Of a stretch of DNA of 64,000 nt, positions 1 to 64,000 are shown one piece after another (position 1 is the stretch's first letter; each line of letters opens with the position of its first letter). Both the position numbers and the translations under genes were made by a program. The DNA comes from Ferruginibacter sp. (GTDB lineage Bacteria > Bacteroidota > Bacteroidia > Chitinophagales > Chitinophagaceae). The notes under the pieces are model-generated. The model did no database searches, had not been told where the DNA came from, and saw only the letters and a list, made by a program, of their open reading frames with translations. Location of the stretch: positions 248,001-312,000 of the forward strand of contig JAQBNH010000006.1 in NCBI GenBank assembly GCA_028288705.1. Reading direction: 5' to 3'.

Positions 1-134
1 AGGAAACGAAACAGTTCACCGAAATGATCGGCAGCATAAAAAAAATGGGCACACAGGCCGACCGCGTTTTGGATGTTATGATCAAAGCCGAAGAGAACTG
101 GTTTACCGGAAGCGTTTTAAAAATGTTTAAATAA
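1..134 (+). CDS. 3' end of an unidentified protein (truncated by window edge)
   Basis: An open frame enters from the left edge (codons in phase with position 3) and ends at TAA 132-134. The visible 43 residues are helical and charged (lysine/glutamate rich) and end in MFK. No family is recognisable from this fragment. A terminator-like hairpin follows ten bases after the stop, which supports this being a true gene end. Confidence 0.55.
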   Translation, partial: ETKQFTEMIGSIKKMGTQADRVLDVMIKAEENWFTGSVLKMFK

Positions 135-143
135 ATAAGTGAA

Positions 144-165
144 AGCTGGCTCTGCCGGCTTTTTT
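144..165 (+). terminator. Intrinsic terminator of the left-edge gene
   Basis: AGCTGGC, loop TCT, GCCGGCT form a 7-bp stem with one G-T wobble, directly followed by six T. It lies just after the stop codon of the truncated gene at the left edge. Confidence 0.65.
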
Positions 166-212
166 AATACCCTATAGTTTCAATATTTTCTGAAAGTTTA
201 AAACATAATAAC

Positions 213-584
213 ATGAAAACTTTTAAAATCATCGACGCCTGGATCAGCATTTTGCTAATCAGCACTTTTAGCTTGCTCAGCCTGATTAAACTGGACGCAA
301 CTTTCTTAATCGGCTATTGCATCGTGGGTACCTGGCAGGTTATCAGCCTTTGCATTCATAGCGTTCAAGGCTGGTTCCGCTTTAATCCCGATCGCCACGC
401 TTACAAATGTATGGTGGCGATATTGTTAGTTATCGGGCTCATCGGCCTGGTATGGCCTGCGCTGCTCATGATAGAAATGTTTCTCCTGCTGTTCATTTCT
501 CCCATGCTGGCGGTTTACTATAGCTGGATCTGTTACAATGAAACTTATGTAAAAATGCAACGCCCGCTCGCAGTACTTAAATAA
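213..584 (+). CDS. Small integral membrane protein, unknown function
   Basis: The 123-residue product is mostly hydrophobic, with about four predicted membrane segments (roughly residues 8-25, 30-50, 66-84 and 86-106) and short polar loops. No catalytic motif or named family is recognised. It is followed after 24 bases by a second small membrane protein on the same strand, so the two are probably co-transcribed. Function is unknown. Confidence 0.7.
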   Translation: MKTFKIIDAWISILLISTFSLLSLIKLDATFLIGYCIVGTWQVISLCIHSVQGWFRFNPDRHAYKCMVAILLVIGLIGLVWPALLMIEMFLLLFISPMLAVYYSWICYNETYVKMQRPLAVLK

Positions 585-608
585 TTTTTCATCATTAAAA
601 TCAATTTT

Positions 609-989
609 ATGAACCAGATTATTATCACTTACAGTTTTTACCTGATCATCAGTACCTGCCTCACAATTTGGGTAGCAAAAACGCTCTTTAAAAATGGAAC
701 CATCTTTCTCGTCGATATTTTTCACGGGAATAAGGCACTTGCCGACAGCGTGAACAATTTGTTGCTTGTCGGATTTTATCTTATCAATCTCGGCTACGCG
801 ATTTACACATTGCAAATCAATTACAGCATTGCCAACAGCCAGGAAATATTGGAAAGCTTAAGTCGCAAAATTGGAGGTATCATCCTGATCCTGGGATGCA
901 TGCACTTTCTAAACTTGTATATTTTCTTTACGCTAAGAAAAAGAGCTGTTGCTGATACGAAGAAAAAAGAGCTGTTACCTCACGTATGA
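609..989 (+). CDS. Small integral membrane protein, unknown function
   Basis: The 126-residue product has about three to four hydrophobic helices (around residues 7-25, 51-70 and 88-108) and a basic C-terminal tail rich in Arg/Lys, which suggests a cytoplasmic C-terminus. It sits 24 bases after another small membrane protein in the same direction, so the pair is probably one operon. No known family is recognised; a structural or accessory membrane role is only a guess. Confidence 0.7.
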   Translation: MNQIIITYSFYLIISTCLTIWVAKTLFKNGTIFLVDIFHGNKALADSVNNLLLVGFYLINLGYAIYTLQINYSIANSQEILESLSRKIGGIILILGCMHFLNLYIFFTLRKRAVADTKKKELLPHV

Positions 990-1035
990 TCAGGATTGTT
1001 TACGAAATGGAAATACCTGTAAAGTCGAAAGTTGA

Positions 1036-2532
1036 TTAAAAACGAATAGCCACACTCAAGAAGATCGCGCACAAAATCAACAGGCCGATCACGACGGGCG
1101 TAATAAATTTGAGCCAGGCTTTGTAACTCACATTCACCATCGTTAGCGCGGGAAAAACGGAACCCGTTGGTGTGATGAGGTACATGATTCCAATTCCGAA
1201 TAAGTAGGAATTGACCACTTCACGGCCGGGAATATTCAGCAGGATCGCCAGAGAGCCAATGATCGGCATCGTAAGCACCGCCATACCGGATGACGAACTA
1301 ACGGGGACGGTGAAAAGAAAATAAAACAACATGACCAGGATAATAAAAACCGTCGGATAAAAATGTTGCACCACGTTGGAAGCATAAAATAAAATAGAAT
1401 CGCTAACCATTCCATCATTTAACACGATCGTTACCCCACGCGCCAAACCAACAATCACAGCTACAATCAGCAACGATTCCATGCCTTTTGTAAACTCCAG
1501 CACGAACGTCTTTTCTCCCATGCGATCGATAATACCTATAAGCAAGGCAGCAAATAAAAACAACGCCGACATTTCAATCGTCCACCATCCTTTGAAAATT
1601 ATGCCCAGGATCATGCTGATGAAACTGAGAAAAAATATGGCAAGAAACGCTTTCGTTTTAAAGGTTAATCCGGTATCCCCCGCGGGGGCTGCCTCGATGT
1701 TTAATGCTGGATGAGCATTGCCGTCTACCCGGTAAACGAGCGAAGCAGCTGGATCATTCTTTACTTTCCGGCTATACCGAAGCAGATACCAGATGTATAA
1801 TATCGTTGAGATCAGTAGGAATAAAAGCCTTTCGTAGAGCCCTTCCAGCCAATTGATGCCAAGCGTATTGCTGGCGATGATCGTAGAAAAAGGATTAGAG
1901 AAACTGGAGATATACCCGATGGCGGCGCCACCGAAAACAATCGCAAGCGGAACGATACGGTCGTAACCCGCGGCGATAAAAAGCGGCACTAAAACAGGGT
2001 AGAATACAATCGACTCCACATCCATACCGTATGAACCGCCTAAAAAAGAAAATATGGAAGTCAGTATAATGATCAGCAAACGTTCGCGGCCTTTCATCCT
2101 CGTGGCGAGATAGGTTACACCCTTGAGCATCGCGCCGGTGTTGTTAAAAATCTGCATGAATCCGCCGATGACCAGGATGAACAATACTATGTCGATACTG
2201 TCCATGATGCCTTTGATCGGCGCCTGCAACACCGCAATAAAACCCTGTGGCTTTTTTACATCCTGCTGGTAAGTTCCGGGGAGAGAAATCGGTTTCGTGA
2301 TCTCGCCTTTTTCAAATTTTTGCAGTGCTATCCGGATCGACAGGCTGTCTAAAGTATGTTGTGTAAAAGGTAATGGCACTGCTCCGCTTTTTGACGTGAC
2401 GGTAAAAGACTCGCCATTATCGCTTGTAAGTTTGCTGTACTGGCCCGCAGGTAAGATCCAGGTGCTGATTGCGGCGAGGATGATCACCAGCATCATTAGT
2501 GTGGTTGCAGTGGGAAACTTTAAATTTTTCAT
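1036..2532 (-). CDS. YfcC-family (DcuC-like) membrane transporter
   Basis: A 498-residue polytopic membrane protein with about 12 hydrophobic segments. The N-terminus (PTATTLMMLVIILAAISTWILPAGQY) is typical of the YfcC / C4-dicarboxylate anaerobic carrier family, as are glycine-rich helices around GGSYGMDVESIVFYPVL and the late SSSSGMAVLTMPI segment. Members are secondary carriers of the inner membrane; the substrate is not settled (dicarboxylates, amino acids or peptides have been proposed for relatives). Monocistronic, divergent from the DCC-family gene. The family call is firm and the substrate unknown. Confidence 0.85.
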   Translation of the reverse strand: MKNLKFPTATTLMMLVIILAAISTWILPAGQYSKLTSDNGESFTVTSKSGAVPLPFTQHTLDSLSIRIALQKFEKGEITKPISLPGTYQQDVKKPQGFIAVLQAPIKGIMDSIDIVLFILVIGGFMQIFNNTGAMLKGVTYLATRMKGRERLLIIILTSIFSFLGGSYGMDVESIVFYPVLVPLFIAAGYDRIVPLAIVFGGAAIGYISSFSNPFSTIIASNTLGINWLEGLYERLLFLLISTILYIWYLLRYSRKVKNDPAASLVYRVDGNAHPALNIEAAPAGDTGLTFKTKAFLAIFFLSFISMILGIIFKGWWTIEMSALFLFAALLIGIIDRMGEKTFVLEFTKGMESLLIVAVIVGLARGVTIVLNDGMVSDSILFYASNVVQHFYPTVFIILVMLFYFLFTVPVSSSSGMAVLTMPIIGSLAILLNIPGREVVNSYLFGIGIMYLITPTGSVFPALTMVNVSYKAWLKFITPVVIGLLILCAIFLSVAIRF

Positions 2533-2666
2533 TACTGATAGTTAACCCAATATAAACTTTCAGAACAACGGTGCCAAATTCAACCAACCTAAAAACTGCA
2601 GTTAACGACAGATCCCGGAGCCATATGCTCCGCCTCCAAACCAGCCGATTTGATTTAACTTGCAGG

Positions 2667-3068
2667 ATGCCCGCACAGCCGCTTATATTATTTGATGGCA
2701 TTTGCAATCTCTGCAATGGTGCGGTGCAGTTTGTTATCCGCCATGACGGGAAAGCTTTATTTCAGTTTGCGCCTTTGCAATCAAACGCGGGGCAGGAAAT
2801 TTTAGCGAAATTTTCCCTGTCGAAACAGGATTTTGATTCCTTTGTATTGCTGGAAAATAATAAGGCTTATAAAAAATCAACGGCAGCACTTAAGGTAGCA
2901 AGACGGTTAGACGGTCCTGTGAAAATGCTCTATGGCTTTATTATTGTACCTGTTTTTATCCGGGATGCCGTATACAGTTGGATCGCTAAAAACCGCTATC
3001 GCTGGTTTGGCCGAAAAGATTCCTGTATGGTACCGCAACCGGGCATTGTTTCGCGTTTTTTAAAATGA
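2667..3068 (+). CDS. DCC-family (DUF393) thiol-oxidoreductase-like protein
   Basis: The start is placed at ATG 2667, giving 133 residues beginning MPAQPLILFDGICNLCN; longer upstream reading adds 32 residues without family resemblance. The FDGxCxLC motif near residues 8-16 is the signature of the DUF393/DCC family (COG3011), which carries a thioredoxin-like CxxC pair, and the conserved region continues to the C-terminal half. The molecular role of this family is poorly defined. Its TGA stop overlaps the start of the next gene (ATGA), so the two are translationally coupled. Confidence 0.8.
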   Translation: MPAQPLILFDGICNLCNGAVQFVIRHDGKALFQFAPLQSNAGQEILAKFSLSKQDFDSFVLLENNKAYKKSTAALKVARRLDGPVKMLYGFIIVPVFIRDAVYSWIAKNRYRWFGRKDSCMVPQPGIVSRFLK

Positions 3069-3436
3069 CCGTTATGCCAAAAAAAACTTTAGTCCTCGGA
3101 GCTTCGGCTAATCCACAACGTTATAGTTACCTGGCAGTAAATAAACTTGCGGCCCATCAACACGAAGTGGTTGCTATCGGGAAGCGTGAGGGAAATATCC
3201 GGGAAACGCAAATCGTGACCGGCACGCCTGAAATTGCGGGAATAGATACCGTAACGTTATACCTGAACCCGGTAAACCAAAAACCTTACTATGATTACAT
3301 TCTTTCCTTAAAGCCAAAACGCATCATTTTCAACCCCGGAACAGAAAATGACGAGCTGGTGGAAATGGCAGAAAAGCAGGGTATCAAAACCCAGGACGCC
3401 TGTACCCTCGTAATGCTGAGTACCGGCCAGTACTAG
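3065..3436 (+). CDS. CoA-binding-domain protein (YccU-like)
   Basis: A 123-residue single-domain Rossmann-like protein. KKTLVLGASANPQRYSYLA at the N-terminus is the nucleotide-binding glycine/serine loop of the CoA_binding family (COG1832, E. coli YccU relatives), and IIFNPGTENDEL near residue 90 is the second conserved motif. The start overlaps the preceding DCC gene by four bases; an alternative ATG lies three codons further in. The biological role of stand-alone CoA-binding proteins is unclear. Confidence 0.82.
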   Translation: MTVMPKKTLVLGASANPQRYSYLAVNKLAAHQHEVVAIGKREGNIRETQIVTGTPEIAGIDTVTLYLNPVNQKPYYDYILSLKPKRIIFNPGTENDELVEMAEKQGIKTQDACTLVMLSTGQY

Positions 3437-3559
3437 TAGTTATTCTTCTAATTTGTATATAATCTCATTAAAAACCCCCTACATATATACTAAGCTTGTT
3501 CTTCTTACGTTTCTCCCTTAGCGCTTTCTATCCAATATCAATCTTAAAGCCTAACTACC

Positions 3560-4009
3560 ATGAAGAAGCTAAGTACTACCCTACTTATGCTGCTGCTTTG
3601 CCTAACAACTGCAGTCAGCGTAGCACAGGAGAAACCTGTTGCAAAATCAAGGCAATTTGCTACATCAGCTGCACAAGTTGATATCAGTGACGCCCAATTA
3701 CAAAAAACTTTTACGGCAGTAACCGGCGAAGCCATCCTGATAGAACTGAACGGTCTTAAGTTCAGCGGAACGGTCATCAGCAATACGCTGAAATATAGTA
3801 ACCTGCAAACAATTCTCATCCGTGATGCAGGAACGCCCAATACCATTTTTCAATTATCGAAGATCATACGCAAAGATCAAAGCATTGCTTATTCGGGACG
3901 TATCATTAACAGTACTGCCGTTGATGGTTATGAACTGAAAAGATCGTCATCAGGATACCGCCTTCAAAAATTTGATGCCGGCCAGATCCTGCAGGATTGC
4001 GCTTACTGA
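3560..4009 (+). CDS. Secreted protein of unknown function
   Basis: 149 residues with a clear signal peptide (MKKLSTTLLMLLLCLTTAVSVAQ, cleavage expected after about residue 22). The mature part is a small soluble domain without recognisable motifs and ends in a single Cys (DCAY). It precedes, by 48 bases and on the same strand, a T9SS-exported protease. It could be an inhibitor, chaperone or substrate of that protease, but nothing in the sequence proves this. Confidence 0.72.
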   Translation: MKKLSTTLLMLLLCLTTAVSVAQEKPVAKSRQFATSAAQVDISDAQLQKTFTAVTGEAILIELNGLKFSGTVISNTLKYSNLQTILIRDAGTPNTIFQLSKIIRKDQSIAYSGRIINSTAVDGYELKRSSSGYRLQKFDAGQILQDCAY

Positions 4010-4057
4010 TTTCCAAATTCCAATACGCCGCCCTAACGGCTTCCAAATCCACGACAC

Positions 4058-5632
4058 ATGAAAAATTTTACCCTTTCCATTTTCATCTTTTTAATTTTCG
4101 GATTTTCTCTGCATGCACAGCAAAGCAGAAATAGTTACGCCGTTGCTACTGCCACTTTATTCCTGGATTTTGACGGGCATACCGTTATTTCCGGCGCCTG
4201 GAATGCAGGAAACCCATTGTATTGCCAGCCCAGCGGCATGACGGATGCGCAGGTTTCAGAGATATTTAATCGCGTGGCTGAAGATTACCGGCCGTTCAAC
4301 ATCAACGTTACAACAGATTCCACTAAATTTTTAGCAGCGCCTTTAGAACAGCGTATGCGCATCATCGTTACGCCAACCAGTAACTGGTATCCGGGCGTTG
4401 GCGGTATTTCCTATATCGGTTCTTTTACCTGGGGAGACGATACACCAGGATTTGTTTTTTCCGATAAACTGAATTTTAATCCGAAATATATTGCAGAATG
4501 TTGTTCGCACGAAAGCGGCCATACGGTTGGCTTATCGCATCAGTCAACGTACGATAGCAATTGCAACCTGATCGAAACCTATAATGCCGGTGCAGGCTCC
4601 GGGGAAATTGGCTGGGCTCCGGTTATGGGCAACAGCTATTACAAAAATATGACCGGCTGGAACGATGGCCCTACGCCGTACGGTTGCGCCAGCACGCAGG
4701 ATAACTTAACCATCATTACCAGCCTGAATGGCTTTGGATTTCGCACGGATGATTTCACAGATGCGATGGATAACAGCACCTACACGTTACCGGGAACGGC
4801 TTTCAACACAGGCGGTATCATCACCAGCAGTAACGATAAGGATGCATTCAAATATGTTTCTACGCAATACAACAGCCTGCATATCGAAGTCAATCCTTTT
4901 GGCCTAAATACAAATAACACCGGGGCAAACCTGGATGTAAAAGTGGAATTGTATGATGGCAATCAAACGCTGATCGCAACATACAACCCTTCCATCGCCT
5001 TAAACGTGGTGATTGACACTAGCCTGAACAGCGGAACCTATTACTTTGTAGTTTCCGGAACGGGTAACAGCAACATCAGCAATTACGGGAGTTTGGGCTC
5101 ATACAATATCACCGGATTCCGTGGTGTATTGCCGATTCGCGATGTAAAACTTTCAGGTAGTAATAACTCAGGTAAACATGATTTTACCTGGCAGATCATT
5201 GCTGATGAGGCTATCAAAACGCAGGTACTCGAATCATCAGCGGATGGCATAAACTTTACGGCCGTAGCCAATATCAGCGCGACGCAAAAAATATTCAGTT
5301 ATTCAGCTAAGCAGTCCGCCGGAATATATTATCGTTTAAAAGTAAGTTCTGCCAGCAATCAGGTTGTATACTCGAACACCATATTTATCAAAGCAGGCAA
5401 TGATGCAGCTCCATTATTTACCGTAGGAAATATGGTGCAGAAAGACATTATCGTAAAGGCACAAACGCAGTTCAGGTACCACGTGTATGATGCAAATGCC
5501 AAACTCGTATTGGCAGGAACCGGCAATAAAGGAATAAATATTTTTGAATTTCAAAATAAACCGGCAGGCTTTTACGTTATACAATTCATAAACGAACAAA
5601 TAAAACAAACAGAACGAATTATAAAACAGTAA
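4058..5632 (+). CDS. Secreted metzincin-like zinc protease with T9SS sorting domain
   Basis: 524 residues. A signal peptide (residues 1-20, ending LHAQ) is followed by a catalytic domain carrying HESGHTVGLSH at residues 151-161, the HExxHxxGxxH zinc site of metzincins, with a likely Met-turn (PVMG) about 40 residues later. Residues about 240-365 look like a bacterial pre-peptidase C-terminal beta domain (DKDAFKYVS to SYNITGF). The end is a beta domain with the lysine-rich tail typical of T9SS type A sorting signals (FYVIQFINEQIKQTERIIK). It should cross the outer membrane through the Por system and be released or attached at the surface. Substrate unknown. Confidence 0.85.
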   Translation: MKNFTLSIFIFLIFGFSLHAQQSRNSYAVATATLFLDFDGHTVISGAWNAGNPLYCQPSGMTDAQVSEIFNRVAEDYRPFNINVTTDSTKFLAAPLEQRMRIIVTPTSNWYPGVGGISYIGSFTWGDDTPGFVFSDKLNFNPKYIAECCSHESGHTVGLSHQSTYDSNCNLIETYNAGAGSGEIGWAPVMGNSYYKNMTGWNDGPTPYGCASTQDNLTIITSLNGFGFRTDDFTDAMDNSTYTLPGTAFNTGGIITSSNDKDAFKYVSTQYNSLHIEVNPFGLNTNNTGANLDVKVELYDGNQTLIATYNPSIALNVVIDTSLNSGTYYFVVSGTGNSNISNYGSLGSYNITGFRGVLPIRDVKLSGSNNSGKHDFTWQIIADEAIKTQVLESSADGINFTAVANISATQKIFSYSAKQSAGIYYRLKVSSASNQVVYSNTIFIKAGNDAAPLFTVGNMVQKDIIVKAQTQFRYHVYDANAKLVLAGTGNKGINIFEFQNKPAGFYVIQFINEQIKQTERIIKQ

Positions 5633-5652
5633 GGTAGATTCATGTGTAAGTT

Positions 5653-5685
5653 AGGGGTCAGCGTTAGGGGCTGGCCCCTTTTTTT
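5653..5685 (+). terminator. Intrinsic terminator after the metzincin gene
   Basis: AGGGGTCAGC and GCTGGCCCCT form a 10-bp stem with one G-T wobble around a 7-base loop, followed by a run of seven T. It starts 20 bases after the stop codon of the protease gene. Confidence 0.85.
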
Positions 5686-5801
5686 ATGTCCATTCCCCTC
5701 AAGATCCGGCCGTTCTCCACATATACACAATTCTTCATACAACTTCCACTTCCACATATAACGCATTGTTTTTATAAGTAACTTTAGAAAACCCCTTGCA
5801 T

Positions 5802-6275
5802 ATGTTATGGAGAAAGTTCAATGGAGATTTACTCAGGCTGCCCATCAAAGATGCGGTAGAGCAGGCCATTAAAAGAGAATCCGCAGCAGGCTATAAATTA
5901 AAAGTATGTATCGGCACCGATAGTCAGGTAAAAGGCCGCGATACTGAATTTGCAACCGTGATCGTGTTCCTGCGCGAAGGCCACGGTGGTTTCATGTTCA
6001 TTCACAACGAAAAAACCCTGATTAAATACAGCATCAAGGAAAGGATGTTGGTAGAGGTTGCCAAAAGCATCGAGATCGCCTACGAACTTTGTAACCTGTT
6101 CACGGAATACGACGTGGATATGGAGGTACATGCGGACATCAACACCAATCCTCATTTTAAAAGTAACGAAGCCCTACGCGAGGCGATGGGTTATATCCTC
6201 GGGATGGGATTTGCGTTTAAAGCCAAGCCGGAAGCCTTTGCCAGCAGCTGTTGCGCGAATAAAGTGGTGAATTAA
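5802..6275 (+). CDS. YkuK-like RNase H-fold protein (DUF458)
   Basis: 157 residues from ATG 5802 (a TTG two codons earlier is less likely). CIGTDSQVKGRDTEFATVIV at about residues 37-56 and MEVHADINTNPHFKSNE at about 107-123 match the acidic motifs of the DUF458/YkuK family, which is predicted to have a ribonuclease H-like fold. Enzymatic activity is not established for the family. Monocistronic, convergent with engB; the two stop codons are six bases apart. Confidence 0.8.
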   Translation: MLWRKFNGDLLRLPIKDAVEQAIKRESAAGYKLKVCIGTDSQVKGRDTEFATVIVFLREGHGGFMFIHNEKTLIKYSIKERMLVEVAKSIEIAYELCNLFTEYDVDMEVHADINTNPHFKSNEALREAMGYILGMGFAFKAKPEAFASSCCANKVVN

Positions 6276-6281
6276 ATTGCC

Positions 6282-6932
6282 CTAAGCGTTCTTGCCCACT
6301 TCCTCGTTCATCTCATCAATGAATTCGAGTAGTTTATCTTTTCCCTGTCTCTTTACGGCGCTCGTTACGAAATGGCGCGGAAGAAATTGCCAGGTCTTGC
6401 GCATCGCTTCCAAAAAAGATTTTACGTTTTTACTCACGACGCGCTGTGTCTCTTTATCGGCTTTGGTAAATACGAGGCTGAAAGGCACTTCCCATTTCTT
6501 CAAATTCTCCAGGAACTCCAGGTCGATCTTCTGCGGGCTATGCCGGGCATCGATCAAAACAAATACCTGCGTGAGGTTGTCTCTTTTGCGTAAATAATTT
6601 TCAATCATCTGTTCCCAGCGCCGGCGGCTGCTGATACTCACTTTTGCAAATCCGTAACCCGGCAAATCCACGAGATACCATTTAAAGATCGTTTCCTGTT
6701 TTTTATTTTCTTCTGTATAAGCACTGCTGATAAGATCGAAGTGATTGATCAGTTGGGTTTTTCCCGGTGAACCAGAGGTTTTCGCCAGCTTATCATTATT
6801 GCATATCATGTTAATGAGCGAAGACTTGCCCACATTACTGCGGCCGATAAACGCAAATTCCGGCTTATCTGCCGGCGGGCATTTTTCGAAACTGGGGCTG
6901 CTGATAAGATATTCCGCTTTTTTGATATGCAT
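6282..6932 (-). CDS. engB: Ribosome biogenesis GTPase EngB/YsxC/YihA
   Basis: 216 residues, usual size for this family. GTPase motifs in order: G1 GRSNVGKSS at residues 30-38, a G2 threonine in PGKTQ near residue 59, G3 DLPGYG near 88-93, and G4 TKAD near 155. EngB assists late assembly of the 50S ribosomal subunit in the cytoplasm and is usually essential. The gene is divergent from ubiE, and a TATTTTTG -7 box lies 19 bases before its start. Confidence 0.95.
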   Translation of the reverse strand: MHIKKAEYLISSPSFEKCPPADKPEFAFIGRSNVGKSSLINMICNNDKLAKTSGSPGKTQLINHFDLISSAYTEENKKQETIFKWYLVDLPGYGFAKVSISSRRRWEQMIENYLRKRDNLTQVFVLIDARHSPQKIDLEFLENLKKWEVPFSLVFTKADKETQRVVSKNVKSFLEAMRKTWQFLPRHFVTSAVKRQGKDKLLEFIDEMNEEVGKNA

Positions 6933-6951
6933 GTGAAAGTTAAATAAGATG

Positions 6952-6979
6952 CAAAAATAGCTGTTTAATGCGGTGCAAA
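6952..6979 (-). promoter_or_regulatory. Bacteroidota-type promoter of engB
   Basis: On the minus strand TTTG (6979-6976), a 16-base spacer and TATTTTTG (6959-6952) fit the TTTG/TAnnTTTG promoter used by the primary sigma factor of Bacteroidota. The box ends 19 bases before the engB start. Confidence 0.55.
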
Positions 6980-7013
6980 TTTACCTGTTCTTTACCGCTC
7001 CTCGTAAACGGCT

Positions 7014-7021
7014 TATATTTG
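7014..7021 (+). promoter_or_regulatory. Bacteroidota -7 box of ubiE-porT
   Basis: TATATTTG matches TAnnTTTG and ends nine bases before the ubiE ATG, implying a very short or absent leader. No strong -33 TTTG is seen. Confidence 0.5.
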
Positions 7022-7030
7022 TAATGACGT

Positions 7031-7774
7031 ATGACAAGATTTGATCATGATGAAGTAGTGCCTTTTAAAGGTTCTGAACTGAGTAAAAAACAGCAGGTCG
7101 CCGAGATGTTCGACAACATCGCGTACCGTTACGATTTCCTGAACCGGTTTTTAAGTGCGGGCACAGATGTGGGCTGGCGGAAAAAAGCGCTTTCGAATCT
7201 GGCGGGAACCAAACCTCAAACAATGCTTGACGTCGCCACCGGCACTGCTGACATGGCGATCATGGCATCCGGTTTGCTTCATCCCGGGAAAATTACGGGG
7301 ATCGATATTAGTGAGGGCATGCTGGAGATTGGAAGAACAAAAGTGCAGAAGCTGGGATTAGAAAAGTCTATAGAATTGTTAAAGGGTGACAGCGAAACAA
7401 TAAGTTTTAAAAACGACTCGTTTGACGCTGTAACCGTGGCTTTCGGAGTAAGGAATTTTCAACATCTTGAAAAAGGCCTCTCTGAAATTTACCGCGTGTT
7501 GAAACCGGGAGGCAAACTGGTGGTGTTGGAATTTAGCAAGCCCACCATGCCTTTTGTTAGATCCTTTTACAACCTCTACATGAAAGTGGTTGCACCAAAT
7601 ATGGGCAAACTCTTTTCGAAAAACCGCGACGCTTACCAATACCTCGACGAATCGATCCGGAAATTCCCGGAAGGCAAAAACTTTACAGATATCCTGGATA
7701 AACTGGGTTATACGGATACAACAAAAAAAACACTGAGCCTAGGCATATGCAGCATCTATTGCGGAAAAAAATAA
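7031..7774 (+). CDS. ubiE: Demethylmenaquinone/2-methoxy-benzoquinol methyltransferase UbiE/MenG
   Basis: 247 residues. The family signature YDFLNRFLSAGTDVGWR lies at residues 34-50, SAM-binding motif I LDVATGTADMAI at 66-77, and the second signature RVLKPGGKLVVLEFSKP near 155-171; the C-terminus GICSIYCGKK is typical. It uses SAM to methylate demethylmenaquinone in the last step of menaquinone synthesis, which fits Bacteroidota since these normally use menaquinone rather than ubiquinone. Its last 28 bases overlap the start of porT. Confidence 0.95.
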   Translation: MTRFDHDEVVPFKGSELSKKQQVAEMFDNIAYRYDFLNRFLSAGTDVGWRKKALSNLAGTKPQTMLDVATGTADMAIMASGLLHPGKITGIDISEGMLEIGRTKVQKLGLEKSIELLKGDSETISFKNDSFDAVTVAFGVRNFQHLEKGLSEIYRVLKPGGKLVVLEFSKPTMPFVRSFYNLYMKVVAPNMGKLFSKNRDAYQYLDESIRKFPEGKNFTDILDKLGYTDTTKKTLSLGICSIYCGKK

Positions 7775-8475
7775 AAACTTTATTAGTAGTTCTGCTGCTC
7801 CTGCCTGCATTTGCATTTACACAGGGCATTGAGCTGAACCTTCCTGATCATGATTCAAAACTGATTCACTTCGGCATTAACGTGGGAGCTAACCAGGCGC
7901 ATTATAGTTTTACCCATCATCCGCGTTTCCTGCAATACGACAGCATCATGGTGGTGGAAAGTATCAACAGTACCGGGATCAACCTGGCCTGGCTGGTGAA
8001 CCTGAACATCAATGAACATTTCGATATTCGTGCTTACCCGCTCAACCTGGTTTTCACAGAAAAAGCTTTTCAATATCATTTAAAATATCCTGATCGTCCG
8101 GGTGGAGAAGATACGGTTACCACCAAGAAACTCCAGGGCATCACCTTGGCATTTCCGGTTCAATTGAAATTCAGCAGCGATCGTATCGCGAATTTCAAAG
8201 TATATATGATGGCTGGGGGAAAAGTGGAATATGATCTGGCTGCAAACAAAACGCAGAAGAATGCAGAGAGCCTGTTTAAATTAAAGAAATTCGATTACGG
8301 CGTTGAAGCAGGCATTGGATTCCATTTTTACTTCCCCGTATTTGTCCTCACGCCCGAATTGAAAGTGGGATTCGGCCTCAACAATATGCACGTGCGCGAC
8401 AACGACCTGAAATATTCCAACGTGATCGATAAGGTGAATGCCCGCACGATCACGTTTTCCCTAACGGTAGAATAA
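7747..8475 (+). CDS. porT: PorT-family outer-membrane protein (T9SS component)
   Basis: 242 residues with a signal peptide (hydrophobic LLVVLLLLPAFAFTQ, cleavage near residue 26) followed by alternating beta strands of an outer-membrane barrel and a terminal aromatic/hydrophobic strand (TITFSLTVE). Length, barrel pattern and position directly after ubiE match PorT, a component required for type IX secretion first defined in Porphyromonas gingivalis. It overlaps ubiE by 28 bases in another frame. The T9SS cargo proteins in this window give PorT a job. The exact mechanistic role of PorT remains unclear. Confidence 0.85.
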   Translation: MQHLLRKKIKTLLVVLLLLPAFAFTQGIELNLPDHDSKLIHFGINVGANQAHYSFTHHPRFLQYDSIMVVESINSTGINLAWLVNLNINEHFDIRAYPLNLVFTEKAFQYHLKYPDRPGGEDTVTTKKLQGITLAFPVQLKFSSDRIANFKVYMMAGGKVEYDLAANKTQKNAESLFKLKKFDYGVEAGIGFHFYFPVFVLTPELKVGFGLNNMHVRDNDLKYSNVIDKVNARTITFSLTVE

Positions 8476-8488
8476 GCGCGTTCTTTCT

Positions 8489-10207
8489 TTAGAAATCGTA
8501 TTGCCTTTTAAACATATTCAGCCGCACACCGGCAGTTACCAAGGTAGTTTTGCTTTCACCCGGGAGATCTTTCAGTTTATATAACCGATGTTGCAAAGAA
8601 ACATCGAAAAACAGGTTTTGCTTTACTTCGTATGAAACCTGCAGGTAGCCATTGAAACATTTTGCCTGGCGTCCGCTCCCTACTTCAAAACCATTATCCG
8701 CAACACGCGTAGTATAGTTTTTAAAGATGTTTCCGCCAAAGTTTTTGTTGGCACTATCCAGTCCCTGTTTGAAATAAATAGCGCGACCGTAAAGGTTCCA
8801 TTTTGGCGCGGGCTGATAAGTGACGATGCCGATGAATTCCTGGAAATTCGCGCCCAGCGGGTGCGCCAGCGGCTGATTGTAATGCGTATAGTTCGCAACG
8901 GTATCGTAATGAGAATAAGTAAACGGCCTTACACGATTTGCTTCTACCTGCACATCAAGATTTTTAATTCCGAATGCATCTACATACTTCATCCCTGTTT
9001 GAATGCCGAATTTGTTGATCCAGCTGGTAGGATTGTTACGCACCTCTGATAACTTAAATTCATCCAGTAAAAATTGCCCGTAAAATTGCAGGCGATGTGC
9101 CACGTTCGCTTTAAAATCAAGACCAGCAACAGCATTATCAGGGCTGCCAACTGTTCCTTCGATATGACGGAAGAAAATGATCGGGTTTAAATATTGGAAG
9201 TCGAAATGATTTTTCCTGCCGAATACAACACCTTCGAATAAACCGATATTCAACCATTTGGTAACGTTCATGCTAAGATGGTGCATCGCTGCGTATTTGC
9301 GATCCAGTAGCGAATCGCCTTTCTTCGTGAACTGCGGCATCAGCTCCATAAAAATATTCTGGTAATTCAGTTTCCAGATCCTTGTGTTCACTTTCGCAAA
9401 CAGGTAGCTATTACCCCAATCACTGAGGAAAAGACTGCGGTAACCATCACCAATGAAGTTCTTATCATAACCAAATTGGAAGTCGATGAATTTGGCAGCA
9501 TTAAAAGTAATATAGCCGCGGGCATCAAAATAATCAACACCGGATTTCTTAAATGGCTTATAAAAACCTACGCCCGGCACGGCACGAAAGGTATTCACCT
9601 GCTGCTGAAAAAATTGCGGTCCGCGCTCCTGGTTGTCGGTAATAAATGAAGAGAAACCGATCTTCTTTGCGATCATCCCGCGAACACTGATACCACGGGT
9701 ATTTAAAAAGATGCCTTCATCATAACCCGGTTCTACTGCCTGGTGTATTTGCAGCAACGGATTTACCGCCAGGAAAAAATCTTTATTATTTACTTCGAAA
9801 AAATTTGCCTGTGTTTTATAAAAACTTTTTAACAACGGCTTTTTGCTGATAAAGTCTTCGCGGTTGCCGGTTACCCATTCGCTGTTGTTCATCAGCAGGC
9901 TGCGCAGGTTATATTCATCTACTGCTGTGAGATCAAGATCCGTCCAGTCCTTGTATCGGTCTGCGCCTGTTGAATCTTTATAACCCATGCGGGCACTATC
10001 TAAAAATTCCGCTTCCTGAACAATATACCTGCGGTTAAAAGGCTTCAGGGAAGAAAAATTAAGGTCGGTATTGGTTTGTTGCTTTATCTCCAGGCGCTCT
10101 ATAAAATGATTTTCTTTTGCGCCCTGGTTTAAAAATGTGGATTGCGCGGCAACCGTCATCGGACAAACAAAAACAATCAGTTTGATAAAGCTTTTAATAA
10201 TTTGCAT
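8489..10207 (-). CDS. Wzi/RemB-like outer-membrane beta-barrel protein
   Basis: 572 residues with a signal peptide (cleavage after VAAQ, about residue 22), then a long barrel-like sequence. The motif GYDKNFIGDGYRSLFLSDWGN and the later NPIIFFRHIEG resemble the capsule assembly Wzi family and RemB, a protein linked to gliding motility in Flavobacterium. Relatives are outer-membrane barrels; whether this copy works in motility, capsule surface attachment or neither cannot be told. Divergent from pyrC with only 35 bases between start codons. An alternative is a generic OprD/Wzi-fold porin. Confidence 0.68.
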   Translation of the reverse strand: MQIIKSFIKLIVFVCPMTVAAQSTFLNQGAKENHFIERLEIKQQTNTDLNFSSLKPFNRRYIVQEAEFLDSARMGYKDSTGADRYKDWTDLDLTAVDEYNLRSLLMNNSEWVTGNREDFISKKPLLKSFYKTQANFFEVNNKDFFLAVNPLLQIHQAVEPGYDEGIFLNTRGISVRGMIAKKIGFSSFITDNQERGPQFFQQQVNTFRAVPGVGFYKPFKKSGVDYFDARGYITFNAAKFIDFQFGYDKNFIGDGYRSLFLSDWGNSYLFAKVNTRIWKLNYQNIFMELMPQFTKKGDSLLDRKYAAMHHLSMNVTKWLNIGLFEGVVFGRKNHFDFQYLNPIIFFRHIEGTVGSPDNAVAGLDFKANVAHRLQFYGQFLLDEFKLSEVRNNPTSWINKFGIQTGMKYVDAFGIKNLDVQVEANRVRPFTYSHYDTVANYTHYNQPLAHPLGANFQEFIGIVTYQPAPKWNLYGRAIYFKQGLDSANKNFGGNIFKNYTTRVADNGFEVGSGRQAKCFNGYLQVSYEVKQNLFFDVSLQHRLYKLKDLPGESKTTLVTAGVRLNMFKRQYDF

Positions 10208-10242
10208 TCCCGGGAAATTTATAAATTCAGTAAATTCAAGAT

Positions 10243-11583
10243 ATGCAAAAGTACCTTTTTAAAAACATAGTTGTTGTAAATGAAGGTAAAATACAAACCC
10301 TGGATGTTCTTGTAAACGGCAATCGTATAGAAAAAATTGCAGGTCAGATAAATGAAAAAGGCAAAGTGACGGAAATGGACGGCACCGGTAAACACCTGCT
10401 GCCAGGCGTTATTGATGACCAGGTTCATTTTCGCGAGCCAGGACTTACACACAAGGCCGACATCTATACAGAAAGTAAAGCGGCGGTGGCCGGGGGAACA
10501 ACCAGCTTCATGGAAATGCCGAATACAATTCCCAATACCCTTACACTCGACCTGCTGGAAGACAAATACCAGCTGGCGAAACATCATTCGCTTGCCAACT
10601 ATTCTTTTTTCATGGGTGTGAGCAATGACAATGCAGACGAGGCTTTGCGGGCAAGTTCGTTAAAGGAAAATATTCCTGGATTAAAGATCTTCATGGGTAG
10701 CAGCACGGGAAATATGCTGGTGAGTAATCACAGCACGCTGAACCGGATTTTTAGTGAAACAGAATTACTCATTGCCACCCATTGCGAAGATGAACGCATC
10801 ATTCAACGAAATTACCAGCAACTAAAATCCATCAGGCCCAACCTCGAACCTGGAGATCACCCGCTGATCCGTGATGCGGAGGCTTGTTTCGAATCATCAC
10901 TGGTGGCGATACAGTTTGCAAAAAAATACGATACCCGGCTGCATATCTTGCATATCAGCACCGAAAAAGAATTACAACTGTTTAGTAATATGCTTCCGCT
11001 CCGCGACAAAAAGATCACCGCAGAAGTGTGTGTGCATCACCTGCATTTTACCGCCGACGACTATGCGCAGTTGGGCTATCGCATTAAATGTAATCCTGCA
11101 ATTAAATCTGCAGAAAATAAAAAAGCACTCTGGGAAGCATTGCTGGATGACCGTTTGGACGTAATCGCTACAGATCACGCACCACACCTGCTCTCAGAAA
11201 AAGAAGGGCCTTATGAAAAAGCGCATGCCGGGTTGCCATTGGTTCAACATTCGCTGTCACTTATGTTGCATTATCATAAGCAGGGATTCATCAGCCTGGA
11301 AAAGATCGCGGAGAAGATGAGTCATGCCGTAGCTGAATGTTTCCGCATCCGCGACCGGGGCTATATCCGTGAAGGGTATTATGCAGACCTCGTTGTTGCG
11401 GATCTGGCAAAACCTGCTACGGTAGCTAAAGAAAATCTTTTATATAAATGTGGCTGGAGCCCGCTCGAAGGTTTTCGTTTTCCTTCGGGCGTCACACATA
11501 CGATGGTTAGCGGGCAAATGATTTATGAAAATGGCGCCTTTAATGAATCTCATAAGGGCGAACGACTTTTATACAACAGGTAA
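10243..11583 (+). CDS. pyrC: Dihydroorotase (type I)
   Basis: 446 residues, an amidohydrolase of the class I dihydroorotase type. Motifs: DDQVHFREPG at residues 58-67 (metal site and substrate Arg; the first His of the usual HxH is Gln60), FMEMPNT, THCEDERI, LHILHISTEKE and ATDHAPH (catalytic Asp). It converts carbamoyl-aspartate to dihydroorotate in pyrimidine synthesis; PyrD, the next enzyme of the pathway, lies at 21 kb. It is followed after eight bases by a MutS-like gene, so both may share a transcript. The Gln substitution appears, to my knowledge, in other Bacteroidota enzymes and need not mean loss of function. Confidence 0.92.
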   Translation: MQKYLFKNIVVVNEGKIQTLDVLVNGNRIEKIAGQINEKGKVTEMDGTGKHLLPGVIDDQVHFREPGLTHKADIYTESKAAVAGGTTSFMEMPNTIPNTLTLDLLEDKYQLAKHHSLANYSFFMGVSNDNADEALRASSLKENIPGLKIFMGSSTGNMLVSNHSTLNRIFSETELLIATHCEDERIIQRNYQQLKSIRPNLEPGDHPLIRDAEACFESSLVAIQFAKKYDTRLHILHISTEKELQLFSNMLPLRDKKITAEVCVHHLHFTADDYAQLGYRIKCNPAIKSAENKKALWEALLDDRLDVIATDHAPHLLSEKEGPYEKAHAGLPLVQHSLSLMLHYHKQGFISLEKIAEKMSHAVAECFRIRDRGYIREGYYADLVVADLAKPATVAKENLLYKCGWSPLEGFRFPSGVTHTMVSGQMIYENGAFNESHKGERLLYNR

Positions 11584-11591
11584 CCTTAATA

Positions 11592-12908
11592 ATGGAGATA
11601 GATAAAATCACGCTAAGTGACCTTGCAATATTCAATTCGGAAGAGGAGTTTTCGGTTTTTAATAAACTGAATGCAACGCTTACCAGCCGCGGCAAAGAGC
11701 AGATGATCCACAACCTGGCAACGCCATTGCGATCAGTTGAAGCGATTCACGGAATCCAGCAAACGCTGAAAGAGATTCTATCCAAAGAAGCGCAATGGCC
11801 AAAACAAATCAGCAATGGTACCCTGATGGTGGTGGAACGTTTTTACGAAACGATGCTCGACCAAATTCCCGCTAATCCGAATTCTTTCGCCGCTTACAGC
11901 TACAAATTATTACACGCTCCCGATTTTTCACTCGTAAGATATTCAATCACCCATTGCTTCGATTTTATCAAAGGCATGGAACAGATGCTGCAGGTTTTTC
12001 TCCATGAAGAAACGCCTGCACCCATGAAGAAACTTTTGTTGCAGGCGCAAAAAGACCTGGTAAAAGAGCCGCTGAAAATTTTAAGCGGGCTGACTAAAAT
12101 AACGGAACTGCCAATGCCGCAAATGCTGGCTTTCGCTCACTTTGCGCGCTACCGGTTTAAACAGGAAATGCTCAGCCTGATCTACATTTACGCAAAACTG
12201 GATGCCTGGTATGGGATGGCAATGGCGGTAAAAAAGTTAGGGCTCAGCTTTCCTGAGTTCATCGCAACAGAAAAGCCGCTGATCGAAGCAACCGGCCTGT
12301 ATCATATTTTAGTGAATGAGCCGGTCGCCTATGATGTAAGCCTGGATGAAAAAAATAACTTCCTTTTTCTTACCGGGGCCAATATGGCCGGGAAAAGCAC
12401 ATTTATAAAATCAGTGGGAACAGCAGTTTTCCTCGCGCATACCGGCATGGGCGTACCTGCAGCAAAAATGTCGCTTTGTTATTTCGATGGGATGTTGAGC
12501 AATATCAACGTGATTGATAATATCGCGCGCGGGGAAAGTTATTTCTTTAATGAAGTGCAACGAATTAAAGCTACGATCAACAAAGTGAATGACGGCAGAA
12601 AGTGGCTCATCCTGATTGATGAATTGTTTAAAGGAACAAATGTTCAGGACGCCATGAAATGCAGCCTGGCCGTAATAGAAGGTTTATTAAAAATTGAAGA
12701 TTCTATTTTTATCCTCTCCACACATTTGTACGAGATCGGGGAAGGATTGAAAAAATATCCAAATATTAGTTTCAATTATTTTGAAACATTTGTAGAAGAT
12801 GATCAGTTAAGTTTTAATTACCAGCTTCGCCCGGGCATCAGCAACGATCGCCTTGGTTACCTGATCCTTAAAAAAGAAGGTGTTGTGAAAATGCTCGAAG
12901 ATTTGTAG
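11592..12908 (+). CDS. Short MutS-like ATPase
   Basis: 438 residues, about half of a full MutS. The mismatch-reading N-terminal domains are absent; a helical core (about 1-230) leads to the ATPase: Walker A GANMAGKSTF near residue 261, the MutS-type ARGESYFFNEVQRI, Walker B LILIDELFKGTN near 340 and STHLYEI near 378. No Smr nuclease or helix-hairpin-helix end is seen. It belongs to the short MutS-like proteins common in Bacteroidota. A role in DNA repair or recombination is plausible but not shown. It starts eight bases after pyrC. Confidence 0.85.
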   Translation: MEIDKITLSDLAIFNSEEEFSVFNKLNATLTSRGKEQMIHNLATPLRSVEAIHGIQQTLKEILSKEAQWPKQISNGTLMVVERFYETMLDQIPANPNSFAAYSYKLLHAPDFSLVRYSITHCFDFIKGMEQMLQVFLHEETPAPMKKLLLQAQKDLVKEPLKILSGLTKITELPMPQMLAFAHFARYRFKQEMLSLIYIYAKLDAWYGMAMAVKKLGLSFPEFIATEKPLIEATGLYHILVNEPVAYDVSLDEKNNFLFLTGANMAGKSTFIKSVGTAVFLAHTGMGVPAAKMSLCYFDGMLSNINVIDNIARGESYFFNEVQRIKATINKVNDGRKWLILIDELFKGTNVQDAMKCSLAVIEGLLKIEDSIFILSTHLYEIGEGLKKYPNISFNYFETFVEDDQLSFNYQLRPGISNDRLGYLILKKEGVVKMLEDL

Positions 12909-12919
12909 GCGATTTAATT

Positions 12920-12933
12920 CCCCGTTATCGGGG
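12920..12933 (+). other. Small hairpin between mutS-like gene and yifB
   Basis: CCCCG, loop TTAT, CGGGG. It lacks a following T tract, so it is at best a weak terminator or mRNA stem. Confidence 0.3.
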
Positions 12934-12989
12934 TTGAAAACCTCTGCCTGGAATGAAGCCTTTCCCCTACTTTGCTGCAAATATGTTTC

Positions 12990-14534
12990 ATGCTCGTGAA
13001 AACCTTTGGCAGCGCGGTGTACGGCGTGGAAGCCATTACCATTACCGTTGAAGTAAATGTAACCGGCCAGGGCCAGCATTATTACATTGTTGGCCTACCT
13101 GATATCGCTGTAAAAGAAAGTTTACAACGAGTGGAAAGTTCCATTAAAAGCAATGGTTACACGATGCCACGCACAAAACTCGTCGTAAATCTGGCTCCTG
13201 CAGATATTCGTAAAACCGGTTCCGCATTCGATCTCGCCATCGCAGTGGGCACTCTTGCCGCCACAGATCAGTTGGATGATCCGGAAATATTATCACGCTA
13301 TGTCATCATGGGGGAACTCAGCCTGGATGGCGAAGTGAAACCAATCAAAGGCGCTTTGCCGATTGCGATCCAGGCGCACAAGGAAGGTTTTGATGGCCTG
13401 ATCGTTCCCGCTGCCAACGCGCGGGAGGCGGCACTGGTAAACAAACTGAATGTGTTTGGCGTGACCCACCTGAAAGAAGTCATAGCTTTTTTTAAAGATC
13501 CCGATTCCCTGCAGGCCACCGTCGTTGACACGAAAGAAGCTTTCGCACAGGCACAATCCGATTTCGACATAGATTTTTGCGACGTAAAAAGCCAGGAAAA
13601 TATTAAACGCGCTTTGGAGATCACGGCAGCAGGCGGCCATAATGCCATCCTGATTGGCCCGCCCGGTGCCGGCAAAACGATGCTGGCAAAAAGGCTGCCC
13701 ACGATATTGCCGCCACTCAGTTTGGCAGAAGCGCTTGAAACTACAAAAATTCACAGCGTTGCCGGAAAGCTTCCCGAAAATTCGACGCTCGTAAGCAAGC
13801 GGCCGTTCAGAAGCCCGCACCATACAGTCTCTGATGTTGCACTCGTCGGTGGAGGCGGCAATCCCCAGCCCGGTGAAATTTCTTTAGCGCATAATGGCGT
13901 GCTGTTTTTGGATGAACTGCCGGAATTTAAACGCACCGTTTTAGAAGTGATGCGTCAGCCGATGGAGGAAAGAAAAGTGACGATCTCGCGGGCAAAGATT
14001 GCATTGGATTTTCCTGCCAGTTTTATGCTCATCGCCAGTATGAATCCGTGCCCCTGCGGGTATTTTAATCACCCCGAACGCCAATGTACCTGCCCGCCCG
14101 GCGCAGTTCAAAAATATTTAAACAAAATTTCCGGGCCTTTGCTTGACAGGATCGACCTACACGTGGAAGTTACACCCGTTGCTTTCCAGGAATTGTCTTC
14201 TGCCAACCAGTATGAAAAAAGCGTTTGCATCCGCGAACGCGTAATTCGCGCGCGGGAACTGCAAGCCATTCGTTACCGCATGGCCGATGGCGTATATGCC
14301 AATGCGCAGATGAGCAGCAAGATGATCAAGGAAATTTGCCAGCTTTCCGCGGCCGGACAAACGCTGTTGAAAATGGCGATGGAGAAACTTAATTTGTCGG
14401 CGCGGGCTTATGACCGTATTTTAAAAGTCAGCCGCACAATTGCAGATCTTGCTGCAAGTGCAGATATCCGGCCCGAACATGTTGCCGAAGCCATTCAATA
14501 CCGCAGCCTGGATCGTGAAGGTTGGGGGGCTTAA
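12990..14534 (+). CDS. YifB/ComM-family Mg-chelatase-like AAA+ ATPase
   Basis: 514 residues from ATG 12990 (VKTFGSAVYGVEAITITVEV is the usual N-terminus; an upstream TTG is unlikely). An N-terminal ChlI-like domain is followed by the AAA+ module with Walker A GPPGAGKT near residue 225, Walker B LFLDELPEF, the zinc-like CPCGYFNHPERQCTC segment and a C-terminal Mg-chelatase domain. The family includes ComM, which promotes branch migration during natural transformation in Gammaproteobacteria. That role is possible here but not shown. Confidence 0.92.
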   Translation: MLVKTFGSAVYGVEAITITVEVNVTGQGQHYYIVGLPDIAVKESLQRVESSIKSNGYTMPRTKLVVNLAPADIRKTGSAFDLAIAVGTLAATDQLDDPEILSRYVIMGELSLDGEVKPIKGALPIAIQAHKEGFDGLIVPAANAREAALVNKLNVFGVTHLKEVIAFFKDPDSLQATVVDTKEAFAQAQSDFDIDFCDVKSQENIKRALEITAAGGHNAILIGPPGAGKTMLAKRLPTILPPLSLAEALETTKIHSVAGKLPENSTLVSKRPFRSPHHTVSDVALVGGGGNPQPGEISLAHNGVLFLDELPEFKRTVLEVMRQPMEERKVTISRAKIALDFPASFMLIASMNPCPCGYFNHPERQCTCPPGAVQKYLNKISGPLLDRIDLHVEVTPVAFQELSSANQYEKSVCIRERVIRARELQAIRYRMADGVYANAQMSSKMIKEICQLSAAGQTLLKMAMEKLNLSARAYDRILKVSRTIADLAASADIRPEHVAEAIQYRSLDREGWGA

Positions 14535-14642
14535 GGCAGCTGTTGTTTATTCCAATCTGCCTTTCCGTCATTTTTCCGAACTTGTACGATATTTGATACA
14601 TCGAAACCCTTCAATGTATTCCCGTTTCAATTTTTAGCAGAC

Positions 14643-16463
14643 ATGAAAATTTTATTACAATACTTAAAACCACACAAATGGCTGGTGGTTTTCACTTTAT
14701 TAATGGCCGCGATCAATATTGGGTTCTCTTTATTTGACCCGATCCTCTTAGGCAAACTCGTTAACCTGGCAGCGGATCATCATAGTCAGAATTTTAACGA
14801 CAATACTTTTTTCTGGAGTTATGACCATATTGTTCGTAACGAAAAGCCTTACCTGCAACTGGGTGTTTTTTACATCCTGATCTTCTCCATTTCGGTTGCC
14901 ATGATGAGCCGTATTGCCAAGGCATTCCAGGATTATTTTTTAAATGTTGTCATTCAGAAATTCGGTGCACGCGTTTTTACAGACGGGCTGAAGCACGCGA
15001 TGAAATTACCTTACCAGCAGTTCGAAGATCAGCGAAGCGGTGAAACCTTGTCTATCCTTACGAAAGTGCGTGCCGATGTAGAAAAATTTATGATCAACTT
15101 CATCAACATCTTATTCGGTGTACTTGTGGGAGTCGTTTTCGTTTTTGTGTATGCGGCACTTTTTATTAACTGGCGCATTCCGGTTGCTTATTTTATTGGC
15201 ATACTCGTGCTCACATTTATTACCAACAGGCTGAGTAAAAAGATCAAGGTCATTCAAAAAAATATTGTGAGCCAAACAACGTCACTCGCGGGTTCCACAA
15301 CAGAATCATTAAGAAATATCGAGTTGGTAAAAAGCCTTGGCCTTACGCACCAGGAGGTGGAAAGATTAAATAAAAATACCTACAAGATCCTGGGCCTGGA
15401 ACTAACGAAAGTGAAGCGGATACGCAGTATCAGTTTTATCCAGGGAACTTTGGTGAACACATTGCGGCAGGTGATCCTGTATATTCTGATGTGGCTGATC
15501 TTCCGTAATGAAATGGATGCAGGCCAGTTGGTAACGATGCAGATATTTTCGTTTTTCATTTTCGGGCCGTTGCAGGAAATTGGAAATATTCTTCTATCCT
15601 ATCGCGAAGCAGAAGCATCGCTTAATAATTTTAAAGCGCTGATGGATAAAGCACCGGAAACTGAACCGGCACATCCGAAACCATTGGGAAATATCGAAAC
15701 ACTTTCTTTCAACGACGTAAGTTTCCAGCATCAAACAGCCGCTCACAAAGCGATTGATAATATCAGTTTCAATGTCCGGATCGGCGAAACCATTGCATTC
15801 GTCGGACCGAGCGGTAGCGGAAAATCAACGCTAATGAAATTGCTCGTGGGATTGTATCGTCCGCAAACCGGGAAGATTCTTTATAACAGTTTGGATGAGA
15901 CAGAAATTCTTTTTGACGACCTGCGCAACCAGATCGGTTTTGTAACACAGGATACGAACCTGTTCAGCGGCACGATCAAAGAAAATTTAATGTTTGTAAA
16001 TCCCGCGGCGACCGAGGCAGACTTGAATGAAGCATTAAGAAAAGCTGCCTGCACGAATTTACTGGAGCGCGCCGAAAAAGGCCTCGATACGATGATCGGT
16101 GAAGGCGGGCTTAAACTAAGCGGTGGTGAAAAACAACGCTTGTCAATTGCACGTGCGTTATTACGCCAGCCACATTTACTCATCTTTGATGAAGCTACTT
16201 CTGCACTCGATTCCTTAACCGAAGAAGAGATTACCAACACCATCCGCGACATCTCTTCTATGAAAGGACAGATCACCATTTTAATCGCGCATCGCCTGAG
16301 CACCATCATGCACGCCGACCGTATTTATGTGCTGGAAAAAGGCGACGTGGTGGAAACCGGAACCCATGAAAAATTACTGGAAGAAAAAGGTCTATATTAC
16401 GCGATGTGGCGCCAGCAAATCGGCGAACGCAAAAAGCAGGAAACCATTAAACCAGGAAATTAA
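14643..16463 (+). CDS. ABC exporter, fused membrane and ATPase domains
   Basis: 606 residues: a six-helix type I exporter membrane domain (about 15-320) and a nucleotide-binding domain with Walker A GPSGSGKST near residue 388, signature LSGGE near 496, Walker B LLIFDEAT near 515 and H-loop IAHRLS near 548. It would act as a homodimer or with another half-transporter in the inner membrane. The substrate (lipid, peptide or drug) cannot be read from sequence. It is followed 12 bases later by a SemiSWEET gene, suggesting co-transcription. Confidence 0.9.
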   Translation: MKILLQYLKPHKWLVVFTLLMAAINIGFSLFDPILLGKLVNLAADHHSQNFNDNTFFWSYDHIVRNEKPYLQLGVFYILIFSISVAMMSRIAKAFQDYFLNVVIQKFGARVFTDGLKHAMKLPYQQFEDQRSGETLSILTKVRADVEKFMINFINILFGVLVGVVFVFVYAALFINWRIPVAYFIGILVLTFITNRLSKKIKVIQKNIVSQTTSLAGSTTESLRNIELVKSLGLTHQEVERLNKNTYKILGLELTKVKRIRSISFIQGTLVNTLRQVILYILMWLIFRNEMDAGQLVTMQIFSFFIFGPLQEIGNILLSYREAEASLNNFKALMDKAPETEPAHPKPLGNIETLSFNDVSFQHQTAAHKAIDNISFNVRIGETIAFVGPSGSGKSTLMKLLVGLYRPQTGKILYNSLDETEILFDDLRNQIGFVTQDTNLFSGTIKENLMFVNPAATEADLNEALRKAACTNLLERAEKGLDTMIGEGGLKLSGGEKQRLSIARALLRQPHLLIFDEATSALDSLTEEEITNTIRDISSMKGQITILIAHRLSTIMHADRIYVLEKGDVVETGTHEKLLEEKGLYYAMWRQQIGERKKQETIKPGN

Positions 16464-16475
16464 TTTAATCCAGAT

Positions 16476-16730
16476 ATGAACAGCCTACAGTTGCTTGGCC
16501 TTGCCGCCGGCACGATTACCTCTATCACTTTTATTCCGCAGGTTATCCAGATCTGGCGCACGAAGTCTGCCAAAGATATTTCATTGCCCATGTTAAGCAT
16601 GCTGATCATCGGTGTGTCGCTTTGGCTGGCTTACGGAATCATCCTTCGTGATGCCGCAATCATTTATACAAATAGCATGGTGCTGTCCATGAGCCTGATT
16701 ATGCTTTACTTCAAATTCAGGTTCAGGTAA
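16476..16730 (+). CDS. SemiSWEET-type PQ-loop sugar transporter
   Basis: 84 residues with three membrane helices. The PQ motif in FIPQVIQIWRTKSAKDIS at residues 20-37 and the length are those of bacterial SemiSWEETs, which dimerise to form a sugar channel or facilitator. It sits between an ABC exporter and a DUF983 gene on one strand with short gaps. The sugar specificity is unknown. Confidence 0.9.
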   Translation: MNSLQLLGLAAGTITSITFIPQVIQIWRTKSAKDISLPMLSMLIIGVSLWLAYGIILRDAAIIYTNSMVLSMSLIMLYFKFRFR

Positions 16731-16748
16731 ATAAAGTTAACTTTGCCT

Positions 16749-17186
16749 ATGCAGGAAATGAAAAAACCAACACCGGGATATCTATGGAGCATTTTTACCA
16801 TGCGCTGCCCGCGTTGCCGCCGCGGACCAATGTTTTCAGATAGTAATCCTTATAAAAAACTTTCCTTAAAACATATTTTCGACATGCCGGAACATTGCCC
16901 GGTGTGTGCTCAAAAATATGATATGGAACCCGGTTTCTGGTATGGAACAGGATATGTTAGTTATGCACTCGCCGTGGCATTATCGGTAACAACATTTGTA
17001 GCCTGGTGGGTTTTGATTGGTGTAGGAACGAGTGATAACCGCATTTTTTACTGGCTGATTACAAACACAGTAATTCTTGTATTGTTACAACCTTGGCTGA
17101 TGCGATTGAGCCGCGTGATTTATATCCGGTTTTTTGTGGGATACGATGAAAATTACGACGCAAGTTTGCCGAAAGAATTCGAATAA
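16749..17186 (+). CDS. DUF983 membrane protein with zinc-ribbon-like cysteines
   Basis: 145 residues from ATG 16749. CPRCRRG and CPVCAQ near residues 20 and 50 form a four-cysteine knuckle, followed by two membrane helices (about 71-95 and 101-119) and a soluble tail. These features match DUF983, a family of unknown function common in Alphaproteobacteria and Bacteroidota. It is the last gene of the run starting at 14643 and convergent with the TonB receptor. Confidence 0.85.
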   Translation: MQEMKKPTPGYLWSIFTMRCPRCRRGPMFSDSNPYKKLSLKHIFDMPEHCPVCAQKYDMEPGFWYGTGYVSYALAVALSVTTFVAWWVLIGVGTSDNRIFYWLITNTVILVLLQPWLMRLSRVIYIRFFVGYDENYDASLPKEFE

Positions 17187-17188
17187 TA

Positions 17189-19615
17189 TTATCGCTGATC
17201 CGGGTACTTTCCGGATTTTTCTTTTAAAGAAACACTGATCGGAATATTTATTTTCAGGCTGAAATTGCGGCCCATATTATAGACGCCGGTTCTGCCTGTT
17301 GCTAAATTTTCCGGACCGTATTTTAAACGGCTAAGATGATTTTGATAAGCCAGGTCCCCGATATTATTTGCGGCAAGGTTAACAATGAAGAGCGTTTTAC
17401 GTTTTTTATTTATGATATCTGTCCCGATTCCTGCATTGAATAATTTGTAGGCAGGCGTTGGCGTTTCTGTTCCGTAAGCTGTAAAGATCCGGCTTTGTTT
17501 AAAGTTATTTTCGATCTCGAACTTGATATAAAAATCTTTTGCTGATGATCCGAACTTTTTAAAATCGGCGCGCAATTCTGTCAGAAGTTTTGGCGCGGGC
17601 ATAAAAGGGATATTGGAAGATCCTTCGATCGCCTCTTTAAACCGGCCTGCTACCATACTGAAACTATTTTCCAGGTGCAGCCAGTCCAATGGATGCGGAT
17701 GCATATCCAAAACGATTTCCATACCCGCAAGCGTACTCGCGCGCTGATCAAATTTAAATGCAGTCAATGTGCTGCCATGTACGATCAGCGTAGAATCGCC
17801 GCCTGCTGCAGCTTCCAGCTTCCGGTAAAAAATAAAATTTTTAAAGCTGTTGATATATGCGGCAACATTAAGTGAAAAATGCTGATTGGTAAATTCGATC
17901 GCCGCATCAGTTTGTGTACTCAATTCGCTCTTAAGATCCGGATCACCATACTCGTAGCGATTGGTCCCTTCGTGCGAACCGTTGGAAGCGAGCTCCGGTA
18001 TCGCCGGTGCGCGAAAAGCACGCGCAATATTTAGTTTAAGGTTGAGGGATTTGATCGCCTGGAAAGCCAGGCCGGCACTTCCCGAAAAGTTCTGAAACGA
18101 TTTATTAAATGCTGCAGATTTGATCATCGCGCCATCTAACAGATCATGCACTTTTATATGACGGCTATCATAACGGGCTCCCCCACTCACAGATAATTTT
18201 TTGAAATCCTTTTGCAGGAAACCATATCCGCCGATATCATCTAAAGCATAATCGGGGATCAATTGTTCTACACCACGATTTGTATTCACCTGGTGCATCC
18301 CGTTAGCGCCTACAGAAGTTTTCCAGCCGTCAAAATCGCCAAAATGTAATTGAGTTGTGTAGGTGAAAGTCTTTAGATCAAAATATAATGCCCGCTCATT
18401 TGCATTATCAGGATTACCAAATTCTTCCCGTTGGTTACGTTGCCAGCCGACGTTTAATGCCAGCCGGTTTTGACCAAACTTAACGTTATTATCTGAGGCA
18501 ATTTTGAAATGACGGATATGCTGATATGGAATCGCCGGAGTGGTAGAGTTAAAGTCGGCAGACGTTGCGCGCCGGCTCAATCCTCCTGGTAATGCGCGCA
18601 TAAAAAATCCCTGGTTATCCCTTTCTCCTTCTACGAGGCCAGTCTTTAAATTAAAATTACTAAGCAGCAAATGACTGTAGCCCCATCTCCCATTCAATCC
18701 CAATGAACCTCCAAGATTGTGTTCATTAAATTTCGAATTAAAAACATAGCCATCATATTTGTTCTTATAATCTGCAGCCGCTTTTAAAGAGCTGTAGGCA
18801 TTCCAGGAGAAACCTTGTTTATTGCCGGCCCAGTTGCCGTACAAAGTTCGCAGCCGGTTGTTTGTCTGGTAATTACTTCCGAGGTTAAACTTCATTGAAT
18901 TCGTCTGCACGGGAACGTTAGTAAGAATATTGATCACGCCTGCCATCGCATCACTTCCATAAATCAGCGAAGCCGGGCCTTTCAATATCTCAATCTTATT
19001 TACGCTGGTCTCGTCAATTTCAATCCCATGTTCATCTCCCCATTGTTGTCCTTCCTGCCGCACACCATCGTTGATCGTCAATACGCGGTTGTAACCAAGC
19101 CCGCGGATCAGGGGCTTTGAAACTGCAGGGCCTGAAGAAATGGTTGATATCCCGGGCTTCCTTGTTATTGCCTCCATAATATTTGTAGACGTCGTTTGCA
19201 ACAACTCTTCCTTACGCATGACAGACACCTGGAAAGGCATCTTCTTTAATTCTGTCGCCTTGCTTACACCTGTAACGACCACCGCATTATTTTCGATGAT
19301 GGTTGTGCTTAAAACGAAATCTTTATGGCTATCACCCGTGATGTTGATGGTTTCTGCAATCGTTGCATAGCCGATATGCGATATCTCCACGAGGTGATCG
19401 CCTTCGCTGATATTCGATAAAGTAAATTCTCCTCTGGCATTGGTATAAGTTCCCTGTTTTACATCGGACAGTAGAATAGAAACACCTCCCAGGGGCTGAC
19501 CTGAACTGATATCCGTCACCACGCCGGAAAAACGTCCGGGTGAAATGCCGGCAATTGCTACTGAACAAACAAATAATTGGGTTAACAACAATAAAGGAAA
19601 GGAAATTTTTTTCAT
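17189..19615 (-). CDS. TonB-dependent receptor, possibly for zinc or another metal
   Basis: 808 residues from ATG 19615: signal peptide (to about residue 24), a carboxypeptidase-regulatory-like beta domain (FSGVVTDISSGQPLGGVSI, about 30-110), the plug (about 120-230, KKMPFQVSVMRKEELLQ onward) and a 22-strand barrel ending near the C-terminus. In the barrel FRAP and then PELASNGSHEGTNRYEYG (about 533-560) resembles the ELxxxGxHxxTxxxExG stretch of ZnuD-like zinc receptors. It imports a substrate across the outer membrane with TonB energy. A palindromic operator-like site overlaps its promoter, which supports metal regulation. The metal assignment is inference. Confidence 0.9.
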   Translation of the reverse strand: MKKISFPLLLLTQLFVCSVAIAGISPGRFSGVVTDISSGQPLGGVSILLSDVKQGTYTNARGEFTLSNISEGDHLVEISHIGYATIAETINITGDSHKDFVLSTTIIENNAVVVTGVSKATELKKMPFQVSVMRKEELLQTTSTNIMEAITRKPGISTISSGPAVSKPLIRGLGYNRVLTINDGVRQEGQQWGDEHGIEIDETSVNKIEILKGPASLIYGSDAMAGVINILTNVPVQTNSMKFNLGSNYQTNNRLRTLYGNWAGNKQGFSWNAYSSLKAAADYKNKYDGYVFNSKFNEHNLGGSLGLNGRWGYSHLLLSNFNLKTGLVEGERDNQGFFMRALPGGLSRRATSADFNSTTPAIPYQHIRHFKIASDNNVKFGQNRLALNVGWQRNQREEFGNPDNANERALYFDLKTFTYTTQLHFGDFDGWKTSVGANGMHQVNTNRGVEQLIPDYALDDIGGYGFLQKDFKKLSVSGGARYDSRHIKVHDLLDGAMIKSAAFNKSFQNFSGSAGLAFQAIKSLNLKLNIARAFRAPAIPELASNGSHEGTNRYEYGDPDLKSELSTQTDAAIEFTNQHFSLNVAAYINSFKNFIFYRKLEAAAGGDSTLIVHGSTLTAFKFDQRASTLAGMEIVLDMHPHPLDWLHLENSFSMVAGRFKEAIEGSSNIPFMPAPKLLTELRADFKKFGSSAKDFYIKFEIENNFKQSRIFTAYGTETPTPAYKLFNAGIGTDIINKKRKTLFIVNLAANNIGDLAYQNHLSRLKYGPENLATGRTGVYNMGRNFSLKINIPISVSLKEKSGKYPDQR

Positions 19616-19633
19616 ATCATGATTTGAAACACA

Positions 19634-19669
19634 GTTGCAAAAATATAATAAATGCAACACCATTGCAAA
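19634..19669 (-). promoter_or_regulatory. Promoter and candidate metalloregulator operator of the TonB receptor
   Basis: On the minus strand TTTG (19669-19666), a 20-base spacer and TATTTTTG (19645-19638) form a good Bacteroidota promoter, with the box 22 bases before the start codon. TGCAA-CACCA-TTGCA (19653-19667) is a perfect interrupted palindrome that overlaps the -33 element, and GTTGCA (19634-19639) is a further inverted copy over the -7 box. A dimeric repressor of the Fur/Zur type is the likely binder, by inference. Confidence 0.6.
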
Positions 19670-19683
19670 GTTATTTTTCTGCA

Positions 19684-19710
19684 TAAAAAAAGCCCGACTG
19701 AAGCCGGGCC
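19684..19710 (-). terminator. Intrinsic terminator of the thiolase gene
   Basis: Read on the minus strand, GCCCGGC, a short loop and a matching GTCGGGC arm are followed by seven T. It lies 18 bases after the thiolase stop codon. Confidence 0.8.
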
Positions 19711-19727
19711 ACTATTTGGATAAGTTA

Positions 19728-20906
19728 TCAGTTGATATTTTCTATAATTCCGGCAATCCCTTGTCCGCCCCCCACACATGCGGTAACGATACCATATTTT
19801 TTCTGCAGCCGTTTCATATCATTAACGATTTGAATCGTGAGCTTGCAACCGGTGCAGCCGAGCGGGTGGCCCAGTGCAATGGCTCCGCCGTTGATATTAA
19901 CGATCTCCGGGTTAAGTTGCAGTTCCCGGATAACCGCTAACGACTGCGACGCAAATGCTTCATTCAGTTCGATCAGGTCAATGTCAGCCAGTGTCATGCC
20001 CGCCTGCTTTAATACTTTTGGAACTGCTTCAACAGGTCCGATTCCCATAATCCGCGGATGAACGCCCGCACTCGCACAATTCACCAGCCTCGCGATCGGT
20101 TTCAGGCCAAGTTCATTGATCATCCTTTCGCTCATGACGATCACAAAAGCTGCACCATCACTGGTTTGGGACGAATTTCCTGCCGTAACAACTCCGCCTG
20201 CGGCAAAGGCCGGTTTCAGTTTCGCCAAAGCTTCAGTGGTCGTATCCGCGCGTACGCCTTCATCCGTATCAACAATATAATTTTTCGTTTGTTTTTTTCC
20301 TTTTGCATCCAGGTAAACCTGCTCCACGTTGATCGGCAAAATGCCGGATTTAAAATAGCCCTCTTTAATGGCTGTTGCTGCCTTTACATGACTATTGTAG
20401 CTGAATGCATCCTGGTCTTCCCGGCTCACATTATATTCTTTTGCTACTGCTTCGGCGGTGAGGCCCATGCTTAAATAATAATCGGGTTCATCTTTCGCAA
20501 TGGCATAAGACGGAACCGTTTTCCAGCCTGCTGTTGGCACAAGGCTCATGCTTTCTGCACCGCCGGCAATGATACATTCTGCCATGCCTGTTCGGATCTT
20601 GGCCGTGGCCATGGCGATACTTTCCAGTCCGCTGGCACAATACCGGTTGATCGTGATTCCAGGTGCGCTAAACCCAACGGCGCGCGCCGCTATGATCCGT
20701 CCAACCTGCAATCCCTGCTCTGCTTCCGGTACGGCATTTCCAACTATCACATCATCCACACGCTTCGGATCGAGTTGAGGAACTGTCGCCAGCAATCCTT
20801 TTATCACATCAACTGCCAGGTCATCCGGCCGCGTAAACCTGAACCCGCCTTTCTTACTCTTGGTAATCGCCGTTCTGTATCCGGCAACGATATATGCTTC
20901 CTGCAT
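19728..20906 (-). CDS. Acetyl-CoA C-acyltransferase (thiolase)
   Basis: 392 residues, standard thiolase length. The nucleophile is in NRYCASGLESI near residue 90, the second signature is NGGAIALGHPLGCTG near 345, and the C-terminal CVGGGQGIAG holds the second catalytic Cys. It catalyses thiolytic cleavage of 3-ketoacyl-CoA or the reverse condensation. The sequence is closer to the FadA-like degradative group than to short acetoacetyl-CoA thiolases, but no fad partner genes are adjacent, so its pathway is not fixed by context. Divergent from pyrD. Confidence 0.93.
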   Translation of the reverse strand: MQEAYIVAGYRTAITKSKKGGFRFTRPDDLAVDVIKGLLATVPQLDPKRVDDVIVGNAVPEAEQGLQVGRIIAARAVGFSAPGITINRYCASGLESIAMATAKIRTGMAECIIAGGAESMSLVPTAGWKTVPSYAIAKDEPDYYLSMGLTAEAVAKEYNVSREDQDAFSYNSHVKAATAIKEGYFKSGILPINVEQVYLDAKGKKQTKNYIVDTDEGVRADTTTEALAKLKPAFAAGGVVTAGNSSQTSDGAAFVIVMSERMINELGLKPIARLVNCASAGVHPRIMGIGPVEAVPKVLKQAGMTLADIDLIELNEAFASQSLAVIRELQLNPEIVNINGGAIALGHPLGCTGCKLTIQIVNDMKRLQKKYGIVTACVGGGQGIAGIIENIN

Positions 20907-20948
20907 GATGCGTAATTTTAAATTAGTTGTTTATGCAACTTTATTGAC

Positions 20949-20956
20949 CAAAGTTA
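20949..20956 (-). promoter_or_regulatory. Candidate -7 box of the thiolase gene
   Basis: TAACTTTG on the minus strand matches TAnnTTTG, 42 bases before the start codon. No well-spaced -33 element is seen. Confidence 0.4.
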
Positions 20957-21008
20957 TAATTAACTCATCAAAAGAAAAAACGAAATTCTGGCATATTTTC
21001 GCGGACAT

Positions 21009-22043
21009 ATGTACCAGTTACTGCGCAGGTTATTATTTTGTTTTGATCCTGAGAAAGTCCATTATTTTTCGATGAACAGCCTGCAATTTCTTTGCAGAAT
21101 TCCCTTGTTCCCTGCGGTATTAAAGAAACTCTTCCAGCCGAAAAAAAAAGCGCCTTACCATTTTCTGGGATTGAATTTTCCCAATCGTGTTGGCCTGGGT
21201 GCGGGCTTCGATAAAAATGCGCGTTACCTGGACGAACTGGAATTATTGGGTTTTGGATTTGTAGAAATAGGAACGGTAACGCCGCTTCCACAGGCCGGAA
21301 ATGAACGCCCACGGTTGTTTCGCCTGCCGGCAGACAAAGCTTTACTCAACAGGATGGGTTTTAATAATGATGGCGCGGCGGTGATCGCGGGCAGACTCGA
21401 AGACTGGCGTAAACAAAATAAACGATTGATTATTGGGGGAAATATCGGCAAGAATAAGATCACTGCAAATGAAGATGCCTGGAAAGATTATGCGCATTGC
21501 TTTCATGCCTTACATCCTTATGTTGATTATTTCGTGGTTAACGTAAGCTCCCCCAATACACCCGGTTTAAGGGCATTACAGGAAAAAGATGCGTTGAGAA
21601 AAATTCTCGGGAATCTGCAGGAACTAAATAAACAATATAAAGTGCGAAGGCCGGTATTACTCAAAATCGCTCCTGATCTGCTTTTTGAACAAATAGATGA
21701 AGTGGTTGAACTCGCATTGGAAATAAACCTTGACGGACTTGTGGCTTCCAACACAACGATCGACCGCAACCTCCTAAGTAAGGAAGGAAAACTTGCCGCG
21801 GAAAAATACGGTGCCGGCGGATTGAGCGGTTTACCTGTAAAAAATAAAAGCACGGAGATCGTGGCATACATTCATCAAAAAACAAATGGCCGCATTCCCA
21901 TTATCGCCAGTGGAGGAATATTCAGCGGTATCGATGCCCTTGAAAAAATCAATGCGGGGGCATCATTAGTACAGGTTTGGACAGGTTTTATCTACAATGG
22001 CCCGGCTATTGTAAAAGCTATCTGCAATAAACTTCCGTCTTAG
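21009..22043 (+). CDS. pyrD: Dihydroorotate dehydrogenase, quinone-dependent (class 2)
   Basis: 344 residues, class 2 length with an N-terminal membrane-association helix pair (YQLLRRLLFCFDPEKVHYFSM). FMN-site motifs include GLGAGFDKNA, GFGFVEIGTVTP and NRMGFNNDG; the catalytic serine is in VVNVSSPNTPGLR, and the phosphate-binding ending includes IASGGIFSGIDA and QVWTGFIYNGP. It oxidises dihydroorotate to orotate and passes electrons to the quinone pool. Works downstream of the dihydroorotase at 10.2 kb but is not in the same operon. Confidence 0.95.
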   Translation: MYQLLRRLLFCFDPEKVHYFSMNSLQFLCRIPLFPAVLKKLFQPKKKAPYHFLGLNFPNRVGLGAGFDKNARYLDELELLGFGFVEIGTVTPLPQAGNERPRLFRLPADKALLNRMGFNNDGAAVIAGRLEDWRKQNKRLIIGGNIGKNKITANEDAWKDYAHCFHALHPYVDYFVVNVSSPNTPGLRALQEKDALRKILGNLQELNKQYKVRRPVLLKIAPDLLFEQIDEVVELALEINLDGLVASNTTIDRNLLSKEGKLAAEKYGAGGLSGLPVKNKSTEIVAYIHQKTNGRIPIIASGGIFSGIDALEKINAGASLVQVWTGFIYNGPAIVKAICNKLPS

Positions 22044-22084
22044 GTTCGTTTCTCCAACTAAAACTATTCAGTTAATTTCGCCGC

Positions 22085-22891
22085 ATGGAACATCTTTTTA
22101 CGTCAGAAAGTATCATCAGCTTTTTCATCCTCATTGTACTGGAAGTGGTATTGGGTATCGACAATGTGATCTTCGTAAGCATTATCCTTAACCGGTTGCC
22201 GGAGAAAGATCAGAAAAAAGCAAGGCGTTTCTGGATGATCACGGGTATCATTGTTCGCAGCCTGTTGCTGATGGGACTTGGCTGGTTGCTTTCTCAACGG
22301 GGTAAACCACTCTTTACCGTTGCAGGAAAAGGATTTGATATCGCGAGCCTGGTGATGCTGGTTGGTGGCTTGTTCCTTATCTATAAATCTGTAAAGGAAA
22401 TACACGGGAAACTGGAAGGGGAAGATCCTAACGATCTCGGAAGTAACAGTAAAGGATTAACCCTGGGAAAAGCACTTGTTCAGATTGTGATCATTGATGC
22501 CGTATTTTCTTTCGATAGTATCATCACTGCCGGTGGTACGGCCAAATATGTTGAGATCATGATCGCTGCAGTGGTGATCGCTATGACGATCATGTTTTTA
22601 TTCAGTCCGAAAATATCTTCCTTTATTCATAAACACCCTACCTTAAAAATGCTGGCCCTGTCATTCCTCGTGATGATCGGGTTGAGCCTGATCATGGAAG
22701 GATGGAGCCCGGAACAGGCGCATGAACTTCACCTGAAAAATTATATTTATTTCGGGATGGCCTTTTCATTTATGGTAGAAATGCTGAATATGGTCATGAT
22801 GAAACGCCAGAAAAAACGCCGCATTGTGGAACTGAACGAACCACGCCTGCACGATCCGAAACAACGCGAAGGTTCAGATATCGCGCATTAA
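22085..22891 (+). CDS. TerC-family membrane protein
   Basis: 268 residues with seven to eight membrane helices. EVVLGIDNVIFVSI at about residues 19-32 and IDAVFSFDSIITAGG near 137-151 are the two acidic helix motifs of TerC, which carry metal-binding Asp residues. Relatives export manganese or are linked to tellurite resistance; metalation of secreted enzymes has been shown for some. The substrate here is unknown. Its stop codon overlaps the convergent M28 gene by four bases. Confidence 0.9.
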   Translation: MEHLFTSESIISFFILIVLEVVLGIDNVIFVSIILNRLPEKDQKKARRFWMITGIIVRSLLLMGLGWLLSQRGKPLFTVAGKGFDIASLVMLVGGLFLIYKSVKEIHGKLEGEDPNDLGSNSKGLTLGKALVQIVIIDAVFSFDSIITAGGTAKYVEIMIAAVVIAMTIMFLFSPKISSFIHKHPTLKMLALSFLVMIGLSLIMEGWSPEQAHELHLKNYIYFGMAFSFMVEMLNMVMMKRQKKRRIVELNEPRLHDPKQREGSDIAH

Positions 22892-23826
22892 TTCAATTTC
22901 CTGTCGAGTAATAACATCATTTGCGCCGCAATATTCGCATTCTGAATATAGCGGCCCAGATTGATCTTGTCGAATGTATCCGTGGTTTTGTGGTAATCGG
23001 GGTGATCTTCAACACCGAGATATAAGTACGGAATATTTTTTTGGAAGAAATTGCCGTGATCGCTTAAATAAGTCCAGTCCTGCGGATCAGAGAGCTTATC
23101 AAAACCGCTGAGCAATTCTGTTTGCGCACTGCCTTTTACGCTATCCACTAAATAAGCAAATGCGGGATAATGCGATAACCCGCTCGCCCAGATTTTGTTG
23201 TTGTCGCTGCGCGCGATCATATCCATATTCAGGTTGAATTTTAGCGTGCTGAGGCTGATCCCGGCTGGCAGATTATTTACAAAATATTCTGAGCCTTTCA
23301 AGCCTACTTCTTCGGCATCCCATAAAGCAAAGATCATGGAGTATTTTGGCGGGTGCTGTTTAAAATATTTCGCCATGGCCAACACACAAGCCACACCGCT
23401 GGCATTATCGTCTGCACCATGAAACACAACACCGGTACCGTTTACGCCAAGGTGATCATAATGCGCCCCCGCAACAATATACCGATCGGGGTATAACGTT
23501 CCGCGAAGGACGCCTAGCAGATTTTTTCTTGCAATTCCGCCAACACTGAAATCCTGGGCGTATCCCGGTGCAAGACTATCGTTTAAGGCTGTACGAAGAC
23601 GTGTTTGAATCAACTGATGCGTCAGAACAACTTCTGGCGTGCCGGCTTTCCGCCCCTTAAAAGCATCACTGGACAATAATTGCAGGTCGTTCACCATTCC
23701 TGCACTATCCAGTATTTTAAATGGTGCAATGACGGGGATTGGTGCAGGCACGGGTGCGGGCTCAACATTTTTCTGGCAGGAAACAAAAAAAATTAGCGTT
23801 ACAACGGGTAACAGGATTCTTTGCAT
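22888..23826 (-). CDS. M28-family zinc aminopeptidase lipoprotein
   Basis: 312 residues from ATG 23826. The N-terminus is a lipoprotein signal (TLIFFVSCQK, lipid Cys near residue 18) followed by a proline-rich linker. Zinc ligands of family M28 are all visible: AHYDHLG, GADDNASG, DAEEVGLKGSEYF, NLNMDMIAR and PDYHKTTDTFD. It should be anchored in a cell envelope membrane and act as an aminopeptidase or related exopeptidase. It overlaps terC at the 3' end and follows rsmE on the same strand after 78 bases, counting from the rsmE stop codon. Confidence 0.9.
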   Translation of the reverse strand: MQRILLPVVTLIFFVSCQKNVEPAPVPAPIPVIAPFKILDSAGMVNDLQLLSSDAFKGRKAGTPEVVLTHQLIQTRLRTALNDSLAPGYAQDFSVGGIARKNLLGVLRGTLYPDRYIVAGAHYDHLGVNGTGVVFHGADDNASGVACVLAMAKYFKQHPPKYSMIFALWDAEEVGLKGSEYFVNNLPAGISLSTLKFNLNMDMIARSDNNKIWASGLSHYPAFAYLVDSVKGSAQTELLSGFDKLSDPQDWTYLSDHGNFFQKNIPYLYLGVEDHPDYHKTTDTFDKINLGRYIQNANIAAQMMLLLDRKLN

Positions 23827-23904
23827 ACGAAGATTTTGCGTGTAGTAATTTACATTTAATCGAGTGTTCCGGGAAGGAATAAACCCTAAAGTTTTCATAA
23901 CCTG

Positions 23905-24615
23905 TCAGAGATTAACCAGCATTACTGCAGCAACCATGCCGGCGGTTTCGGTCCTCAACCGGGTCTCTCCCAGGCTCACCGGAATGCAGGAATGTTCCAG
24001 GGCAAAATCAATTTCTTTTTTAGTGAAATCTCCTTCCGGCCCTATCAGTACTATCGTTTGCTTTCCATGATCAATCAACCCTGCATTGGGCAATATTTTT
24101 TCCTGGTCTTCTTCGCAATGTGCCATCAGGATCACCGCATTCTTATTCCCCGTGATCAGGTCGGCAAATTTAAGCGGCGCCGCTAAAACAGGCAGCCAGC
24201 ATTGTTGCGACTGTAACATGGCACTCACCAGGATTCCTGTTAAACGCTCTGTTTTTAATTGTGTTTTTTCAGTCCGGTCACAGATCAATGGAATGATTCC
24301 TGTAACGCCGATCTCTGTAGCTTTTTCCAAAAACCATTCGAAGCGGCTACTGTTCTTAACGGGTGAAATAGCGATCTGCACCTGCTTTCGCGGGGGCGGA
24401 AGTTGCACTGCACTGATTTTTTCTACCGAACATCTTTTCCTGTTATCGTCGGTGATCTTCACGGTAACGATCAGTCCTCTTCCATTCGTAAGTTGCAACT
24501 GTTCATCTTTTTCCATGCGCAACACCTGGATAATATGTTTACTCGCCGGCTCATCCAATACAATCGGCGAATCATTTTCCTGCAGATCTTCTTTATAAAA
24601 AAACGGGAGTTTCAT
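23905..24615 (-). CDS. rsmE: 16S rRNA (uracil-1498-N3)-methyltransferase RsmE
   Basis: 236 residues from ATG 24615 (MKLPFFYKED). An N-terminal PUA-like domain (KHIIQVLRMEKDEQLQLTNG) precedes a SPOUT methyltransferase domain with IGPEGDFTKKEIDFA near residue 185 and SLGETRLRTETAGMVA near 212, the knotted SAM-binding site. It methylates U1498 (E. coli numbering) in 16S rRNA. It lies downstream of dnaB and is separated from it by a terminator, so independent expression is likely. Confidence 0.95.
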   Translation of the reverse strand: MKLPFFYKEDLQENDSPIVLDEPASKHIIQVLRMEKDEQLQLTNGRGLIVTVKITDDNRKRCSVEKISAVQLPPPRKQVQIAISPVKNSSRFEWFLEKATEIGVTGIIPLICDRTEKTQLKTERLTGILVSAMLQSQQCWLPVLAAPLKFADLITGNKNAVILMAHCEEDQEKILPNAGLIDHGKQTIVLIGPEGDFTKKEIDFALEHSCIPVSLGETRLRTETAGMVAAVMLVNL

Positions 24616-24623
24616 GTTACCTG

Positions 24624-24662
24624 TAAAATAAAAAATGGAGAATGACGTGATCATTCTCCATT
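24624..24662 (-). terminator. Intrinsic terminator of dnaB
   Basis: Perfect 12-bp inverted repeat AATGGAGAATGA / TCATTCTCCATT (24634-24662) around a 5-base loop; on the minus strand it is followed by TTTTATTTTACAG, a good U tract. It begins 19 bases after the dnaB stop. Confidence 0.85.
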
Positions 24663-24680
24663 AAAGATTAGGATTATTTT

Positions 24681-26249
24681 TTAAAACGGTGCATCGTCAT
24701 CAAATGCGCCATCATTCATCTTGCTGCCTTTCTGGATGTACATGCGCGCCTGGTCGTCGGTACCACCACTGGTATCCACAGGTTTCCAGTTGCCGCCACC
24801 AGTTGGTGCAGGGCCAGCACCGAAATCATTTCCACCTTCATCTTCTACAAATTTCTGAATATGCAGCAATGCCCGCAGTTTCACTGTTTCCAGGCTACCA
24901 TTCCGGTGCTTCGCGATCTTCACGTGTGTTTCACCTTTATTATTTTCACCAAATTCATTGGCAGTGATATCATAATATTCCGGGCGGTAAAGGAACATCA
25001 CCATATCCGCATCCTGCTCAATAGCACCGGATTCACGCAGATCACTCAACTGTGGCATCTTGTTACCCTCTTTCCTTTTTTCCACCTCACGACTCAACTG
25101 CGAAAGGGCGATGATCGGCACCTGCAATTCTTTTGCAAGTCCTTTCAGGTCGCGCGAAATTTTACTGATCTCCTGCTCACGGTTGCTATTCCTGTCTGCA
25201 CTGCCACTCATCAACTGCAGGTAATCGATAATGATAATCCCCACATTATGCTTGTTCTTTAAACGGCGGCATTTTGCCCGCAATTCGAAAATATTTAAGG
25301 CGGCAGAATCGTCAATAAAGATGGGTGCCTTTGTGAGGCGATCGATCCCGCGTTTGTACAACTGTTTCATCTCGTGTTCTTCCAGCTTTCCGCGCGCGAT
25401 CTTCTCCAGCCAGATCTCACTTTCGGCACTGAGTATACGCTGAACCAGCTGGCTACTGCTCATCTCCAGGCTGAAAAACGCCACTGCTGTGGGTTTGTGC
25501 GGATCAAGTGCAGCCGTACGGGCAAGGTTAAGCGCAAACGCTGTTTTACCCACGGAAGGCCTTGCAGCCAGAATGATAAGATCCGTTGGTTGCCAGCCGT
25601 AAGTAATACGATCCAAAGACGGGAAGCCCGTAGGAACGCCGGTGATATCGTCCTGGCGGTTACGCATATCCTCAATCCGCTGGATCGTTTTCACGAGTAC
25701 GGCATCAATATCATCAAAGTTCTTACGAAGGTGATTGTTGGTGATCTCGAATAATTTCGTCTCTGCATTATCCAGCATATCAAACACATCCGTGCTGTCT
25801 TCATATGCTTCACCGATGATCTCGCCGCTGATGCGGATCAGTTCCCGCTGAATGAATTTCTGCAGGACGATCCTGGAATGCGCATCAATATTGGCTGAGG
25901 ATACAACTGAATTGGTGAGTTTAGTTACGTAATACGGGCCGCCAACAAGATCGAGCTCTTCCCGCACTTTCAGTTCTTCCACTACTGTTAGTAAATCGAT
26001 GGGCAAACTTTTGATCGCCAGTGATTGCATGGCTTTGTAAATCCGTTGGTTGGCATCTACATAAAAACATTCGGGTTTCAGGATCTCGATCACGGTATCA
26101 AACGCACTTTTTTCCAGCATGATCGCGCCTAAAATCGCTTCCTCCAGTTCCTTGGCCTGCGGTGGTACTTTCCCAAAAACCATACTGCCCATATCCAGTT
26201 TGGGCTTACGGATCACTTTACGATCCTTATTAAAATTGGTTAATTCCAT
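24681..26249 (-). CDS. dnaB: Replicative DNA helicase DnaB
   Basis: 522 residues: N-terminal helical domain (about 30-125, EEAILGAIMLEKSAFD), linker, and RecA-like helicase domain with Walker A ARPSVGKTAF near residue 230, Walker B IIIIDYLQLM near 340, QLSREVEKR and a terminal arginine-finger region MFLYRPEYY. It is the hexameric fork helicase. The C-terminus carries a Gly-rich linker ending in FDDDAPF, similar to the acidic tip of SSB proteins. The divergent gap upstream holds a cluster of DnaA-box-like sequences. No intein is present. Confidence 0.96.
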   Translation of the reverse strand: MELTNFNKDRKVIRKPKLDMGSMVFGKVPPQAKELEEAILGAIMLEKSAFDTVIEILKPECFYVDANQRIYKAMQSLAIKSLPIDLLTVVEELKVREELDLVGGPYYVTKLTNSVVSSANIDAHSRIVLQKFIQRELIRISGEIIGEAYEDSTDVFDMLDNAETKLFEITNNHLRKNFDDIDAVLVKTIQRIEDMRNRQDDITGVPTGFPSLDRITYGWQPTDLIILAARPSVGKTAFALNLARTAALDPHKPTAVAFFSLEMSSSQLVQRILSAESEIWLEKIARGKLEEHEMKQLYKRGIDRLTKAPIFIDDSAALNIFELRAKCRRLKNKHNVGIIIIDYLQLMSGSADRNSNREQEISKISRDLKGLAKELQVPIIALSQLSREVEKRKEGNKMPQLSDLRESGAIEQDADMVMFLYRPEYYDITANEFGENNKGETHVKIAKHRNGSLETVKLRALLHIQKFVEDEGGNDFGAGPAPTGGGNWKPVDTSGGTDDQARMYIQKGSKMNDGAFDDDAPF

Positions 26250-26424
26250 GTTGCTTCTTGCTGTTAATTGTTGTTGTAAATAAAAACTTCACAACGTTCC
26301 CACGCTTTCATAAGCAGGCGGAAAAGGTCATTTGTTTTGGCACCCGCATCTAACAGATCGCTCCATTTTTTGCAGGGCGGCTAAGGTAGCAGCAAATCGG
26401 TAATCATTAATTAACATTCGGCTG

Positions 26425-26552
26425 TTATCAACTTTATTCAACTGATTATCCACTACAAATCCACCGGCAAAACTAGTTTATTAACGGCTTATAAACATTA
26501 GAATTAACATCGGCAAAGACAACTGCTTTGAAAACAGCCCTATTTATCAACA
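26425..26552 (+). repeat. Cluster of five DnaA-box-like 9-mers
   Basis: TTATCAACT, TTATCCACT, TTATTAACG, TTATAAACA and TTATCAACA in the same orientation within 128 bases. TTATCCACT and TTATCAACA each differ from the TTATCCACA consensus at one position. Binding of DnaA is inferred, not shown. Confidence 0.5.
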
Positions 26553-26675
26553 AATTTTTTTCGCCGGATTTCTTTTTGTGCACGCACGGTTTTTTTTTGT
26601 CACTTGCTAATTTCGGGCTGATTATTTAGCTTCTTGTCCGGCTTAAGCCCCGCTTTTTATCAGGGTTGAAAAAAC

Positions 26676-26683
26676 TATCTTTG
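26676..26683 (+). promoter_or_regulatory. Bacteroidota -7 box of pheT
   Basis: TATCTTTG matches TAnnTTTG and ends 21 bases before the pheT ATG. The -33 region is only T-rich (CTTTTTAT). Confidence 0.55.
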
Positions 26684-26704
26684 CTGCGAAAATTATTTTA
26701 ATAC

Positions 26705-29131
26705 ATGATCATTTCCTATAACTGGCTGAGCGAATACCTCCCTGTGAAAATTGACCCCGAACGCTTAAGCAAGATCCTCACTTCCATTGGATTAGAAGTA
26801 GAAAGCCTTCATACATACGAATCTTTCAAAGGCGGCCTGCAGGGCCTCGTGACAGGTGAAGTTCTCACATGTGAAAAACACCCGGATGCAGACAAATTAA
26901 AAATAACCACCGTAAACACCGGCGGTGCCGCACCTCTACAGATCGTTTGCGGTGCCGCCAATGTTGCGGCAGGGCAAAAAGTAATCGTTGCCACTGTGGG
27001 AACAACCATTTACCCGACCAACGGTGAACCATTAACCATCAAAAAAGCGAAGATACGCGGCGCAGAAAGCCAGGGAATGATTTGCGCTGAAGATGAGATC
27101 GGTACAGGCACCAGTCACGACGGTATTTTGATCCTCCCGGCCGACACCCAGCCAGGATTGCCCGTCGCGGACCTTTTTGACAGCTACCAGGATTATATCT
27201 ACGAGATCGGACTTACACCTAACCGTATGGACGCAATGAGCCATATCGGTGTGGCGAGGGATGTATGTGCTTATCTCACGCACCACGACAAACAAGACAT
27301 CCAGGTAAAGCTGCCCTTTAAAAATAATTTTAAGCCTGATTCAGGGAATACGCTCATCACCGTATCGATAGAGGACAACGTTGCCTGCCAGCGGTATAGC
27401 GGAATCAGTATCAGTAACATAACGGTGGCGGATAGCCCCGCATGGCTGCAACAGAAATTAAAAGCAATCGGCCTGAAGCCCATCAACAATATCGTTGATA
27501 TCACCAATTTCATCCTGCACGAGACCGGCCAGCCCTTACATGCCTTTGATGCTTCCGCAATTACAGGCAACCAGGTGATCGTAAAAAATGCCGGTGCAGG
27601 CGAATCTTTTACAACCCTGGATGATAAAAAACGCAGCCTGACGGCAAACGACCTGGTGATTGCGAATGCCGCAACTGCGATGTGTATCGCAGGTGTTTAT
27701 GGGGGTGCTGAGAGTGGCGTTTCTGCCGCTACAAAAAACATTTTTTTAGAAAGTGCCTGGTTTAACCCGGAGAACATTCGCAAAACGTCTCTGCATCATG
27801 GCCTTCGTACGGATGCGGCTACACGCTTTGAAAAGGGCGTTGATATTTCCAATACGGTAAATGTATTGAAAAGGGCAGCCCTGCTGATTAAAGAGATCGC
27901 GGGCGGGGAGATCAGCAGTGAAATTATTGACGTATATCCGAATCCGGCAGACCAAAAAACGGTCGGCTTAAAATATCATTACCTGAAAAAATTAAGTGGT
28001 AAAAACTACCATGGGGATACGGTGAAAAATATCCTTTCCGCGCTTGGTTTCGGCATTATGAAAGAAGGCATGGACGAGATTTGGGTAACAGTGCCTTATA
28101 GTAAAACGGATATTGCTATTCCTGCTGATATCGTTGAAGAGATCATGCGTATTGACGGCCTGGATAATATTGATATTCCGGCAACGATCAGCATCTCTCC
28201 TTCCGCCGATCTGCATTCAGAAAAGATGGCCATTCATCAGAAGACCGCGAACTACTTAAGCAGCATGGGCTTTTACGAGATCTTCACTAACAGCATTACC
28301 AACAGCGCTTATTACGAACCGGAAGTTCTTTCATCAGCCGTGAAAATGATGAACAGCCTGAGTGCTGACCTGGATATTCTTCGTCCATCGATGCTGGAAA
28401 CGGGCCTCGAAGTAGTGGCCCACAATATCAACAGGAAAAATAGCCGCCTGCGCTTATACGAATTTGGCAAAACCTACGGAAGCCGCGGTGTGGGCGAATA
28501 TTATGAACATAATCACCTGGCTGTTTACGTGAGTGGAAACATTACAGAAACGACCTGGCAAACCAAGGCGGTAAAAGCAGATATTTATTACCTGAAAGCC
28601 CTTTGCGAAAAGATCGCTGCGTCGGTAGGATTATCGGCTTTCAGTGTTATCGCGGAAAATATCCCGGGTTATGAAATGTCAATGACCCTGAAATCGGGGA
28701 AGAAAACGATTGGTATTGCCGGCAAAATTCAATCAAGCCTGCTCGAGAAATTCGGCATCAAAGAACCTGTTTTTTATGCAGATATTTACTGGGACGAATT
28801 GCTGGCTGCAAAAAATAAAAAGCCTTTGCAATACCGCGAGGTCAGCCGTTTCCCTGCAGTAGAACGCGACCTGGCATTTATTCTTGATAAGAAAATTAAT
28901 TTTGCCGAAATACAGGCTGTGGTTGCTAAGGCAAACATTCCCTTACTGAAAACGGTGAAACTGTTTGATATTTTTGAGAGCGAAAAACTGGGCACCGATA
29001 AAAAATCGATGGCTGTTAATTTCACTTTCTTAGATGAAACAAAAACGCTGACAGACAAGGAAATTGATGCCATGATGCAGCAGATCATCAGTGGGGCAGA
29101 AAAAGAATTAAGCGCAGAGATCAGGAAATAA
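26705..29131 (+). CDS. pheT: Phenylalanine-tRNA ligase beta subunit
   Basis: 808 residues, the usual size. Domains in order: N-terminal MIISYNWLSEYLP, an EMAP-II-like tRNA-binding domain (about 40-150, VVTGEVLTCEKHPDADKLKI type region), the B3/B4 editing domain (about 210-400), B5 (about 410-480), a catalytic-like core, and a C-terminal FDX-ACB anticodon-binding domain (SRFPAVERDLAFILD, from about 715). It forms the alpha2-beta2 enzyme with PheS, which is not in this window. It probably starts an operon with the coiled-coil gene and zapA. Confidence 0.96.
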   Translation: MIISYNWLSEYLPVKIDPERLSKILTSIGLEVESLHTYESFKGGLQGLVTGEVLTCEKHPDADKLKITTVNTGGAAPLQIVCGAANVAAGQKVIVATVGTTIYPTNGEPLTIKKAKIRGAESQGMICAEDEIGTGTSHDGILILPADTQPGLPVADLFDSYQDYIYEIGLTPNRMDAMSHIGVARDVCAYLTHHDKQDIQVKLPFKNNFKPDSGNTLITVSIEDNVACQRYSGISISNITVADSPAWLQQKLKAIGLKPINNIVDITNFILHETGQPLHAFDASAITGNQVIVKNAGAGESFTTLDDKKRSLTANDLVIANAATAMCIAGVYGGAESGVSAATKNIFLESAWFNPENIRKTSLHHGLRTDAATRFEKGVDISNTVNVLKRAALLIKEIAGGEISSEIIDVYPNPADQKTVGLKYHYLKKLSGKNYHGDTVKNILSALGFGIMKEGMDEIWVTVPYSKTDIAIPADIVEEIMRIDGLDNIDIPATISISPSADLHSEKMAIHQKTANYLSSMGFYEIFTNSITNSAYYEPEVLSSAVKMMNSLSADLDILRPSMLETGLEVVAHNINRKNSRLRLYEFGKTYGSRGVGEYYEHNHLAVYVSGNITETTWQTKAVKADIYYLKALCEKIAASVGLSAFSVIAENIPGYEMSMTLKSGKKTIGIAGKIQSSLLEKFGIKEPVFYADIYWDELLAAKNKKPLQYREVSRFPAVERDLAFILDKKINFAEIQAVVAKANIPLLKTVKLFDIFESEKLGTDKKSMAVNFTFLDETKTLTDKEIDAMMQQIISGAEKELSAEIRK

Positions 29132-29148
29132 CAATTTAAATAAACGGC

Positions 29149-29436
29149 TTGACGACATTAAACGACCAAATCGCTACTATCAATGCCCGCGTTCAGCAAT
29201 TGCTGAAAAAGTACGAAGCATTGCAAAAGGAAAATGAAAAATACCGGGATGCCGTAAACCTGCTCCAAAAGGAACAACAACAGATCAAAGAAGAAAACGA
29301 ACGACTTCAGCAACAGAATCTTATTTTAAAAACGGCTGCTTCGCCCCTGGATGAAAAAGATAAAAAGGCATTTGAACAAAAGATTAATGCTTACCTGCGC
29401 AGCATCGATAAATGTATTTCCACATTAGGCCAATAA
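29149..29436 (+). CDS. Coiled-coil protein upstream of zapA, TTG start
   Basis: 95 residues with an almost continuous coiled coil (about 8-62, rich in Gln, Glu, Lys and Leu) and a short helical end. The only in-frame start is TTG 29149, since a stop codon lies four codons upstream and no Met occurs in the sequence. It lies 17 bases after pheT and seven bases before zapA. The position next to zapA and its coiled-coil form suggest a ZapB-like division accessory protein, but the sequence itself is too simple to assign. Confidence 0.75.
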   Translation: MTTLNDQIATINARVQQLLKKYEALQKENEKYRDAVNLLQKEQQQIKEENERLQQQNLILKTAASPLDEKDKKAFEQKINAYLRSIDKCISTLGQ

Positions 29437-29443
29437 ATTAATT

Positions 29444-29728
29444 ATGCCGGAACTCATTCCTGTCAATATTGTGATTGCCGACCGTACTTACCGGATCAAA
29501 ACCCTGCCGAAAGACGAAGAGGTAATCCGTAAAACGGTAAAGATCATCAACGATAAGGTGATCGAATTTAAAACCCAGTTTGCCGGCAAGGATATGCAGG
29601 ACTATATCGCCATGGTGATCATCTGGTACGCCACCCAAAATGTTGCCGACAGCAACAATACCATGGCCAGCCAGGAATTGGCAGAAGGACTGCAAAAACT
29701 GGAAGCTCAACTCAGCAAAGTTTTATAA
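29444..29728 (+). CDS. zapA: Cell division protein ZapA
   Basis: 94 residues. PVNIVIADRTYRIKTLPKDEEVIRK is the beta-hairpin start typical of ZapA (IxIxGrxYxl...), followed by a long helix that dimerises. ZapA binds and bundles FtsZ at mid-cell. It comes seven bases after a coiled-coil gene, in an operon-like arrangement with pheT. Confidence 0.88.
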   Translation: MPELIPVNIVIADRTYRIKTLPKDEEVIRKTVKIINDKVIEFKTQFAGKDMQDYIAMVIIWYATQNVADSNNTMASQELAEGLQKLEAQLSKVL

Positions 29729-29791
29729 TTCAGCAGCGCCGGGCTTTCTGCGGCCATTTCTTTCCCCCGAATAACCTATTTACAAAATTCT

Positions 29792-29799
29792 TATCTTCG
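29792..29799 (+). promoter_or_regulatory. Weak -7 box before rny
   Basis: TATCTTCG differs from TAnnTTTG at one base. It would give an mRNA leader of roughly 75 bases before the rny start, within the 152-base gap after zapA. Confidence 0.35.
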
Positions 29800-29880
29800 C
29801 CTATTAACCAACTAACTTACCCGTTATGGGCAGAGTCAGGAGATACAATATTGTGAATCAGCTTAAAACAACAAATTTAA

Positions 29881-31446
29881 ATGGAACCGAATATACTTTC
29901 CATCATCATAGGTGTGGCCGCTCTGGTAGTGGGTATCATCCTGGGTAAAGTCATTTTTGCAAAAAACACGAGTAAACAGGTACAGGAAGCCGAGATCCAG
30001 GCCCAGAAGATCATTGCAGAAGGACAATTAAAAGCTGAAACAGCTAAAAAAGAAAAGGAACTGGAAGCAAAAGAGCGGTTTGTTCAGTTAAAATCGGATC
30101 ATGACCGCGAAATCCTGCAGCGGAGCCAAAAGATCAACGAAGCAGAAAACCGTATTAAACAGAAAGAACAGGGACTCAACTCGAAAGAAGGCAACCTGGA
30201 AAAACAACTGAAGGAAAACGAAGCGATCAAGGAAAACCTGAACCGCCAGATCGAGGTCGTTAATATCAAGCGTACGGAACTGGAAAAACACCAGGAAGAA
30301 CATATCCGCCGTTTAGAAAAAGTGGCAGGATTATCTGCAGAAGATGCCAAAGCGCAGCTGATCGAAAGCCTGAAGCAGGAAGCTCATTCCAAAGCATTGG
30401 TATTGCAACAGGAAATTATCGAAGATGCCAAACAAAAAGCCGGCAAAGAGGCCCGTAAGATCGTGATTCAAACAATCCAGCGTACAGCAGCTGAACAGGC
30501 CATTGAAAATTCTATCACTGTATTTAACCTGGAAAGCGACGAGATCAAAGGTTCTATTATTGGCCGTGAAGGCCGGAATATCCGCGCGATTGAAGCGGCA
30601 ACCGGTGTTGACCTGATCGTTGATGACACGCCGGAAGCGATTGTACTTTCTTCATTTGACCCGTTGCGCCGTGAGATCGCGCGTCTTTCTTTACAAAGAT
30701 TGGTGGCAGATGGCAGGATTCACCCGGCACGTATTGAAGAAGTGGTAGAAAAAACCAAACGCCAGCTGGACGACCAGGTGATGGAGATCGGTGAAAGAAC
30801 CGTGATCGAACTGGGGATACATGGCCTTCATAAAGAATTGATCAGGATGGTAGGAAGGATGCGTTTCCGTTCCTCTTACGGCCAGAACTTATTAATGCAC
30901 AGCCGCGAAACAGCGAACCTTTGCGGTATCATGGCTGCAGAACTGGGTATGAACCCGAAGCTGGCGAAAAGAGCCGGTTTGTTACACGATATTGGTAAAG
31001 TACCGGATGAAGAAACAGAATTAAGCCATGCGTTGCTAGGTGCTAAACTGGCAGAAAAATACGGGGAGAACCCGGCGGTGGTAAATGCCATCGGTGCTCA
31101 CCATGATGAAATGGAAATGCAGTATGTAATTTCCCCGATCGTTCAGGCCTGTGATGCCATTAGTGGTGCACGCCCGGGAGCCAGGAGGGAGATCATGCAA
31201 CAATATATCCAGCGGATTAAAGACCTGGAAAACCTTGCCCTTGCCTATAATGGTGTGGAAAAAGCGTATGCGATCCAGGCCGGCCGTGAGTTGCGGGTAA
31301 TCGTGGAAGCAGATAAAGTAAGTGATGCCGACAGCGATAAACTGAGTTTCGAGATCGCGCAGAAGATCCAGACGGAAATGACCTTCCCGGGCCAGATCAA
31401 AGTGACTGTTATCCGGGAAAAAAGGGCGATTAATATTGCCCGTTAA
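29881..31446 (+). CDS. rny: Ribonuclease Y
   Basis: 521 residues: an N-terminal membrane helix (about 5-24, [19 protein letters not shown]), a long coiled coil (about 30-190), a KH domain ([15 protein letters not shown] near 224) and an HD phosphohydrolase domain ([12 protein letters not shown] near 366, [10 protein letters not shown] near 405). It is a membrane-tethered endoribonuclease that initiates mRNA decay. It is monocistronic by spacing, 152 bases after zapA. Confidence 0.96.
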
Positions 31447-31545
31447 AACATTGATCTTCATTAGCTAAACACAGGCTGGTAAAGGGCGGACAGGCAGCAT
31501 GAAAAAAAAATATTCTTCATCTGCTGATAATTATTAATTAAACCC

Positions 31546-31553
31546 TACCTTTG
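31546..31553 (+). promoter_or_regulatory. Bacteroidota -7 box of rplS
   Basis: TACCTTTG matches TAnnTTTG and ends 21 bases before the rplS ATG, following an AT-rich stretch. Confidence 0.6.
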
Positions 31554-31574
31554 CCATCCGAAAAAAAAACAGAT

Positions 31575-31952
31575 ATGAACGCAATTGATTTTGTTCATGA
31601 GCAGTTGACTACTAAACCAACGCTTCCGACATTTAAAGCAGGTGACAACGTTACCGTTAACTATAAAATCGTTGAGGGTACCAAAGAACGTATCCAGAGT
31701 TTTAAGGGTGATGTGATCAAACGCCAGGGTACTGGTGCTACCGCATCTTTCACCGTTCGTAAGATCAGTGATGGTGTAGGTGTAGAACGTTTATTTCCTG
31801 TATTCTCTCCAAACATTGAAAGCATTGTTTTAAATAAAGTAGGCCGTGTTCGCCGTGCTAAATTGTATTTCCTTCGTGAAAGAAGTGGTAAAAGCGCACG
31901 TATTAAAGAAAAACGTATGGCTGTTGGTACAAAGAAAAAAGCAAAAGCTTAA
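31575..31952 (+). CDS. rplS: 50S ribosomal protein L19
   Basis: 125 residues from ATG 31575; an upstream TTG falls inside the promoter box and is rejected. The L19 core is clear: [50 protein letters not shown] and [21 protein letters not shown]. It sits at the 30S-50S interface. It has its own promoter and terminator, so it is monocistronic here rather than in the rpsP-rimM-trmD-rplS operon seen in many bacteria. Confidence 0.97.
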
Positions 31953-31973
31953 GCTAACTCTTTATAGTAAAAA

Positions 31974-32003
31974 AGCGGTAACCTCCAGGTTGCCGCTTTT
32001 TTT
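31974..32003 (+). terminator. Intrinsic terminator of rplS
   Basis: AGCGGTAACC, loop TCCA, GGTTGCCGCT form a 10-bp stem with one wobble, flanked by an A run and followed by seven T. It starts 21 bases after the stop codon. Confidence 0.9.
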
Positions 32004-32108
32004 ATGTCCTTTCTTAGCGCTATTCCGGGGCATGAAGAAAATAAAGTTAACCTGCCGTTAAACCAAATCTTCCTCTTGCGATCGAAGTATGCAATATCTA
32101 AAAACCTG

Positions 32109-32116
32109 TATCTTTG
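32109..32116 (+). promoter_or_regulatory. Bacteroidota -7 box of tatA
   Basis: TATCTTTG matches TAnnTTTG and ends 18 bases before the tatA ATG. Confidence 0.6.
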
Positions 32117-32134
32117 CCGCTCAAATCACAACTT

Positions 32135-32365
32135 ATGACACTCAATTTAATTAACCCGGTTTTCCTGATCTCTATGCCTGGTGGCAGCGAGTGGATCCTT
32201 ATCATTCTTGTTGTTTTACTGATGTTTGGTGGTAAGAAAATCCCTGAGCTGATGCGCGGTGTTGGCCGTGGTATGCGTGAATTTAACGATGCTAAAAACA
32301 ACGTGAAAAATGAGATCGAGGAAGGAATGAAAGAAAAACCTAAGCCGGAAGTTCCACAACCATAA
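32135..32365 (+). CDS. tatA: Sec-independent translocase protein TatA
   Basis: 76 residues from ATG 32135: a membrane helix ([19 protein letters not shown], about 18-36), the hinge, an amphipathic helix ([18 protein letters not shown]) and a charged proline-rich tail. FGGKKIPEL is the usual FG hinge. It forms the pore for folded twin-arginine proteins with TatC, which is not in this window. Terminated by a long hairpin downstream. Confidence 0.92.
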
Positions 32366-32383
32366 TTTATCTCTTTTATTATT

Positions 32384-32450
32384 TCAGCCGAAGCGTGCCA
32401 CAACTTCTGATCAGTATCGGAATATGTCGTATGCTTCGGCTGATTGTTTT
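32384..32450 (+). terminator. Long hairpin between tatA and gatA, probable terminator
   Basis: TCAGCCGAAGC (32384-32394) and GCTTCGGCTGA (32433-32443) form a perfect 11-bp stem, extendable by wobble pairs to about 15, with an inner TTCTGA/TCGGAA mini-stem. TTGTTTTTA follows the outer stem. The 38-base interior is unusually long for a simple terminator. Confidence 0.65.
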
Positions 32451-32470
32451 TACGACCAACCCTGTTGCAC

Positions 32471-33919
32471 ATGTTCTCTTTCCAAAACATCTCTTATTAC
32501 CAGCAGCAGCTCACCGGCGAGGAAACAACCTGCGCGGCCGCTGTTGAATATTATCTCCATAAAATTAACGGGGCAAACCACTTAAATGCGTTCGTGGAAG
32601 TTTACGCAGAAGAAGCACGTGCACGGGCCGCATACCTGGATGAGCAACGTAAAAATGGCCAGCCCCTGAAAAAATTGCATGGCGTTGTGATCGCTATCAA
32701 AGATGTGATTTGTTACAAAGACCATCACGTTACTGCCGCCTCCGCAATCTTAAAAAACTTTCAATCTCTTTATACGGCAACCGCGCTACAATATCTGATA
32801 GATGAAGAAGCGATCATCATCGGCAACTGTAACTGCGATGAATTCGCCATGGGCAGCAGCAACGAAAACTCCGTGTATGGAAACGTGTTGAATGCGCTCG
32901 ACCAGACAAAAGTTCCCGGAGGTTCTTCGGGTGGAAGCGCTGTGGCTGTACAAGCCGGCTTATGCATGCTCAGCCTGGGTAGTGATACCGGTGGATCTGT
33001 GCGCCAGCCCGCAGACTTCTGTGGCATTATTGGCTTTAAACCGGGCTATGGGCGTATCTCCCGTTATGGATTGATCGCTTATGCCTCTTCATTCGACCAG
33101 ATCGGGATCTTTGGAACGAATATCCCCGATATTGCTTTACTCTTGTCCGTTATGAGCCGGCAGGATCGTATGGACAGCACCATGGACCAGTCACCGGTTA
33201 TTGAACGATCGGCAGAGGTGAAAAAAACCTATTCCTTTTGCCTTTTTAACGAAGTGATGGAACATCCTTCACTTGATCCGGAGATAAAAAAGGGCATTGA
33301 ACTCCTCGCCACAAAACTGGAAGGAGAAGGCCACAGCATCAAACGAATTTCCTTTAACCTGATCGACCATATTGTGCCGGCCTATTATGTGCTCACGACT
33401 GCTGAAGCCAGTTCGAACCTTTCGAGATATGACGGTGTGCGGTACGGGCACAGGAGCTCAAAGCCAACAACAGACCTGGAGCAGTTCTACCGGCAGAACC
33501 GGTCGGAAGGATTTGGTGCAGAAGTAAAACGCCGGATCATGCTCGGAACGTTCGTCCTGAGCACCGGGTACTATGATGCTTATTTTCAAAAAGCACAAGA
33601 GATCCGCCGCCTGCTCGTTAACCAGGTGAACGAAATTTTCGCTGAAGTCGATGCGATCCTTATGCCAACGGTGCCGGCGACTGCTTTTCCACTGGGGCAG
33701 GACCAAAAAGACCCACTTGCCACCTATTTAGCCGATATTTTCACGGTATTTGCTAACCTCACAGGAATCCCGGGGATTTCATTGCCCTTGTTTTCACACA
33801 GTAATAACATGCCTTTTGGGGTACAGGTTATGACAAACAAGCAGGATGAATTAACTTTGTTCGATATATCAGCCATGCTGATGCAGCATAAAATGCGGGC
33901 AACAGCATCTAACATATGA
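32471..33919 (+). CDS. gatA: Asp-tRNA(Asn)/Glu-tRNA(Gln) amidotransferase subunit A
   Basis: 482 residues from ATG 32471 (MFSFQNISYY). It is an amidase-signature enzyme with the Lys-Ser-Ser triad: Lys in GVVIAIKDV near residue 78, the cis-Ser in LGSDTGGSVRQPA near 176, and nucleophile Ser in VPGGSSGGSA near 154. It supplies ammonia from glutamine for transamidation with GatB and GatC, which lie elsewhere. The stop codon overlaps the start of the lytic transglycosylase gene (ATGA). Confidence 0.94.
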   Translation: MFSFQNISYYQQQLTGEETTCAAAVEYYLHKINGANHLNAFVEVYAEEARARAAYLDEQRKNGQPLKKLHGVVIAIKDVICYKDHHVTAASAILKNFQSLYTATALQYLIDEEAIIIGNCNCDEFAMGSSNENSVYGNVLNALDQTKVPGGSSGGSAVAVQAGLCMLSLGSDTGGSVRQPADFCGIIGFKPGYGRISRYGLIAYASSFDQIGIFGTNIPDIALLLSVMSRQDRMDSTMDQSPVIERSAEVKKTYSFCLFNEVMEHPSLDPEIKKGIELLATKLEGEGHSIKRISFNLIDHIVPAYYVLTTAEASSNLSRYDGVRYGHRSSKPTTDLEQFYRQNRSEGFGAEVKRRIMLGTFVLSTGYYDAYFQKAQEIRRLLVNQVNEIFAEVDAILMPTVPATAFPLGQDQKDPLATYLADIFTVFANLTGIPGISLPLFSHSNNMPFGVQVMTNKQDELTLFDISAMLMQHKMRATASNI

Positions 33920-35100
33920 TGAAAAAATATCTTTTTTACTTATTATTAGCCGGCCTCGGCCTTCCTGTTGTTTCGGACGCCCAAACAAAAACCGGGGTTG
34001 ATTCCGTTCGGCTAACAACGGATACCCTTGCCCCAAATGAAATTGTGGAAGATATCATCATTGACGAGATTGTGCAGGAGAAAAAAGCCCCTGCAAAAGA
34101 CAAGGTGCAATACTTCAGCCAGCTCACCCGCTACGGGTTCAAAAATCTGTTCTCGCGGAATGGCTACAATCCAACGCTTCCCTACTCGTCGCAGGTAAAT
34201 CCCAATGCTGAAAATTATATGCAGGACTACCTGCGTGTTCATACAAAAAGCCTCACCAAAATGAAGTCATGGGGAATGCCCTACTTCAACCTCATTGATA
34301 ATATTTTCGCACAATACGGTCTGCCAAGAGAATTGAAATACCTCGCTGTTATTGAAAGCAACCTGAGCACCGCAGCAACCAGTTGGGTTGGGGCAGGTGG
34401 ACCATGGCAGTTCATGCCGTACACGGCGCGTGATTATGGACTGGTCGTAAATGGCAATTTTGATGAGCGCCGCGATTATTATAAAAGCACCCATGCGGCC
34501 GCACGTTACCTGCTGACCTTATACAAACAAATGCATGATTGGCTATTGGTGATCGCAGCCTATAATGGGGGTCCGGGTCGTGTGGAAAGCGCGATCAAAA
34601 GAAGTGGTAGCAAGAACTTCTGGGCCCTGCAATATTATCTCCCGGAAGAAAGCCGCAATCACGTGAAAAAATTCATTGCGACCCATTACATCATGGAAGG
34701 CGTAAATCCTCCCGGCTCTGGCGGGCAGTTTACCGCAAGTACCGTGGGCATGTCTGCTGTATCAAATCCTTATAACAACAAACCGACGTTATCTGTGGCA
34801 GAAATGGAGCAGGCAGAAACGCAGACGATCTCGGGGAAATACAATTCTATGATCATCGCAAAAAACCTGGTGATCGATATCGCTTTATTCAACCGTTACA
34901 ATCCGCAGTTCGATCAGTTGCTGAATGCCAATGGGCAGTATGAACTGATCCTTCCTGCAGATAAAATGCAATTGTTCCTCGCAACAAAGTACCAGATCTT
35001 AAATGAATGTGTGCAGCTATTGCTGGATGACAATAATATCCCCAATAATAAAACGGTTTATCCTGCGAAGTATAACCGCACGAAGAAAAAAGTCCGCTAA
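33916..35100 (+). CDS. Secreted lytic transglycosylase (MltD-like)
   Basis: 394 residues: a signal peptide (cleavage after VVSDAQ, about 23), a linker rich in acidic residues, and an SLT goose-lysozyme-like domain with catalytic Glu147 in YLAVIESNLSTAA and the supporting GAGGPWQFMPYTARDYG and AAYNGGPGRVESAI motifs. A C-terminal helical stretch resembles the degenerate end of MltD-type proteins but no clear LysM repeat is seen. It cleaves peptidoglycan in the periplasm. Translationally coupled to gatA by a four-base overlap. Confidence 0.92.
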   Translation: MMKKYLFYLLLAGLGLPVVSDAQTKTGVDSVRLTTDTLAPNEIVEDIIIDEIVQEKKAPAKDKVQYFSQLTRYGFKNLFSRNGYNPTLPYSSQVNPNAENYMQDYLRVHTKSLTKMKSWGMPYFNLIDNIFAQYGLPRELKYLAVIESNLSTAATSWVGAGGPWQFMPYTARDYGLVVNGNFDERRDYYKSTHAAARYLLTLYKQMHDWLLVIAAYNGGPGRVESAIKRSGSKNFWALQYYLPEESRNHVKKFIATHYIMEGVNPPGSGGQFTASTVGMSAVSNPYNNKPTLSVAEMEQAETQTISGKYNSMIIAKNLVIDIALFNRYNPQFDQLLNANGQYELILPADKMQLFLATKYQILNECVQLLLDDNNIPNNKTVYPAKYNRTKKKVR

Positions 35101-35116
35101 TTATTTATTGAATGGA

Positions 35117-36406
35117 TTATGCAGGGCGCTCAAGAATTGATCGTATCGCAGCAGCCTTCAACATACACTCTTCATATTCGGCTTCAGGATCGCTGTAAAA
35201 AGTGAGGCCGCTTCCCGCAGAAAACGAAACCAACTGTTTGGCTTCATCGTAAAAAATACTCCGGATGACCACGTTGAAATCAAAGTTCTGTTCAGGATCT
35301 ACATAACCAATCGCCCCGGAAAATAACCCACGGCCAGTAACCTCGAATGTGTCGATCAGCTCCATCACTTTCTTCTTGGGTGCACCCGTCATCGAACCCA
35401 TCGGGAACGTTGCTTTGATCGCATCTACCCAATGTAAATTTTCGGGCACCGTTCCCTCGATCGTACTGATCATCTGGTGCACCTGCGGGAAACTGTATAC
35501 GCCGAATAATTCTTTCACGTGAACAGATCCTTCTTCACAAATCTTACTCAGGTCATTTCTTACCAGATCTACCACCATCACATTTTCACTCTTCTCTTTC
35601 TGATTTTCCTGCAGGTAAGATTTATTGGCAGCATCCGTTGCCCCGTTGGTAAAGTCACGGCGGCTCGTGCCTTTTATGGGCTGCGAGATCAACTGCCTGC
35701 CCTGCTTTTTAAGATAGCGTTCCGGGCTGGCACATAAACAGTATTTGCCATCCAGTTTATACAGCGCAGCAAATGGATTGGGAGAATAGGCCAATAATTT
35801 TGTGTAGACATTTACCGCATCAATGCCGGTATTTTCTGCATAAAAATGCTGGCAATAATTGAGCTCGTAACAATCCCCGCGGCGAATATGTTCTTTCAAT
35901 TTGATCACTGCTGCCAGATAGCTCTCGCGGCTGATCTGCGCCCGGATGACCATGTTGTTTGTCGGCGCTTTTTGTAACGTTATGTTGCTGATCGTTTCAA
36001 AAAGAACCGCTGCATCTATACCTGCGCCTTCAATGCTCAGTCCCTCTGAATGGATACGAATCAATATTTCGGGCTCAAAGAAAAAACCGATACCAAAATC
36101 TACCGGTGCGGTTTTATTTAGGGCAAGCAGTTCGGTTTCATTCTTTAATCCATAACCAAGATGGCCAAACAACCAGCCGGGGCTGTTGTCATAAAAACGA
36201 TGCAGATCAGCATAAGCACTCCCCTCTTTTAACCGGATACTTCGTTTTGAACCAACGGCAAGAATGGCTTCAAAAGCCGGTGCCTCAAAATGATAATCAT
36301 TGTTATCCAGGAAACAAAAAATGTTGAACCGGTCTGCCCAGGTCAACATTTTCTGTTTAAACTCCGCATAATGATCTACGCGGAAATATGTTTTAGTGAT
36401 GCTCAC
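35117..36406 (-). CDS. pabB: Aminodeoxychorismate synthase component I
   Basis: 429 residues, chorismate-binding enzyme fold. PIKGTSRRD near residue 235 carries the catalytic Lys of the PIKGT motif that distinguishes PabB from TrpE, followed by ENVMVVDLVRNDLSKI, GSMTGAPKKKVMELID and SFSAGSGLTFYSDPEAEYEE. It makes 4-amino-4-deoxychorismate for folate, using ammonia from a PabA-type partner not seen here. It lies eight bases downstream of an acidic-protein gene and is probably co-transcribed with it. Confidence 0.93.
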   Translation of the reverse strand: MSITKTYFRVDHYAEFKQKMLTWADRFNIFCFLDNNDYHFEAPAFEAILAVGSKRSIRLKEGSAYADLHRFYDNSPGWLFGHLGYGLKNETELLALNKTAPVDFGIGFFFEPEILIRIHSEGLSIEGAGIDAAVLFETISNITLQKAPTNNMVIRAQISRESYLAAVIKLKEHIRRGDCYELNYCQHFYAENTGIDAVNVYTKLLAYSPNPFAALYKLDGKYCLCASPERYLKKQGRQLISQPIKGTSRRDFTNGATDAANKSYLQENQKEKSENVMVVDLVRNDLSKICEEGSVHVKELFGVYSFPQVHQMISTIEGTVPENLHWVDAIKATFPMGSMTGAPKKKVMELIDTFEVTGRGLFSGAIGYVDPEQNFDFNVVIRSIFYDEAKQLVSFSAGSGLTFYSDPEAEYEECMLKAAAIRSILERPA

Positions 36407-36414
36407 TCAATAAA

Positions 36415-36849
36415 TTAAAAATCATCATCGTCATCAAAGCCGGTGCCGCCACTGCCGCCATCCATATCGTCAAAAAGACCAAATTCTTTAAAGTCGTCAT
36501 CCATCTTTAAATCATCTTCTTCTGTCTTTTTTGTACCTGCTTTTTTTACTTTAGATTTTGGTACATCAAATTCATCGAAGTCCGGATCCCAGCCTTCCTC
36601 TTCTTCCGGCTTTTCCCACTCATCTTCTTCTACGTCCACTTCATCGTCTTCTTCATCGTCATCATCAGCCGCTTTCTTTTTAGCACCTGCTTTTGATTTC
36701 TTCGGCGTGTCTTCTACTTCATCCAGGTCGTCGTCATCATCATCGTCGTCTTCAGAAGCGGATTTGGATCTAGGTGAAGGTTTGCTGTCTTTCGGCACCG
36801 CTGTTTTTTTAGCAGCTGTCTTTTTAGTGTTATCAGATTTTGTAGCCAT
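36415..36849 (-). CDS. Very acidic, probably disordered protein with SSB-like C-terminus
   Basis: 144 residues. The N-terminus is Lys/Ala/Pro rich (KKTAAKK), followed by runs of Asp and Glu alternating with KKSKAGAKKK patches, a Trp-containing middle (EWEKPEEEEGWDPDFDEFDVP) and an Asp-rich end GFDDDDDF. Composition predicts no stable fold except possibly the middle. A terminal Phe after an Asp run resembles the SSB C-terminal tip and that of DnaB in this window. The gene sits between purA and pabB on the same strand. It could bind basic proteins or nucleic-acid enzymes; no family is recognised. Confidence 0.72.
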   Translation of the reverse strand: MATKSDNTKKTAAKKTAVPKDSKPSPRSKSASEDDDDDDDDLDEVEDTPKKSKAGAKKKAADDDDEEDDEVDVEEDEWEKPEEEEGWDPDFDEFDVPKSKVKKAGTKKTEEDDLKMDDDFKEFGLFDDMDGGSGGTGFDDDDDF

Positions 36850-36928
36850 ACTACTGGGGATTAAGACTGTAAAATTTCCACGAGTTTTTTAATTAGCCAA
36901 ATAATTAGCGCTGTTTTTTATAATTTTT

Positions 36929-38191
36929 TTATACCGTAACAATTTGTTCCCTGCCCGGGCCATTGCTGATATATTTTACCGGCACTTTCAAAAAGTTATT
37001 TAAATAATCTATATACGTATTCATTTGTCCAGGCATATCTCCGTAATGACTGATGGCAGAAATATCGCGCTTCCATCCTTCGAAAGTTTTATACAACGGC
37101 TCGATATCCATGCGGCTCATCTGGAATGGAATGTAATTCTTTTCTTCGCCATTTATTTTATAACTATTACAAACTTTCAATTCATCCAGGCCATCGAGGA
37201 TATCTGCTTTCGTCATCACCAGTTGCGTTACGCCATTGATCATACAGGCAAACTGTAAGGCCACAAGATCGATCCAGCCGCAACGGCGCGGACGCCCTGT
37301 CGTACTCCCAAATTCGTTGCCCGCATTGCGCAGGAAATCCCCGGTTTCATCTGTGAGTTCCGTTGGGAAAGGACCGCTGCCTACCCTTGTACAATAAGCT
37401 TTGGTGATGCCGATCACTTCTTTGATCTTCTGTGGCGCAATGCCCAATCCTGAACAGACACCTGCGGATATCGTACTGCTGCTTGTTACATACGGAAAGG
37501 TTCCAAAGTCCACATCCAGCATGCTTCCCTGCGCACCTTCTGCGAGTACGCGTTTGCCCTGGCTGATCTTTTCATTGATGAAATATTCACCATTCACGAT
37601 CTTGAATTCCCGCAGGAATTCGAGCGCTTCAAAAAACTCTTCTTCCCATTTACTGATGTCTTCCTGGAAATTAAAATTATCCAGCAGGCGCTGATGCTTC
37701 AGGCGCAGGCGGATATATTGCGTGGTAAAATTTTTATCCAGCAGGTCGCCTACTCTCAAACCATTGCGTCCTGTTTTATCCATATACGCCGGGCCAATGC
37801 CTTTCAGCGTACTGCCAATTTTATCCGTTCCTTTTGATAATTCACTGGCCTTATCCAGCGCACGGTGCGTTGGCAGGATCAGGTGTGTACGTTCACTGAT
37901 GAAAAGGTTCTTGCGGTAATCAACGCCCATCTCTGCTACGGCATCACATTCTTTTTTCAATGTAACCGCGTCCAGCACTACCCCATTGCCAATCAGGTTG
38001 ATCTTATCCTCATGAAAAATACCGCTCGGAATCTGGTGTAACACGATCTTCTTATCATTCACATACAAGGTATGGCCTGCATTGGGACCGCCCTGGAAGC
38101 GCGCGATCAAATCATAATTCTTCGCAAAAAAATCTACAATCTTTCCTTTTCCTTCATCTCCCCATTGTAAGCCCAGAATAACGTCTACCAT
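36929..38191 (-). CDS. purA: Adenylosuccinate synthetase
   Basis: 420 residues from ATG 38191 (MVDVILGLQWGDEGKGK). Motifs in order: the GTP-loop GDEGKGK, GGPNAGHT, IGSTLKGIGPAYMDK near 125, QGSMLDVDFGTFPYVTSS near 230, TGRPRRCGW near 300 and TKADILDGLDEL near 328. It joins IMP and aspartate to form adenylosuccinate, the first committed step to AMP. Longer upstream reading is possible but adds 39 residues that do not resemble the family. Confidence 0.96.
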   Translation of the reverse strand: MVDVILGLQWGDEGKGKIVDFFAKNYDLIARFQGGPNAGHTLYVNDKKIVLHQIPSGIFHEDKINLIGNGVVLDAVTLKKECDAVAEMGVDYRKNLFISERTHLILPTHRALDKASELSKGTDKIGSTLKGIGPAYMDKTGRNGLRVGDLLDKNFTTQYIRLRLKHQRLLDNFNFQEDISKWEEEFFEALEFLREFKIVNGEYFINEKISQGKRVLAEGAQGSMLDVDFGTFPYVTSSSTISAGVCSGLGIAPQKIKEVIGITKAYCTRVGSGPFPTELTDETGDFLRNAGNEFGSTTGRPRRCGWIDLVALQFACMINGVTQLVMTKADILDGLDELKVCNSYKINGEEKNYIPFQMSRMDIEPLYKTFEGWKRDISAISHYGDMPGQMNTYIDYLNNFLKVPVKYISNGPGREQIVTV

Positions 38192-38405
38192 CAGTGTGAA
38201 TTTAAGATATGTCAGGTGAGAAAGGCAGCGGCGGATTTTTTGCCGGCCTTCATAAAATCGAGCAGCTGACCTGCTCCCCGCGAAAGTAAAATGAAAAAAA
38301 ACAACCACCTAATATGAAGCATGATAGTTTGATTTTTTTATCTCAATAACGAAAAAATTAATCCGGCAGTTGTCCGGAATATGTCAGACCCGAAATTACC
38401 GGACA

Positions 38406-38432
38406 AAAAAAATGAGGCCATTCAGACCTCAT
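38406..38432 (-). terminator. Intrinsic terminator of clpX
   Basis: On the minus strand ATGAGGT, a short loop and GCCTCAT form a stem of six to seven bp, followed by eight T. It starts 22 bases after the clpX stop. Confidence 0.8.
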
Positions 38433-38453
38433 GTAAAATATATTGTTAAGCGT

Positions 38454-39695
38454 TTATGCCACCTTCAGTAAGCTTAATTTGCTCGTGTTGAATTTACGTT
38501 CGGCATATTCCCTCGTTACCTCAAACAGTTTTAATTTCTGGCTCGGCAGCTCATACATCGCATCGGTTAAAATGCTTTCACAGATGCTCCGCAGGCCACG
38601 CGCACCCAGTTTATATTCGAGTGCTTTCTCTACCATGAAATCAAACACAGCAGGCTCAAATTTAAGCGTGATGCCTTCTATTTCGAAGAGGCGCGTAAAC
38701 TGCTTGATGATCGCATTCTTCGGTTCTGTCAAAATACTGCGCAGTGTTGTTGCGTCTAACGGATTCAGGTAAGTCACCACTGGCAAACGACCCAGTAATT
38801 CAGGGATCAAACCAAAATGTTTCAGATCGACTGAGTTTACAAACTGTAATAAATTGTTCTGCTGGTATTCCTGCATTTCCTTGTTCACATTAAAGCCGAT
38901 CGCGTTGGTATTAACACGGCGGGCGATGATACGGTCCATGCCGTTAAAGGCACCACCGCAAATGAACAGGATATTCTGCGTATTGATCTTGATCAGTTTT
39001 TGCTCAGGATGTTTGCGTCCGCCCTGTGGTGGCACGAGTACTTCACTGCCTTCCAGTAATTTCAGTAAACCCTGCTGAACACCTTCGCCACTCACATCAC
39101 GGGTGATGGAAGGGTTATCGCTTTTGCGGGCGATCTTATCAATCTCATCGATGTACACGATGCCTTTTTCTGCAGCCTGAACATCATAGTTACATGCCTG
39201 CAACAGGCGCGTGAGCATGCTTTCCACATCTTCCCCTACATAGCCTGCTTCTGTAAAAACAGTAGCATCTACGATAGCGAAAGGAACGTTCAGCATCCGG
39301 GCGATGGATTTTGCCAGCAGGGTTTTACCCGTACCGGTTTCGCCCACCATGATGATATTACTTTTTTCGATCTCTACTTCGTTCTCGATCTTTTGGTTCA
39401 GTCTTTTATAATGATTGTACACGGCTACTGCGAGGATCTTTTTTGCATCATCCTGGCCAATCACGTATTCATCTAAAAACTTCTTGATCTCGATCGGTTT
39501 TTTAACCGTGAGTTTGTATGCCGGAGAAGCTGGGTTTTTGCTATCAGGATTATTCGCCAGTTCCTGGCCGATGATCTCCTGCGCATGCTCCACGCAATTC
39601 TCACAAATATGCCCGTCCTGGCCCGCGATCAGGATCTTAACCTCGTCCCGGTTACGGCCACAGAAAGAGCAATGTAATATTTGTTGTTTTGCCAT
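38454..39695 (-). CDS. clpX: ATP-dependent Clp protease ATP-binding subunit ClpX
   Basis: 413 residues. An N-terminal four-cysteine zinc-binding domain ([14 protein letters not shown]), AAA+ domain with Walker A GETGTGKT near 117, GYVG pore loop near 151, Walker [10 protein letters not shown] near 182, [10 protein letters not shown] sensor and [14 protein letters not shown] near 303, which includes the region that docks to ClpP. It unfolds substrates and feeds them to ClpP. Two clpP genes lie directly upstream on the same strand. Confidence 0.96.
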
Positions 39696-39742
39696 TTGTT
39701 ATAGTTGATCGGTACACAGGAACCCTGTTCCGGCACCGGTTG

Positions 39743-39750
39743 CAAAGTTA
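39743..39750 (-). promoter_or_regulatory. Candidate -7 box of clpX
   Basis: TAACTTTG on the minus strand matches TAnnTTTG, 47 bases before the clpX start, in the 166-base gap after the second clpP. It suggests clpX can be transcribed apart from the clpP pair. Confidence 0.4.
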
Positions 39751-39861
39751 TGAAACCTTTGCTAAATGCTTAGTTAAGACAGGCGGCAGCAGGAAAATGT
39801 TGCACGCATGCATTAAACGCATAAAAAGGAGGCTGCGTATATAATTTGGCTGAGGCTACCG

Positions 39862-40488
39862 TCAGATCTTCTCCATCTGGGCGTCTACAATGCCATAAGC
39901 GATTGATTCTTTGGCATCCATCCAATGATCACGGTCAAAATCCTTTAAGATCTTTTCTATGGTTTGGCCGCAATTCTCCGCGAGGATCTTAGCGCCCATC
40001 ATTTTTGCCTTCTGAATTTGTATCGCCATGATCTCAAGATCCGCACTTGTACCCCTACCACCACCGCTTGGCTGATGGATCATCACTTCTGCACTCGGGA
40101 AAATAAACCTGCGTCCTTTTTCTCCGCCACTCAACAAAATACTGCCCATACTGGCAGCCATGCCCATACAAACGGTGCTCACCGGTGAAGAGATCATTTG
40201 CATCGTATCGTAGATCACCATGCCGCTCGTTACGCCGCCACCCGGACTATTAATAAAGAAGGTAATTTCTTTTCCCGGATCGAGGGCTTCGAGGTATAAC
40301 AGGCGGTCGGTAATATCCTTTGCACTTTTATCATCTACGGCACCCCACAAAAACACTTTGCGTTGTTCAATAAATTTTTTGTCGAACATCCAGCCACTCA
40401 TCATTTTCTCCATCGGGTTATCCGGCAGTTGAGGCATTTCCTCTTCGTCTTCAAAACGAATATTTTTATTATACTGGTTCATATTCAA
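39862..40488 (-). CDS. clpP: ClpP protease subunit, divergent second copy
   Basis: 208 residues, ClpP fold. The catalytic triad is complete with normal spacing: Ser113 in GMAASMGS, His138 in VMIHQP and Asp187 in FDRDHW. It lacks the usual HTG after the handle helix (ENCGQT instead) and has an acidic N-terminal part (DEEEMPQLPDNP). It follows the other clpP by 43 bases, so both are in one operon. It could form a mixed barrel with the other ClpP or an independent one. Confidence 0.93.
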   Translation of the reverse strand: MNMNQYNKNIRFEDEEEMPQLPDNPMEKMMSGWMFDKKFIEQRKVFLWGAVDDKSAKDITDRLLYLEALDPGKEITFFINSPGGGVTSGMVIYDTMQMISSPVSTVCMGMAASMGSILLSGGEKGRRFIFPSAEVMIHQPSGGGRGTSADLEIMAIQIQKAKMMGAKILAENCGQTIEKILKDFDRDHWMDAKESIAYGIVDAQMEKI

Positions 40489-40531
40489 TATGATTAATTA
40501 GTCTGTTTTATTAAATAATTATCCCCGCTGA

Positions 40532-41224
40532 TTAGTCCTTTTTTTGCTTTTTCGGATTTGTCAGCAATACTTCATCCACCAATCCATATTCTTTCGCTTC
40601 GATGGCAGTTAACCATTTATCGCGATCGCAATCAATCGCTACTTTTTCTTCCGACTGACCGGTATGATGTGCCAGGATCGCATACAATTCTTTTTTCAGT
40701 TTACGGATCTCGTTCACTGTGATCTCGATGTCGGAAGCTTGTCCGCCAGCACCTGCACTCGGCTGGTGCATCATGATGCGGCTATGCTTTAATGCCGTAC
40801 GTTTTCCGTTGGTGCCTGCGCACATTAAAACGGCACCCATACTTGCGGCCATACCGGTACAAATTGTTGCCACATCCGGCGTAATGAACTGCATCGTGTC
40901 GTACATGCCTAAACCTGCATGAACACTGCCTCCCGGGCTGTTGATATACATCTGGATATCGCGGGTACGATCCGTACTTTCTAAAAACAATAACTGGGCA
41001 GTTACGATGTTTGCCACCTCGTCGCTGATAGGATAACCCAGGAAGATAATGCGGTCCATCATCAGCCTGCTGTATACATCCATCACGGCCACATTCATTG
41101 GACGTTCTTCGATGATATTAGGTGTGAGGTTCGTTACATTATGGTTCACGTAGCCATGCAAAGTATTGCTGCTGATGCCGCGATGTTTGATGGCGTATTT
41201 TTCAAATTCTTTTCCAAAATTCAT
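40532..41224 (-). CDS. clpP: ClpP protease subunit, canonical copy
   Basis: 230 residues with triad Ser128 (GMAASMGA), His153 (IMMHQP) and Asp202 (CDRDKW), spaced exactly as in E. coli ClpP (25 and 49 residues). HHTGQSEEKV near 186 matches the canonical handle region. The first ~40 residues are longer than the usual propeptide. It heads the clpP-clpP-clpX group on the minus strand with a good promoter box 25 bases upstream. Confidence 0.95.
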   Translation of the reverse strand: MNFGKEFEKYAIKHRGISSNTLHGYVNHNVTNLTPNIIEERPMNVAVMDVYSRLMMDRIIFLGYPISDEVANIVTAQLLFLESTDRTRDIQMYINSPGGSVHAGLGMYDTMQFITPDVATICTGMAASMGAVLMCAGTNGKRTALKHSRIMMHQPSAGAGGQASDIEITVNEIRKLKKELYAILAHHTGQSEEKVAIDCDRDKWLTAIEAKEYGLVDEVLLTNPKKQKKD

Positions 41225-41249
41225 ATAAGTGATATTAGTGTTGTTGTTA

Positions 41250-41257
41250 CAAATATA
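41250..41257 (-). promoter_or_regulatory. Bacteroidota -7 box of the clp operon
   Basis: TATATTTG on the minus strand matches TAnnTTTG, 25 bases before the first clpP start. Confidence 0.6.
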
Positions 41258-41320
41258 GTTGATGCAGCGGGAAGAACTTCTGTGCCACTGCAGGCGGTTT
41301 AATTATTCCGACATGCGTAA

Positions 41321-42016
41321 TCAGTCGCGGCTCCTGCCTTGATAGATCATGATGTATTGAACGAGCATCGCGATGGATGCCAGTGCCGCAACGACGTAAG
41401 TGAGGGCTGCCCATTTCAATGCGTCTTTGGCTTTTTCTTTTTCGGGGGCAGTCGTAATGTTGGCCGTTTGCAACCAACGCAATGCCCGGGCAGATGCATC
41501 AAATTCCACAGGTAAGGTGATCACCGAAAATAAAGTGGTCACCGCAAACAAAATGATCCCCACCAAAAGGATCGTGGGATTGCCTCCACCGAAACCCATA
41601 AAGCCTAAGCCGGCGATTATCACCCATTGCGACAGCTTTGTACTGATCTGCACTGCAGGAACGATCTTGCTCCTGAGCATCAGCATCGAATAAGCCGTGG
41701 CGTGCTGAACCGCGTGGCCACACTCGTGCGCAGCTACCGCTGCAGCAGACACATTGCGCCCTTCATACACATCGGTACTCAGGTTAACCGTTTTATTCAC
41801 CGGGTTGTAATGATCTGTCAGTTGGCCTTCTACCGATGTTACCTGCACATCGTAAATGCCGTTATCCCGCAGCATTTTTTGCGCTACTTCTGCGCCGCTC
41901 AGCCCGGAGCTCGTTGGCACCTGGCTATATTGCGCAAACTTGCTTTTCAGCCTTCCCTGTACCAGCATACCCAGCAGCATAAAAACGACCGATATAATAA
42001 GAATGCCTGTTGTCAT
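41321..42016 (-). CDS. YugP-family membrane zinc metallopeptidase
   Basis: 231 residues: an N-terminal membrane helix (ILIISVVFMLLGMLVQ), the zinc motif AAHECGHAVQHA near residue 96 (HExxH), and two to three further helices (about 131-150, 153-170 and 205-225). The layout is that of the YugP/neutral zinc metallopeptidase 2 family, small membrane proteases of unknown substrate. It sits between the atpA end and the clp operon on the same strand. Confidence 0.88.
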   Translation of the reverse strand: MTTGILIISVVFMLLGMLVQGRLKSKFAQYSQVPTSSGLSGAEVAQKMLRDNGIYDVQVTSVEGQLTDHYNPVNKTVNLSTDVYEGRNVSAAAVAAHECGHAVQHATAYSMLMLRSKIVPAVQISTKLSQWVIIAGLGFMGFGGGNPTILLVGIILFAVTTLFSVITLPVEFDASARALRWLQTANITTAPEKEKAKDALKWAALTYVVAALASIAMLVQYIMIYQGRSRD

Positions 42017-42345
42017 TATGGATTGATTTCCTGTTGATAATCAAAAAGCATTCCCGATGAAATCCCTGACAAAATAACCGAAGGCAGCATTCATCCATCA
42101 ATGGGTTGTTCAACTTCTGGCTTTTAAGGAGAGAAATATCGTTTTCAGGGCCCGGTTCGGGAGCTGTCTTGCAGGGGACTGGTATTACTCTGAGAGCTAT
42201 CAAGTGCGTGAAATGACCGAACATACCCACGCAAGAGTAAAAGCAGACCCCTTTGAGGTCATACACCGACATTTTAGCGTGCCGGGGTTACCGTAAACAA
42301 AAAAGCCCCCGGTTGGAGGCTTTTGTTACTTATTGAAGTTGAAAT
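42017..42345. other. 329-base gap between atpA and the YugP gene
   Basis: Apart from the atpA terminator at its right end, no convincing gene, tRNA or repeat is seen. A short frame on the minus strand overlaps the YugP start but has no family resemblance. Confidence 0.5.
42304..42321 (-). terminator. Intrinsic terminator of atpA
   Basis: On the minus strand AGCCTCC, loop AACC, GGGGGCT form a 7-bp stem with one wobble, followed by TTTTTTG. It starts 25 bases after the atpA stop, ending the transcript before any atpG. Confidence 0.8.
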
Positions 42346-43923
42346 TTATTTGTATTGCGGGATCAGGCCGTTCGCCAGGTCCGTCATTTTCTTCAGGCCA
42401 TCTTCAGGCAGGTTGCCTTTTTTGAAGTTTGCCAGCAGTTCAGGCATTTTGTTTTCCATTTCCAATAAGAAATGTTCTTCAAATTCCTTTACTTTTTTCA
42501 CATCCACATCGCGGAGTAAACCCTGTGTACCGAGGTAGATGATGGCTACTTGTTTTTCTACGCTGAACGGTGAATACTGCGGTTGTTTCAGGATCTCCAC
42601 GTTACGGGCACCTTTATCAATTACGTTTTTCGTAGCAGCATCCAGGTCACCACCAAACTTAGAGAACGCTTCCAGCTCACGGTAAAGCGCCTGGTCAAGC
42701 TTTAGGGTACCGGCAACTTTCTTCATGGATTTGATCTGGGCGTTACCACCTACTCGGCTTACCGAGATACCCACGTTGATCGCCGGGCGGATACCTGCGT
42801 TGAACAGGTTACCTTCCAGGAAGATCTGGCCATCCGTGATCGAAATTACGTTGGTAGGAATATAGGCAGATACATCACCAGCCTGTGTTTCGATGATTGG
42901 AAGGGCCGTTAATGAACCACCACCTTTCACTAAATGTTTAATAGATTCCGGCAGGTCATTCATCTGGCGGGCGATATCGTCTTTCGCAACAACTTTCGCT
43001 GCGCGTTCCAGTAAACGGCTATGCAGATAAAATACGTCACCAGGATAAGCCTCACGGCCCGGCGGGCGGCGTAACAATAAAGACACCTCGCGGTAAGCAA
43101 CGGCTTGTTTTGACAGATCATCATAAATGATCAGCGCAGGGCGACCGGTATCGCGGAAGAACTCCCCGATGGCAGCTCCGGCAAATGGTGCGTAGAACTG
43201 TAAAGGAGCAGGATCAGAAGCAGATGCCGCAACGATCGTGGTGTATTCCATCGCGCCGTGCTCTTCCAAAGTTTTCATGATACCTGCGATGGTAGAAGCT
43301 TTCTGGCCGATCGCTACATAAATACAATATACAGGCTTACCTGCTGCGTAAAATTCTTTCTGGTTGATGATCGTATCGATCGCGATGGCAGTTTTACCTG
43401 TCTGGCGGTCACCGATGATCAGCTCACGCTGTCCGCGGCCAACCGGGATCATCGCATCGATCGCTTTGATACCTGTTTGTAAAGGTTCTTTTACCGGCTC
43501 ACGGAAGATAACACCCGGTGCTTTACGCTCCAGCGGCATTTCATACAGTTCGCCTTTCAACGGGCCTTTACCATCGATCGGGTTACCCAATGTATTGATC
43601 ACACGGCCGCACATACCTTCTCCTACTTTAATAGAAGCGATCTGGCCGGTACGTTTTACTTTAGCACCTTCTTTAATATCGCCGCTATCACCCATCAATA
43701 CCACACCCACGTTATCTTCTTCCAGGTTAAGCGCGATAGCTTTTACACCATTCTCAAACTCTACCAGTTCACCGGAACGAACATTGTTCAGTCCGTAAAC
43801 ACGGGCAATACCATCACCCACCTGGAGTACGGTACCTACTTCTTCTAAATTTGCACCGGCGTTGAAGTTGCTCAGTTGCTGGCGAAGAATCGCCGAAATT
43901 TCGTCTGGTTTGATCTCTACCAT
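42346..43923 (-). CDS. atpA: F-type ATP synthase alpha subunit
   Basis: 525 residues. Motifs: [10 protein letters not shown] in the N-terminal beta barrel, Walker [11 protein letters not shown] near residue 171, [45 protein letters not shown] near 267-312 (contains the family signature), and [14 protein letters not shown] near 382. It is one of the two catalytic-ring subunits of F1. In many bacteria it follows atpH and precedes atpG; here both neighbours are missing, and a terminator follows it directly. It has its own promoter box upstream. Confidence 0.97.
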
Positions 43924-44002
43924 AAAATGTTGTTTATTTTTTATGCAGGCCTGTTTTTGTTCAGTTGTACAGCATTTTGGCCTGCATCATTTTTTCAGGC
44001 TG

Positions 44003-44010
44003 CAAAGGTA
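44003..44010 (-). promoter_or_regulatory. Bacteroidota -7 box of atpA
   Basis: TACCTTTG on the minus strand matches TAnnTTTG, 79 bases before the atpA start. It fits an independent promoter for the detached atpA. Confidence 0.55.
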
Positions 44011-44135
44011 GGGGTTGAGGGTTGGAATGGCAAAAAAAATTAGCCTGTTTTGTGTGGTTTCAACGCCGTTTTTTTGAGCTCGTATTAGATTAATTATTAT
44101 CTTTAGCGACTACATTTATCAACAAACTCCCTCAC

Positions 44136-47033
44136 GTGAAAAAATTTTACTCCCGCAACTTAATTGCTGCCCTTATCTGTACTGTTGCCCTCTTCAGCTG
44201 CAGCCACGGTTCATCATTTGAAAATGAAGACGAAGAAAATGAAGAATATGACGGACCTGAGCTGATGGCACAGCGCGAGTTGGATATGACCAAAGATCCT
44301 GCTACCGGCAAGATTCCACGACAGGAATTGATCGACGCCATGTACCAGACGGACCAGGTGAAAAGAGAAATTGCTCCTTATTTTATTTCAGCATATGGAA
44401 ACTGGACAGAACGCGGACCTAACTCCGATGTTACCGGCCCGAGCAATGGTAACTTCCGCCAGGGAAATGCTATTACTTCAGGTCGTATCCGCGGTGTTTT
44501 GGTGGACAAAGCTGATGCAACAGGCAATACGGTTTTTGCTGCAGGTGTTGACGGAGGTATCTGGAAAACGACAAATTATGCCACTCCGCTTTGTACCTGG
44601 GTTCCAATTAATGACTTCCTGAGCAACCTTGCGGTAACCAATATCTGCCAGGATCCAACCAACCTGGATATTATGTATTTTGGTACGGGCGAGGCGTTTT
44701 TGAATGCCGATGCGGTGAGTGGAAACGGCGTTTTCAAAAGTACAGACCACGGAGCAACATGGACGCAACTTGCTGCTACCACTGCATTTACTACCTGTAC
44801 AAAAATTGCCTGTGATGCATTGGGTAACCTTTATGTTGGTACAAGAACTTTAGGTTTGCAGCGTTCCAACAATGGCGGTGCTTCTTTCTCCCAGATTGCG
44901 ACAGGGGGATTCAGTGCTTCCATTTCTGATTTTGAATTCAGTTCAACCGGCAGGCTACATCTTGCTCAGGGATATAATACAACGATCGGGACTTATCGTT
45001 ACACAGATGACCCGGCCAATGTAACACCATCTACCTGGACAATTCCTACAGTAGCAACCTTACCTTATCCTTCCGGTGGAAGTACAAGGGTAGAAATGGG
45101 CTGCATGGGCACCACACTATATGCCTTGATCGGCAACACAGCAGGCCAGGTAACGCAGATCTATAAAACGGTTGATAACGGAGACACCTGGGCGCTTACT
45201 ACAGGCGTGCCAGCGTCAGGATGGGCATCAGGCCAGGCATGGTATGCATTAGCCATTGATGTAAATCCGGCGGATGCCAACCAGGTTATCGTTGGTGGTT
45301 TGGATTGCTACCGTACACTTGATGGCGGTGCAACCTGGTCGCAAATTTCAAAATGGGTGAATAATCCTCCGACCGCTTTACCTTTTATACATGCAGATGT
45401 CCATGCGATCAAATGGTACGACAACGGCAATAAAGTGATTGTATCCAGTGATGGCGGCATGTTCTATTCCGGTGATGGCGGTACAACTTTTACAGACCGC
45501 AACACAGGCCTGCGTATTAAACAATTTTATTCCCTGGCCATCCATCCAACAACGACCAACTATTTCCTGGCCGGTGCGCAGGATAACGGTGTACACCAGT
45601 TTAACAATGCGGGATTATCCGGTACGATCGAAGTAACCGGTGGTGATGGTGCCCTGGTTGCAATTGACCAGGACGAACCGTTATACCAGGTGGGTTCCTA
45701 TGTTTATAACAGGTACCGCAAAAGCACCAATGGTGGTGTCAGCTGGACCAGCATCAATATTTTTAAAGGAACAAACACTGATTTTGGACAATTTATTAAC
45801 CCGTTTGATTACGATAACAGGAATAACGTTTTATACGCAGCATCCAGTGCTAATGAATATTTAAGGATCACAAACATTCAAACGCTGTCAGGCGGAACTT
45901 ACACCACTGGTTCCGGTTTACCTGCAGGAATGGAAATCATCAGCAGCACAACCCTGGGCGGAAGTGTATCTGCAGTCTTTGCTTCACCATACACGAACAA
46001 CCGCGTTTATTTTGGTACGACCAATGGAAGGCTTACTGCTGTCGATAATGCGCATACCGTGCTTACTGCAACTGCGGCCGGGACGAATATTACCGGCGCA
46101 GGTTTTTCCGGAAACATTTCCTGCATTAACACCGGAACAACGGATAACAACCTGATCGTTTCTTTCTCCAACTACGGCGTAAATAATGTTTGGGTAACAG
46201 CTGATGGCGGAACAAACTGGTCACAGATCGATGGTAACTTACCTAACATGCCGGTACGCTGGTGTATGTTCGTACCGGGCGACAACAGCCGTGCGATCAT
46301 TGCAACAGAAACAGGGGTTTGGCTAACGCAACTGATCAATGATGTATCTACAGTATGGTTACCGAGCCCGACATTCCCGACAGTACGTACGGATCAAATC
46401 AAATACCGCTCTTCAGATGGTTTGCTGGCTGCGGCTACACATGGCCGTGGTGTATGGTCACAACCATTACTTTCCGTTGTACCGGTGAATGACTTCACGT
46501 TGCGCGGTAAATGGCTCGACAGCAAAACAGCAGAGCTGATCTGGGATTATACTTCGCAGGGCCCAACAACAGGCAGCCTGGAAATTGAAGTGTCTTACGA
46601 CGGCAGCAAGTTTGTTAGCGTTGGTTCAGTAACGGAAAGAGCAGGAAAATCAAGCTATCGCTTTACGCATATTCCACAGGGTGCAAAAGTGGTGTATCGT
46701 ATCAAGGGCACCAGCGCTTCGGGTATGGTGAAATATTCCAACAATATTCGTTTGCAACTGAACGGAACCTCCGGTGCATTCGAGATCACGAGCATCTTCC
46801 CTAACCCGGTAAAAGACAATTTAAAAGTTGCCTTCAGTACAGCCGCGAAAGGAAATATCAGCTACACGATCACCGCTGCAAACGGCCAGGTGATCTGGAG
46901 AAAAGAGGAAGCCAACCAGTTCACGGGCAACTTCATTAAAGAGTGGAACATTGCTACGGTGAAGCCTGGTAATTACTACCTCACGATCCGTTCAGGAACG
47001 GATAAAGCAACAAAAGCGTTTACCAAATTATAA
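44136..47033 (+). CDS. Secreted sortilin/BNR-repeat protein with T9SS sorting domain
   Basis: 965 residues, GTG start. The signal sequence ends LFSC at residue 22, a possible lipobox, followed by an acidic stretch (NEDEENEEYDGPE). Residues about 100-780 form a beta-propeller-like region with repeated sialidase/VPS10-type motifs (DGGIWKTTN, GVFKSTDHGATWTQL, YKTVDNGDTWALT, YRTLDGGATWSQI, WVTADGGTNWSQI). The end is a typical T9SS type A domain (SIFPNPVKDNLKVAFST, near residue 885, to KAFTKL). It should be surface-exposed or released. Substrate and enzymatic activity are unknown. It is inserted, on the opposite strand, between atpH and atpA. Confidence 0.88.
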   Translation: MKKFYSRNLIAALICTVALFSCSHGSSFENEDEENEEYDGPELMAQRELDMTKDPATGKIPRQELIDAMYQTDQVKREIAPYFISAYGNWTERGPNSDVTGPSNGNFRQGNAITSGRIRGVLVDKADATGNTVFAAGVDGGIWKTTNYATPLCTWVPINDFLSNLAVTNICQDPTNLDIMYFGTGEAFLNADAVSGNGVFKSTDHGATWTQLAATTAFTTCTKIACDALGNLYVGTRTLGLQRSNNGGASFSQIATGGFSASISDFEFSSTGRLHLAQGYNTTIGTYRYTDDPANVTPSTWTIPTVATLPYPSGGSTRVEMGCMGTTLYALIGNTAGQVTQIYKTVDNGDTWALTTGVPASGWASGQAWYALAIDVNPADANQVIVGGLDCYRTLDGGATWSQISKWVNNPPTALPFIHADVHAIKWYDNGNKVIVSSDGGMFYSGDGGTTFTDRNTGLRIKQFYSLAIHPTTTNYFLAGAQDNGVHQFNNAGLSGTIEVTGGDGALVAIDQDEPLYQVGSYVYNRYRKSTNGGVSWTSINIFKGTNTDFGQFINPFDYDNRNNVLYAASSANEYLRITNIQTLSGGTYTTGSGLPAGMEIISSTTLGGSVSAVFASPYTNNRVYFGTTNGRLTAVDNAHTVLTATAAGTNITGAGFSGNISCINTGTTDNNLIVSFSNYGVNNVWVTADGGTNWSQIDGNLPNMPVRWCMFVPGDNSRAIIATETGVWLTQLINDVSTVWLPSPTFPTVRTDQIKYRSSDGLLAAATHGRGVWSQPLLSVVPVNDFTLRGKWLDSKTAELIWDYTSQGPTTGSLEIEVSYDGSKFVSVGSVTERAGKSSYRFTHIPQGAKVVYRIKGTSASGMVKYSNNIRLQLNGTSGAFEITSIFPNPVKDNLKVAFSTAAKGNISYTITAANGQVIWRKEEANQFTGNFIKEWNIATVKPGNYYLTIRSGTDKATKAFTKL

Positions 47034-47050
47034 TAAATAAATCCTGTTTA

Positions 47051-47078
47051 AAAAGGCCCTGCAACTGCGGGGCCTTTT
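47051..47078 (+). terminator. Intrinsic terminator after the BNR-repeat gene
   Basis: AGGCCCTGC, loop AACT, GCGGGGCCT form a 9-bp stem with one wobble, followed by TTTG TTTT. It lies 17 bases after the stop. Confidence 0.85.
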
Positions 47079-47205
47079 GTTTTACAATAGGCATTTCTTT
47101 CCCGAAAAAAACTTAATTTCAGGGCTTATTACCGTACTGCTTAATCGAATCTTTCATTTTAAACAAACTGTTTTTGCAGGGGGCGTTTCGCTCCAATTAA
47201 CAATC

Positions 47206-50200
47206 ATGAAAAAACTACTGCTTTTTTTTGTTGTGCTATGTACAACCGCCACGCTGTATGCGCAAACCCTGACGGATGTTGCCGCCCGCAATCTCCTTAG
47301 CCGTAACAGCAATGCTCTTGGTCTTTCCAAACAAGACATGGAAAATGTTATTGTAGCAAATGCTTACCATAATAAATCAGCCGGTACGGATATGATTTAT
47401 TTACAACAGGCTTTTAAAGGTCTGCCTGTGTACAATCAATTGCTCGTGCTGGCTTTTAAAAACGGGCAGTTGGTATCCAATGCCGGCGCACGTGTAAGCG
47501 GCATGGAGAAAAAGACTGTTCATGCGGATATCAGTAAAGCGATCGCTGCAGAGCAGGCCGTACGTTTAGCCCTTGCAGAAAAGAAATTAGCCACGGCGCA
47601 AAACCTGGTGGGTGTGACAACAGGAAGCAAGTCGCCGAAATATAACTTTGGTAAATTGGGTGTTACCACAGAAGAAGTAACAGCGGAGCTGATGTGGGTC
47701 CCGGTAGACGAAGGCCGGCAGGTTAAACTCGCCTGGCAGGTATATATCGTTCCTTCCACTACTGCTGATTACTGGTTGCTGCGTTTTGACGCACAAACAC
47801 AACAACTGATCAGTGAAACAAACCTGACCGTTTATTGCGATTGGGGCAACCATGCAGATCATGCCGGTGCGAAACACCCGGTACATATCGCGGAAAGAAC
47901 CATCAGCAATAATCAGCAGCAGCAAAGTCCAAGCCTTGTTGGCAGTGCGAGTTATAAGGTGATTCCTTACCCTGCTGAGAGCCCGATTCATCCGGGTGGT
48001 TCACCTGCAACCGTTACCAATCCCTGGACGATGTCGCCGGGAAACGCCACCAGTTTAGGCTGGCACAACGATGGCGCAGTTGATTATACGATCTCCCGCG
48101 GAAACAACGTGTGGGCCCAGGAAGACAGGGACAACAACAATAATACCAACGGTTTGCCGGCAACATCTACCACTACGCCGGATCCCCTCACTTTCAACTT
48201 TACACCGGATTTTACTTTAGCGCCTACCACCGCTAATTTTCAGCAGTTTGCCATCACGAACTTATTCTACTGGAATAACCTGATTCACGATTTCTCTTAC
48301 CTGTATGGCTTTGATGAAGTCTCCGGAAATTTCCAGTCGAATAACCAGGGACGTGGCGGTTTAGGAAATGATTACGTGATCGCCGATGCACAGGATGCAG
48401 GCGGAACAAGTAACGCCAATTTCGCTACACCTGCTGATGGCGGACGTGGAAGAATGCAGATGTATCTCTGGAGTGGGTCACCACAAAAAGATGGTGATAT
48501 CGACAACGGCATTGTGTTGCATGAATATACGCATGGTATCAGTACACGCCTTACGGGGGGCCCGGCCAACTCAGGTTGCCTCGGTAATGTTGAACAAATG
48601 GGTGAAGGCTGGAGCGATTATTTTTCTTTAATGCTTACGCAGGATTGGGCAACGAGCACGATTACCGACGGGTTCACGAAACCACGAGGTATGGGTACTT
48701 ATGCAACGGGTTCTGTGATCACCGGGGTTGGTATACGTCCGGCCCGTTATACAACAAACCTCGCCGTGAACAATTACACTTATGCAAATCTGCCTTCGCT
48801 TGTAGCGCCTCATGGTGTTGGGTTTCTCTGGTGTACCGTGTTATGGGATATGACCTGGAAGATGATTGAAATGGATGGTATCAATCCCAATATTTTTAAC
48901 CCGGCCACTGTTGGCGGAAACTCGGCTGCAGTGAAACTGGTTACGGAAGGAATGCGCCTGCAACCCTGCAGTCCGGGCTTTATTGATGGCCGCAACGCGA
49001 TCTTACAGGCCGATCAGATCCTGTACAACGGCCGTTACCGTTGTGCGATCATGGAGGCATTTGCCCGCAGGGGTTTAGGCTTTGATGCAAGCCAGGGTTC
49101 GTCTAACAGTAAAAACGACCAGATCGTTGGCTTCTCCACTGTTGAAAGCAGTTTACAATTAGTACAAAACGTTACGCAGCAACTGGAAGGTCAGAACATT
49201 GTTTATACAAACAAAGTAACTGCAGGCAGTTGCAATGCGATCACCAATTACCTCGTAACAGATACTTTACCGGCAAACGTAACCTATGTTTCCGGCGGGA
49301 CTTATAACGCCGCCACCCGCGTGGTACGTTTTGTAGTGAATGTGCCTGCAGGTACCACGCAAAACTATTCTTTTACCGTAAGTGTGAATCCGGGTAGTTA
49401 CTTCACGCCGATCGAACATTTGAATGATGCGATCACGGCAACGAGTATCCCCAATAATTTTATCGCGAGTTCTTCCAACGCTACCAACTGGGTCGTATCT
49501 TCTGCTCAAAGCCATACGGCGCCAAGCAGTTTATTTGGTGCAGACCAGGCGGCTATCTCTGATATGAGTTTAACCACCAGCAACCCGGTAACACTGGGTG
49601 CAAACCCGGCCGTCCTTTCTTTCTGGCATCATTACGATACAGAAGATGGCTGGGATGGCGGTGTGGTAGAGATGAGCACGAATGGCGGTGCCAACTGGAC
49701 AGATCTCGGTGCTTACATGACCCAAAATAAATACAACGGTGCATTAGGAACCGGAAGTGCTTTGGCCAACAGGGCTGCATTTACCGGCCAGAATACAGGC
49801 TTCATTCAAACGATTGTACGCCTGCTGCCTTTCACCAATGTGAATGCGCAGTTCCGTTTCCGTTGTGCCTCTGATGATAATACGGCTTCACTAGGCTGGT
49901 TCGTAGACGATGTGCGCTTAAGCACTTCCCCGGAAGTAAATATGCGTTCTACGCTAATCAATACGCTGGGCGCGATTGTAAATGTATCTGACACCGTTGC
50001 GGCCATCCTGCAGAATGTTGCAGCTTGTGTGCCGGTAACGATCACGACGCAGCCATCTAACATCAGTACATGTACCGGGGCAACAGCCAACTTTACCGTG
50101 GCTACCGCCGGCTCCACACCTCAAACCTACCAGTGGGAAGTGAGCACAACAGGTTGTGCAGGCCCATGGAACAACGTTACGAATGCCACTTCAGCAACGC

Positions 50201-51390
50201 TAAGCTTAACGAACGTTACAGCCGCGATGAACAATTATGCTTACCGCGTAAAAGTGAGCAACAGTTGTACAACGCCTGCCGTTACATCCGCCTGCGCTGT
50301 GTTAACCGTAAACCTGGTAGCAGTTATTAATTCACAACCGGCAAACCAGCTGCTTTGTGCAGGAAGCACAGCTAATTTCAGCGTAACAGCTGCGGGTACA
50401 GGGCTTGCCTATCAATGGCAGGTAAGTACAAACGGGGGAACCAGTTTTGCTAATATCGCCGGGCAGACAGGCACAACGCTGAGCTTTGTTTCAACAAGCG
50501 CGATGAACAACAATCAATACCGTGTACTCGTAACGAGTACCTGTTCTGCAACAGGCACCACTTCTGCCGCTGCTACACTGAATGTGTATGATCCGCCGGT
50601 GATCAGCAGCCAGCCTGCAAGTTTCATTGGTTGTGTAAATGCCAATGCAACTTTTGCAACAACGGCAACAGGTTCAAACCTGGCTTATCAATGGCAGGTA
50701 AGTACAAACGGTGGCGTGAGTTACAGCAACATTGCCGGAGCAACCACTCCATCATTAACCGTTACAAATATCACTGCATTGATGAATGGTTATTTATACC
50801 GCGTGCTGGTTTCCGGAAATGCTCCCTGCGCCAACATCGTTTCTGCTACTGCGATATTAACGGTTAAACCAACACCTGTTGTTGTATTGACCTTATCTCC
50901 GTACAGCAGCCTTACGCCTTATACCAACTCCGGTTTGTTTACAACGATCAGCCCGGTAGGAACCTATACTTATCAGTGGTACCGGAACGGCGTGCTGTTA
51001 CCGAATATTACCACCCCTTCTTTACCGGTAACTGTAGACTGGCTTGGAGAATACAAAGTGGTGATCACGGATGTAACCAGCAATTGTACGAGCACGTCGA
51101 ATCTCGTAACAGTCACGGATTCTGCATCTTCCCAACTGTTCATTTATCCGAACGCCAACAGGGGACAATTCCAGGTGCGTTACTACAACCAGCCGGGAAA
51201 CAGTATTCCACGCAGCCTGAATGTATTTGATGCAAAAGGTGCATTGATCTTTACCAAAGCATACAATACAACCGGCCAGTACGGCAGGATGGATGTGGAT
51301 ATCCGCAATGCGTCTGCAGGTGTTTATTTTGTAGAGTTAAGAGATGCAGCCGGCAAAAGAATTATTTCCGGAAGAGTCGTGAAATTGTAA
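47206..51390 (+). CDS. M36 (fungalysin-type) metalloprotease with Ig-like repeats and T9SS domain
   Basis: 1394 residues from ATG 47206. Signal peptide to about residue 20 (CTTATLYAQ), a fungalysin/thermolysin-type propeptide (about 25-210), then the peptidase M36 domain with HEYTHGISTRL at 439-449 (zinc ligands His439 and His443, catalytic Glu440) and Glu467 in GEGWSDY as third ligand. A MAM/carbohydrate-like beta segment follows (about 790-930), then tandem Ig-like repeats of about 92 residues (AYQWQVSTNGG appears near 1068 and 1160), and a T9SS type A tail (LFIYPNANRGQFQV, about 1312 to the end). An extracellular protease, likely for scavenging protein or remodelling the surroundings. Confidence 0.92.
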   Translation: MKKLLLFFVVLCTTATLYAQTLTDVAARNLLSRNSNALGLSKQDMENVIVANAYHNKSAGTDMIYLQQAFKGLPVYNQLLVLAFKNGQLVSNAGARVSGMEKKTVHADISKAIAAEQAVRLALAEKKLATAQNLVGVTTGSKSPKYNFGKLGVTTEEVTAELMWVPVDEGRQVKLAWQVYIVPSTTADYWLLRFDAQTQQLISETNLTVYCDWGNHADHAGAKHPVHIAERTISNNQQQQSPSLVGSASYKVIPYPAESPIHPGGSPATVTNPWTMSPGNATSLGWHNDGAVDYTISRGNNVWAQEDRDNNNNTNGLPATSTTTPDPLTFNFTPDFTLAPTTANFQQFAITNLFYWNNLIHDFSYLYGFDEVSGNFQSNNQGRGGLGNDYVIADAQDAGGTSNANFATPADGGRGRMQMYLWSGSPQKDGDIDNGIVLHEYTHGISTRLTGGPANSGCLGNVEQMGEGWSDYFSLMLTQDWATSTITDGFTKPRGMGTYATGSVITGVGIRPARYTTNLAVNNYTYANLPSLVAPHGVGFLWCTVLWDMTWKMIEMDGINPNIFNPATVGGNSAAVKLVTEGMRLQPCSPGFIDGRNAILQADQILYNGRYRCAIMEAFARRGLGFDASQGSSNSKNDQIVGFSTVESSLQLVQNVTQQLEGQNIVYTNKVTAGSCNAITNYLVTDTLPANVTYVSGGTYNAATRVVRFVVNVPAGTTQNYSFTVSVNPGSYFTPIEHLNDAITATSIPNNFIASSSNATNWVVSSAQSHTAPSSLFGADQAAISDMSLTTSNPVTLGANPAVLSFWHHYDTEDGWDGGVVEMSTNGGANWTDLGAYMTQNKYNGALGTGSALANRAAFTGQNTGFIQTIVRLLPFTNVNAQFRFRCASDDNTASLGWFVDDVRLSTSPEVNMRSTLINTLGAIVNVSDTVAAILQNVAACVPVTITTQPSNISTCTGATANFTVATAGSTPQTYQWEVSTTGCAGPWNNVTNATSATLSLTNVTAAMNNYAYRVKVSNSCTTPAVTSACAVLTVNLVAVINSQPANQLLCAGSTANFSVTAAGTGLAYQWQVSTNGGTSFANIAGQTGTTLSFVSTSAMNNNQYRVLVTSTCSATGTTSAAATLNVYDPPVISSQPASFIGCVNANATFATTATGSNLAYQWQVSTNGGVSYSNIAGATTPSLTVTNITALMNGYLYRVLVSGNAPCANIVSATAILTVKPTPVVVLTLSPYSSLTPYTNSGLFTTISPVGTYTYQWYRNGVLLPNITTPSLPVTVDWLGEYKVVITDVTSNCTSTSNLVTVTDSASSQLFIYPNANRGQFQVRYYNQPGNSIPRSLNVFDAKGALIFTKAYNTTGQYGRMDVDIRNASAGVYFVELRDAAGKRIISGRVVKL
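50410..50711 (+). repeat. Direct DNA repeat within Ig-like domains
   Basis: A 26-base sequence starting TATCAATGGCAGGTAAG is identical at 50410-50435 and 50686-50711, 276 bases (92 codons) apart. It encodes the YQWQVSTNG strand of two consecutive Ig-like domains, showing recent internal duplication or gene conversion. Confidence 0.85.
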
Positions 51391-51405
51391 AATAGTTACT
51401 GCTAT

Positions 51406-51440
51406 AAAAAGTGCCGCTCCGTAAATGGGCGGCACTTTTT
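51406..51440 (+). terminator. Intrinsic terminator of the M36 protease gene
   Basis: AAAAAGTGCCGC and GCGGCACTTTTT form a perfect 12-bp stem around an 11-base loop, ending in a T run. It starts 16 bases after the stop codon. Confidence 0.9.
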
Positions 51441-51490
51441 TGTGTGGAGTTGAGTGGTTGTAATTAGTAATTGGTAATTAGGATTGAGCA

Positions 51491-51567
51491 GTTGGTTGAA
51501 TAGTTGATTAGTTGGTTGGTTAGTCAGGGATTGGGATTTGGGAGTTGGTTGAATAGTTGATTAGTTG
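51491..51567. repeat. Octamer-family repeat with an exact 24-base duplication
   Basis: GTTGGTTGAATAGTTGAT and six more bases (24 in all) occur identically at 51491-51514 and 51544-51567. They are built from GTTGAATA and GTTGATTA octamers and lie in the 266-base gap between two convergent terminators. The strand is rich in G and T and almost free of C. Confidence 0.8.
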
Positions 51568-51607
51568 AAGGTTTGTCAGTGGTAGGATCTCAGAGTTGGG
51601 ATAGCAT

Positions 51608-51638
51608 AAAAAAAGCGGCTCGTGTAGAAGCCGCTTTT
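51608..51638 (-). terminator. Intrinsic terminator of the atpB-E-F-H operon
   Basis: AAAAGCGGCT and AGCCGCTTTT form a perfect 10-bp stem; on the minus strand it is followed by further T. It lies 18 bases after the atpH stop, so transcription ends before the secreted-protein genes and atpA. Confidence 0.88.
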
Positions 51639-51656
51639 GAAAGAAAGAATATATTA

Positions 51657-52220
51657 TTACCTGATCTGGTGGATATAATCGTTGTTCAGGAATTGCTTTT
51701 TCACATCCAGCAAATCGCGGAGGATACTCGCATCGATCAGGGTATCGCCTAGTTCGAGTTTGAAGCCGCCGATCAGTTCATCGTCTACTGAAGTTTCGAG
51801 TTCGATATGTTCGAGTTTTGCTTCCTGTTGAATTTTAGCACCGATCGCCTGTTGCAGTTCCGGGCTGATCGCCACGGCAGTCGTGAGTTTCACGCTGTGA
51901 ATATGTTTCATTTCGTTGTACTGCGCAATAAACGCTTTTGCAATTTCAGGCAGGTTGCTTTCACGTGCTTTGGTTATCAGCAGGCGTACAAAAAGAGACG
52001 TCAGTTTTTGAACCCTTGATTCCGTTACAGCTTCGATGATTTTTTCTTTTTTATCAGAAGCGATCACAGGGCTGCGCAGCAAAGCCACAAAATCAGGATT
52101 TGATTTAGACACTGAATCCAGAAATTTCATGTCTGCATACACTGCATCCAGTACATTTTGTTCAATGGCGAGATCCAGTAAACTCTTGGCATATCTTCCT
52201 GCTAACCGGGGATTATTCAT
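51657..52220 (-). CDS. atpH: F-type ATP synthase delta subunit
   Basis: 187 residues. The OSCP/delta fold begins NPRLAGRYAKSLLDLAIEQN; the C-terminal part has the conserved TSVDDELIGGFKLELGDTLIDASI. It links F1 to the peripheral stalk. It is the last gene of the truncated atp operon, 36 bases after atpF, followed by a terminator. Confidence 0.94.
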   Translation of the reverse strand: MNNPRLAGRYAKSLLDLAIEQNVLDAVYADMKFLDSVSKSNPDFVALLRSPVIASDKKEKIIEAVTESRVQKLTSLFVRLLITKARESNLPEIAKAFIAQYNEMKHIHSVKLTTAVAISPELQQAIGAKIQQEAKLEHIELETSVDDELIGGFKLELGDTLIDASILRDLLDVKKQFLNNDYIHQIR

Positions 52221-52256
52221 GCTATTATCTTTTCGTCAGTTTATACAGTACGGTAG

Positions 52257-52751
52257 TTAGTTCAATTTTACTTCTTCTGCCAGCTGGCGGATAAAAGTTT
52301 CCTGTTCTGCTTTACCAGACAATTCACGGCGCAATACTTTTTCACTTACTTCAACCACCAGTTTACCAACCTGGTTTTTCAGTTCGGTGATAGCAGCCAT
52401 TTTCTGGTTAGCGATAGACGCATTGGCATCAGCAATGATCTTAGACGCCTGAACTTTTGCTTCGTTCTTCGCATCATTGATCATTCTGTCTTTGATCTCT
52501 TTGGCTTCCTTCAGCATCGTTGCCCTTTCTTCGCGCGCCTGGGCTAACAGGTTTTCGTTTTCGTTCTTCAGTTGTGCCATTTCCAGTTTCACCTTTTCAG
52601 CCGTTGCAATAGAAGCAGCGATACTGTTTTCGCGATCGGATAAACCTTTGATGATCGGTTTCCAGGCAAACTTTTTCAGGATAATCAAAACGATCAGGAA
52701 CGCCAGCATGGTCCAAACGATCAATCCTAAATGTGGTAATAACAAATCCAT
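52257..52751 (-). CDS. atpF: F-type ATP synthase b subunit
   Basis: 164 residues: an N-terminal membrane helix (LIVWTMLAFLIVLIILKKFAWKPI, about 8-31) and a long charged helix, the dimeric peripheral stalk. Gene order atpE-atpF-atpH is standard. The 115-base gap between atpE and atpF is longer than the other gaps of the operon, but no promoter is evident there. Confidence 0.94.
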   Translation of the reverse strand: MDLLLPHLGLIVWTMLAFLIVLIILKKFAWKPIIKGLSDRENSIAASIATAEKVKLEMAQLKNENENLLAQAREERATMLKEAKEIKDRMINDAKNEAKVQASKIIADANASIANQKMAAITELKNQVGKLVVEVSEKVLRRELSGKAEQETFIRQLAEEVKLN

Positions 52752-52866
52752 TGTTGATAAATTATAAGTTATGGAATGATGAAATCGCTTTCACCGGAAT
52801 TTAAAAAGATTACTGCATCCCCCGCCCTTTGCTTCAGATGCAGTAAAAATTTGCTTACTGCCTTAA

Positions 52867-54257
<1,391 letters not shown>

Positions 54258-54277
54258 GACGTACCTGAAATTTGGCG

Positions 54278-54285
54278 CAAAGATA
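54278..54285 (-). promoter_or_regulatory. Bacteroidota -7 box of the atpB-E-F-H operon
   Basis: TATCTTTG on the minus strand matches TAnnTTTG, 20 bases before the atpB start. Confidence 0.6.
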
Positions 54286-54420
54286 AAGGATTGAAGATAA
54301 AATCGGGCAGTTTAAGGAGCGATAAATGGTAAAATGGGAATAAAAATCAGGATAAAATATGAGCATTTATTATCATGCAATCGTCCGCCCTTCCTGAGTG
54401 ACCCCGCGATGGCTGCACAA

Positions 54421-56211
54421 CTATTTAAATTGCATTTTATGCAACTGGTAGTAAAAACCTTCTTTCTGCATCAGTTCGGCGTGAGAACCGATCTCTTTCA
54501 CTTCTCCGTTATCCAGCACGAGGATCTTATCTGCTTTGCGGATCGTACTCAGCCGGTGCGCAATTACGATCGATGTTCTTCCTGCAATCAGTTTTTCAAT
54601 GGCGTTCTGGATCAGTCCTTCACTTTCTGAATCCACAGAAGAGGTAGCTTCATCTAAGATCAGGATGGCGGGATCGTATAAAAGCGCACGAACGAAAGAC
54701 AACAATTGCCGCTGCCCTAACGACAGGGTGGCCCCACGTTCCATCACGTTATAATCATATCCGCCTGGCAGCTGTTCAATAAACTCGTGCAGGCCGATCA
54801 GTTTTGCAGCACGCACCACTTCTTCTTTGGATATTTCCGGGTTACGCAGCGTGACATTGTCCATCACTGACCCGCTGAATAAAAAAACATCCTGCAACAC
54901 CACGCCAATGCGGCTCCGCAGGAAATCAAGATCATAATCATCTATATTTTTATCATCGATCGTAATGCTGCCTTGCTGAATTTTATAGAGGCGGTTGATC
55001 AGGCTGATGATGGAAGTTTTACCGCTCCCGGTATGCCCCACGATCGCCAGCGTTTTGCCCGCTTCAATATCGAAAGACAGGTTTTTCAACACATAACGTT
55101 CGGCGATATACGCAAACCAGACATCCTTAAACCGGATACTGCCTTCCAGTTTTGCCGGAATAAGCTTTCCTTCATTCACGGTTACATCGGGGTTATCGAT
55201 CACTTTAAACACGCGTTCGCTGGCGATCATGCCCATTTGCAACACGTTGAATTTATCAGCGATCACGCGTAACGGGCGGAACAATAAGTTGAGGCAGAGA
55301 ATAAAGGCCGTGATGATCCCTGCGGCATCCTGGGCACGCTCGGGGGAAACGTACAGGGATTCTTTGGCAGCCCACCACACCAGCAGCCCGATCGAGAGTG
55401 CAGACACCAGTTCAACGACGGGGAAGAAAACAGAATAGGCAAATATGGCCTTGATATTCGCATTGCGGTGTTGCCTGTTGATGTCGGTAAATTTTTGCTG
55501 TTCCCTTTGCTCTGCCGCGAAAGCCTGTACCAGCGCCATTCCCGTGATATGCTCCTGTACGAAAGCATTCAGGTTGGCCACCGCGTTCCGAACTTTAATG
55601 AATGATTTATTTACGCTTTCTTTAAAAATATAAGTCGCGAGGATCAGGAATGGAAAAGGCGCGAGGCAGATCAGCGTAAGTTTCGCATCTACCCAAAACA
55701 TATAACTCAGCACGGAAATGATCGAGAGCAAGTCACCGATGATCGGTATCAGGCCATCGCTAAAAATATCATTGACAGATTCAATGTCATTGATCGTTCT
55801 TGTTGTAAGCGTCCCGATCGGCGTCTTGTCAAACTGCGATAAATTTAAGTGAACGATCTTATTGTAAGTGGTGGTGCGCAGGTCTTTCACCACAGACTGG
55901 CCCAATGAAGCCGTTGTAAAGGTGAAATAAAAACGGCAGGTCGTTTCTATGAAGAGCAGCACCAGTTGAATAATCGTGATCTCGATGATGAATCCACCCG
56001 GACCTGAAAAGAAATGCGCAGCAGCCTTATTTTTAATGCCGTCGTTGATCGTTAACTGGATCAGCAGCGGGCGTAAAGGCGCCATGGCCGCCAATAACAC
56101 CGATAGAAAAAGGGAGAGGTAAAATTTATTTTTGTAAGGCGCAGCAAATGTGAACACTCTTTTCAACAGGGAAATATCCACTTTCTTTTTGGGGGCGCCG
56201 CCGGTACTCAT
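54421..56211 (-). CDS. ABC exporter, fused membrane and ATPase domains
   Basis: 596 residues. A type I exporter membrane domain (about 25-330) is followed by the ATPase with Walker A GHTGSGKTS near residue 389, signature TLSLGQRQ near 492, Walker B LILDEAT near 512 and IAHRLSTIRKADKI near 546. It resembles MsbA/MdlB-type half transporters that work as dimers. The substrate is unknown. It is divergent in family details from the exporter at 14.6 kb, so the two are not a recent duplication. Confidence 0.9.
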   Translation of the reverse strand: MSTGGAPKKKVDISLLKRVFTFAAPYKNKFYLSLFLSVLLAAMAPLRPLLIQLTINDGIKNKAAAHFFSGPGGFIIEITIIQLVLLFIETTCRFYFTFTTASLGQSVVKDLRTTTYNKIVHLNLSQFDKTPIGTLTTRTINDIESVNDIFSDGLIPIIGDLLSIISVLSYMFWVDAKLTLICLAPFPFLILATYIFKESVNKSFIKVRNAVANLNAFVQEHITGMALVQAFAAEQREQQKFTDINRQHRNANIKAIFAYSVFFPVVELVSALSIGLLVWWAAKESLYVSPERAQDAAGIITAFILCLNLLFRPLRVIADKFNVLQMGMIASERVFKVIDNPDVTVNEGKLIPAKLEGSIRFKDVWFAYIAERYVLKNLSFDIEAGKTLAIVGHTGSGKTSIISLINRLYKIQQGSITIDDKNIDDYDLDFLRSRIGVVLQDVFLFSGSVMDNVTLRNPEISKEEVVRAAKLIGLHEFIEQLPGGYDYNVMERGATLSLGQRQLLSFVRALLYDPAILILDEATSSVDSESEGLIQNAIEKLIAGRTSIVIAHRLSTIRKADKILVLDNGEVKEIGSHAELMQKEGFYYQLHKMQFK

Positions 56212-56253
56212 TCCGCAAATTTAAGCAAGTTCGGCTGCCAATAAAACCGCCAA

Positions 56254-58479
56254 TCAATTTAATGACTCGTTCTCCATCTTTTTATGGTAAGCCTTGATGA
56301 AGATCGCACCGAGGTTTTTGTAAGGAGGAACATAATCATCCCAGCTTTCCCGCACTTCCTTATTGGGATCTTTAGAAAATACTTTGGTCAGCGAAGCCCA
56401 CATCGGCTTCCAGGAAATATTGTTACCGGAGATCAATGACTGATTCAGGTAATTAATGATCGGCTGGTTGATATCGCCTTTACCAATCTCTTTGGTAGAA
56501 ATGATATGTGCATCCGGGCATGTTTCGAGGATCTGGTTAAGATTCTGGTAGCCGCCACATGAACCGAGAATGATCACCCTGGCACTTTCCGGTAAACGGG
56601 AAATCGTGCCCGGCAACCAGTAACTATGCCCGCGGTGTACGGCAACGGTTGGACGCAATTCATTTTGCTCTAAATATTTTGCGAGATGCACCTGCGCAGA
56701 ATCATCCAGGTTTTCATTGTAATCCAACGGGCGGTTAGCGAACACCATTACATTGCCTTTTACAGACTTCATTTCTACCCATTCTTTCTTCATGGTTTTC
56801 GTCCACTCTTTGGAAGAAAAAGAATTCACGAACGGTGTAAAATATTCCCGGCCATCTTCATCACCATAAAAGAACACCTGCTGCACGATGCGGCCTTTTT
56901 CATCCTGCATATCTTTATTGGCCACTTCATAAATAGAAGGAATACCGATCTCAGCGGTAAGGTCAATATTTTTTAAACTATCCCCGGAAAGAAAGATCGT
57001 CTTCAATAAACCATACACCACTTTACCACGCACATTATTTTCAGCAATGCTTTTCCGTTCATTTTGTTCTACATAAGAAAGGATCGTGTTCAGTAAATTT
57101 TTGTCGCTGATACTGCTGTAAGAATCGGCTACGTCCACGGCGTCTTCCAGGTTACCCGTTTTATCGAGGTTGGCAACAAAGGCCTTCATCAGCACCTCAG
57201 AGCTCGACGGCGGCATGATCTTGAGAAAGGTATCCAGTTTATTAAAGTTCGCCGCCATCTTGATGAACTTCTTGAAATAATCAAAATTAACGGAGAGCAA
57301 CAGTGAGTCACCGCGCGGGTCTGCACCCATGCGTTGCAACATCCGGTTAAAACTGTGTTTGTAGCTACTGGTGTAAATATCGTTCTCTCCCATCACCATC
57401 ACGTAATACAATTCCTGTGGCGTTAAAGGATCGATCGCACGCATCCTTACGTTTAGGTTGTTCTCGTTATGCAATAAATTGATCGGGGTAATAAAATGCT
57501 GGAGCGCTTTATTTTTTAAGACTTCACGCAGGCCGTTGGCACCAAACATCGCGATCGGTGTATCGCGCAGCGGCGGTAAAGTTCTTTTAAAATATTCTGT
57601 TTCTGTTTTTACCAAAAGGCGGAAATAGCCCACACTGTCGTATCCTTTCTCCCCGTCACCAACAAATTTCTGGATACTGTCCACTGATTTTTTACCGGAT
57701 AAAATATCATCGAGGAATGGAAAATAAAATAATGCGTTTGGCGTCTGGCTTAATTTGGCCACTGCCAGCACCATTGGATTCGTATTGCGGTGAATCAGTT
57801 TTCCTTCCGGTGATTTTACTGATTGTGCGTATGAATAAAACTGCACCGGGTCACGCTGGCAGGCGAGTAAGATCAGGCTGTCGGCAAAAGGTTCGTTTAC
57901 AAATGGACGGATCGTTGCCAGGATCTTATCCGGGTGTAAAGAACAATATTTGAGGTAGACGATATTTTGCGCTTCACCCAATTCTTTGCTATCGAAAAAT
58001 ACATCGCTGTTGATCTTCGCCATTTCATAAGACGAAGCGCGGAGAAAAGGCAACATCGAATTGCCTTTCACCTGGGCTTTCATGATGCCTTCAAAACTGG
58101 AGAGCAAAGCCGGGAACTCCAGCGGGTTGATGCCGCGGCTTTTCCAGCTGATGCGGAAATATTTTACGAGGTTTTCGATATAACGCAGGTAACGGACTTT
58201 ATCATTCTTGGAAGGAAGTTCGGGATTGGTTTCCACCCAGTCTTTCAGATCGTTCACTTTACGATAGAGGACATCCGATAATTGCAGGTTAATCTCTTCA
58301 TTGCTGCTGGCATGCAGGCTCCCATCCAGCTTACCATCAGCTTTATCACATAATTTCTGTTCCTGGAGAATGCGGTCATGAAAATACTGCCGGTCCAATG
58401 GCACTTTTACAGTATCAGCGGCGGCGTAGAGGTTTGAAAAAGCTAGCAACAATGCTACAAATAAAACGGTATTCTTCAT
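56254..58479 (-). CDS. Secreted protein with C-terminal clan-CD-like His/Cys motif, unknown family
   Basis: 741 residues from ATG 58479 (a second ATG lies three codons upstream). A signal peptide (VLFVALLLAFSNLYAA, to about residue 20) is followed by a long helical, mostly hydrophilic region (about 25-560) without repeats or named domain. Near the C-terminus, TVAVHRGHSYW (His615 and His618) is followed 23 residues later by ARVIILGSCGGYQN with Cys641, the hydrophobic-strand then HG/H, hydrophobic-strand then SC order of clan CD cysteine peptidases (caspases, gingipains, clostripain). It is then a candidate periplasmic or surface protease, but no family assignment is possible by eye. A near-consensus box CATCTTTG lies 18 bases upstream. 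Confidence 0.7.
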   Translation of the reverse strand: MKNTVLFVALLLAFSNLYAAADTVKVPLDRQYFHDRILQEQKLCDKADGKLDGSLHASSNEEINLQLSDVLYRKVNDLKDWVETNPELPSKNDKVRYLRYIENLVKYFRISWKSRGINPLEFPALLSSFEGIMKAQVKGNSMLPFLRASSYEMAKINSDVFFDSKELGEAQNIVYLKYCSLHPDKILATIRPFVNEPFADSLILLACQRDPVQFYSYAQSVKSPEGKLIHRNTNPMVLAVAKLSQTPNALFYFPFLDDILSGKKSVDSIQKFVGDGEKGYDSVGYFRLLVKTETEYFKRTLPPLRDTPIAMFGANGLREVLKNKALQHFITPINLLHNENNLNVRMRAIDPLTPQELYYVMVMGENDIYTSSYKHSFNRMLQRMGADPRGDSLLLSVNFDYFKKFIKMAANFNKLDTFLKIMPPSSSEVLMKAFVANLDKTGNLEDAVDVADSYSSISDKNLLNTILSYVEQNERKSIAENNVRGKVVYGLLKTIFLSGDSLKNIDLTAEIGIPSIYEVANKDMQDEKGRIVQQVFFYGDEDGREYFTPFVNSFSSKEWTKTMKKEWVEMKSVKGNVMVFANRPLDYNENLDDSAQVHLAKYLEQNELRPTVAVHRGHSYWLPGTISRLPESARVIILGSCGGYQNLNQILETCPDAHIISTKEIGKGDINQPIINYLNQSLISGNNISWKPMWASLTKVFSKDPNKEVRESWDDYVPPYKNLGAIFIKAYHKKMENESLN

Positions 58480-58626
58480 AAAGCACATTTCTACTGCAAA
58501 GATGGTGCAATTTTATTGGATTGCTCGTTGATGAGAGGATGGCGCGCGCCAATACGCTGCTCCCGGTTAACAATTTGATAATATTATAACGTTCATTTAA
58601 CTACCCTGCCGATGCGTTCGTTAGCC

Positions 58627-58634
58627 TACTTTTG
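58627..58634 (+). promoter_or_regulatory. Bacteroidota -7 box of the response regulator gene
   Basis: TACTTTTG matches TAnnTTTG and ends 21 bases before the ATG at 58656. Confidence 0.5.
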
Positions 58635-58655
58635 TGGCACATTTAGCAAGAACCC

Positions 58656-59324
58656 ATGGCAAACAAAATCCTGATCGCTGATGATGAGCCGGATATCCTC
58701 GAGATTCTGAAGTATAACCTGGAAGCGGAAGGCTACGAAGTGATCACTGCGAAAGACGGCGACGAAGCAATTGAACAAGCGAAGAAACATTCTCCTGAAC
58801 TGATCATCCTGGATATCATGATGCCGCGCAAAACGGGCCTTGAAGCCTGTAATATCCTGCGGATGATGCCGGCGTTTCGCGATACCCTCATCGTTTTCCT
58901 GACCGCGATGAGCGACGAGACCACGGAGATCAAAGGGCTGGAAACCGGGGCTGATGATTACCTCACCAAGCCGGTGAGTCCGAAAGTATTGGTAAGCAAA
59001 ATCAATGCGCTGTTCCGCAGGTTTAATAAAGAAGAAACGGGCATCATCAAGGTTGGTGATTTCGAGATCGACCGCCAGAAATACGTGGTGAACCATAACG
59101 AAGAAGAAATTATTTTAGCCAGGAAAGAATTTGAATTGCTGGCGCTGCTGGCGTCTAAACCAGGGAAAGTTTTTCTACGAAACGAAATATTAAACCAGAT
59201 CTGGGGCACGGAAGTGATCGTTGGAGACCGCACGATCGATGTGCATATCAGAAAAATCCGCCAGAAACTCGGCGTTGATTGTATCACCACGGTGAAAGGT
59301 GTGGGGTATAAGTTTGAGTTATAG
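58656..59324 (+). CDS. OmpR/PhoB-family response regulator
   Basis: 222 residues. Receiver domain: acidic pocket IADDEPD at 7-13, phospho-acceptor Asp53 in LIILDIMMP, switch Thr in VFLTAMSDE near 84 and Lys in DYLTKPVSPK near 106. The winged-helix DNA-binding domain (about 130-222) has LARKEFELLALLASKPGKVF and IDVHIRKIRQKLG. Its partner kinase gene lies 126 bases downstream; the gap holds a tandem octamer repeat. PhoB-like by overall sequence, but the regulon cannot be told. Confidence 0.94.
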   Translation: MANKILIADDEPDILEILKYNLEAEGYEVITAKDGDEAIEQAKKHSPELIILDIMMPRKTGLEACNILRMMPAFRDTLIVFLTAMSDETTEIKGLETGADDYLTKPVSPKVLVSKINALFRRFNKEETGIIKVGDFEIDRQKYVVNHNEEEIILARKEFELLALLASKPGKVFLRNEILNQIWGTEVIVGDRTIDVHIRKIRQKLGVDCITTVKGVGYKFEL

Positions 59325-59332
59325 AGTTGTTG

Positions 59333-59420
59333 GTTGATTAGTTGAATGGTTGAATGGTTTATCAGTTGAATTGTTGATTAGGTGAGTAGTTGATTAGTTG
59401 AATTGTTGATTAGTTCATTA
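59333..59420. repeat. Eleven tandem degenerate octamers
   Basis: 88 bases divide exactly into eleven 8-base units, with GTTGATTA (59333, 59373, 59389, 59405) and GTTGAATG or GTTGAATT (59341, 59349, 59365, 59397) as main forms plus three degenerate units. They fill the gap between the response regulator and kinase genes. The same octamers occur at 51491-51567. Confidence 0.88.
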
Positions 59421-59450
59421 GTGCTTAGCTTGCGTAGGAGAAAACCCGTC

Positions 59451-60512
59451 ATGCTTTCTGCAAAAAATTTTTCACCACAACAACTGGCCGCATTAACAGC
59501 GCTGGCCTTGTCTGTTCCCATCGTTATTGGGATCAGTATTTTTCATCCCGGCCTCTGGAACTTACTCATCAGTTTCGGACTGATCTTTTTGGGCAGCTTC
59601 GGTCTCATCCTTTACACGCTGCAAACATTTATCTACCGCAAGATCAAACTCATTTACAAACTCATCTACCAGACCAAAGCCAGCAAACGCGAAGAGTTTT
59701 ATTACAAAAACATATTACCCCAGAAGAGTATTGATGAAGTGCGCGAAGATGTGGAAGCCTGGGCAGAGCAACGAAAAAAAGAGATCGAGATCCTCCAGCA
59801 AAATGAAGCTTTTCGCAAAGAGTTCCTGCAGAATTTAAGTCATGAATTAAAAACGCCCATTTTCGCGATCCAGGGTTATGTAGATACCCTGCTGAGCGGC
59901 GCACTACATAACGATGCAGTCAACTCCAAATTTTTGCAAAGCACCGGGCGCAATGTAGATCGCCTCGTGAATTTATTGGATGACCTCGATGAAATTTCCC
60001 GCCTGGAAAGTGGTGAACAAAAACTGCAGTTTAGTTATTTCGTTATCCAGGACCTCGTGAAAGATGTATTTGATTTGCTTTTCATAAAAGCAAAAGAAAA
60101 AAACATTCGCAGCATCATAAAAAAGGGTTGCGAATTGCCCCTGTCCGTTTATGCAGATAAAGAAAAGATCCGCCAGGTACTGATCAATTTTGTTGACAAC
60201 GCGATCAAATACGGTAAACAAAACGGAACGATCGAAGCCAGTTTTTATAAAGTGGATGGCCGCAATGTATTGATCGAGATCAGTGATGATGGCACCGGCA
60301 TTTCCGAAGAACACCTCCCCAGGATATTTGAACGGTTTTACCGCACCGACCAGGCGCGGACGCGAAAAGAAGGGGGCAGCGGGCTCGGGCTCTCCATCTG
60401 TAAACATATCATCGAAGCACACCAGCAGGCGATTCATGTAAGGAGTAAGATCGACGTCGGCAGCAGCTTTGGCTTTACACTGCCAAAAGATGCCGGTGGT
60501 TTTTATTCGTAA
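59451..60512 (+). CDS. Membrane sensor histidine kinase
   Basis: 353 residues from ATG 59451; an earlier TTG start would run through the octamer repeat and is rejected. Two membrane helices (about 12-30 and 35-58) with almost no periplasmic loop, a short coiled linker, then HisKA with phospho-acceptor His131 in NLSHELKTP, and a HATPase domain with N-box NFVDNAIKYG, G1 EISDDGTGI and G2 GGSGLGLSI. The lack of a periplasmic sensor domain suggests sensing within the membrane or via a partner. It pairs with the PhoB-like regulator upstream. The 3' end overlaps the convergent PAP2-like gene by ten bases. Confidence 0.92.
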   Translation: MLSAKNFSPQQLAALTALALSVPIVIGISIFHPGLWNLLISFGLIFLGSFGLILYTLQTFIYRKIKLIYKLIYQTKASKREEFYYKNILPQKSIDEVREDVEAWAEQRKKEIEILQQNEAFRKEFLQNLSHELKTPIFAIQGYVDTLLSGALHNDAVNSKFLQSTGRNVDRLVNLLDDLDEISRLESGEQKLQFSYFVIQDLVKDVFDLLFIKAKEKNIRSIIKKGCELPLSVYADKEKIRQVLINFVDNAIKYGKQNGTIEASFYKVDGRNVLIEISDDGTGISEEHLPRIFERFYRTDQARTRKEGGSGLGLSICKHIIEAHQQAIHVRSKIDVGSSFGFTLPKDAGGFYS

Positions 60513-61192
60513 GCACTCCATTCAAAACTTTCCCTTGCAACAGGCTTTATGTTGATTTTTGATCTGAAATGAAGGCCCGAATAATTCCGGATGAAAAGGA
60601 ATGCAGCAACAGTACTCCCCGTTCCCAGCAACATACCCATTAATATGCCCGGTAGAGCATCCTGTGTTAAATAGATCCTGGAGAATGCCAGCAGTACCGC
60701 TCCGGCAAAGAACAGTATTTGCTTTAAAGAAGACTTTGTGTAAATGGCTAAAGATGTGGCAAGGCTGAACGCCACGGCGCTGTACGAAGAGGCCGCAAGC
60801 AAAGATGTTGGCGAAAGCATATCGCCATCAAAGATGATATTCTGCAAAGGCTCACTATGCCAGGACAAAGGCCCGGGGCTACCCATATTTTTTACCAGCT
60901 GTACCAACATTAACGTGGTGCAACAAGCAAGTCCGATAACAATCGCCTGCTGCTTTCGGCTGAAAAATCTGTACATAATCAATGCTAAAGCTAAGGGCAT
61001 GATACCATTTCCAATGAAAGTATAGTTGACAAAAAAAACGTTCCAGCCAAAAGGATGGATTGAAATGCTCACCGGACTTCCTGCGATTACCCACAGCAAT
61101 CCCGCGATAAAAAAAGCCGCAGATAAGGCAAAAAATAATCTTCCCGGTTTAATTAAAGCGGGGAATTGAGCAGCGATGTGGGTCGGTTTCAT
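60503..61192 (-). CDS. PAP2-like membrane protein with degenerate active site
   Basis: 229 residues, six membrane helices. The helix layout and sequence around ASSYSAVAFSLATSLA (134-149) and LLAFSRIYLTQDALPG (167-182) match PAP2-superfamily phosphatases, but catalytic residues are replaced: PSGH is ASSY (His to Tyr137), SRxxxxxH ends in Asp178, the following Asp is Gly182, and the KxxxxxxRP motif reads KNMGSPGPL. It is therefore probably catalytically inactive and may serve as a binding or regulatory membrane protein. Overlaps the kinase gene by ten bases at the 3' end. Confidence 0.72.
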   Translation of the reverse strand: MKPTHIAAQFPALIKPGRLFFALSAAFFIAGLLWVIAGSPVSISIHPFGWNVFFVNYTFIGNGIMPLALALIMYRFFSRKQQAIVIGLACCTTLMLVQLVKNMGSPGPLSWHSEPLQNIIFDGDMLSPTSLLAASSYSAVAFSLATSLAIYTKSSLKQILFFAGAVLLAFSRIYLTQDALPGILMGMLLGTGSTVAAFLFIRNYSGLHFRSKINIKPVARESFEWSAYE

Positions 61193-61309
61193 AGCGGAAA
61201 ATTACAGCCGCAGGGTTATGCCAGCATTGCCATAACATTAAGCAACCGTTAAGAAATTAAGTTGATGATTTGGTAACCCTTTGATCATGCCTGCGCAACA
61301 TCAACCGGC

Positions 61310-61317
61310 TAAGTTTG
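61310..61317 (+). promoter_or_regulatory. Bacteroidota -7 box of the LpxH-like gene
   Basis: TAAGTTTG matches TAnnTTTG and ends ten bases before the ATG at 61328. A TTTG at 61280 is 26 bases upstream, too far for a typical -33. Confidence 0.45.
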
Positions 61318-61327
61318 GTATAAACTT

Positions 61328-62185
61328 ATGCTACCTGAAAAACGACATGTAGAGCTGGTGGTGATCTCCGATGTGCACCTCGGCACTTATGGTTCACGTG
61401 CCCGTGAATTGAACCGCTACCTCGCCACCATCAACCCAGCAACATTGGTGCTCAACGGTGATATCATCGACATCTGGCAATTCAGTAAACGTTACTGGCC
61501 GCCCAGCCATATGCTGGTGATCAAACAGATCCTGAGCATGTTAAGTCGCGGTGTGAAAGTGATCTATGTTACCGGTAACCATGACGAGCTATTGCGCCGT
61601 TTTGAACATTTCTCGCTGGGCGATTTCCAGATCGTGAATAAATACATTGCCCATCATCCCGATGGCAGCAGGAGCTGGATCTTCCATGGAGATATTTTCG
61701 ACGTAACGATGAAGCACAGCAAATGGCTGGCAAAGCTCGGCGCTGTTGGCTACGACAGCCTGATCCTGATCAATGCTTTTGTAAACTTTATCAGCCAGAA
61801 ACTGGGCAGAGGCCGGATCTCTTTTTCCGGGAAAATAAAACAGTCTGTAAAAACAGCGCTGCGCTTCATCAACGATTTTGAGCTGACGGCAGCAGGCATC
61901 GCGATCAGTAAAAAATATAATTACGTGGTCTGCGGCCATATTCATCAGCCATGTAAAAAGCAGGTAAAGAATGAAGAGGGCGAAGTGGGTTACCTCAACA
62001 GCGGCGATTGGGTAGAAAACCTGACGGCGCTGGAATACAACAACAATGAATGGCAGTTATACCAATATCATATGGATCAGCTGGTACACGATTTCGATCC
62101 TTCGCTGTATACCGACGAAGCGGGTTATTTACACACGGCCGAATTATTTAAACTCATGATGAAAGATTTCGATGCGGCTTCATAG
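61328..62185 (+). CDS. LpxH-like UDP-2,3-diacylglucosamine diphosphatase / metallophosphoesterase
   Basis: 285 residues. Calcineurin-type metal motifs in order: SDVHLG (about 14-19), NGDIID (about 43-48), GNHDE (about 85-89), FHGDIFD near 117 and CGHIHQP near 202. The family includes LpxH, which cleaves UDP-2,3-diacylglucosamine to lipid X in lipid A synthesis; the sequence is somewhat longer than E. coli LpxH (240). It is followed by a glycosyltransferase gene after 20 bases. Lipid A synthesis is the best-supported guess, but other UDP-lipid phosphoesterases cannot be excluded. Confidence 0.8.
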   Translation: MLPEKRHVELVVISDVHLGTYGSRARELNRYLATINPATLVLNGDIIDIWQFSKRYWPPSHMLVIKQILSMLSRGVKVIYVTGNHDELLRRFEHFSLGDFQIVNKYIAHHPDGSRSWIFHGDIFDVTMKHSKWLAKLGAVGYDSLILINAFVNFISQKLGRGRISFSGKIKQSVKTALRFINDFELTAAGIAISKKYNYVVCGHIHQPCKKQVKNEEGEVGYLNSGDWVENLTALEYNNNEWQLYQYHMDQLVHDFDPSLYTDEAGYLHTAELFKLMMKDFDAAS

Positions 62186-62205
62186 CATCGCTTAAAAAAA
62201 AGAAT

Positions 62206-63264
62206 ATGAAAATATTATATGCCATACAGGCAACAGGCAACGGGCATATCAGCCGCGCCAACGAGCTCATCCCCTACCTCGAATTGTTTGCCGAAGTGGA
62301 CCTGCTCGTCAGCGGCACGCAGGCAAATATGGAGATCGATCAGTTCGTAAAATTCAGGCGTAAAGGACTGAGCTTTGTCTGTGGAAAAAACGGCGGCATT
62401 GATCTCCTGAAAACATTGCAACAGTTACGCACGAAAAAATTTCTCCAGGAAGTCAAAACGATCCCGGTTACAGATTATGATTTCGTGCTGAATGATTTTG
62501 AGCCTTTATCCGCCTGGGCCTGCAAGCTTAAAAATATCCCCTGCATCGCGATGAGCCACCAATTTGCCGTGATCGGGAAAGCCGCTCCCCGACCTCCCCG
62601 TTATGACCCGCTGGCCTGGCTGGTCTTGCGTTACTATGCACCATCCAATATGGGCATTGGCTTTCATTTTAAACAATATGACATGGCCACTTACCTGCCT
62701 GTTATCAGGGCTGAGATCAGGAACGCCTATCTGCGTAACCTGGGCCATTACACAGTTTACCTGCCGGCGTACGAGGATAAAAAACTGGTGAAACTGTTAT
62801 CTGTGCACAAACATATCCAATGGCATATTTTCAGCCGGAAAGCGTTAAAGTCTGCTGAGCAAAACAACTGCTGGATCCGGCCGGTCAACAATTTTGATTT
62901 TATCAGCAGCTTTACCACTTGCGAAGGCGTGATTTGCGGAGCAGGTTTCGAAACACCGGCAGAGGCCCTGTTTATGAATAAGAAATTACTGGCCATCCCC
63001 ATGAAGGGACAATACGAGCAGGGTTGCAATGCCGCAGCATTGGAGGAACTTGGGGTAAAGGTTTTAAAAAAACTCTCGGCAAAAAAAACAAAGCAGTTGG
63101 CAAAATGGCTGGCAGACAAAACCAGCATCCAAATGGATTACCCGGATCATACGTTGCAGATCGTGAAGCATCTTTTGGCGAGTGTGAAAGATCTCGGCAA
63201 TGCATTAAAACCGCCCTTAGCAGAACCCGAAACAGAGGAATTGATTTCTCTTGATTTTTTGTAG
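62206..63264 (+). CDS. MurG/GT28-like glycosyltransferase family protein
   Basis: 352 residues, GT-B-like. The N-terminus KILYAIQATGNGHISRANEL is a glycine loop as in MurG-type transferases; the C-terminal half has GVICGAGFETPAEALFMNKKLLAIPMKGQYEQGCNAAALEELG, the nucleotide-sugar site typical of this family. Donor and acceptor are unknown. It comes 20 bases after the LpxH-like gene on the same strand, so a joint role in envelope glycolipid synthesis is plausible. Confidence 0.82.
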   Translation: MKILYAIQATGNGHISRANELIPYLELFAEVDLLVSGTQANMEIDQFVKFRRKGLSFVCGKNGGIDLLKTLQQLRTKKFLQEVKTIPVTDYDFVLNDFEPLSAWACKLKNIPCIAMSHQFAVIGKAAPRPPRYDPLAWLVLRYYAPSNMGIGFHFKQYDMATYLPVIRAEIRNAYLRNLGHYTVYLPAYEDKKLVKLLSVHKHIQWHIFSRKALKSAEQNNCWIRPVNNFDFISSFTTCEGVICGAGFETPAEALFMNKKLLAIPMKGQYEQGCNAAALEELGVKVLKKLSAKKTKQLAKWLADKTSIQMDYPDHTLQIVKHLLASVKDLGNALKPPLAEPETEELISLDFL

Positions 63265-63342
63265 GTAGAAACAGGGTGTTAAGCATACCAAATCCATTTT
63301 GCAGAAAAGCCTCGTTAGATGCAGGGCGTGTTATGAACATAA

Positions 63343-63831
63343 TTAACGCGTTTTACAGAGGTTATATATAATGGCATTCAGCACGCCAGGAATTATGGAA
63401 AGTAAAAGAAATAACGATAGCTGCGCACTCATGTATTCTCTTTGGTAAGAGTTCGATGGTATTTGACACAAAATTAAATACGCAGCGTAAAAACCAGAGA
63501 GCATAAGCATCGACGTGAATGTATAAACCAGGAAGGCTAACACCTTATTTTTAAAAGCGAATCCTCTTAGAGCATAGCGATACGACAATGCAAAGAGAAT
63601 CGAAATAAAAACAGCTTTGATTATATATGCTATGTCGCGAAAACCAGAGAGTAATATCCTGAGTTTATCGGGCATGATTTCCTTTTCATAGTACATGTAC
63701 CATTCTGATGATGCCTGGTTGAAAAATTCTGTGTAAAACAAAAAGTAGAAGGTGAAAACTCCTGAAAATGCAATAATGAAAAGGCAATTTAAAAGAGACG
63801 TTAGTAATAGTTGTCGATCAAAGAATTTCAT
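63343..63831 (-). CDS. Integral membrane protein, unknown function
   Basis: 162 residues from ATG 63831, four membrane helices (about 9-30, 66-86, 96-116 and 132-155). It has no recognisable motif. Codon choice looks more AT-rich than in neighbouring genes, which may indicate different constraint or history. Monocistronic; the neighbour at 63264 is convergent. Confidence 0.65.
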   Translation of the reverse strand: MKFFDRQLLLTSLLNCLFIIAFSGVFTFYFLFYTEFFNQASSEWYMYYEKEIMPDKLRILLSGFRDIAYIIKAVFISILFALSYRYALRGFAFKNKVLAFLVYTFTSMLMLSGFYAAYLILCQIPSNSYQREYMSAQLSLFLLLSIIPGVLNAIIYNLCKTR

Positions 63832-63950
63832 TTTTAATACATTTTGGTTAGCCTTGGGTAAAACCCAGGAGGTTATACTAGCCGCTTGTTGGCTGCAGGC
63901 GTTGTTTAAAAACATTTATGCAATTTGAACAATTCTTGCATTTTTACATA

Positions 63951-64000
63951 ATGGATAAGACTTTACAAATTCAGCTATTGCATTATTCATTGCTTCAAAC
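63951..64000 (+). CDS. Possible start of a truncated gene at the right edge
   Basis: ATG 63951 opens a frame (MDKTLQIQLLHYSLLQ) that runs off the window without a stop. It is short and unsupported by family resemblance, so it may be spurious. Confidence 0.25.
   Translation, partial: MDKTLQIQLLHYSLLQ

Follow-up and report, generated by a model that had tools for sequence, protein, structure and literature searches.

A conserved, probably periplasmic protein of Ferruginibacter with a helical N-terminal part and a likely caspase-like domain, encoded beside a two-component system

The stretch of Ferruginibacter DNA analysed here (the window, 64,000 nucleotides) carries on its minus strand a gene whose predicted product joins a long helical part to a C-terminal alpha/beta domain with two conserved motifs. 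The gene lies between an exporter gene on the same strand and a divergent pair of regulatory genes, and the features that bear on its interpretation are as follows.

54421..56211, minus strand: MsbA-like ABC exporter gene (ABC_membrane and ABC_tran), 42 bp downstream of the gene and on the same strand
56254..58479, minus strand: gene for the 741-residue, putatively secreted protein with solenoid and likely caspase-like domain (open frame, matched in every own-genus genome searched)
56257..56967, minus strand: C-terminal alpha/beta domain, residues 505-741 (237 residues; domain model, best match the C11 peptidase 6nag)
56551..56565, minus strand: G639-S-C641-G-G643, holding the candidate nucleophile, after the strand that follows HRGHSY (C641 in 116 of 116 unique domains)
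56620..56637, minus strand: H615-R-G-H618-S-Y620, holding the candidate catalytic histidine, at a strand end (H615 in 116 of 116 unique domains, H618 in 114 of 116)
56851..56868, minus strand: Y538-G-D540-E-D542-G543, loop that follows the first strand (both D540 and D542 kept in all 47 domains)
56980..58398, minus strand: helical N-terminal part, spanning residues 28-500 and interpreted as an alpha-solenoid (AlphaFold model, mostly high confidence)
58417..58479, minus strand: predicted signal peptide, covering residue 1 to about residue 21 (hydropathy rule; AlphaFold helix at 2-15, then pLDDT below 50 at 15-21)
58567..58583, minus strand: TATTATCAAATTGTTAA, conserved motif in the region shared with the divergent regulator gene, where the regulator may bind (intergenic alignment)
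58656..59324, plus strand: OmpR/PhoB-type response regulator gene, divergent neighbour (Response_reg and Trans_reg_C)
59403..60512, plus strand: sensor histidine kinase gene (HisKA and HATPase_c)

An alternative in-frame ATG 9 bases further upstream would give a product of 744 residues. The best NCBIfam model for the regulator is PhoB, at 226 bits and thus below that model's cut-off of 296, and the exporter reaches 456 bits against the MsbA model, below the cut-off of 602; ATP synthase genes, annotated by sequence reading, lie beyond the exporter in the window. Elsewhere in the window, a calcineurin-like phosphoesterase gene with weak LpxH resemblance (61328-62185) is followed by a gene for a glycosyltransferase of the MJ1255/VC2487 family (62206-63264), and a large open frame on the plus strand (47077-51390) presumably encodes a secreted metallopeptidase, with the motif HEYTHGIS and a C-terminal T9SS-like tail.

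This arrangement of genes is widely kept. The 37 named loci examined come from Ferruginibacter, other Chitinophagaceae, and Chitinophagales or Bacteroidota records, mostly metagenome assemblies; the regulator adjoins the gene in all 37, the kinase is near in 36 (the contig of the remaining one stops at that point), and 34 also have the exporter. Sampling of other genera, by 20 chosen loci of about 12 kb from 18 genomes, two of which contributed a second copy, placed the regulator/kinase pair beside the gene in 16 loci and the exporter in 12; since ATP synthase genes are also close by, in 11 of the 20, the synteny may partly be plain conservation of place. One genome (G326) has divided the neighbourhood between its two copies, with the regulator/kinase pair at one (L196) and the exporter at the other (L200). 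Outside the family, only one of six loci (L068, L069, L070, L071, L074 and L075) has the gene near a regulator/kinase pair, namely L071, where a DUF547 gene stands between them. A gene for polyphosphate kinase 2 (PPK2) lies directly downstream in two loci of other genera (L199, 4156-4908; L207, 6165-6908) and about 4 kb from the gene in L189 (11376-11999), and these three loci are too few to build on.

A search with the single protein found the gene in 42 of 59 relatives, all 36 same-genus genomes (own included) among them, and a profile of the whole protein found it in 14 of 395 genomes of the phylum, all 14 belonging to the same family. Among 298 genomes of the order, the profile of the C-terminal domain alone reached 128, with 83 from the own family and 45 from other families. 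The gene is carried by 83 of the 85 own-family genomes listed (the listed misses, G595 and G669, come from the 170 genomes that the domain profile missed, 20 of which were itemised, nearest kin first), and it is a core gene of its bacterial family. Genomes of the order's other families have two matches in 41 of 45 cases. Some of these copies form tandem pairs, in which a frame of 676-702 residues adjoins one of 935-1085 residues (L070, 3930-9293; L074, 883-6201; L071, 4462-9268), and two genomes (G038 and G058) have their two copies on separate contigs. A homologue 25-27% identical over the matched part is present on four Azospirillum plasmids; in two of them (L093 and L094) the HRGHSY and GSCGG motifs and a YTSS segment of the helical part are kept, so that the architecture seems to be shared. 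Phages gave no match, and 28 stretches of viral contigs that fit a pattern yielded no confirmed case. We rejected an origin from phages or plasmids, there being no phage or confirmed viral match and no plasmids other than the four Azospirillum records.

The protein is probably periplasmic. The preliminary description of this DNA had proposed a signal peptide without a T9SS sorting domain, and both proposals hold: the N-terminus is signal-peptide-like, and the Pfam matches of the window protein include no T9SS tail. The signal-peptide call rests on a simple hydropathy and small-x-small rule and not on a trained predictor; 27 of the 28 Met-starting rows of a 34-row alignment conform to it, and the peptide looks like type I, with no lipobox in the window protein. 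Among 11 distant relatives, some Met start conforms to the rule in eight, L068 and one L071 copy conform only in part, and in L093 and L075 the start of the open frame has no nearby Met.

The same description had found no recognisable family in the sequence, and searches bear this out. Pfam (E up to 10) and NCBIfam each returned a single chance-level match to the window protein (bMG1, E 0.075, and rad10, E 0.022, respectively), with no Pfam match to Peptidase_C11, Peptidase_C25, CHAT, TPR or Peptidase_C14, and a single-protein search of the PDB sequences returned none. When Pfam was run on 47 domains of the family, neither C11, C25, CHAT, C14 nor TPR was among the 25 families listed; EF-hand models matched weakly in up to three of the 47 (best E 0.005), and the sole match of a profile search of the PDB (E 1.6) was to a calcium-binding protein, with the alignment falling on the YGDEDG loop. 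We treat these calcium-protein matches as local resemblance; the loop itself (56851-56868) resembles an EF-hand calcium loop. PADLOC gave no match to three members. A known family overlooked by a weak search was therefore rejected as an explanation, since Pfam on 47 members, NCBIfam, the PDB by single sequence and by profile, and PADLOC gave nothing useful. In the open-licence PMC literature, no paper was found on 'HRGHSY', the listed titles of a wider search describe subjects other than this family, and nothing was returned on DdvA or iotapain.

In the C-terminal domain, residues 610-643 read TVAVHRGH...VIILGSCGG, with His618 and Cys641 set 23 apart just as originally described, and with 26 between His615 and Cys641. 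Across 51 full-length sequences, that of the window protein among them, 83 positions do not vary, and these include H615-R-G-H-S-Y620 and G639-S-C-G-G643. A more diverse set of 47 domains, consisting of the window domain and others 24-76% identical to it drawn from 80 collected, leaves 10 of the 237 query positions invariant, these being D540, D542, P584, H615, R616, G617, S619, G639, C641 and G642. The widest survey started from 148 matches and gave 117 unique domains, of which one (L030, truncated before the motifs) was dropped; in the 116 that span both motifs, a motif search shows Cys641 and His615 each present in 116 and His618 in 114. The two exceptions are divergent paralogues with Tyr (935-residue frame of L071) or Leu (1025-residue frame of L177) in place of His618, and these might be damaged copies. 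Because His615 is lost in none of the 116 and His618 in two, we favor His615 over His618 as the candidate catalytic base. The preliminary description expected strict conservation of His618 and Cys641 and made their loss in orthologues its test; among close orthologues this test fell in its favour, both residues being invariant in the 51 full-length sequences, and for His618 the expectation gave way in the wider family. The invariance of His615 and Cys641 in distant relatives rules out a chance motif.

Structure prediction supplies the context in which these residues can be read. Two AlphaFold models were made, of the full-length protein and of residues 505-741, each from 34 sequences that comprised the window protein and relatives. 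With pLDDT 86.6 and pTM 0.67, the full-length model shows helices from residue 28 to about 500, as the preliminary description had supposed in proposing a large helical N-domain, and an alpha/beta arrangement after 530; a profile of the N-terminal helical stretch matches twice, weakly, in the 1085-residue paralogue of L070. The domain model (m0a16ddfb243a; pLDDT 89.4, pTM 0.88) has the same order of elements as the full model, namely a strand, a helix, two strands, a strand, a helix, a strand ending in HRGH, a helix, a strand ending in the Cys motif, a helix, a strand and helices. His615 lies in a predicted strand at 610-616, and the following strand spans 635-638, or 635-642 in the domain model, where it holds Cys641. 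Clan CD peptidases cleave with a strict P1 preference. In these enzymes the catalytic His ends strand beta3 and the Cys ends beta4, with the His first in sequence, and the core sheet is parallel with strand order 2-1-3-4 (PMC4357240). As judged from predicted secondary structure alone, our protein has its His and Cys on such strands, and the conserved dyad of the clan is represented by His615 and Cys641.

The models were also compared with known structures. In VIA-align, whose notes put Z 8-9 just above their middling level and warn that a common arrangement can reach a Z of about 8, C11 peptidases came first for the domain (6nag, Z 9.1, rmsd 5.0, 186 aligned; 6n9j, Z 8.5; 6mzo, Z 7.8), and Csx29 also matched (8eex, Z 7.8, 146 aligned, rmsd 3.6). 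The list for the full model starts with separase (5mz6, Z 8.7, 156 aligned, rmsd 3.7, residues 514-721), 6nag (Z 8.7) and DdvA (Z 8.6, rmsd 10-11), and has GTPases up to Z 8.4 and Csx29 at Z 8.1; separase is absent from the best 50 matches listed for the domain alone. Caspases and gingipains proper are absent from the VIA-align lists, an absence that does not exclude these families. A CHAT profile of our own making, from 14 sequences, finds DdvA and Csx29 among the PDB sequences. Foldseek gave no match reaching E 0.001 for the full model, and for the domain its list is led by GTPases (Roco, E 5.6e-4, TM 0.31/0.25, rmsd 18.5).

The prominence of GTPases speaks for a different reading, in which the domain would have an unrelated alpha/beta fold, GTPase-like or Rossmann-like, and its His and Cys would have a function other than peptidase catalysis, for instance in binding a metal or sensing a ligand. 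Small GTPases also follow in the VIA-align list of the domain from Z 7.5 down, and two GTPase-like chains of dynein complexes align over 160-164 residues to near the domain end (Z 6.6-6.9). However, the alignments of the GTPases ranked 5-18 span 124-155 residues and stop at domain residues 178-204, whereas the C11 matches cover 185-191 residues and reach the last residue, 237; moreover, the domain has no P-loop of the form GxxxxGK[ST], and its invariant residues are placed where clan CD enzymes have theirs. We regard an unrelated fold as unlikely. The clan CD arrangement of strand-borne His and Cys put forward in the preliminary description is favored by the predicted order of elements, the invariant His and Cys and the C11 peptidases as best matches, and tempered by GTPases that come close and scores barely above middling. 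A caspase-like fold of the C-terminal domain is likely, not proven, with moderate support from the models.

Sequence profiles of three clan CD families do not place the domain within any of them. Profiles of CHAT (19 of 20 loci), C14 (17 of 20) and C25 (20 of 20) were compared with an 80-row profile of the domain by hhalign and gave P values of 0.023, 0.12 and 0.31, respectively, against 0.088-0.62 for nine unrelated neighbour families that served as controls; in global mode the three gave P 0.66-0.80. The best local alignments of CHAT and C14 stop exactly on Cys641, opposite the conserved Cys of those families, and that of C25 aligns its GHG histidine with His615. Once the alignments are extended, no family of the three has both His and Cys on the known pair, and the scores overlap those of the controls, so these local coincidences are unusable as proof. 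Kinship to CHAT, C14 and C25 is accordingly not significant and not demonstrated, and in sequence the family stands apart; nothing ties it specifically to the gingipains that the preliminary description had invoked. C11 matches were three among 39 genomes, one of them below the cut-off.

The region between the gene and the regulator gene offers a possible link to signalling. There TATTATNAAATTGT is present in all 18 aligned intergenic regions (the window and 17 of the 37 named loci), and the exact core ATTATNNNATTGTTAA has 106 sites in 79 family genomes compared to 42 for a reversed control pattern. In 20 of the 34 among these genomes with a listed gene position the core lies 1-2.2 kb upstream of the domain, which is near the gene start; the other 14 have no exact core at the expected place, among them G578 with a core at 2.5 kb, and most of the 57 exact core sites in the 34 genomes lie elsewhere than the expected place. 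Our own genome has a single exact motif site. We infer that the regulator may bind at the conserved motif. A wide regulon was rejected, the own genome having 5 motif sites at up to two mismatches versus 12 reversed-control sites.

Taken together, these observations lead us to favor, with somewhat better than even confidence, a clan-CD-type cysteine peptidase located in the periplasm and carried on a helical solenoid, as an output of an envelope two-component system. The 741-residue protein would be a new and probably active clan-CD-like cysteine peptidase. The signal peptide would export the protein, and the solenoid would hold the peptidase domain in the periplasm, where Cys641 would act as the nucleophile attacking the substrate and His615 (or His618) as the general base. 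Like the TPR part of Csx29, the solenoid may bind a substrate or ligand and position or gate the active site, and the peptidase may cleave one or a few periplasmic proteins. The neighbouring regulator would control the gene through the conserved promoter motif, and with such control the peptidase would be the output of the two-component system.

The same fold and the same Cys/His chemistry could instead serve a transpeptidase or ligase that attaches or rearranges envelope proteins. Some clan CD enzymes, such as PorU and legumain, transpeptidate, and the fold and residue evidence fits such an activity equally; a housekeeping role in processing would suit the near-universal presence of the gene in its family. 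Against this, the profile comparison gave no demonstrated sequence kinship to C25, and we consider a transpeptidase rather improbable. A pseudo-peptidase or scaffold that kept the fold and lost catalysis, acting as a sensor or inhibitor, could claim the loss of His618 in two divergent tandem paralogues (L071 and L177) and is very improbable, as retention of Cys641 and His615 in all 116 domains would be unusual for a dead enzyme.

If the peptidase reading is right, caspase-type peptidases gain an unlisted family that is near-universal in its bacterial family and unmatched by Pfam and NCBIfam here, the solenoid-plus-caspase design of separase and the RNA-activated Csx29 is found also in an exported enzyme with a link to envelope signalling, and a conserved two-component system gains a concrete, testable output. 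A bolder version, which we offer as speculation with the chances against it, is a separase- or Craspase-like design in the periplasm, in which the solenoid senses an envelope signal and activates the caspase-like domain, and specific cleavage acts back on the envelope, with the divergent PhoB-like two-component system in control; the family would then be new to clan CD and core to one large bacterial family.

Four known systems come closest to this protein. Gingipains and PorU (C25) belong to clan CD and have members in the same genome, but unlike them the window protein has no Pfam match to their family and no T9SS tail match, and their profile compares with the domain at P 0.31. The C11 peptidases, represented by clostripain, iotapain (6nag and 6n9j, both titled secreted Bacteroides proteins) and a zymogen (6mzo), are the known structures that the domain resembles most, with alignments running to its last residue, whereas the window protein lacks a Pfam C11 match, has a helical part of about 470 residues and carries the motif HRGH/GSCGG. 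Separase (C50, 5mz6) resembles it through its clan CD domain, as matched with the full model, and carries a helical solenoid; separase is eukaryotic and intracellular, and it differs further in that the window protein has no PDB sequence match by single protein or profile and in separase's absence from the best 50 domain matches. Among TPR-CHAT and related CHAT proteins, Csx29 (8eex) and DdvA (8rot) are structural matches, and CHAT is the best of the three clan CD profile comparisons. Unlike Csx29, the window protein is predicted to be exported, has an H615-C641 spacing of 26 in place of 43, and is without a Pfam CHAT or TPR match or a PADLOC match. Csx29 has helical repeats followed by caspase-like domains, catalytic residues H615 and C658, and a TPR region that relays activation to the caspase-like site (PMC10028731). 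Both of these Csx29 residues fall within its range aligned to the window protein.
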